Of a DNA stretch of 24,499 nt, positions 1-24,499 are shown one piece after another. The translations under genes were made by a program, and so were the position numbers. The DNA comes from a virus, in the IMG/VR virus record IMGVR_UViG_3300042890_000642, positions 1-24,499 of that record; one strand, given 5' to 3'. Below the pieces are notes generated by a model. That model saw nothing but the letters and a program-made list of their open reading frames with translations, had not been told where the DNA came from and did not search any database. How positions within the stretch are numbered: position 1 is the stretch's first letter; every line of letters starts with the position of its first letter.

Positions 1-132
1 TATGGTGGTTTCGCACGTTCGGCACGTGTAGTATTCGTGTCCTTTGTGCGGTTCTGATTGCTCTGAGTACTCCCAGACGTGTTGGCAGTTGTTGTCTGGT
101 TCTGGTTGGTCGTATGGGTTTTGGTAGGTCAT
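1..132 (-). CDS. Small zinc-finger-like protein, 3' end cut off by window
   Basis: The start (MTYQNPYDQP) is an ATG at 132 with a strong AGGAGA ribosome binding site about 6 bases upstream. The reading frame is open to the window edge, so only the first 44 residues are visible. They hold a Cys-x-His pair followed by a Cys-x-x-Cys (CRTC), preceded by Gly-His-Glu-Tyr-Tyr, the layout of a small phage zinc finger. It lies 9 bases after the clamp-like gene and is probably the next cistron of the same operon. Function unknown; a DNA- or protein-binding role is inference only. Confidence 0.6.
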   Translation of the reverse strand, partial: MTYQNPYDQPEPDNNCQHVWEYSEQSEPHKGHEYYTCRTCETTI

Positions 133-141
133 TGATTTCTC

Positions 142-759
142 CTATTTGGTTTTGGTTGGCATTATGAGTAGATGGGTGTTGCTGTTTGGTGCGCTGATTG
201 TGTAGATGACTGGCTTAATCGGGCTGCTGTAGTGGGTGAGTGTTGCGGGTTGGTCGGTTCCGGCGGCCTGTTTGGTGGTTTTGGCTAGGCGTTCGAGCTG
301 CCATTGGGCAAGGCTGAACGGCTCGAACGTTGCCGGCGTTGTGGTTTGTGCTGTTGTCCAGATCTGGCTGGTGTTGGGTGTTTCGTGTTGTGGGTTGGTG
401 CCGCTGATCGTTTGGCTCCAATTGGTGTTGAGTGTCCATCGTTCCGGTGTGGCGGTTATGGTGGCTGTTACGTCTCCGGCGCGCTTTCCTGCGAGCTTGG
501 CGGCGGCTGTGAGTGCTTTGGATACTTCGCTAGCTGGCAGTGTGAATGCTGCGGGCGTTGTGGTGGTGGTTTCGCTGTTGTCGGTGTGGCGTATTGCTGC
601 GTAGCTGTCGCAACACTCGAACACGTTACCGGTGATCCGGATTAGTTTTAGTGCTGCTTTGTCGGTGCTGGCGTATGGTGTGACGATTGCGAACACTTGC
701 GCAAGGTTGCGAAGTGATCCGGATATTGTGCCAGTTTCGGTTGTCTGATCGTTGCTCAT
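142..759 (-). CDS. Short sliding-clamp (DnaN beta)-like protein
   Basis: 205 residues. The last 25 or so (KPVIYTI, then LLIMPTK) match the end of bacterial DNA polymerase III beta clamps, where a Pro-x-hydrophobic strand is followed by a Tyr/Leu-Leu-x-Met-Pro ending. Near the N terminus a segment around LIRITGNVFECCDSYAAI resembles the clamp pattern with a strand before an 'atDsyrl'-like turn. Beta clamps have three domains and about 370 residues; this has room for only two, closer to PCNA or T4 gp45 size. The middle is rich in Thr. The start forms an ATGA overlap with the upstream gene. A role as phage replisome clamp is inferred. It could instead be a clamp-fold protein with another job. 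Confidence 0.5.
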   Translation of the reverse strand: MSNDQTTETGTISGSLRNLAQVFAIVTPYASTDKAALKLIRITGNVFECCDSYAAIRHTDNSETTTTTPAAFTLPASEVSKALTAAAKLAGKRAGDVTATITATPERWTLNTNWSQTISGTNPQHETPNTSQIWTTAQTTTPATFEPFSLAQWQLERLAKTTKQAAGTDQPATLTHYSSPIKPVIYTISAPNSNTHLLIMPTKTK

Positions 760-962
760 TTGGTTTTGTTCCTGTTCTGTTGGGTTGTTGTTTTTCGTGC
801 GCTGTTGCGCTCGATCTTTGCCCGCTGGCGGGCGATTAGTTCGGGTTGCGTGTATTTGGTGCGGGGTTTGCGGTGGCTCATCAGCTGACCGATTAAGCCG
901 CCAACGATAAACGGTGAAGCCATAACTAGCGCGGTGAGCGGTATTGCTTCTAGTTCGGTCAT
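756..962 (-). CDS. Small single-span membrane protein
   Basis: 68 residues from MTELEAIP. That start is preferred over one four codons upstream because its ATG overlaps the previous stop as ATGA. Residues of about 7-30 form one hydrophobic segment (ALVMASPFIVGGLIGQLM), followed by a strongly basic tail with Arg/Lys clusters and a Gln/Asn/Lys-rich end. The layout suggests an inner-membrane anchor with a cytoplasmic basic tail. It sits between a Cys-rich protein and the clamp-like protein in a four-gene overlapping chain. No family recognised. Confidence 0.6.
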   Translation of the reverse strand: MTELEAIPLTALVMASPFIVGGLIGQLMSHRKPRTKYTQPELIARQRAKIERNSARKTTTQQNRNKTK

Positions 963-1171
963 TGTGGCTGCCATTCGTTAGTGGTTCGTTCGCAAGTTGC
1001 GCACGTTTGCTCTGTGTCGGTGTTTAGTTCGTCGAGCTGCCACGCTGCTATCGGGTGCTTGCTGTTGCCTTCTGGGTCGATCTCTGGCAAGTCGTAACCG
1101 CACCAGCCGCAATACAGCTGCGCGCAATATGCGTATCCATACGGGCGGCAGTCTGAATAGTGGCGGCTCAT
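959..1171 (-). CDS. Small Cys-rich protein, probable zinc finger
   Basis: 70 residues with Cys at 8, 16, 21 and 24 in the N-terminal third (the last two as CGWC) and a second CATC pair near residues 57-60, consistent with one or two zinc knuckles. It is also rich in Tyr and Trp. The start overlaps the upstream stop as ATGA and the end overlaps the downstream start the same way. It is presumably made in step with its neighbours. No specific family recognised; nucleic-acid or protein binding is a guess. Confidence 0.6.
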   Translation of the reverse strand: MSRHYSDCRPYGYAYCAQLYCGWCGYDLPEIDPEGNSKHPIAAWQLDELNTDTEQTCATCERTTNEWQPQ

Positions 1172-1779
1172 TGGTTCATCATTTCGGCTATTTGTGCGCG
1201 GGTTTCTTGGTGGCGGGTTTGTTGATATTCGCGTGACCAGCTACCCCACGCGGCGCGGGCTTCGTCTGTTTCGGCGGCTACGCCGGCGGCGATACTTTTG
1301 CGGGTTCGTTCGGTGATCATTTCGGCAAGTGTTCTCTGGCCGGTTTCGCACGACTGATATTCGAAGCAAGCCAACGCGCCGAACACGTGCCCGAAGTCGG
1401 CGAACCTGTCGCGGCATACGCGGCGGTACGTGTAATCAGTTGGCAAATATGAGATCATCCCGCCCAGCTGCTGCGCGTTGGTGTCGCTGTATCGTGCCGC
1501 AAGGCTTGCGCAATTCGCCGCGATTAGTTCACGACCTATCAGCGTCTCGCGGTCTGCGCGGTTCCCCAAGTGTGCTAGGGGTTGGCCGTTGGGCAGTGTA
1601 ATCACGCTATAGCCTTCGCGGTGTTCGATCAGCTCGACCAGTTCGGCGGTGTAGATGGTGGGCATAATTTCCGGTAGGTACATATATAGCGGGTTAGTGT
1701 GGTCGCGGTTGTAATCGCGCTCGGTGGTGGCCGATACGATTAGGTCGATTAGGTCGGTATCTACTTGATATGCGCTCAT
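1168..1779 (-). CDS. Conserved phage protein of unknown function (MSAYQVDTDLIDLIV family)
   Basis: 203 residues. The frame is open upstream to 1860, but the stretch 1815-1860 is a promoter, and the ATG at 1779 follows a GGGAGAG ribosome binding site, so the short form is chosen. The opening MSAYQVDTDLIDLIVSA is a pattern I recall from hypothetical proteins of phages and many bacteria that begin 'MSxYxVDxxHIDxLV'. Mixed alpha/beta composition, one Cys pair (CFEYQSC), and a charged helical C-terminal third. First gene of the promoter-proximal operon that ends with the clamp-like and zinc-finger genes. Function unknown. Confidence 0.75.
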   Translation of the reverse strand: MSAYQVDTDLIDLIVSATTERDYNRDHTNPLYMYLPEIMPTIYTAELVELIEHREGYSVITLPNGQPLAHLGNRADRETLIGRELIAANCASLAARYSDTNAQQLGGMISYLPTDYTYRRVCRDRFADFGHVFGALACFEYQSCETGQRTLAEMITERTRKSIAAGVAAETDEARAAWGSWSREYQQTRHQETRAQIAEMMNQ

Positions 1780-1827
1780 TGTTTGTAGCTCTCCCAAGCT
1801 GCGCGCCCGCTTGTTTTTCGTGCGCTT

Positions 1828-1842
1828 TATGATTAGATCATA
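1828..1842. promoter_or_regulatory. Palindrome over the P1 -10 box, candidate operator
   Basis: A perfect inverted repeat, TATGAT-3 bases-ATCATA, lies exactly on the -10 region of P1. A dimeric repressor bound here would block RNA polymerase. The site is seen directly; its use as an operator is inferred. Confidence 0.5.
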
Positions 1843-1860
1843 CTTTTTAGATTTTGTCAA
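1832..1860 (-). promoter_or_regulatory. Sigma-A-type promoter P1
   Basis: On the minus strand a perfect TTGACA (1855-1860) is followed after exactly 17 bases by TCTAAT (1832-1837, five of six matches to TATAAT). Transcription should start near 1825, giving a leader of about 45 bases before the start codon at 1779. The -35 box lies inside the last codons of the gene ending at 1847. Its position shows that the upstream extension of the following reading frame is not translated. Confidence 0.8.
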
Positions 1861-2047
1861 GCATTAAATATATTTGATCGCGGGTGGAAGTTGTGAGCTG
1901 TTGAGCTGTTGCCGCGTCTGCGGGGATTAGTGGCACGATTACGCCGGATCTAACTTTGGAAAGATATCTGCGCGCGGCGGTGAGTGTGTCGAAGTGGCCG
2001 ATAGTGAGTTGGCCGGCGGCGGTGTCTATTTGAATTAGGTATGTCAT
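1847..2047 (-). CDS. Small hypothetical protein (66 aa)
   Basis: 66 residues, opening MTYLIQIDTAAGQLTIG, with predicted beta strands then a helix (TLTAARRYLSKVR) and a second strand/helix part. The layout suggests a small alpha/beta fold. AAAGG lies only one base before the ATG, too close to act as a normal ribosome binding site. A TATAAA box ends 4 bases upstream of the ATG, so a leaderless or nearly leaderless transcript is possible. Its 3' end carries the -35 box of P1. No family recognised. Confidence 0.55.
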   Translation of the reverse strand: MTYLIQIDTAAGQLTIGHFDTLTAARRYLSKVRSGVIVPLIPADAATAQQLTTSTRDQIYLMLDKI

Positions 2048-2215
2048 ACCTTTATAGAGCGTTGTTCAGTTTGACAATGTAAAGACTATTTGCTATACGA
2101 ACATTAGTTCGATTACTGATCGGTAACTTACGTGTGCTTTCGCGGTGTAGTCGGTTGTGGTGCCGGTAGCGGTAGTGGTGCCAGCTTGGGAGTGTGACCC
2201 CACTACCGGTACTTG
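2048..2215 (-). other. 168-base intergenic region with inverted repeats
   Basis: Read on the minus strand, this gap holds an inverted repeat with 9-bp arms (CGGTAGTGG and CCACTACCG, about 21 bases apart, near 2170-2210), a CGAAC-TAAT-GTTCG hairpin near 2098-2111, and a TATAAA box just before the next start. A weak TTGTCA lies 15 bases upstream of TATAAA. There is no U-run after either stem, so neither is a standard terminator. A short GTG-initiated frame (2093-2203, 36 codons, no ribosome binding site) also occupies most of it. A leader RNA, a weak promoter or a small peptide gene are all possible. Confidence 0.4.
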
Positions 2216-2386
2216 TTAGCGGCGAGTTTGTTTGTGTCGGTAGGCTAAGTGTACGAACGGGTAGATCGAGATGAGCATTGTTGCCCACCATAATCTGCCG
2301 GCGTTGGCACCTACTGTCACGGCACATATAAATACTGTGATGATGATAGTGGTGGCGGTAGCGCGGAATATGAGACTGTCGGTCAT
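2216..2386 (-). CDS. Tiny two-span membrane protein (56 aa)
   Basis: 56 residues starting MTDSLIFRATATTIIITVF. The ATG overlaps the upstream stop as ATGA. Two hydrophobic segments are seen, about residues 9-25 (ATTIIITVFICAVTVGA) and 32-47 (LWWATMLISIYPFVHL), with a basic end (YRHKQTRR). Last gene of the small-gene operon driven by the promoter at 3.7 kb. A holin-like or host-membrane-modifying role is possible but unproven. Confidence 0.65.
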   Translation of the reverse strand: MTDSLIFRATATTIIITVFICAVTVGANAGRLWWATMLISIYPFVHLAYRHKQTRR

Positions 2387-2682
2387 TGGTTGGCCTTTAT
2401 GTATTGCCAGAATGCCGGCGTGGTTGTGTCTTGTGACATGTAATGGTCACTGTTTTCGTTGGCGTATTCGTTTCGTTCGCTGTCGGTCATTGTTTCCCAA
2501 GCGTCACAGTCATCCTGTGACCAATCGGTGGTGCTGATCAGTGCTATGCGTGATGCGTCACCATAAATATTTTGTTCGGTGTCTAAGTACAGTGTGTGCG
2601 GGTAGTAGTCGTTCATGCTGTCGTTGTGCCGGTTTCGACCAAATATTTCGTCAGTGAATTGTTGTAATGCGCGTAAGTTCAT
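2383..2682 (-). CDS. Hypothetical acidic protein (99 aa)
   Basis: 99 residues, starting MNLRALQQFTDEIF, rich in Asp, Asn, Glu and Tyr, with the stretch DWSQDDCDAWETMTDSERNEY in its middle. Net charge is strongly negative and no transmembrane segment is seen. It is linked by ATGA overlaps to both neighbours and has a GGAGACAGCACA leader identical to that of the gene before it. Small acidic phage proteins often bind host enzymes or mimic DNA, but nothing here proves that. No family recognised. Confidence 0.65.
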   Translation of the reverse strand: MNLRALQQFTDEIFGRNRHNDSMNDYYPHTLYLDTEQNIYGDASRIALISTTDWSQDDCDAWETMTDSERNEYANENSDHYMSQDTTTPAFWQYIKANQ

Positions 2683-2912
2683 TGTGCTGTCTCCTCGTTG
2701 TCAAGTATTTCGGTAGCTGCGGTTTCTAGGTAATCCCCGATAGGAATATTGTCGATCACGTGGTCACATTCTCCGGTGATGTCATCCCATTGGTCATCAT
2801 TTATTTCCCTGCCAAGTACGTCTATGAACCATTCTTTAGTCCAGTAGGCGATAACAATTTCGTCATCGGGTTTTAATGCTGATAGATCTGCTATTGCGTA
2901 TTTGACTTTCAT
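2679..2912 (-). CDS. Hypothetical acidic protein (77 aa)
   Basis: 77 residues, MKVKYAIADLSALKPDDEIVIAYWTKEWF and onward, with a two-strand opening and an acidic helical end (ETAATEILDNEETAQ). The phrase 'LKPDDEIVIAYWTKE' resembles the start of small phage proteins that list a 'DDxIxVxYWxKE' motif, possibly a compact beta-barrel. The start overlaps the previous stop as ATGA within a GGAGACAGCACAATGA cassette that is repeated at its own 3' end. No function can be assigned. Confidence 0.65.
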   Translation of the reverse strand: MKVKYAIADLSALKPDDEIVIAYWTKEWFIDVLGREINDDQWDDITGECDHVIDNIPIGDYLETAATEILDNEETAQ

Positions 2913-3067
2913 TGTGCTGTCTCCGTTTCGTGTTGTTGAGTGTGATATTCCAAGTCATCGGTTTCCCAATAGACGTAGATCGTGCCGCAAGTAGCACATT
3001 CGGCACAAGGCGTACCAGCTAGTTGTGATCGGTAGTAACGCCAAGCGGGTGCTGTAATGGTGGCCAT
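2909..3067 (-). CDS. Tiny CxxCxxC protein (52 aa)
   Basis: 52 residues: MATITAPAWRYYRSQLAGTP, then CAECATC (Cys 21, 24, 27), a short hydrophobic strand and an acidic tail ending ETETAQ. The Cys cluster suggests half of a zinc-binding site, completed by the His residues near 42 and 46 or by a partner. Start and the upstream stop share one base (TAATG), and its own stop overlaps the next start as ATGA. It is translationally coupled on both sides. Function unknown. Confidence 0.6.
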   Translation of the reverse strand: MATITAPAWRYYRSQLAGTPCAECATCGTIYVYWETDDLEYHTQQHETETAQ

Positions 3068-3672
3068 TATTCCCCCCAGAATTGTGTCGGGGCGTACGTA
3101 CCGTCTTCGTTGAACCGGCGCGGGCAGTTGTTCTCCAAGTGTTCTGCGGCTGCGTCAATGCTTGTCAAGTTTTCAATCTCTGCGTAACCTGATCGTTCTA
3201 ATTCGCGGCATAAATCACGGAATTGTTCGGCAAACGTTTCAGTTGTATCTGCGTCTGCGTCTATCGAACAACCGTCTTCGTCTGCGGTGAACAATGCAAT
3301 AGTCATACAGTTTTCGTGGCTGTAATGGTAGCCAGCACTATTGCGGGTGAATGTGGCGGTATCTGCTCCATGCCATTCTACGTTGGGCGCATTGTCGCTG
3401 TAAAGTGTGCCATAGATAGCTACCCCGTCACCTTGACAGTGTGACAGTGACCATTCGACAGTCAGACCAACACGTTTGGTCAATTCTTTTCCGCTGATCT
3501 GGCCTTCGTGTGTGCCGGTGAGTGCAAAATACAGTTCGCCGTTTAGATGATCTGTGATCTGGCTGCTGTCAATCCATTCGTAAAGATCGGAACGTACTTG
3601 TTCTAATGCGCCTGCCTTGTCAGGTAATTCGTCAATCGTATAAACGTTGCGGGTTATGGTTATTTCGGTCAT
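3067..3672 (-). CDS. Conserved phage protein, 'DELSDKAKEKAR...SQGDGV' type (called antitoxin-like in databases)
   Basis: 201 residues from the ATG at 3672, which follows a GGGAG site. The longer frame would begin inside the leader hairpin region. The N-terminal YTIDELPDKAGALEQVRSDLYEW and the central LSHCQGDGVAIYGTL match a phage family whose members start 'YTFDELSDKAKEKAREWY' and contain 'FSxSQGDGaxFeG'. I recall these being labelled 'antitoxin of toxin-antitoxin stability system' by weak similarity. No toxin partner is evident next to it. First gene of the operon driven by P2. Real role unknown. Confidence 0.65.
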   Translation of the reverse strand: MTEITITRNVYTIDELPDKAGALEQVRSDLYEWIDSSQITDHLNGELYFALTGTHEGQISGKELTKRVGLTVEWSLSHCQGDGVAIYGTLYSDNAPNVEWHGADTATFTRNSAGYHYSHENCMTIALFTADEDGCSIDADADTTETFAEQFRDLCRELERSGYAEIENLTSIDAAAEHLENNCPRRFNEDGTYAPTQFWGE

Positions 3673-3690
3673 ACAGTCTCCCAACTGATC

Positions 3691-3705
3691 CCCCGTCATG
3701 CGGGG
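3691..3705 (-). promoter_or_regulatory. Hairpin at the expected 5' end of the P2 transcript
   Basis: CCCCG-5 bases-CGGGG forms a short GC-rich stem that would begin at about the first or second base of the message if transcription starts near 3707. A stem at the extreme 5' end can protect an mRNA from decay. It could also be a protein-binding site. There is no U-run, so it is not a terminator. Confidence 0.4.
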
Positions 3706-3713
3706 CTGATAAG

Positions 3714-3742
3714 AGTATGACCTATCGCCGGCAGAATGTCAA
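3714..3742 (-). promoter_or_regulatory. Sigma-A-type promoter P2
   Basis: On the minus strand a perfect TTGACA (3737-3742) is followed after 17 bases by CATACT (3714-3719; four of six matches). The bases just upstream of the -35 are AT-rich and may act as an UP element. Transcription would start near 3707, about 35 bases before the ATG at 3672, so it should drive the six-gene run 3672 to 2216. It falls in the gap after the stop at 3746. Confidence 0.7.
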
Positions 3743-3745
3743 GGA

Positions 3746-3874
3746 TTATTTCGGATAATTTTTTGCCCACACTTCGACAAGTGAACCTAAATAATTGTCG
3801 GTGTATTCGGCCAGCGGATTATCGCCGGCACGGTACGGATCGGTGATGTCGAACAATGACGGTTGATCGTTCAT
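3746..3874 (-). CDS. 42-residue protein with a sliding-clamp-binding motif
   Basis: The start MNDQPSLFDITD is fixed by the ATGA overlap with the upstream gene at 3874; a longer frame exists but runs back through that gene. Residues 4-8 are QPSLF, which fits the canonical bacterial beta-clamp-binding pentapeptide (QLxLF, with other residues allowed at position 2). The rest is acidic with a short hydrophobic/aromatic helix (YLGSLVEVWAKNY) at the end. Known motif carriers are polymerases, MutS, helicase loaders and phage clamp inhibitors. As the whole protein is barely more than the motif plus a helix, a clamp modulator or recruiter is plausible (inference). Confidence 0.6.
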   Translation of the reverse strand: MNDQPSLFDITDPYRAGDNPLAEYTDNYLGSLVEVWAKNYPK

Positions 3875-4194
3875 GCTCGCCGCCAAACACGGATCGGGCG
3901 AGCATGACACGCTACACGCGCCGAAGGTTGGTAAGTGTCGGTAGGGCAAATCAGTCCGTCAGCGGCAGCTTGTCGAAGTACCGCGCCTATCGCCCGCGGT
4001 TCGTGTGGTGTCGGTAGGGCAGCGTTTTCTAATGCCTGCCAAATGTCATCGGTAGTGAATGTGTCGGTAGTGGTAGCGATTTGTACGATGACGCTGTAGC
4101 ACGATGTGAGCCAGGTTTGGTCAGCGTTGTTGGTAACGGTAGCGATTGCTTGGTTTTTGGCTTCGGTAGCGGCGATGATGTCTAGTAGGTTCAT
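3871..4194 (-). CDS. Winged-helix/HTH-like phage protein
   Basis: 107 residues from MNLLDII at 4194 (ATGA overlap; an alternative start, MAEM, lies three codons upstream). The C-terminal half reads 'DIWQALENAALPTPHEPRAIGAVLRQAAADGLI', then 'RPIRVWRR'. This is a phage pattern I recall in which a winged-helix core (helix, Pro-rich turn, helix with RAIGAVxRxA, wing) ends in His-x-Arg-Pro-x-x-Val-Trp. Such proteins are often labelled helix-turn-helix DNA-binding, and lie in early/replication clusters as here. Specific target unknown. Confidence 0.65.
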   Translation of the reverse strand: MNLLDIIAATEAKNQAIATVTNNADQTWLTSCYSVIVQIATTTDTFTTDDIWQALENAALPTPHEPRAIGAVLRQAAADGLICPTDTYQPSARVACHARPIRVWRRA

Positions 4195-4427
4195 TTCTGC
4201 CATCCAAGTTCGATTGCTCGCCATACTGCTTGTGATGAGTTGGCTTCGCAGCCGTTGCGCATTTGTAGGTCGTTGTATAGCCGGACACCGTGGAAGCATG
4301 GGTCGTAGCCTTCATCAAATTCTTCGTCTTCGAGTGCGGTGGTTGGGATTCCGTCGTGGGTTACACACACTGGTGGCGAGCAGAAACCTTTGTCGTATCC
4401 ATGTTTGATCCATTCGTCGAATGTCAT
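4191..4427 (-). CDS. Conserved actinophage protein, MTFDEWxxxGxxxGFCSPPVC type
   Basis: 78 residues from the ATG at 4427, preceded by GGAGACAAA. The opening MTFDEWIKHGYDKGFCSPPVCVTHDG and the acidic block 'EDEEFDEGYDPCFHGVRLY' match a small protein that I recall in many actinophages and actinobacterial prophages. Four Cys residues (two near 'CSPPVC', one in 'DPC', one in 'NGCEANSS') may bind a metal. It follows a zinc-ribbon mini gene. Function unknown. Confidence 0.7.
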   Translation of the reverse strand: MTFDEWIKHGYDKGFCSPPVCVTHDGIPTTALEDEEFDEGYDPCFHGVRLYNDLQMRNGCEANSSQAVWRAIELGWQK

Positions 4428-4540
4428 TTTGTCTCCATTGTTTGTGGTCGGTGTTTGTTTTCGCATACTGGTGGTTCAGCAAGTTTGATGTGCGTAGTTA
4501 TTTCTTGTTTGCATTGTGGGCAGCACCAGGTTTGTTTCAT
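4424..4540 (-). CDS. Mini zinc-ribbon protein (38 aa)
   Basis: 38 residues: MKQTWCCPQCKQEITTHIKL, then AEPPVCENKH and a basic tail. The CPxC pair and the Cys-x3-His pair (CENKH) about 20 residues apart form a one-knuckle zinc ribbon. I recall the phrase 'xEPPxCxN' from short zinc-ribbon proteins found beside the GFCSPPVC-type protein, which is indeed the next gene. Both ends overlap neighbours by 4 bp. Probably nucleic-acid or protein binding; no direct evidence. Confidence 0.65.
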   Translation of the reverse strand: MKQTWCCPQCKQEITTHIKLAEPPVCENKHRPQTMETK

Positions 4541-4914
4541 GCTACATCTCTGCATTGGCATGCTTTCACATACGTGTAGTTGTTGCCCATAAATTCCATT
4601 GTGTAAAAGGTTTCTACACCGTCAATGATTTGTCTGCCTACATCCCATCCGCTGTGGTCGCAGAGTTCGCATCCGAATGTGCCACCGATGTGACCGCCAA
4701 CTTGTCGGAACATGTGGCGTACTTCCCCGATTGATGCAGGGAACTTTGATAGTGATTCACAAAGTTTAAGTACCGCTTTACCATCTTCTTCTGATGCGTC
4801 GAGCATGATGTCGTCACGTGTCCACGCAGACTTCAACGTGTTACGTGCGATGTTTGTTGTCGGGAACAGGCCGCAGAGCCGGTCAATAAATAGTTCGATG
4901 TGTATTGGTTTCAT
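4537..4914 (-). CDS. Possible helicase-loader-like protein with C-terminal zinc finger
   Basis: 125 residues. The first about 70 are helical and read like the SPP1 G39P/'loader and inhibitor' type: an early 'IELFIDRLCGLFPTTNIARNTL', then a helix ending 'LKLCESLSKFPASIGEVRHMF', where a Lys-Phe-Pro-x-Ser/Thr-Ile turn is typical. The C-terminal part has CELCDHSGW and CQC near the end, a likely zinc finger. The start has a GAGGGG site. It lies in a replication/early cluster, but no DnaB-type helicase is seen in the window. A loader or replisome role is inferred; the resemblance is by eye only. Confidence 0.45.
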   Translation of the reverse strand: MKPIHIELFIDRLCGLFPTTNIARNTLKSAWTRDDIMLDASEEDGKAVLKLCESLSKFPASIGEVRHMFRQVGGHIGGTFGCELCDHSGWDVGRQIIDGVETFYTMEFMGNNYTYVKACQCRDVA

Positions 4915-4932
4915 GTTGCCCCTCGGCGTTGC

Positions 4933-5148
4933 TTAAAGTTCGATGCCTTGTGCGATGTGGTTGCGTAGTCGTGAGATTACCGACTCGGCTTGTTTCATTG
5001 TTGCTTTGAGTGTGTCTAGTTCTTGTGCTAACGATTCAGCTGCATCCATGTAGCGGTCACGTTCTTCTTGTAACGCTTCGTTGGTAACAGCAAGTGCGTC
5101 TACTCGATCCTGCCAGTATTCAATTTCAAACTCTGTGTCGTTGCTCAC
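4933..5148 (-). CDS. Small coiled-coil protein
   Basis: 71 residues from the GTG at 5148, chosen because AAGGA lies about 7 bases upstream; an ATG at 5196 has no such site. After an acidic opening (SNDTEFEIEYW) nearly the whole chain is a heptad-type helix (VDALAVTNEALQEERDRY and on), ending IAQGIEL. It overlaps the end of the WhiB gene by 23 bases. Coiled-coil proteins of this size may be scaffolds or oligomerisation partners; the job is unknown. Confidence 0.6.
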   Translation of the reverse strand: MSNDTEFEIEYWQDRVDALAVTNEALQEERDRYMDAAESLAQELDTLKATMKQAESVISRLRNHIAQGIEL

Positions 5149-5413
5149 TGCGTATTCCTTTCCGTTGATGTGGTGATGTGCCACCCCATACCCCATAATC
5201 TATGTTGTTTACTAAAGCAAAGTCAAGGCATTCTTTTTTTACTTGGCATCTATCGCAGATTGCGCGGGCTTCACGCATCTTGATGTGGTTGATAGATATT
5301 TCTTCGATGTCCATGAAAAACAGCTCGGTTATTTCGCCTCGGCATTCTGCTTTGTTTTGCCAACCGAAGTCGTTGTCTTTTAGTTCGTTGATGAAGTTGT
5401 CGAGCAGGCTCAT
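5126..5413 (-). CDS. whiB: WhiB-family [4Fe-4S] transcription regulator
   Basis: 95 residues from MSLLDNF at 5413, set by an ATGA overlap; this is the usual WhiB length. Four cluster ligands are visible, C24, C53, C56 and C62 (CxxC then Cx5C), followed by the WhiB turn GVWGG (74-78) and a basic C terminus (HQRKGIRSEQRHR) that would touch DNA. WhiB proteins bind an iron-sulfur cluster and the host primary sigma factor. They are confined to actinobacteria and their phages, so this gene is the best host clue in the window. It may redirect host transcription or autoregulate. Translationally coupled to a secreted lysozyme-like gene. Confidence 0.9.
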   Translation of the reverse strand: MSLLDNFINELKDNDFGWQNKAECRGEITELFFMDIEEISINHIKMREARAICDRCQVKKECLDFALVNNIDYGVWGGTSPHQRKGIRSEQRHRV

Positions 5414-5931
5414 TTCTGTGGATTCCATGGACTCCAGCCTGCCACATCGAACAGTAGTTTGCCAGCACGTAGGTTTGTTATCGGGTTCATTAGTTCCTCC
5501 TGGGTACATACTTTCATGCGGACACAGACAATTGCAAGTTTGGTTCGCTCAAAATCCCAGTTGATTCCATTGATCTGTAGGAGTCCGGTATCTGATGGAT
5601 GCGACATGGTTGCCATGCGAATCAGGTTGCAATCTTTGTCCACTACAGAGCCGCCGATACGGGTTGGGCATCCGCCGGATTCGCGTAGGATTATGTGACC
5701 TAGTTTCTTCCATGTGTGAGGTGGCCAGCCTGCTTCGGTAGCTAGTTCTGGTAGCCATGAGATGTCGCCGTGACGGAACACGATGGCAGTCTCAGATGCC
5801 CGCTCAGACGCACGGACAGCCACGCTAAGAGGTTCAAGGGTTGGCAAAGGGGCTTTGGCTGCTGAAGCGATGCTGCCGAAGGTAATAATCCCTACCATAG
5901 AAACGGCAAATAGCCGTACAAGGTTTCGCAT
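5410..5931 (-). CDS. Secreted lysozyme-fold (lytic transglycosylase-like) protein
   Basis: 173 residues from the ATG at 5931, preceded by TTGGAGAC. Residues 1-27 are a clear signal peptide (MRNLVRLF, hydrophobic core, then IASAAKA with likely cleavage after Ala). The mature part has the transglycosylase/lysozyme pattern: 'HIILRESGG' with candidate catalytic Glu 84, then 'DTGLLQIN' (114-121), and a final 'LRAGKLLFDVAGWSPWNP'. It would act on peptidoglycan outside the membrane. It is far from the lysis cassette and in front of whiB in the recombination operon, so timing may be early rather than terminal lysis. Alternative: an Rpf-like growth factor. Confidence 0.8.
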   Translation of the reverse strand: MRNLVRLFAVSMVGIITFGSIASAAKAPLPTLEPLSVAVRASERASETAIVFRHGDISWLPELATEAGWPPHTWKKLGHIILRESGGCPTRIGGSVVDKDCNLIRMATMSHPSDTGLLQINGINWDFERTKLAIVCVRMKVCTQEELMNPITNLRAGKLLFDVAGWSPWNPQK

Positions 5932-6072
5932 TAGTGTCTCCAATCATAGCAAAAAGGTCGGGTTCCTTACAGGTAAAGGGTTTTACCCCTAGTCCACCGC
6001 GATCAGACAATGGCTAGGGGACAACTACACGCGCCGGTTATGAGGGAGCGTACCCTTTATGTTGTTGTTACA
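5932..6072 (-). promoter_or_regulatory. 141-base intergenic region with hairpin and possible extended -10
   Basis: On the minus strand it contains CCCCTAG and CTAGGGG about 23 bases apart, and a GGTAAA-ACCC-TTTACC hairpin near 5970-5985. A later TTTTTGC-TATGAT reads as an extended -10 box (TGCTATGAT) with no good -35. That box would start transcription at or next to the ribosome binding site of the secreted lysozyme gene. The stem is not directly followed by a U-run, although CCTTTTTG comes 15 bases later. A weak attenuator or separate promoter for the lysozyme/WhiB pair is possible. Confidence 0.35.
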
Positions 6073-6408
6073 TCAGTATTCAGTAATGTTTAACAGCTTG
6101 ATCAAATCTTTTACGGTGAGTACCACGTACTGATCTTCGGCTTTACCATAGCCTCGACGTTTGGCAACCACAACCCCAACTTCTGCGTTTGCGTTTATCC
6201 GTTCTGTTTCGGCTTCTTTGAGCCAGCCAGAGAAGTTGAGGGTGTTGTGGGATTTGCATTCAAAGACGAGGCGGTTGTCTACGCCTGTGATGTCACCTTT
6301 GTCGAGCGCACCTTGAAGTGCGCGTCGTTCACAGTTCGGATAAAACTGTTTCAGGTAGTCAACGATGAGTGTCTCGAAGGCTGTGCCTTTAGATTTGTTT
6401 TTGCTCAC
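6073..6408 (-). CDS. PDDEXK nuclease, Holliday-junction-resolvase-like
   Basis: 111 residues from a GTG at 6408 that overlaps the previous stop (GTGA). The core fits a small resolvase: Glu 12 in 'GTAFETLIVDYL', Asp 39 in 'DKGDITG', and E50-C-K52 in 'LVFECKSH', then strand 'VGVVVAKRRG'. This layout (E, D, ExK) is that of archaeal/phage Hjc-type and actinophage endonucleases. Substrate is probably branched DNA from recombination or replication. It is the third gene after YqaJ exonuclease and the annealing protein, as expected for a phage recombination module. Confidence 0.8.
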   Translation of the reverse strand: MSKNKSKGTAFETLIVDYLKQFYPNCERRALQGALDKGDITGVDNRLVFECKSHNTLNFSGWLKEAETERINANAEVGVVVAKRRGYGKAEDQYVVLTVKDLIKLLNITEY

Positions 6409-7352
6409 GGGGCAAGAATGCTTATGAGTTCTGATGCCTCTTTTTTGGTTAGGTCATTGAACGATGTGATAGGTCGTTTCGCATGATCGGTTGCCATAGA
6501 TAGCTGGTCTTCTTTGCTGGAGATACCTGCACCGTTGCACAACGCACGAAGTTTGCCTAGTTGTGGTGGTGTGGCTGGTGCGCCAGGTTCTTTGATTTGT
6601 GGTGTGCCGTTGGCAGGGTGATTGCTGCGTGATTCTTCGATCACTTCTGCACCGGCGAACAGGTCAACCACTTTGGCTAACACTTCCTCGGTGCTGTTGA
6701 AGGAAGGGTTGAAGTCATCCATCACTTCAGGTTCGGCCACAGGTTTCGGTGCGAACAGCGCAGCCTTGGCTGTAGCGAATGCTGCACGTAACGCTGTCAT
6801 GTCTGACTCATGCAGGTTGTCTAGGTTGACACCGGCAGTGTTGGCAATCTCGCGCCAATCCAAAGCAATCTCTGCACATGCGCCTTTGAACCGTTCAATG
6901 TTGTCTGCTGACACCAACGGGTTGCTGTCTACCACTGGTGCAGGCTTCGGTGCAGGCTTGATTGTGGCGTGAGGGTTATCATCCCATTCCTGTTTAGTCC
7001 ACAACGCTAGGCAAATACCAAATCGCATAGCCGAGTTACGGATAAAGTCTGAGATGAGTTCTTTTAATAGGTCAGGTTTGTTGTGCATGACTGAGCCGAT
7101 ACCAAGTCGGCGTACACCCTGCACGGTGAGCCAGCCTGCCATGTGTGCCATACCGTTCTCAACACGGTACGAAGGCAGACCGTTGCTGTCAAACGCGGTT
7201 GGTTCCCAAGTCCATTCAGGGTCAATCTCGATCAACATTTTGGTAACGTCTGCGTGACCTACGAAGTCAAGTTGCATTCCTGCTTTGGGTAGTTTGCCTA
7301 CGATCTTCGGATCGGGGACACCATACTTGCCAATGATTTCTTCCAGTTTCAT
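6405..7352 (-). CDS. Rad52/Erf-like single-strand annealing protein
   Basis: 315 residues. Residues 28-125 hold the motif series 'LDFVGHADVTKMLIEIDPEWTWEP', 'GLPSYRVENGMAHMAGWLTV', 'GIGSVMHNKPDLLKELISDFIRNSAMRFGICLALW', which matches the annealing proteins I know from actinophages, related to Rad52/Erf. Residues 130-255 are a low-complexity linker rich in Ala and Glu. A compact C-terminal piece (about 262-315, 'LGKLRALCNGAGI...ASELISIL') is probably an ssDNA-binding-protein or partner contact. It would anneal single strands made by the adjacent YqaJ exonuclease. ATGA overlap with both partners. Confidence 0.75.
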   Translation of the reverse strand: MKLEEIIGKYGVPDPKIVGKLPKAGMQLDFVGHADVTKMLIEIDPEWTWEPTAFDSNGLPSYRVENGMAHMAGWLTVQGVRRLGIGSVMHNKPDLLKELISDFIRNSAMRFGICLALWTKQEWDDNPHATIKPAPKPAPVVDSNPLVSADNIERFKGACAEIALDWREIANTAGVNLDNLHESDMTALRAAFATAKAALFAPKPVAEPEVMDDFNPSFNSTEEVLAKVVDLFAGAEVIEESRSNHPANGTPQIKEPGAPATPPQLGKLRALCNGAGISSKEDQLSMATDHAKRPITSFNDLTKKEASELISILAP

Positions 7353-8296
7353 TTGCTTTCCTTTGCTGTAATCCGCATAGTGCGGAAGGTTGATGTTTTC
7401 TTAAACTTTGCGTGTAATGCCGGATGTTCTTTCTCAAACTGTTTAGCATCAAACGATGTACGTGACGAGTTCTTCCACGATACGACCTGCACCCCGTCAA
7501 TTGATCCGTACTCTGCGTCACCGAGCATCATCCCCAACTCGCCTTGCATCTGGTCGCGTACTGCTTCAGCAGATTTAATTTGCTCTTTAGCGATAGACAA
7601 ACGCTCTAAAGTGTTGTATACCTCATGGCCCAAGACAACAGTGTTCTCATATCCTTCGGGGTACAAAGCCGAAGCATTGTCGTAGGTGGGGTCAGCACCT
7701 TCCGGCATCATCCCCATGTCGATGAACCCCAAGAATTTGCGTACTGCGTCTATGTGTTGTTGGCGTTCGTCGGATGTGACGGTTTGTGTATGGAATTGCA
7801 GTTGAAGATCGGAGTCAAAAACGATCCATATGATTTCGTTTGCATCAGCGCAGATCGCTTGTTGTACTCCTTGCCATTTCCAATATGGGGGGAGTTGACC
7901 GTTCCACCTTTTGTTATAGGTTTTCAGTTCATAGATTTTTCCTGACAAATCTTTGCCATCCAATGTTGCCATCAGACGTACACCTTCTTCTTCGTAGCAG
8001 TACAAATCTTGTGGTTCCGTGATGGTTGCGTTCAGTATCTCTGATGCCCACGACATGAGTGGTCCTTCAAGGATTGTTCCTCGACGCATCGCATCGTTTT
8101 GTTCTTTCGGTACGGGGGGTGTCTTTGCCAAAAGTTCTACTGCGAGGTCTGCTGGTGTGGTGAATCGGTGTTCGTTGTGTACTACGGCAGCTACGGATGC
8201 TGTGATCCGTGTTTGTCCTTCATCGTTTTGCCATCGTGCGTTCAACCATTCTTGGCTGCCGTGTGGCGGTTTCGGGATTGTGTATCTTTTCTGCAT
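7349..8296 (-). CDS. YqaJ-type viral exonuclease
   Basis: 315 residues. The PDDEXK exonuclease pattern is complete: 'GSQEWLNARWQ' near 13-23, 'ITASVAAVV' 31-39, Glu 78 in 'RRGTILEGPLMSWAS', Asp 113 in 'LMATLDGK', E123-x-K125 in 'YELKTYNKRW', and Gln 142/146 in 'WQGVQQAICA'. The family (YqaJ/lambda Exo) digests one strand of duplex DNA ends to expose ssDNA for annealing. C-terminal 100 residues are helical. Strong AAGGAGA ribosome binding site; first gene after promoter P3. Confidence 0.85.
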   Translation of the reverse strand: MQKRYTIPKPPHGSQEWLNARWQNDEGQTRITASVAAVVHNEHRFTTPADLAVELLAKTPPVPKEQNDAMRRGTILEGPLMSWASEILNATITEPQDLYCYEEEGVRLMATLDGKDLSGKIYELKTYNKRWNGQLPPYWKWQGVQQAICADANEIIWIVFDSDLQLQFHTQTVTSDERQQHIDAVRKFLGFIDMGMMPEGADPTYDNASALYPEGYENTVVLGHEVYNTLERLSIAKEQIKSAEAVRDQMQGELGMMLGDAEYGSIDGVQVVSWKNSSRTSFDAKQFEKEHPALHAKFKKTSTFRTMRITAKESK

Positions 8297-8323
8297 GATT
8301 TCTCCTTGTCGTTGCAGTTAGGT

Positions 8324-8348
8324 TTACTCTAGGGGTGTTGCAGAGTAA
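8324..8348. promoter_or_regulatory. Palindrome within P3, candidate operator
   Basis: TTACTCT and its perfect reverse complement AGAGTAA are 11 bases apart. Together they fill the space from just after the -35 to the -10 box of P3. A dimeric regulator bound there would cover the spacer, so repression is the natural guess. The sequence differs from the P1 palindrome. Confidence 0.5.
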
Positions 8349-8354
8349 TGTCAA
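8326..8354 (-). promoter_or_regulatory. Sigma-A-type promoter P3 for the recombination operon
   Basis: On the minus strand TTGACA (8349-8354) is followed after 17 bases by TAGAGT (8326-8331). Transcription would start near 8319, giving a short leader of about 23 bases before the ATG at 8296. The -35 box overlaps the stop codon of the upstream gene. It should drive exonuclease, annealing protein and resolvase, and perhaps the genes down to 3746. Confidence 0.8.
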
Positions 8355-8620
8355 GTCTTTGCGATATAGGGAATATCAATAGCTTTAATGTTCCGGATCA
8401 TCGCTACAGGTATGTGAAGGATGTGATCCAGGTCGTCGTCGTCTGTGCGTGATTGGTACAGGGTCACATGGTTTTCTTTACCACCATCACCCGTTGCTAG
8501 GAGGTATCCACAAGAGGTGATGATGTATTCGGCTTGGTCTATGTCGCTGATTGGTGTCCAACCTATGCCACCGGAATGTGTGTCAGCCCAAGTTATTTCA
8601 ACAATGGTTTTAGTCGTCAT
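8351..8620 (-). CDS. Conserved small phage protein, 89 aa
   Basis: 89 residues, opening MTTKTIVEITWADTHSGGIGWTPISDID, then 'SCGYLLATGDGGKENHVTLYQSRTDDDDLDHILHIPVAMIRNI'. The order (ITW-x-D-[ST]H, GW, GxL, HV-x-x-xQS, H-x-P-x-x-MI) matches a small beta-rich protein that I recall in many phages without known function. The last codons contain the -35 box of P3. Starts inside the end of the upstream mini gene (11-base overlap). Confidence 0.6.
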   Translation of the reverse strand: MTTKTIVEITWADTHSGGIGWTPISDIDQAEYIITSCGYLLATGDGGKENHVTLYQSRTDDDDLDHILHIPVAMIRNIKAIDIPYIAKT

Positions 8621-8708
8621 CTTCTACGCCTCGATCACCGCATAACGGTTGTTGTGGTAGGGGTGTCTTGCATGGGCAAGGGTTGTTGCGACGACCGAAC
8701 ATAGTCAT
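8610..8708 (-). CDS. Mini gene, 32 residues
   Basis: MTMFGRRNNPCPCKTPLPQQ, then PLCGDRGVEDDD. The start overlaps the upstream stop as ATGA and the end overlaps the next start by 11 bases, the pattern of real cistrons here. Three Cys (CPC and PLC) could bind a metal or be redox-active, and the N-terminal half is basic while the end is acidic. No homologue recognised; it might be only a coupling spacer. Confidence 0.45.
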   Translation of the reverse strand: MTMFGRRNNPCPCKTPLPQQPLCGDRGVEDDD

Positions 8709-8878
8709 TCTGGGTACGAGATCACTGACATATCGGATTGTGAATAATGTATGAGCCTGCCATCTTTGCCGATACCGCACCATGTCGGGGCATCCGAGTC
8801 GCACAAGCAGCCAACATTTTGGTTTGGGTCGTGAACGATGACAGCTTTACAAGCGTTGCATTTAACTTGGTAAATCAT
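8705..8878 (-). CDS. Small Cys-rich protein, resembles DUF7695-type
   Basis: 57 residues from MIYQVKCNAC at 8878, fixed by the ATGA overlap (an upstream in-frame ATG lies in the previous gene). Sequence order: CNAC, 'AVIVHDPNQNVGCLCDSD', 'WCGIGKDGRLIHY'. I recall a small family (DUF7695) with the order 'CxxCxDVIxxxH...CxCGxxxxDGGxxYxR', and this looks like a divergent member. Five Cys suggest a zinc-binding rubredoxin-like knuckle. Function unknown. Confidence 0.5.
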   Translation of the reverse strand: MIYQVKCNACKAVIVHDPNQNVGCLCDSDAPTWCGIGKDGRLIHYSQSDMSVISYPE

Positions 8879-9051
8879 TGTTCGTCTGGCATCCACGGTT
8901 CAATCTCGTCTTCGGGTACATCAACAGCAAGCATGAAGGTTTGGCCGTAGCGCACATCATATTTGGTTTGCTGTCCGTCAACAATCACAGATTCGATTGT
9001 CCCTGACTCGTCATCAATGATTACCCTGTCACCAACATTGAACAGTCTCAT
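8875..9051 (-). CDS. SH3/KOW-like small protein (58 aa)
   Basis: 58 residues: MRLFNVGDRVIIDDESGTIE, then SVIVDGQQTKYDVRYG, ending in an acidic stretch and PWMPDEQ. The order 'VGDRV-x-I--SGTI-x-S-V--YDVRY' is that of a compact five-stranded SH3-like barrel seen in phage and ribosome-associated proteins. It overlaps both neighbours as ATGA. Likely a nucleic-acid or protein-binding barrel. Confidence 0.65.
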   Translation of the reverse strand: MRLFNVGDRVIIDDESGTIESVIVDGQQTKYDVRYGQTFMLAVDVPEDEIEPWMPDEQ

Positions 9052-9191
9052 ACAAGGCTCGCTCTGACATCACGAATCTGTTGACGCAAACGATCAATCT
9101 CTGACCGCAACTGTTTGATTTCTTCCATACGTTCAGCGATCATAAACGCTGCTGTTTCACGCTGATATAGCATCTCTTTCATTGAACTCAT
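9048..9191 (-). CDS. Short coiled-coil peptide (47 aa)
   Basis: 47 residues from MSSMKEML at 9191, fixed by ATGA overlap. The whole length is a helix (MEEIKQLRSEIDRLRQQIRD) with clear heptads. It would dimerise and has no other domain. It lies between the metallophosphoesterase and the SH3-like gene. Possibly a regulatory partner of one of them; not proven. Confidence 0.55.
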   Translation of the reverse strand: MSSMKEMLYQRETAAFMIAERMEEIKQLRSEIDRLRQQIRDVRASLV

Positions 9192-10174
9192 TTGTTTCCC
9201 TTCGGGTTGTTTGATAAATAATCTACGCCACGCCACCTAGCCCAACCATCCCTGATTGGTACTAACTCTAAATTAAAATTACCGTCACCAGGTTCATACT
9301 CCACCACAGCAACACCTTGTTGCCAGTCTTCTGACCGGTACAGCGGGCGACCATCCAAGTCATGCCCACCCCTAGTCGAAGGCACAGCCCCATCGGTACG
9401 CGCTAAACAGCCAGGTGATACAGCCAAGATAGTTCTTGCCCCATCGTGGTCGTCACGGGTTCGTTCAGCCCATTCGCGCCTGTGGATATGTCCAAAGATC
9501 ACAGAGGTTTTTACGGTAGACAAATATTTGTGTGCTGTGGAACCGCCGGAAGCAACCTTGTCGCCGTGAATAACATGCAGGCGTTCGTTAATCCAATGCG
9601 CCCCTGTCGGGTATCCACTCAGATACGTCACCTCGGACTCATCTAAACGACACAGATACGGAACCGACATGACAGGCCATTCGTGCGGTACTTTGCCACG
9701 ACGTAGCCCGAATGCTGCTGCTGCTGAGTCCAACACATAGTTGCCGAGGCGTTCTTCGTGGTTGCCTGCAATCCAAACAATCTTGGCTTGTGGTGCAATC
9801 GTGCGTAACTGTGCGCAAAGTTCTGTGGCACGGTCAATTGCTGCTTGTGTGGTACGCGCAAACGCTGGCGTGTAACGGTACTTACCAAACTCGCACAGGT
9901 CTAGGTTGTCTCCAACCAAAATGATTTGATTTGGCTTAGACGCTTTGACGATTCGTAACGCAACCTCGATGGCTTGCTCATCGTGTATCGGTTCTAACGC
10001 TTCGTTACCTGCATGGAAGTAGCCGAGCTGCATGTCTGGCAAGATGACTGCTGTTTGATATTTGTTTGTTGACACAACACTGGGTGTGAGTTTCGGGACA
10101 CGATACTGTTTGCCTTGTTTAATGATCGGCCATGCTGGTGCAGTTACTTTCCGTAAATCATCCGCCAGTGACAT
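9188..10174 (-). CDS. Calcineurin-like metallophosphoesterase
   Basis: 328 residues with all five metal-site motifs in order: 'PDMQLGY' (46-52), 'VGDNLD' (87-92), 'AGNHE' (136-140), 'HGD' (203-205) and 'GHIHR' (228-232). The first motif has D-x-Q instead of the usual D-x-H, a variation common in phage enzymes. The family cleaves phosphodiesters in nucleotides or nucleic acid with two metal ions. Substrate here is unknown. The AGGAG site is 9 bases before the ATG. It lies just downstream of HTH genes and upstream of small genes of unknown role. Confidence 0.85.
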   Translation of the reverse strand: MSLADDLRKVTAPAWPIIKQGKQYRVPKLTPSVVSTNKYQTAVILPDMQLGYFHAGNEALEPIHDEQAIEVALRIVKASKPNQIILVGDNLDLCEFGKYRYTPAFARTTQAAIDRATELCAQLRTIAPQAKIVWIAGNHEERLGNYVLDSAAAAFGLRRGKVPHEWPVMSVPYLCRLDESEVTYLSGYPTGAHWINERLHVIHGDKVASGGSTAHKYLSTVKTSVIFGHIHRREWAERTRDDHDGARTILAVSPGCLARTDGAVPSTRGGHDLDGRPLYRSEDWQQGVAVVEYEPGDGNFNLELVPIRDGWARWRGVDYLSNNPKGNK

Positions 10175-10424
10175 GTATCAGTTCTCCTCTGCGATAAGAG
10201 TTAATCGAACCAACACTGATCCGATGACCACGGTTTTCTAAAGCCCGACTAATTGCCGGTGCAGAAATAGTGTAGTCGTTTAATGCGTTGACAAGATCGG
10301 CTTTATCTTGGGTGTCTAGTTTGTTGATGATCTGCAACAGCATCGGGATTCGACCGCTAACGGATTTACTGTTTTTTATTTCTTCCATCAGACTTGGCTT
10401 CACGGACTTTTTTGGCGTACTCAA
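10158..10424 (-). CDS. HTH DNA-binding phage protein
   Basis: 88 residues if started at the TTG at 10424, which follows a GAGGGGG site; the ATG at 10388 (MEEIKNSKS) gives 76. The conserved part, 'IINKLDTQDKADLVNALNDYTISAPAISRALENRGHRISVGSINSYRRGE', reads as two helices then a helix-turn-helix in which 'ISAPAISRALENRGHRIS' would be the core. I recall many actinophages that carry such short HTH proteins. It may bind DNA or be a small terminase-like subunit; no large terminase is near. Confidence 0.6.
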   Translation of the reverse strand: MSTPKKSVKPSLMEEIKNSKSVSGRIPMLLQIINKLDTQDKADLVNALNDYTISAPAISRALENRGHRISVGSINSYRRGELIHVTGG

Positions 10425-10560
10425 CGTTTGCCCCCTCGATTGTTTTGGTAAGTTTTTCTATGATTTCCCACAGTTCGTCAGCTTGGTTTCGTGAAGGTGT
10501 GACCTTCAGCAAACTGTCACGGATGAGCATGAGTTCAACGGTAGTGAATCCCCTCGCCAT
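10366..10560 (-). CDS. Small helical protein (64 aa)
   Basis: 64 residues from MARGFTTVELMLIRDSL at 10560, with AAAGG about 10 bases upstream. It is all helix, amphipathic and charged, ending in a basic tail (SDGRNKKQ). It overlaps the start of the HTH gene by about 23-59 bases depending on which start that gene uses. This is the first gene after the lysis cassette; no promoter was found between them, so read-through from the late region may feed it. No family recognised. Confidence 0.5.
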   Translation of the reverse strand: MARGFTTVELMLIRDSLLKVTPSRNQADELWEIIEKLTKTIEGANVEYAKKVREAKSDGRNKKQ

Positions 10561-10582
10561 TTGCAAGCACCTTTCAATCGGT

Positions 10583-10789
10583 TTAGTTGTGCTTGGACCT
10601 TACATGGTCTGTGAGCGCAGTGTCAATTCTATCTACTTTGTCTTCTGTCCGGTTCAAAGATTTGTGCATGGTGCGCAGGATGCCTTGTACTACTTGGTGG
10701 TCTGCATGGTTTTCTTTGCCTAGTTTGGCAATAATGATTGCTAGCAGACCAAAACTACCAGTAACGACAGCAGCCCAAACAGCATCCAT
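10583..10789 (-). CDS. Holin-like small membrane protein
   Basis: 68 residues from MDAVWAAVVTGSFGLLAIIIAKL at 10789, two bases after the endolysin stop. One N-terminal transmembrane segment (about 2-22) is followed by a coiled-coil/amphipathic helix 'HADHQVVQGILRTMHKSLNRTEDKVDRID'. The layout and the position right after the endolysin fit a phage holin or holin-partner that I recall in actinophages next to endolysins. It could also be a membrane adaptor that helps time the release. Confidence 0.65.
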   Translation of the reverse strand: MDAVWAAVVTGSFGLLAIIIAKLGKENHADHQVVQGILRTMHKSLNRTEDKVDRIDTALTDHVRSKHN

Positions 10790-10790
10790 G

Positions 10791-11318
10791 TCATACGGCT
10801 TTCGCAGCAACGAAGGCTGCAACGGCAGGTGGGACTTGGTTTCCTTGTGTGTAGCGGATGTGCCACGGCTCTGATTGGACTTCGTGTGAGAAGCCGTAGA
10901 GGTGTTCGTTGGCTAGCATCCATGCAAGTCTAGGACCTGATGCTGTGGACACATCGACTGCGATACCGAGGTTATGCTGGCTTTTGCCTGGGGTTGCCAA
11001 CATCGCCATACCTTTTTTGAGATACCAAGTTTTACCTTCAAACGTTTTCGTGCTTTGACCCACGATTGGTTCTACTTGGTAGCGTGTAAGGAAACCTTTT
11101 TTTTGGCTCTCGTAATCTCGGTATGTGTCGCCTGCCGATGTCGGTGTCAGTTTGATACCGACTTTGTCTGCGGCTGCAACCATCGCTTCCCACGCATCAG
11201 CAGCACAATGATGCAACGTACCACCAATGGTTTTGCGTAGTTTGTCTGCGGCTAGTTTGCCTGGGACAGCGTTCTTTAGATGGTCACAAAGTTTGACCGG
11301 CACAACTGGATATGCCAT
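10791..11318 (-). CDS. M15 (VanY-type) DD/LD-peptidase endolysin
   Basis: 175 residues. The metal-site motifs 'SQHNLGIAVD' (113-122; SxHxxGxAxD form, H115 and D122) and 'EPWHIRY' (150-156; E150, H153) are both intact, and 'YRDYESQKKGF' (66-76) is the usual upstream helix. There is no signal peptide, as expected for an endolysin released through a holin. It should cut peptide cross-bridges in actinobacterial peptidoglycan. It is flanked by small membrane proteins on both sides. Single domain: no separate cell-wall-binding part seen. Confidence 0.9.
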   Translation of the reverse strand: MAYPVVPVKLCDHLKNAVPGKLAADKLRKTIGGTLHHCAADAWEAMVAAADKVGIKLTPTSAGDTYRDYESQKKGFLTRYQVEPIVGQSTKTFEGKTWYLKKGMAMLATPGKSQHNLGIAVDVSTASGPRLAWMLANEHLYGFSHEVQSEPWHIRYTQGNQVPPAVAAFVAAKAV

Positions 11319-11322
11319 AGTT

Positions 11323-11559
11323 TTACTTGGCTGGTTTTGCGCCGAACGCGCTGTTGATTTCTTCCATTGTCAACTTGCCGTCAAGTGATGCGGCGGCGAG
11401 CTTCTGGATTACGGCGGCACATGCGGCGAAACCGGCAAGAGCTGCTGCCTTAAACACGCTTAGTTCTGGAGCAAGAATTGCACTACCGCCAACGATAGCC
11501 AATGCTGAGGACAGGAACACTGCCACGATACGACCGAGGATGTCTTGTGCTTTCTTCAT
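11323..11559 (-). CDS. Holin-like membrane protein (78 aa)
   Basis: 78 residues starting MKKAQDILGRIVAVFLSS. Two hydrophobic segments are visible, about 11-31 (IVAVFLSSALAIVGGSAIL) and 35-54 (VFKAAALAGFAACAAVIQKL), with a charged end (DGKLTMEEINSAFGAKPAK). Size, topology and position immediately before the endolysin gene fit a class II holin. Its start overlaps the preceding membrane-protein gene as ATGA. Which of the three membrane proteins forms the lysis pore cannot be decided by reading. Confidence 0.7.
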   Translation of the reverse strand: MKKAQDILGRIVAVFLSSALAIVGGSAILAPELSVFKAAALAGFAACAAVIQKLAAASLDGKLTMEEINSAFGAKPAK

Positions 11560-11723
11560 TCTGATTCCTTTGTGCTAAGAGTTAAAGCTGCGTGTAAAAC
11601 CAATGATACACCAACCACCCAGATCGCTTGCCGGAGTGTAGGGCCAGACAGGGTGATCAAGACTAGACCTGTGCCTGCGTAGGTCCATGCGTTGTCTTTG
11701 ATGAGGTTGGTGAGGCGTTTCAT
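11556..11723 (-). CDS. Small two-span membrane protein (55 aa)
   Basis: 55 residues: MKRLTNLIKDNAWTYAGTGL and on. Hydrophobic segments at about 15-27 (YAGTGLVLITLSG) and 33-48 (AIWVVGVSLVLHAALT), charged ends. Overlaps the upstream large secreted gene and the downstream holin-like gene by 4 bp each. May be a holin/antiholin partner. It is too short to place in a family. Confidence 0.65.
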   Translation of the reverse strand: MKRLTNLIKDNAWTYAGTGLVLITLSGPTLRQAIWVVGVSLVLHAALTLSTKESE

Positions 11724-13153
11724 TGTCGTCTCATTCTAGTACCTGCTGCTGTGAGGGTTGTCCCTGCTGCGATGGCGATGAGGGTTCGGCGTTCTCCTAC
11801 AGGGATGTTTGAGCCTGTTGGCACATAGTCGTCGAATCCGCCGAAGATGTCTATGGTTTGTTCGAACACTTCTTGGACTGCGAGGGGTGCGTCTTGGATT
11901 GCTGCTGTGAGTTCGGCTATCTGTGTTTCGTCTAGTTGTGCGACTTCGATGGTTTCAAAGATTTCTGTGGCTTGTTCTTCGGTGATGACAGCCAACACTT
12001 CGGGGTTGGTGGCGAGGGCTTCGGCTTGGTCGGCTGTTACTGCGGTGGCAAGGATTTGGGTGATGAGTGCTACTGCTTCTTCGGGGGCTAGGTTTTCGAT
12101 TGTGTCCACAACGGTGTCGAATTGTTCTTCGGTGAGGGGGATGTCTGTGTCGCCAGCGTCTAGGAGGGCTTCTACGAGTTCGGGTGATAATTCCTCAATA
12201 AGTTCCATTGGGGGCATTAGAGGGGGTTCTGGTGCGTCTAGTGGCATGTCTGGTGGCAAAGGCATCATGTCGGGTGGCAGTGGCATGGTGTCTGGTGGCT
12301 CTGGTAGTAGCCCGACAAACGGTAGCGTATCGGGTGGATAAACAGTAGGGTACGTGTCGGGAGGGAGATTTAATGTTTCTGGTGGATATGTTTCAATCTC
12401 TGGTAGTACGAGGGGTGGTATCTCTGGCATGGCTGGCGGCTCTATTTGTGGTAGAGGAACCGTTGCTGGCGGCTCTGGCATTGTTGGCTCTACTGGGATT
12501 GTGGCGATTGTTTGAAGTGTCGTAGTAGTCAAGTTTGGTGGTACATCCACAGTCGTAGAGGGTGCAATAGTAGAAGTGGTCGTCGTTGTAGTCGTGGATG
12601 TTGTTGTGGATTCCCATGAGGTTGTTGTCTCCTGAATAGTGGTAGTCGTATCTGGGATAGTGGTATTTGGAACCGTGGTTGTAGTGGTTGTTAATCCATC
12701 CCAAAGAGAAAGATTGCTGATAGTTAAGTGCCCTGGCTGGCAGCAAGAGTCTGTCGAGTACTGACGAAACGTAAAGATGTCACTTTCTTGAACAGGTATT
12801 GACATTGAACCTGTCGCATTGTTTTGTTGCGTAATCAACGTGTAAACCCCATTGATACCGTACTGTGGTGGGTCGTATGACCACCCGTCATTGGTCTGGT
12901 ATGTCCAAGTAAAATCTATTGTGTCCACATCCGCAGGGATTGTGGTTTCAATCTTCACCCAATGCGCTTGACCGCTGCAACCACCGTAGTCAGGTCCGTG
13001 AAGGGTAATCGAAGTGCCAACTATTTCAACAGAACCGTTGCATGCTTGCGATTGGCTGTATGTCCAGTCTCCTGTAACGTCTGCTTTGGCGGGTTGTGCG
13101 AGTAGCGCGAGTATTGCTACTGGAACAAATATCAGCCAGCGTGAGCCACGCAC
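11720..13153 (-). CDS. Large secreted Thr/Pro-rich surface protein, probably membrane-anchored
   Basis: 477 residues from a GTG at 13153, two bases after the previous stop; an in-frame TTG four codons upstream is the alternative. Residues 1-24 are a signal peptide (RGSRWLIFVPVAILALLAQ, likely cut after PAKA). Residues 25-152 look like a beta-sandwich with Cys at 38, 59, 137, 138. Residues 155-213 are a Thr-rich linker, 220-317 a Pro-rich stalk with PPDTM/PPDMM repeats, and 318-438 an acidic helical part with several T/S-x-E-Q-led helices. Residues 457-471 form a hydrophobic stretch flanked by Arg, a probable C-terminal anchor. It lies between fibre and lysis genes. A host-envelope or virion surface role is inferred; no homologue is named. 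Confidence 0.7.
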   Translation of the reverse strand: MRGSRWLIFVPVAILALLAQPAKADVTGDWTYSQSQACNGSVEIVGTSITLHGPDYGGCSGQAHWVKIETTIPADVDTIDFTWTYQTNDGWSYDPPQYGINGVYTLITQQNNATGSMSIPVQESDIFTFRQYSTDSCCQPGHLTISNLSLWDGLTTTTTTVPNTTIPDTTTTIQETTTSWESTTTSTTTTTTTSTIAPSTTVDVPPNLTTTTLQTIATIPVEPTMPEPPATVPLPQIEPPAMPEIPPLVLPEIETYPPETLNLPPDTYPTVYPPDTLPFVGLLPEPPDTMPLPPDMMPLPPDMPLDAPEPPLMPPMELIEELSPELVEALLDAGDTDIPLTEEQFDTVVDTIENLAPEEAVALITQILATAVTADQAEALATNPEVLAVITEEQATEIFETIEVAQLDETQIAELTAAIQDAPLAVQEVFEQTIDIFGGFDDYVPTGSNIPVGERRTLIAIAAGTTLTAAGTRMRRQ

Positions 13154-13155
13154 AT

Positions 13156-14007
13156 TTATGCCCAACTAACGTTTCCAGAACCAGCAGTCAACGTAGCCCT
13201 TTTATATCCACCAGAAGCAGCCGACTCTGTACCAGTCAAACCAGCACCAATCGTGATAGTGAACGAATCTGCGTAACGCAAGATAACAACACCACTACCA
13301 CCAGCATTACCTGAACCAGACGAACCTGAACCTGAACCACCACCACCCGTGTTTGCTGTTCCAGCGTTGCCTGTGCCGTCACTACCAGTTCCACCACCGC
13401 CGTTACCACCAGCGTTTGTTTGACCGTTGTTACTGTTTGTTCCACCACCACCACCACCACCACGGTAAACAGAAGTTCCAGTGATCGAAGAAGCAAGACC
13501 GACACCGCCAGCACCGTTGTTGACTTCGCTGCTACCAGAAGCACCTACACCACCAGCACCACCACCACCGCCACCGCCACTGAGGTTTGTTGACGAGTTA
13601 TATGAACCACGACCACCCGCATAGCCTTGATTGGCTGTTCCCGAACCACCCGTGAACCATGTGCTATCACCCGAACCAGCACCGCCACCTGAACCGCCAG
13701 TAGAACCATTAGCAAGACCAGTAGCACCAGCACCACCAGCAGCCGCAACAACAGTAGAGAAAGTAGAACTTTGAGCAGAACCGCCGACAACAACAGAATA
13801 GTTTACGTTAGATGAAACAGTTAACGGTGTCTCAGCACTTGCCCCACCACCAGATGATTCCCCAGAAACAGAGTTACGGTATCCACCAGCACCACCGCCG
13901 CCACCTGCGTACCCACTGGCCGTAGCACCACCAGCACCGCCACCACCGATAACAAGATAGTCAACAGTTAACTCACCAACAGGAACCACAGAAGCAAGAA
14001 TTTGCAT
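13156..14007 (-). CDS. Glycine-rich tail-fibre-like protein
   Basis: 283 residues from MQILASVVPVGELTVDYLVI at 14007 (TAATG overlap). The opening strand 'VDYLVIGGGGAGG' begins a long glycine-rich region with many GGGGGGG/GGSGGG patches, a domain typical of phage fibre tips. It ends 'SGVVILRYADSFTI' followed by a short beta part (LTGTESAASGGYKRA). Glycine-rich fibre domains form polyglycine-II bundles that contact receptors. A second gene of the same kind lies at 22.1-23.1 kb. Its downstream neighbour is the secreted protein. Confidence 0.75.
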   Translation of the reverse strand: MQILASVVPVGELTVDYLVIGGGGAGGATASGYAGGGGGAGGYRNSVSGESSGGGASAETPLTVSSNVNYSVVVGGSAQSSTFSTVVAAAGGAGATGLANGSTGGSGGGAGSGDSTWFTGGSGTANQGYAGGRGSYNSSTNLSGGGGGGGAGGVGASGSSEVNNGAGGVGLASSITGTSVYRGGGGGGGTNSNNGQTNAGGNGGGGTGSDGTGNAGTANTGGGGSGSGSSGSGNAGGSGVVILRYADSFTITIGAGLTGTESAASGGYKRATLTAGSGNVSWA

Positions 14008-14870
14008 TACGCGCTCAAATTGCCAACAGCCATCCAAGTATCCGCAGCAATCTGAACAACAGTTGCCACAGAATACTGACCTGTCAACTTCAACTTGTTA
14101 CCACTAGAACGAATCGTCACACCACTACCAGCAGTAATTGTTACCTGACCAGCACCAAGTTGCATAATGTTTATTTGGTCGCCAACAGCAAACGCAACAG
14201 ACGAATTAGGGGGAACGGTCAACGTCGAAGCAGAAGCATTAGTCATCGTCACAGTCTTATGTGCATCCAAAAGAACCGCCGTATAGGAAGTTCCAGTCTG
14301 GTTATTAAATGTCATGCCTTTTAGTTGACCTGAGCCAACAGACAATAACGCCAACTTATCCTGAGTTACGTTCGCATCCAAAATCTTTGCGGTAGTAACA
14401 GCATTAGAAGCAATACCACCAGCAGCAATCTGACCCCACGCAACACCATTAGTTGCAGAAGAATCAGCCAACAAAGCATAAGTGTTAGTACCAACAGCCA
14501 AACGATTCAACGCCGACCCAGAAGTAACCAACAAGTCGCCCTTAGTGGTCAGTTTTGATACAACCTCGTTAGCCTCATCCGCATCATTAGCCGTAAACAC
14601 CGGATAGATCGCCGCACCCGAAGCATGACTGCTTGCACTCGTATCATCCTGACCCCGAACCAAAGTAAGAGTCGAACCCGAAATAGTTGCACTGCACTTC
14701 TCCTCAGTTGAAGCACCTGGATCAATCACCACGTAAAACGAAACACCAGCAGACCCAGGCCAGCCAGTTGTGGCAGCCAAAGAACAGGTCGTATCGGTTG
14801 TGTTGATACCTGCCGTGATAGTTGTTGCTACCGCCGAACCTGAATACTGTCGTCGCGTAAAAGCTGCCAT
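14007..14870 (-). CDS. Tail-fibre/baseplate-like structural protein
   Basis: 287 residues, MAAFTRRQYSGSAVATTITAGI. Low-complexity Ser/Thr/Ala/Val beta composition, with phrases common in fibres: 'STLTLVRGQDDTSASSHASGAAIYPV', 'LTTKGDLLVTSGSALNRLAVGTNTYALLADSSATNGVAWGQI', and an end like 'VTITAGSGVTIRSSGNKLKLTGQYSVATVVQIAADTWMAVGNL'. The middle block is typical of phage fibre proteins that carry 'TTKGDLxxxxG...RLxxGxxGxxLxxds...GxxW'. Attached to the nozzle-like gene upstream and the Gly-rich protein downstream. Confidence 0.7.
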   Translation of the reverse strand: MAAFTRRQYSGSAVATTITAGINTTDTTCSLAATTGWPGSAGVSFYVVIDPGASTEEKCSATISGSTLTLVRGQDDTSASSHASGAAIYPVFTANDADEANEVVSKLTTKGDLLVTSGSALNRLAVGTNTYALLADSSATNGVAWGQIAAGGIASNAVTTAKILDANVTQDKLALLSVGSGQLKGMTFNNQTGTSYTAVLLDAHKTVTMTNASASTLTVPPNSSVAFAVGDQINIMQLGAGQVTITAGSGVTIRSSGNKLKLTGQYSVATVVQIAADTWMAVGNLSA

Positions 14871-14877
14871 AGTAGGG

Positions 14878-16716
14878 CTATCTTACACTACGCATAATAA
14901 TGGTACAGGTTCCGTTCCAGTCCCAAGCGTTGTGGTTGTTGGCTGAGTCCACAGGTTGCCAGCGTACATCTTCAACAATCACCGAGTAGGTGTATGCGTT
15001 TTCTTGGTAAGTAACAACGCGAGGGTTTTCTACAAGGTCACGCAGATACGACAGTTCTAGGTCTACGTCTACAAAGTATTCAAATCCACGAATGTTTAGG
15101 TTGTGGTGAAGCAGTAGTGGTACTGAAAAAATTTGTGAACGCAACGGTGCAGCATACGCCCTACCCAACCAGCGGGTAATAGCAGGTCCGACAGTTGCAT
15201 CACTAGCAGAACGAGTCAAAGCAAGTCGTGCTTCGGCTTCAAATACTTTGGATTCAAACCCATCAAATGTGGACTCTAATGATCCAGCAACAGATTGTGT
15301 GCCAACAGAACGGAAACTACCTGAATCAGCAGCAACAGAAATAGCAACAGTGCCGTTCAACGGTTCGGTGCGCAAGTCCCATTTAGGAATAAACTTTGTG
15401 TCTGGCACACCCCAACGATAAATACCTGAATCAATGGTTCCTGACGCAACAAGATCAGTGGCATGCTCACAATAAACACCAAGCCCTGTAACCGTGAACA
15501 CTGGGCGCGTACCATACAAACTGATCGAAGGAACAGCACCTTGACCTGTGACCATCAAATCTGCTGCCCAAGCAGGCTGGTTAGTGGCAACCTGTGCGCT
15601 GATGTCCATACGCCCCAAGCCTGTAGAGGTGGCATCAAGGTTCTTGTATGAGAACCAAACAAACCGACCTTGTGAAGCAAACGCATCCACCTGTCCAACC
15701 TCGATCAACGGTCCTACAACAAGGTTGCCGTTGTCATCAGATGACGCAAACCTAAACCCTGTAGTTGTACCAATCAGCACATAGCCTAAATAGGAATCTA
15801 TTGCTGTGACGATTTCGCCTTCAGGTAGTTCGGCTGCCACAGTTGGTGCATCCAGAGCCGATCCATCTGTTTTGATAGTTGTCTTGTAAATCAACGATGT
15901 TTGACCCGCGTACCCTGCCGCATAAATATGGTTTTGTCCACCAGCAAACCCCACCCATGTCCAACTGCTGTTGCCATGAGTAAACAACCCTGCGCCTGGA
16001 CCACCCGAACTAATAAAGTTGTAGATCGTGGCACCAGCAGCAGCCATCAAACGGCCTTTGGTGTACTTAATTTTAGTGAACGTGTCTGTGCCTGAGATGT
16101 ATGAACTGAACGCACCCGTAGAGGTGTTGGTTACATGAATACCGTGAGATGCAAAACCAACCCATACGTTGTAACCGTCGCTTGTCATTGAACTAACATT
16201 GCCAGCAGGTTCAGAAGTACACGATGTAGGGCTAGCAGTAAGGCTCGTATAGAACGTCACGTTGCCGCCAGAACCCACATACAGGCGTGTGCCAGCAACA
16301 ATAGATTTTAGGGTTGCAGCAGCATCAGACAAGATTTGAGTGGTGTCTTTCAACAACGACAACTTGCCACGATCCCAAACATTCACACCCTTGTTGGAAC
16401 GGAAACGGTATGCCTCAGCGTCAGCAGTATCCGAATAGTTTTGACCTGCACCATAATGCCAAGACGACTGTGAACGCCTCCACAAACCCTGCGGGTTGAT
16501 CGCAGCCTCACCAGGTTCAGCAGATTGGTCAACCGAATCACGAACACGCGCATCAAACTGTCGTGTGAACTCATTGGATTTGGTATCAATCATGTATGGG
16601 CGACCGTTGATCGCAACAGGATAAATGTACGGAACAACCTGTGTGGAACCTGTACCAGAATAAAACGCTGGTGTATCCCTAAAAGGAAAACTGTTCTTCG
16701 TGATCGTTACAGCCAC
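14878..16716 (-). CDS. Large tail protein, probable beta-propeller/nozzle-like
   Basis: 612 residues from a GTG at 16716. The first 130 residues set a virion interface ('NSFPFRDTPAFYSGTGSTQVVPYIY' and 'QGLWRRSQSSWHYGAGQNY'). The middle (about 130-410) shows repeated short strands such as 'GTRLYVGSGGNVTFYTS', 'GYNVWVGFASHGIHVTN', 'GYVLIGTTTGFRF', as in a beta-propeller. The end is a folded beta part ('WQPVDSANNHNAWDWNGTCTIIMRSVR'). The pair with the 294-residue gene upstream resembles the adaptor/nozzle (T7 gp11/gp12) arrangement of podoviruses. That comparison is by layout only. Confidence 0.6.
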   Translation of the reverse strand: MAVTITKNSFPFRDTPAFYSGTGSTQVVPYIYPVAINGRPYMIDTKSNEFTRQFDARVRDSVDQSAEPGEAAINPQGLWRRSQSSWHYGAGQNYSDTADAEAYRFRSNKGVNVWDRGKLSLLKDTTQILSDAAATLKSIVAGTRLYVGSGGNVTFYTSLTASPTSCTSEPAGNVSSMTSDGYNVWVGFASHGIHVTNTSTGAFSSYISGTDTFTKIKYTKGRLMAAAGATIYNFISSGGPGAGLFTHGNSSWTWVGFAGGQNHIYAAGYAGQTSLIYKTTIKTDGSALDAPTVAAELPEGEIVTAIDSYLGYVLIGTTTGFRFASSDDNGNLVVGPLIEVGQVDAFASQGRFVWFSYKNLDATSTGLGRMDISAQVATNQPAWAADLMVTGQGAVPSISLYGTRPVFTVTGLGVYCEHATDLVASGTIDSGIYRWGVPDTKFIPKWDLRTEPLNGTVAISVAADSGSFRSVGTQSVAGSLESTFDGFESKVFEAEARLALTRSASDATVGPAITRWLGRAYAAPLRSQIFSVPLLLHHNLNIRGFEYFVDVDLELSYLRDLVENPRVVTYQENAYTYSVIVEDVRWQPVDSANNHNAWDWNGTCTIIMRSVR

Positions 16717-16718
16717 GG

Positions 16719-17603
16719 CTACACCCTGATCGTTAGTGGGTACTGTCTCGCAAGTTTTGCTGCTTCAGAAATAATACGATCACGACGCAACCTCAAAATG
16801 TTTGTAACTGAATTAGAAATAGAACCAGCAGGAACCTCATCAGATCTACGAGTATCACCCTGTGACTCAATGAAGTTACGTTTCACCTCACGAACAGACA
16901 ACATGCGAGCCATCACACCCATCTCAACAATGTCTTCCATGCTTATCGGCATCAAACAAACCGACTGAATATCTGAGGCAATAGTAGAAGCACGAACAAA
17001 TGGGGCTTTGTATCGAACACGCAAAGTACCTGCCATAGACACCTCATCAAAAGTCAAAGCAAACCCTGACGCAAAATCGGATGTAGGCAAATCCCTTGAC
17101 AAACGCACCCCACGCAACACCGGATAATCGGAAGACAAATAGCGTAACCGCACATCAATCAAGTCAATGATCGTGGTTGCACTTGTCAAGTTAACCTGAC
17201 GGTCAGCACCGTTGTAATCCACATCAACAGACACGGTACGGAACAAACCATTCAGAGGGCTAGACAAATCATCAATGTCCTGGTTCAACGCTTCCAGCAT
17301 TTGTGCTTTAGGGAAACGAGGATTTAACGTCACGATTGCGGTAGCAGTATGAGCTGCCGCAGTAGTCCCCAAATAGCCACGCTCAACTGTTACCGATTTA
17401 GAACCACTTGACGCTTCCCAAATATAAACCAGTTCGGAATCAATCTCAAACACTGTTCCAGCGCGAAGTCCACCCAAGTCATAGGTCATAACAAAAGAGG
17501 TATCCGACGAAGATACAGTTATCGCTAACTTGTTTCGTTCCTCAATAGTTCCCGAAAGAAGTTGGCGATTGACCCGATCCAGTAGTGCGCTGGCGGTTGA
17601 CAT
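16719..17603 (-). CDS. Structural protein, possible head-tail adaptor-like
   Basis: 294 residues. A helix opening (MSTASALLDRVNRQLLSGTI) is followed by a beta part with 'GTVFEIDSELVYIWEASSGSKSVTVERGYLGTTAAAHTA', a motif seen in many phage neck and baseplate proteins, then mixed alpha/beta, then a long helical end ('VEMGVMARMLSVREVKRNFIESQGD', 'NILRLRRDRIISEAAKLARQ'). Helical bundle plus beta insertion suits an adaptor that joins the portal and tail. Starts right after the stop of the 37-residue basic gene. Alternative: a tail completion protein. Confidence 0.55.
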   Translation of the reverse strand: MSTASALLDRVNRQLLSGTIEERNKLAITVSSSDTSFVMTYDLGGLRAGTVFEIDSELVYIWEASSGSKSVTVERGYLGTTAAAHTATAIVTLNPRFPKAQMLEALNQDIDDLSSPLNGLFRTVSVDVDYNGADRQVNLTSATTIIDLIDVRLRYLSSDYPVLRGVRLSRDLPTSDFASGFALTFDEVSMAGTLRVRYKAPFVRASTIASDIQSVCLMPISMEDIVEMGVMARMLSVREVKRNFIESQGDTRRSDEVPAGSISNSVTNILRLRRDRIISEAAKLARQYPLTIRV

Positions 17604-17717
17604 TTACTTCTTTTTCTTGGCCTTCATCATCGGTTTGTCCATCTTCTTGGCCATTTTCTTTGCGTCAGCCTTACCTTTGGCAGTGTAAGGGAATTTCATT
17701 TTTCCAACTTTAGGCAT
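17604..17717 (-). CDS. Tiny Lys-rich protein, MPKVGKMKFPYT family
   Basis: 37 residues: MPKVGKMKFPYTAKGKADAK, then Lys-rich to the end (KAKKKK). The opening 'MPKVGKMKFPYT' is one I recall as a short conserved protein of many aquatic and other phages near structural genes. AAAGGAAC lies 7 bases before the ATG. It would be strongly basic and could bind DNA in the capsid. Sits directly before the adaptor-like gene. Confidence 0.75.
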   Translation of the reverse strand: MPKVGKMKFPYTAKGKADAKKMAKKMDKPMMKAKKKK

Positions 17718-17758
17718 AATCGTTCCTTTCAAGGTTTAGAAAAACAGATTACCACACA

Positions 17759-18019
17759 TCAACAATCCCATTTGCGTAACGCCAAAGCCTTCCGAGTCGG
17801 TTTACCTTTGCTGTCCTTCAACGGACCTGGCATCCCGCCCATCCTTGCACAAAACGATTTGCGTCGAGCAGCCGCTTTAGGTGACTTTGCTGCTTGCTTC
17901 GCTGACACAGGTGGTTTCAGATTCATACCTTGTGCTTTGGCAGATGCACGACCTTTAGCGTTCAGACCGCCAGTAGGGTTCTTACCTTCTTTGCGTTGCC
18001 AAGCAGCAGTCTTAGCCAC
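17759..18019 (-). CDS. DUF6321-like basic phage protein
   Basis: 86 residues from a GTG at 18019. The chain 'TAAWQRKEGKNPTGGLNAKGRASA', 'NLKPPVSAKQAAKSPKAAARRKSFCARM' and 'GPLKDSKGKPTRKALALRKWDC' matches, by memory, the DUF6321 phage family, with the RRKSFCARM and KALALRKWxC motifs intact. Very basic; likely virion or DNA-associated. Its start lies inside the preceding 53-residue basic gene (8-base overlap). Two Cys are conserved in the family; function is not known. Confidence 0.75.
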   Translation of the reverse strand: MAKTAAWQRKEGKNPTGGLNAKGRASAKAQGMNLKPPVSAKQAAKSPKAAARRKSFCARMGGMPGPLKDSKGKPTRKALALRKWDC

Positions 18020-18173
18020 GCTTCTTTGCGGCCTTCATGTTGTCAATCAAATTAGGGTACGGGCGACCAGCAGCTTTAGCCGAAGCCTTCGCAGCAGCCT
18101 TCTTCTTTGGGGACAACTTCTTAGATTTTTTTTTAGGGTTTGGTGTATCCCAAACTGCTTTAGGTTTCATCAT
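18012..18173 (-). CDS. Tiny Lys-rich protein with RPYPNLIDNM motif (53 aa)
   Basis: 53 residues: MMKPKAVWDTPNPKKKSKKL, then a Lys/Ala-rich helix, 'GRPYPNLIDNMKAAKKRG'. The closing 'GRPYPNLxDNM' motif is one I recall in small basic phage proteins next to DUF6321-like genes. Starts with an ATGA overlap after the glycosyltransferase. Third of a row of three very basic mini proteins; DNA condensation or virion packing is the likely theme. Confidence 0.7.
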   Translation of the reverse strand: MMKPKAVWDTPNPKKKSKKLSPKKKAAAKASAKAAGRPYPNLIDNMKAAKKRG

Positions 18174-19294
18174 GCCAATACTCCTGCGTTTAATAGGACA
18201 TCTCTGACATTTAACACTACACGATGCTTCATTCCTGGTAACAGTTCCACACGATGTTGACCGATGGTGGCTTGCACCCGTTTAGATACCTCAATTTCGC
18301 ATGTAGGTTCAAACGGTTTCCAAACCCCAGTAGACCTGTTGGTAGTTGGCTGAACGATCTGTAGCACTTGTTCGGCTGCTGTGTCCCAGTTAAACGCTGC
18401 TGTTTGTGGGGCTGTCAGGAACGCCTGACGACGGTACTTGTCACGTTTGTTGTATAAGTCTTTGATGGCTTCTGCTAATGCTTCTGCGTCTGGTTCATCC
18501 CAGTTGCCCATGTCCTGCCAAACACCTTTAGCGGTCGGGACACTGGTGGTTGGTATGCGATGGGTGGCAAGATCAGCGAACTCTCGATGCCCATGAGCGT
18601 TAGACAGGATCGTTGGGATACCCGCTGAGACAGCCTGCAACGGCATGAGACCGAACCCTTCACCACGGGACACCGACACAAACCCATCCATAGAACGAAC
18701 CAAATCACGTTCCTGTTCAACAGTTAACCATTCACGATGAATTACCACATTCGGGTAATCCAAGTTCTTTGGCGCAGACAGGTGAGGTGGCACAATCTTG
18801 ATATGCAGTTCAGCGTCAGGTAGCTGCAACTTGTTAAACACTTCCAGTACCACATCTAAGCCTTTGCGATACCACTCCGAACCGCCGCACATGATCCGGA
18901 ACTTACCATCAGGTTTGTTCTCAGATGGACACCAAACATCACGGTCAACGCCCAACGGGATCATATGAACATTGTCGTGGAATTGGGAGAACAAGTCATA
19001 GTTGTGCATAGATGGCACAATGATCGTTTCTATCAGCGGGATGTATTCATAAAACTGTGGTGGCAACCAGTTTGTTTCCCACATGGTTAAAACCGATACA
19101 CGCTGGTCATCAAACCAACCTGCGATCAGGTTGGGTCGTAACGCAAACATCACAGTTTCGGCACGGTCATCAAGTGTTACCTTTTCCGATAACGCTGTCT
19201 TCAACCCTTGCACCATTTTCCCGTAACCGATATGCGGGATGTTTACACCTTCAACACTTAAAAGTCGGGAAGTATCCCTGATTCTGCCTGCCAT
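18170..19294 (-). CDS. GT-B glycosyltransferase (GT4-like)
   Basis: 374 residues. The C-terminal nucleotide-sugar half is clear: 'LGVDRDVW' (114-121), 'RIMCGGSEWYRKGLDVVL' with Arg/Lys 143-144, and 'VSRGEGFGLMPLQAVSAGIPTI' (208-229) as the donor loop. E212 is present, but the second Glu of the usual EX7E is Gln 220. The N-terminal half has 'HIGYGKMVQGLKTAL', typical of the acceptor domain. It would transfer a sugar to phage virion proteins, DNA or host wall polymer; the position among virion genes favours a virion target. The last 60 residues form an extra beta domain (ISKRVQATIGQHRVELLPG-like). Confidence 0.75.
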   Translation of the reverse strand: MAGRIRDTSRLLSVEGVNIPHIGYGKMVQGLKTALSEKVTLDDRAETVMFALRPNLIAGWFDDQRVSVLTMWETNWLPPQFYEYIPLIETIIVPSMHNYDLFSQFHDNVHMIPLGVDRDVWCPSENKPDGKFRIMCGGSEWYRKGLDVVLEVFNKLQLPDAELHIKIVPPHLSAPKNLDYPNVVIHREWLTVEQERDLVRSMDGFVSVSRGEGFGLMPLQAVSAGIPTILSNAHGHREFADLATHRIPTTSVPTAKGVWQDMGNWDEPDAEALAEAIKDLYNKRDKYRRQAFLTAPQTAAFNWDTAAEQVLQIVQPTTNRSTGVWKPFEPTCEIEVSKRVQATIGQHRVELLPGMKHRVVLNVRDVLLNAGVLA

Positions 19295-19542
19295 TTTTCT
19301 GTTGCTCTCGATTCCACGTTTGCAGCACCATCAATTTTTCTTGGTTGGATACCGTCTTGACGCAACCGTTTGTATGCGTCTAAGTCCTTTTCTAGCACAC
19401 GATCCTTTTGTGCGATGGTTGCTGACCGTGAAGAACCTGTACGGGTAGGCATAAGTTCTGCGCTGAATCCGACTGCTGACACTTTGCATCCAAAACAACC
19501 CTCAACATCCAGGTCAGGATGTGTCTCTCGATGTTTGATCAC
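19258..19542 (-). CDS. Conserved phage protein, HRETHPDLDVEGCFGCK type (94 aa)
   Basis: 94 residues from a GTG at 19542 (GTGA overlap). It opens 'MIKHRETHPDLDVEGCFGCKVSAVGFSAELMPTR', with a CFGC pair, then a basic helix 'RVLEKDLDAYKRLRQDGIQPRKIDGAANVESRATEKW'. I recall this exact arrangement in many actinophage proteins of unknown function near structural genes. The CxxC may bind zinc. Its end overlaps the glycosyltransferase start by 37 bases. Role unknown. Confidence 0.7.
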   Translation of the reverse strand: MIKHRETHPDLDVEGCFGCKVSAVGFSAELMPTRTGSSRSATIAQKDRVLEKDLDAYKRLRQDGIQPRKIDGAANVESRATEKWQAESGILPDF

Positions 19543-19835
19543 GATATGTAACTCCCGTATCCTGCTGCTGTTAACGATGCTACCTCGGTAGCATCCACCT
19601 CAATGTCATGCCCACCGTAGTACACCTTTATCACGGTTGACATGTTAGACGGCTGGTTCTCTGTGTATGACAGGTCGGTTAACTGGTACACGTTACGGCC
19701 ACGCGCTGTTGGTTGGCGATGCCGAGCCAATCTGTTAGCAAGCCGTTGTTCTTCGGACAGACGGTTTCCTTTGATGTCAAAGTCAGCCAATACTGGGGTC
19801 ACAAAGTTGTCGGTTGGTGTACGAAATATTGCCAT
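19539..19835 (-). CDS. Virion-associated protein, paralogue of the C-terminal domain of the next upstream gene
   Basis: 98 residues. It opens 'MAIFRTPTDNFVTPVLADFD' and goes on to 'GRNVYQLTDLSYTEN', 'VIKVYYGGHDIEVDATEVASLTAAGYGSYIS'. The last 86 residues of the upstream protein show the same plan: 'HIFRVPYTYQYIGGYFNDLD', 'ARNLYKLTDNSYT', 'KLWHGGRDHFLTAAEQEELTADGFGAYIS'. This gene is therefore the stand-alone form of that domain, presumably by duplication. The end motif (YGGHD ... LTAAGYG-YI) is one I have seen in phage minor virion proteins. Role unknown. Confidence 0.7.
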   Translation of the reverse strand: MAIFRTPTDNFVTPVLADFDIKGNRLSEEQRLANRLARHRQPTARGRNVYQLTDLSYTENQPSNMSTVIKVYYGGHDIEVDATEVASLTAAGYGSYIS

Positions 19836-20656
19836 CAGGATATGTACGCTCCGAATCCGTCTGCTGTAAGTTCTTCTTGTTCTGCTGCTGTCAAAAAGTG
19901 GTCACGGCCACCATGCCAAAGTTTCTTTACTTGACCTAGATCACGTTGGTCAACAATAGTGTAACTGTTGTCGGTCAGCTTGTAAAGGTTTCTTGCTCGA
20001 ACATTACTTTTAATGTAGGAACCTAACCGGTTGGCTGCGTCAAGATCGTTGAAGTATCCGCCGATATATTGGTAGGTGTATGGCACACGGAAGATGTGCG
20101 ATTTGTCCCAGTTGGCTAAACCTGTTCCTTCTCCGCTACCTGTGCATGTTCTAAATAGGGCTCTTGCACTAACCGTAGCCGATGTTCCCTCGCCTTGACC
20201 CGACGCCGTACGGAGAAGCGTGACGACCCGTGACGCTGTTTGTGTGCCTGTGCCTGTGCCTGTAGCAGTGCGTGGTGCAACATGTAGTCCGAGTGTAGTG
20301 GCTGTTCCTACGCCTGCACCTGTGGCTGTGCGTACTTTGACAATTATTCGGTCTGCGGTTTGTGTTCCTGTGCCACTGCCTGTGGCTGTTCTGACTGGGT
20401 TGATGTTCCATTCGGCGGTGTCTGCGGCTGTGACTGTTCCTGAGCCGAAGGCTGTGCGTAGTATGCCGAGAACGATGCTGTTGTTGGATGTGCCTGTTCC
20501 TGTGCCTGTGGCTGTGGCGGTGAGGATGCTAAAAAAGTTTTGGGTGGCTGTTTGTGTGCCGAGTCCCGAACCTGTGGCGGTGCGTTCGATTGCTGACTGG
20601 TTGTAGATTGCCCCTGCTTGGTTGTAGAGGAATCCTGCTTGGTTGTAGGTAGTCAT
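19835..20656 (-). CDS. Repeat-containing virion/fibre-like protein with C-terminal YGGHD-type domain
   Basis: 273 residues. It begins with three 7-residue YNQAG-type repeats (residues 4-22), then eight repeats of 20-22 residues, each headed by RTATGSGTGTQTA or a variant, from about residue 25 to 188. The tail (188-273) is the domain shared with the next gene. Gly-Thr repeats of this type form stalks or extended beta sheets in phage fibres. It is placed in the structural region but target and structure are unknown. Confidence 0.7.
   Translation of the reverse strand: MTTYNQAGFLYNQAGAIYNQSAIERTATGSGLGTQTATQNFFSILTATATGTGTGTSNNSIVLGILRTAFGSGTVTAADTAEWNINPVRTATGSGTGTQTADRIIVKVRTATGAGVGTATTLGLHVAPRTATGTGTGTQTASRVVTLLRTASGQGEGTSATVSARALFRTCTGSGEGTGLANWDKSHIFRVPYTYQYIGGYFNDLDAANRLGSYIKSNVRARNLYKLTDNSYTIVDQRDLGQVKKLWHGGRDHFLTAAEQEELTADGFGAYIS
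20093..20584 (-). repeat. Eight tandem 60-66 base repeats inside the fibre-like gene
   Basis: Codons 25-188 of the gene at 19835-20656 form eight in-frame repeats with heads at residues 25, 46, 67, 89, 109, 129, 149 and 169. The head (RTATGSGTGTQTA and variants) is conserved while the tail varies. The DNA units are 60-66 bases. They are coding repeats, not a CRISPR array. Copy number could change by recombination. Confidence 0.85.
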
Positions 20657-20662
20657 GGCGTG

Positions 20663-20911
20663 TTAGCCGAGTAGGAGTTGTGCTTCTTCAGCGGTGATTC
20701 CTAGACGGGCAAGTAGTGCGGTACGGGCTGCAACCTTTGCTGTTGCTTCGTCATCAATATCTTGTTGAACTGATGCCCACAGACCGTCAAGGGTTTCTTG
20801 GCTTGGCTTCTCACCATCGCTATGCCAAACAAGAGTTGCATAATCATTGTTGCTGATAGACCATTCTTTGCCTGTGTAACGGCGTGTCAAGATTGCTGCG
20901 TAATCGGTCAT
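20663..20911 (-). CDS. XkdW/tail-assembly-like small protein
   Basis: 82 residues: MTDYAAILTRRYTGKEWSIS, 'NDYATLVWHSDGEKPSQETLDGLW', ending 'ARTALLARLGITAEEAQLLLG'. The order Y-x-x-L-x-W-x-x-x-x-x-KP-[ST]-x-E-[ET]-L and the final 'LARLGITxEEAxLLL' match the small XkdW-type tail proteins of phages. Many of these sit next to fibre genes and are thought to help tail assembly. ATGA overlap with the upstream fibre-like gene. Confidence 0.65.
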   Translation of the reverse strand: MTDYAAILTRRYTGKEWSISNNDYATLVWHSDGEKPSQETLDGLWASVQQDIDDEATAKVAARTALLARLGITAEEAQLLLG

Positions 20912-21483
20912 GCCGCTATCTCCATCAAAATCATGACACTTGTTGTACCTGCAAAGTTTATTGTTGCCGTGCCACCATCAACCCTAAAACCAGAGGTGTA
21001 GGTAGTAGCAGATGTTGTGTTCGGACTATCTAAAAATAGCATTGAAATTATGTCGTAGTTTTCGGCTGAAACTACTGGAATTAAACCAAAAGATGTAAGA
21101 GAACCTGTTGCTAAATTAGTTCCAGCAACGGTTCCGCGAAAAAGAGTATTTATTTGAGTGGTGCTAGTGGTAACTTGTTTACAGTTTTGCATTGTTGTAA
21201 TCAACACCTTGCTAGTTGCACTTGACGGAGTGATAGAGGCACTCAGACCAGAAGTAACAAAACTTGTACTGGTTGTGGTGACAGCAGTTGAAGTTGTTGC
21301 TTGCACAACTTGTAGCACTTTTCCACTTGGAGCCGCCCATGCTGTGCCGTTCCACACCAACGCCTGTGACACAGTGGTGTCGTAAATCATTTGACCTGTG
21401 TACGGTGACGCAGGGCGAGTGGCAGTAGTACACACACCAGGCTTAATCAACGATTGCGCACCCAACACAGTGGACAACGGCAT
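20908..21483 (-). CDS. Fibre-like protein with shared N-terminal module (191 aa)
   Basis: 191 residues. Residues 10-50 ('QSLIKPGVCTTATRPASPYTGQMIYDT...LVWNGTAW') form the N-terminal module also found in the next two upstream genes. The rest is a beta-rich, Ser/Thr-heavy C-terminal part ('STAVTTTSTSFVTSGLSASITPSSATSKVLI', end 'GTTSVMILMEIAA') that resembles many phage tail-fibre tips. N-terminal codons are GC/GT-rich, and the C-terminal part becomes AT-rich, hinting at different origin. Probably binds the tail by the N terminus and the receptor by the C terminus. Confidence 0.65.
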   Translation of the reverse strand: MPLSTVLGAQSLIKPGVCTTATRPASPYTGQMIYDTTVSQALVWNGTAWAAPSGKVLQVVQATTSTAVTTTSTSFVTSGLSASITPSSATSKVLITTMQNCKQVTTSTTQINTLFRGTVAGTNLATGSLTSFGLIPVVSAENYDIISMLFLDSPNTTSATTYTSGFRVDGGTATINFAGTTSVMILMEIAA

Positions 21484-21498
21484 TACAAACCTCCCAAG

Positions 21499-22137
21499 TT
21501 ATTCATTGTACGCATACACACGATAAGTCCCAGTAAGGGTTCCAGCAGAAGAAATAATTGTAAAAGAATCAAACTGGGCAGTGTTGTAAACACCAAGATT
21601 TATTGCTCGACTTTGATATGCGGTAGCAGTATCAAGATATATTAGGTTCCCCATAGCAGCACATGGACCCGCAACTTGTGGGTCAATAAAATCAAGTGTC
21701 AAAGTATAAAGATACACAGTCGCATCCATCGTTCCCATATCAAATGAGGTTTGATTGGCAATACCTACAGCCGTTGGATTTCCTGGTGAATACTGCGAAT
21801 AGATTGCACTTGTATTGTTGGTTCCCGATGTACGAAAACGACCAGTAAGGGTTGTGTCTGCTGTTGCAGCCCTGATAGTAATTATCGCACGGTAGTTTTT
21901 ATAAGTGCTAGTAAAAGTGTTTGTATCAAAAGTAATTGCACTCGCAGTGGTAAACGTATTTGATGTTTGGGGAATTGTGACAAGACCGCCAACACCAATC
22001 CACGATGTACCGTTGTATACCTTCAACGAATCTGTATCAGTCTCCGAAATAACCTGACCATCAAACGGAACTGTAGGTCGATTAGTTGACGTTGTAACCC
22101 CAGGTTTAATACCTTGTGTAGTAGCAGAAATTGTCAT
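21499..22137 (-). CDS. Fibre-like protein with shared N-terminal module (212 aa)
   Basis: 212 residues. N-terminal module (residues about 8-50): 'GIKPGVTTSTNRPTVPFDGQVISETDTDSLKVYNGTSWIGVGG', same plan as its neighbours. The C-terminal part is a different beta fold, with 'TFTSTYKNYRAIITIRAATADTTLTGRFRTSGTNNTSAIYSQYSPG' and 'TLTLDFIDPQVAGPCAAMGNLIYLD', ending 'TGTYRVYAYNE'. Probable receptor-binding or decoration protein. ATGA overlap with the upstream member. Confidence 0.65.
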   Translation of the reverse strand: MTISATTQGIKPGVTTSTNRPTVPFDGQVISETDTDSLKVYNGTSWIGVGGLVTIPQTSNTFTTASAITFDTNTFTSTYKNYRAIITIRAATADTTLTGRFRTSGTNNTSAIYSQYSPGNPTAVGIANQTSFDMGTMDATVYLYTLTLDFIDPQVAGPCAAMGNLIYLDTATAYQSRAINLGVYNTAQFDSFTIISSAGTLTGTYRVYAYNE

Positions 22138-23072
22138 GCAATCACCAAACTTCCAGACGACGTAAAAGTACGAACAGTAAAATTTTGGAAAGTAGTCGAA
22201 GTACCACCAGTAACAGTAAGACCTGCTGCGGCATTAGTTAAATACCTCACAACGACAATGCCCGAACCCCCAGCACCACCGTTTGCATAGTCACCACCAC
22301 CACCACCACCACCGCCAGTGTTTGCTGTAGCAGCACCGCCAGTACCAGAGTTAGCACCATCTCCACCTCCGCCAACACCACCAAAACCAGGAATGGTTCC
22401 ACCACCACCAGAACCTCCGCCAGCATAATGTGTAGAAGTACCAGAAATGTTTGAAACAATACCAGGACCACCAAAACCAGCACCAGTATCAAGACCACCA
22501 AACCCTGGTCCTCCAGCACCACCACCACCACCGCCAGGGGCTTGCAAAGAATGTCCACCGCGATTTCCTTGACCTGCGGTTCCCGCACCACCACGAACCA
22601 AATATCCGCCACCACCACCTGAACCACCCGAAGCACCAACACCCTGCAAACCACCACCAGCACCACCGCCAGTAGCAGTAACAGAAGAAAATACAGAGTT
22701 TGAACCATTCACGGCAGTAGACCCACCAGAGTTTCCAGCACCACCGCCAGTTCCACCTGCACCGCCAGCACCAACAGTAACCGTATATGTTCCCACTGGG
22801 CAGGGAAGCGTTCCAAACAAAACACCCCCACCACCACCACCACCACCAACTCGATAACCTGCGCCACCTCCGCCAGCAACAACCAAATACTCAACCGACA
22901 ACACAGGAATATTTAAAATCCCGTTAGACCATCCAGTAGACAAATAAGTTCTTAAAACATTTGTATCAGTTTCAAAAACAATTTGACCAACATACGGTGA
23001 ACTAGGGCGAGTTGTACTAGTGCAAACACCAGGCTTCAACGAACCAATACCGTAAGCAGATTCCAAACCCAT
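22134..23072 (-). CDS. Fibre-like protein: shared N-terminal module plus glycine-rich domain (312 aa)
   Basis: 312 residues. N-terminal module 'GSLKPGVCTSTTRPSSPYVGQIVFETDTNVLRTYLSTGW', then strand 'VEYLVVAGGGGAGYRVGG' opening a glycine-rich domain (GGGGGGG patches) that ends 'GGSGIVVVRYLTNAAAGLTVTGG' and a final 'RTFTSSGSLVI'. The same glycine-rich domain occurs at 13156-14007 without this N-terminal module. So the locus mixes anchors and tips. Likely receptor-contacting. Confidence 0.75.
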   Translation of the reverse strand: MGLESAYGIGSLKPGVCTSTTRPSSPYVGQIVFETDTNVLRTYLSTGWSNGILNIPVLSVEYLVVAGGGGAGYRVGGGGGGGGVLFGTLPCPVGTYTVTVGAGGAGGTGGGAGNSGGSTAVNGSNSVFSSVTATGGGAGGGLQGVGASGGSGGGGGYLVRGGAGTAGQGNRGGHSLQAPGGGGGGAGGPGFGGLDTGAGFGGPGIVSNISGTSTHYAGGGSGGGGTIPGFGGVGGGGDGANSGTGGAATANTGGGGGGGGDYANGGAGGSGIVVVRYLTNAAAGLTVTGGTSTTFQNFTVRTFTSSGSLVIA

Positions 23073-23074
23073 AA

Positions 23075-23410
23075 CTAGTTGGTCTTATCCCAACCAACAA
23101 CAGTCACATTTACCTTGCTCGCCGTATCCGACAAACCCTGCAAAGTCTCAGTAGTCAACAACACCAAAGCCGTATCCCAAACCATCACATCATTCGCACC
23201 AATCGGCAACGCAGACATAATACGATTAGACGCAGTAGCCGCCGAACCAATAGCCAAAGTCACAGTACGGTCAACCGTATCCGTATTAGCAATAATAATT
23301 TGCTTCACCACAAACGTATGCCCAGAAGTCACCGTAACCAAAGTTGTAGTCGACGTACCCAACTGGGTCGGCGCACACAACCGTGCCTCAACTCTGTCAC
23401 CTGATGCCAT
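23075..23410 (-). CDS. Small beta-rich structural protein (111 aa)
   Basis: 111 residues: MASGDRVEARLCAPTQLGTS, 'TLVTVTSGHTFVVKQIIIANTDTVDRTVTLAIGSA', 'VLLTTETLQGLSDTASKVNVTVVGWDKTN'. Alternating strands make a compact beta-sandwich. I have seen this arrangement ('xxVVKxIxIxNTxxxxxxVTLxIG') in small phage tail or fibre-side proteins. Between the fibre genes and the other small virion genes. Confidence 0.65.
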   Translation of the reverse strand: MASGDRVEARLCAPTQLGTSTTTLVTVTSGHTFVVKQIIIANTDTVDRTVTLAIGSAATASNRIMSALPIGANDVMVWDTALVLLTTETLQGLSDTASKVNVTVVGWDKTN

Positions 23411-23411
23411 A

Positions 23412-23648
23412 TTAAACTCCTATATCCATAATAATAATCGCTGCCAAAACATCACTATTCAACGGCTTGTTAACCTTGTAATCCAACGAAGTTGTCACAG
23501 CCGAACTAGTCACACCAACCTTAACCTGCAACGCCTCAATCGCATCGTTCGCATCAGCATGCTGGTCAGCATGAGAAGGACTTGTTAAAACATCCGTCGA
23601 AAGCGGATTAGTCAACGCATCAAGCGAAGTGGGAAAACCTGTTGCCAT
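23412..23648 (-). CDS. Small conserved virion-region protein (78 aa)
   Basis: 78 residues: MATGFPTSLDALTNPLSTDV, 'SPSHADQHADANDAIEALQVKVGVTSSAVTTSLDYKV'. The block 'PSHADQHADANDAIEALQxKVG' is one I know from many phage fibre and baseplate proteins, where it links an N-terminal attachment to a coiled coil. Here it stands almost alone, followed by a short hydrophobic tail (VLAAIIIMDIGV). It might be an adaptor for a fibre, or a remnant of a longer one. Confidence 0.6.
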   Translation of the reverse strand: MATGFPTSLDALTNPLSTDVLTSPSHADQHADANDAIEALQVKVGVTSSAVTTSLDYKVNKPLNSDVLAAIIIMDIGV

Positions 23649-23662
23649 TAAAGGCTACCCAA

Positions 23663-24031
23663 CTAGTCGAGCGACAGTGTAAGCGAAGTGATTTGAAAAG
23701 TATCGCCAGCAGTCACAGCCGCAGAAGTAGCCAAAGCCCCAGACCACAAAGCATTACCCGCAGAAACATCATCCCACATAGACCAATGCGAATACGTTTC
23801 CGTAGTAGAAACATTAGTCCACTCCATCGTTGCTGAAGTAACAATCGCACCCGAAGCAGCCGAAGCCCACGAAGCAGACTTACGAGTAGCCTCAACAGCC
23901 GCATTAGAAGTAGCAGCCTCACCAGGGTCACCCAAATGCAGTTTCACATACACAGTCGTTGGCATAGTCCACGCAGTCTTACCAGTCGTGTGTTCCAGAA
24001 TTTTCAATTCTGCATAGTTAGAAATAGACAT
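23663..24031 (-). CDS. Conserved virion-region protein (122 aa), Gp80-like
   Basis: 122 residues, MSISNYAELKILEHTTGKTAWTMPTTVYVKLHLGDPGEAATSNAA and onward. Ends 'TYSHWSMWDDVSAGNALWSGALATSAAVTAGDTFQITSLTLSLD', where S-H-W-x-x-[MW] and 'GDTFQI-LxLxL' are typical. I recall a phage family that opens 'MSxSNYAExKxLxHxxGxxxxT.P...YxxLxxxxPGE' of unknown but virion-linked role, sometimes named Gp80. AAAGG ribosome binding site. First gene after the terminator. Confidence 0.65.
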   Translation of the reverse strand: MSISNYAELKILEHTTGKTAWTMPTTVYVKLHLGDPGEAATSNAAVEATRKSASWASAASGAIVTSATMEWTNVSTTETYSHWSMWDDVSAGNALWSGALATSAAVTAGDTFQITSLTLSLD

Positions 24032-24051
24032 ACAAACCTTTCGACAAAAAC

Positions 24052-24057
24052 ATCATA
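24052..24057 (-). promoter_or_regulatory. Possible -10 box downstream of the capsid terminator
   Basis: TATGAT lies in the gap between the terminator and the gene starting at 24031, at a fitting distance for a start near 24045. There is no recognisable -35 box 17 bases upstream, where the terminator stem sits. So this may be a weak start or chance. Without it, transcription of the fibre region would depend on read-through. Confidence 0.3.
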
Positions 24058-24065
24058 CACCAAAC

Positions 24066-24111
24066 AAAAAAGTGGGGCGGCCGAGGTCGAGGGGAACCAG
24101 GGCCGCCCCAC
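24066..24111 (-). terminator. Strong intrinsic terminator after the major capsid gene
   Basis: On the minus strand, GTGGGGCGGCC is followed after 18 bases by its perfect complement GGCCGCCCCAC, then TTTTTT. An 11-bp, almost all G-C stem and a six-base U-run make a textbook Rho-independent terminator, 25 bases after the capsid stop. It should let the capsid gene be expressed far more than the genes after it. Confidence 0.9.
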
Positions 24112-24136
24112 ACTTTGGGGTAACTAACGCAACTTA

Positions 24137-24499
24137 TTAGGAAGCGTTTGCACCAATGCTTGATGCGCCTTCAATACGACGCAACGAGGCTTCGCGGAAG
24201 CGACCGTAGCCACCCAACCAGTACCAACCGATTGGATTGAAACGGAGCAAACTGTCCACGACAGGACCACGAACAACCTTTGGAACAACACCGTTGCCAT
24301 CGATTGCTGAGTAAGCCTTAGCCAAAGCCTGACGGCCCATGATCAAAGTGCTGTAAACGTCAATGGTTCCAGTTGTGCTGGTTCCGTTTGATGCGTTGGC
24401 ATTCAATGGTGCGCGTGGTGTCTCAATGAAACGAACCGACTCAAAAGTGCCGATTTCGCCATTGTAGATACCTGCTGTGTCCACGTTAACGTGAGGTGC
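24137..24499 (-). CDS. Major capsid protein, N4-gp56-like, C-terminal part only
   Basis: The 120 residues in the window run from the right edge to the stop, so the N-terminal part is missing. Key phrases: 'GIYNGEIGTFESVRFIETPRAPL', 'VYSTLIMGRQALAKAYS', 'RFNPIGWYWLGGYGRFREASLRRIE', ending 'SSIGANAS'. The block 'GEIGxFExVRFIETPRA' and 'GWYWLGGYGRFREASL' is what I recall as the C-terminal end of N4-gp56 family major capsid proteins. A strong terminator follows, as is usual for the most expressed phage gene. Confidence 0.8.
   Translation of the reverse strand, partial: APHVNVDTAGIYNGEIGTFESVRFIETPRAPLNANASNGTSTTGTIDVYSTLIMGRQALAKAYSAIDGNGVVPKVVRGPVVDSLLRFNPIGWYWLGGYGRFREASLRRIEGASSIGANAS

What the first reader, a model, noticed from the sequence alone, without database searches (positions are those of the whole stretch)
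11720..13153. Secreted, multi-part surface protein between fibre and lysis genes
Seen: signal peptide, Cys-bearing beta domain, a Thr-rich linker of about 60 residues, a Pro-rich stalk, an acidic repeat-like helical domain and a C-terminal hydrophobic anchor flanked by Arg. This is the plan of an actinobacterial cell-surface protein, not of a virion part. Possible roles: superinfection exclusion, control of lysis timing or spanin-like wall attachment, surface masking, or adhesion of infected cells.
Basis: partly seen in the sequence, partly recalled or inferred. Interest (0 to 1): 0.65.

Follow-up and report, generated by a model that had tools for sequence, protein, structure and literature searches.

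The report
Phage-made lectin displayed on host
This phage of freshwater actinobacteria carries a gene for a sugar-binding-type protein that is probably displayed on the surface of the cell it infects, held there by an anchor module also found in bacterial surface proteins, and related phages swap its binding head like an interchangeable tool bit.

Summary
The gene lies on the MINUS strand (13153..11720, GTG start, 477 aa): signal peptide, beta head, Thr linker, Pro stalk, acidic helical domain, 'YVPTGSNIPVGERR' motif, transmembrane (TM) helix. The head is predicted as a jelly roll resembling carbohydrate-binding modules. In relatives the same stalk and anchor carry a PA14 head instead; the tree needs at least ten head exchanges (four forced by well-supported branches). 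The gene is half of a unit: in nearly every relative whose downstream sequence is held it is followed by a coupled gene for a 53-56 aa membrane hairpin, which is FUSED to it in phage DSL-LC01. Chromosomal surface proteins (RCC1, DUF285, DUF4082 ectodomains) of one actinobacterial family carry the same helical-domain/TM/hairpin module, fused or split; in 201 genomes the two halves co-occur 14 of 14. Best reading: a late-expressed lectin displayed on the infected host, probably occluding receptor glycans (superinfection exclusion, protection of progeny from debris); adhesion is the main rival. The role is inferred. The anchor matches no Pfam or NCBIfam family; the hairpin is PHROG 29041, function unknown.

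The parts
11720..13153 (-). Surface lectin-like gene, 477 aa, GTG start (alternative TTG at 13165)
   Evidence: relatives start at the equivalent Met/Val
13082..13153 (-). Signal peptide, residues 1-24 (cleavage AKA|D)
   Evidence: hydropathy maximum; A-x-A conserved in relatives
12695..13081 (-). Head type A, residues 25-153: CBM-like beta jelly roll; replaced by PA14 in relatives
   Evidence: AlphaFold pLDDT 87; Foldseek CBM35/CBM61-like; head swap
12488..12694 (-). Thr-rich linker, residues about 154-222
   Evidence: sequence
12215..12487 (-). Pro-rich stalk, residues about 223-313
   Evidence: sequence; linker and stalk together evolve fastest
11855..12214 (-). Acidic all-helical domain, residues 314-433, no known fold match
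   Evidence: AlphaFold pLDDT 84; no PDB fold hit better than E 0.32; shared with bacterial surface proteins
11786..11827 (-). Conserved motif YVPTGSNIPVGERR, residues 443-456
   Evidence: Y, P, G, S, V, RR invariant in alignments A1/A3/A6
11735..11800 (-). Transmembrane helix TM1, residues about 452-473, with Arg-rich tail
11556..11723 (-). TM55: 55-aa membrane hairpin partner, ATGA overlap with the lectin stop; homologous to the C-terminus of fused forms
   Evidence: PHROG 29041 E 3e-37; dN/dS about 0.03-0.11
11323..11559 (-). TM78: next small membrane protein, candidate holin, ATGA overlap with TM55
10791..11318 (-). VanY/M15-type peptidase, presumptive endolysin
   Evidence: Pfam PF02557 E 7.9e-16; synteny
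13156..14037 (-). Gly-rich fibre-like gene upstream; its stop ends 2 nt before the lectin start
   Evidence: Pfam PF21722 E 5.6e-11
14007..14870 (-). Fibre-like virion protein gene whose 3' part lies in the exchange block (about 13141-14435)
   Evidence: PHROG 23837; similar to Gordonia phage tail fibre/minor tail proteins; break points

Best explanation
The gene makes a phage-encoded, host-type cell-surface protein. It is secreted by its signal peptide, spans the wall by a Thr linker and Pro stalk, and presents a glycan-binding-type head outside the infected cell. It is retained by a three-helix membrane module: its own TM1 after the YVPTGS-RR motif, plus the hairpin supplied by the translationally coupled 55-aa partner TM55. 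In phage DSL-LC01 and in several chromosomal surface proteins the same three helices are one polypeptide; here the chain is split in the presumed cytoplasmic loop. The operon fibre-lectin-TM55-TM78-VanY implies late expression. Most likely role: the head binds envelope glycans of the infected cell and blocks adsorption of further phages and of released progeny to the dying cell and its debris; head exchange would track host glycan variants. Shown by sequence: architecture, partner gene, fusion, bacterial homologues, head exchange. Inferred: topology, glycan binding, timing, receptor blocking.
For: Architecture. PA14 heads in sister alleles: Pfam PF07691 E 1.8e-5, above cutoff; profile match to solved PA14 domains of RsgI3, E 4e-12; the DDG motif occurs in all 55 PA14 heads checked. 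CBM35/CBM61/VesC-like fold for head A. Fusion in DSL-LC01. Bacterial chromosomal proteins with variable ectodomains and the same anchor; both halves co-occur in 14 of 14 genomes, adjacent, hypergeometric p about 1e-19 without correction for kinship. Head exchange at least 10 times, 4 forced, with 93.5% DNA identity over 7.8 kb on one side of the swapped head. Conserved place before TM78/VanY in most relatives. Strong purifying selection. No tyrosine integrase in 24 records. Precedent for receptor blocking by a lytic phage's surface protein: T5 Llp (PMC9586334).
Against: No ligand, localisation or phenotype is known. Head type does not covary with the gene immediately upstream (partial r 0.05; 119 of 999 permutations as high), so shared specificity with the adjacent gene is not shown; that gene is not always a fibre. 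Known exclusion proteins are usually made early, whereas this gene sits in a late-type operon. Arg residues on both sides of TM1 make its orientation uncertain. Head A was not found in 201 bacterial genomes, with no positive control. SH-aLRT supports on a quick tree are limited.
Confidence: 0.5

Rival explanations
1. Phage-encoded adhesin: the displayed lectin sticks infected cells to other cells or particles, raising the chance that progeny meet new hosts, in the manner of a flocculin.
For: PA14 occurs in adhesins (profile hits to a Lap adhesin and ice-adhesin PA14 domains, weak: E 0.009-0.07); the long Thr/Pro stalk suits reaching outward; the bacterial proteins with the same anchor have adhesin-like ectodomains.
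Against: Late expression shortly before lysis leaves little time; no aggregation data; hosts inferred to be planktonic.
Confidence: 0.27
2. The C-terminal YVPTGS-RR/TM/Arg tail is a cleaved sorting signal read by an undescribed transpeptidase-like enzyme, with covalent attachment to the wall; TM55 assists it.
For: Tripartite layout at the extreme C-terminus in the window; invariant Y, P, GS, RR.
Against: In DSL-LC01 and 8 of 14 bacterial genomes the chain continues into a cytoplasmic-type linker and hairpin, unlike sortase substrates; no LPXTG; no NCBIfam sorting-signal hit.
Confidence: 0.13
3. Lysis-related protein (spanin-like or lysis timing), with TM55 as a holin or antiholin.
For: Lies directly before TM78 and VanY; TM55 is a small membrane protein.
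Against: TM55 homologues are fused to or paired with chromosomal RCC1/DUF285/DUF4082 surface proteins; no lipobox; in L104 the module lies near the terminase gene without VanY.
Confidence: 0.07
4. Virion component, such as a receptor-binding accessory of the tail.
For: Follows fibre genes and shares their exchange block in part; head folds resemble tail-protein modules.
Against: Signal peptide, TM helix and a host-type membrane anchor; chromosomal homologues.
Confidence: 0.03

Closest known systems
Cryophage T9SS-CTD cargo proteins (PMC7468147)
   Same: Phage-encoded surface/secreted proteins using a host-type display signal; one carries PA14; cargo varies between otherwise near-identical variants; superinfection exclusion proposed there too
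   Different: Bacteroidetes T9SS C-terminal domain; here an actinobacterial membrane module with a separate hairpin gene, and a lectin head swapped on a constant stalk
Phage T5 Llp (PMC9586334) and Streptococcus phage TP-J34 Ltp (PMC3952083)
   Same: Phage-made host-surface proteins that exclude further phages; exclusion proteins of this kind also stop adsorption to lysed fragments
   Different: Those are lipoproteins without lectin heads; no receptor block has been tested here
PA14 domain family (Pfam PF07691)
   Same: Head of sister alleles (L040, L013, L058) with the conserved DDG motif
   Different: The window's own head is not PA14; it is a CBM-like jelly roll without a Pfam match
Surface proteins of one actinobacterial family (L059, L135-L139, L247, L252)
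   Same: Signal peptide, Thr linker, same helical domain, YVPxGS-RR, TM1 and hairpin
   Different: Other ectodomains; a cytoplasmic-type linker; fused in 8 and split in 6 of 14 genomes
PHROG 29041
   Same: TM55 and its relatives are members (E 3e-37)
   Different: Listed only as unknown function; partner relation not described there

Membership tests
PA14 domain family | Pfam PF07691 match at or above cutoff | tested here: not met
   No match in the window protein; met by sister allele L040, 25.0 bits against cutoff 24
CBM35-like carbohydrate-binding modules | Beta jelly-roll fold | tested here: met
   Foldseek E about 4e-4, TM-score about 0.4-0.5: same broad fold only
CBM35-like carbohydrate-binding modules | Sequence family match and sugar binding | tested here: inconclusive
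   No Pfam match; binding not testable with these tools
LPXTG sortase substrates | LPXTG motif, hydrophobic stretch, basic tail at the C-terminus | tested here: not met
   Motif is YVPTGSNIPVGERR; hydrophobic stretch and basic tail present; no NCBIfam hit
T9SS C-terminal-domain cargo | T9SS type A/B sorting domain | tested here: not met
   No Pfam or NCBIfam hit
Spanins | Lipobox lipoprotein and/or bridge to an outer membrane | tested here: not met
   Signal ends AKA|D without Cys; homologues are non-lytic surface proteins
Receptor-blocking superinfection-exclusion proteins (Llp, Ltp type) | Lipoprotein anchor | tested here: not met
   No lipobox
Receptor-blocking superinfection-exclusion proteins (Llp, Ltp type) | Blocks phage receptor or injection | not testable with these tools
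   Needs an adsorption assay
Actinobacterial helical-domain/YVPxGS-RR/hairpin anchor module (unnamed) | Helical domain + YVPxGS-RR + TM1 with adjacent or fused hairpin | tested here: met
   Alignments A3 and A4; the genome search with them
PHROG 29041 (TM55) | Profile match | tested here: met
   E 3e-37 over 1-55

The most novel reading that the evidence does not exclude
The lectin tail and TM55 are substrate and dedicated membrane receptor/insertase of an undescribed actinobacterial surface-display system, which phages of several lineages have captured and split into two genes to mount interchangeable lectin heads on infected cells. The near-invariance of TM55 (T-L-S-G-x-T, H) would then reflect a specific docking function rather than simple anchoring.
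Probability: 0.28. Interest if true: 0.8.

Novelty: new variant of a known kind. Interest (0 to 1): 0.58.

Why it matters
It gives a testable meaning to a common 'unknown' gene pair in freshwater phages (at least 553 viral stretches in one scan) and to PHROG 29041, links it to an uncatalogued surface-anchor module of bacteria, and shows lytic-type phages swapping lectin heads on a constant host-type anchor. If confirmed, it is a route by which phages repaint infected cells late in infection, and a tool for surface display in actinobacteria.

Tried and rejected
Whole-window megablast against phages: no match. Pfam, NCBIfam and PHROGs on the protein: nothing meaningful. PDB by sequence: only fluorescent proteins at E 0.03 or worse, taken as chance. 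PDB fold search with the helical domain: no hit better than E 0.32. L060 (Oxalobacteraceae) was a short chance match; its genome has none by profile. Head versus immediate upstream gene covariation: no support. Head A in 201 genomes: none. Integrase in 24 phage records: none. TM55 by tblastn in public phages: none. Plasmids: none. Literature: no paper holding PA14 domain + phage + freshwater + Actinobacteria. Two genome-search runs failed for a wrong handle and one script for a missing file.

Full report
OBSERVATION. The window is a complete 24,499-bp virus record, itself probably a fragment of a phage genome. The gene is on the minus strand, 13153..11720; the + strand reading of the same stretch is full of stops. 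The GTG at 13153 is the likely start, since relatives begin at the equivalent residue (M/V-R-x-S-R-W-L-I). The upstream fibre-like gene stops 2 nt before this start, the lectin stop overlaps the TM55 start (ATGA), and TM55 overlaps TM78 in the same way, so fibre, lectin, TM55 and TM78 look translationally coupled, followed by a VanY-type peptidase (PF02557).

HEAD. The 129-aa head has Cys and aromatic residues conserved through 18 relatives. AlphaFold gives a confident 10-strand sandwich (pLDDT 87, pTM 0.85). Foldseek matches are broad jelly rolls: CBM35, CBM61, a hyaluronan-binding module, VesC, MAM and Eph ligand-binding domains, E about 1e-4 with TM-scores of about 0.4-0.55. This supports a ligand-binding jelly roll but not a specific family. 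In sister alleles the head is instead PA14: Pfam E 1.8e-5 in L040, above cutoff, with sub-threshold matches in L013 and L058; a 12-sequence profile hits solved PA14 domains of RsgI3 at E 4e-12. The DDG motif, which I recall as the calcium/sugar site of PA14 lectins, is in all 55 PA14 heads checked. L045 and L046 carry a third, shorter head.

HEAD EXCHANGE. On a tree of C-domain plus TM55 (89 rows) the head label needs 10 changes, 4 of them forced by well-supported branches. The clearest case: the window and L013 share 93.5% DNA identity over 7.8 kb downstream from inside the linker and 87.6% over 5 kb upstream, but the head and the preceding fibre block (about 13141-14435) are replaced. Head type did not covary with the gene just upstream once C-domain relatedness was allowed for (partial r 0.05, 119 of 999 permutations as high); that gene is not always a fibre, so the test is weak.

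PARTNER GENE AND FUSION. In the viral relatives whose downstream sequence is held, a 53-56 aa gene with the motif W-T-x-A-G-T-G-M-V-L-I-T-L-S-G-x-T follows, by ATGA overlap or within about 20 nt; the script found no such gene in a few cases, at least some of them at contig ends. It belongs to PHROG 29041, function unknown. In Actinomycetia phage DSL-LC01 a 944-aa protein has the same helical domain, YVPTGSSIDVGTRR, a hydrophobic stretch, a Ser/Gly/acidic linker and then a C-terminus homologous to TM55. The host of that metagenome-assembled phage was predicted as Actinomycetia (PMC10611076).

BACTERIAL HOMOLOGUES. One of the two matches from the genome scan was real: a chromosomal protein of an Actinomycetota MAG (L059) with the fused layout. 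In 395 genomes of its class 6 match, in 201 of its family 14, and in 397 across the phylum only 2 strongly, both already known. The hairpin profile finds 16 of 201, including all 14, each on the same contig 42-259 nt beyond the helical domain. It is in the same reading frame in 8 genomes and a separate small gene in 6. The ectodomains are RCC1 repeats, DUF285 repeats or DUF4082. Neighbours such as a cytochrome P450, an MFS transporter and an aldo/keto reductase (identified by reading their sequences) look chromosomal rather than prophage. The tool names no taxa; that the family is in Acidimicrobiia is my guess from the Thr-rich style.

MECHANISM. The simplest reading is a three-helix anchor: TM1 plus a hairpin, one chain in some proteins and two in others, with the break in what would be the cytoplasmic loop. 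dN/dS is lowest in TM55 (0.03-0.11), low in the head (0.05-0.28 among type A where calculable) and C-domain (0.13-0.34), and highest in the linker and stalk. A displayed glycan-binding head on a lytic-type phage (no tyrosine integrase in 24 records) most plausibly blocks receptors, for which T5 Llp is the precedent; Cryophage's variable T9SS cargo, including a PA14 protein, is the closest published analogue and its authors also suggest superinfection exclusion. Adhesion is the main rival. A spanin or holin role is disfavoured by the bacterial homologues and by L104, an unrelated phage group with the module near its terminase gene.

LIMITS. No SignalP, no multimer prediction, no glycan or expression data. 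The quick tree reports SH-aLRT only. The co-occurrence p-value ignores kinship between genomes. Foldseek TM-scores around 0.5 do not establish homology.

Noticed in passing
window 5410-5943 (-): 177-aa protein with an apparent signal peptide and lysozyme/transglycosylase-like motifs (ILRESGG, TGLLQIN) but no Pfam hit; conserved in relatives at 40-96%. Possible second, secreted lytic enzyme.
   Followed up: partly
window 18170-19294 (-): GT4-type glycosyltransferase among virion genes, 66-99% identical in relatives.
   Followed up: no
window 19835-20656 (-): Protein built of TATGSGxGTxTA-like repeats, member of PHROG 23524 of unknown function.
   Followed up: no
window 5126-5509 (-): WhiB-like regulator by sequence inspection, consistent with an actinobacterial host.
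   Followed up: no
L045 and L046, head region: Third, short head type (YRTWTCTTGSDSWQMQQPE...) on the same stalk and anchor.
   Followed up: no
L104 7068-8677: Same lectin+TM55 pair in an unrelated phage group near a terminase-like gene, preceded by an oxygenase-like 182-aa gene.
   Followed up: partly
L254 894-2386: Bacterial contig with a phage-like split pair: 360-aa secreted protein with TM and Arg tail overlapping a 147-aa hairpin gene, but with a different head and no helical domain match.
   Followed up: partly
window 11323-11559 (-): TM78, a candidate holin conserved at 50-100% next to VanY in most relatives.
   Followed up: no
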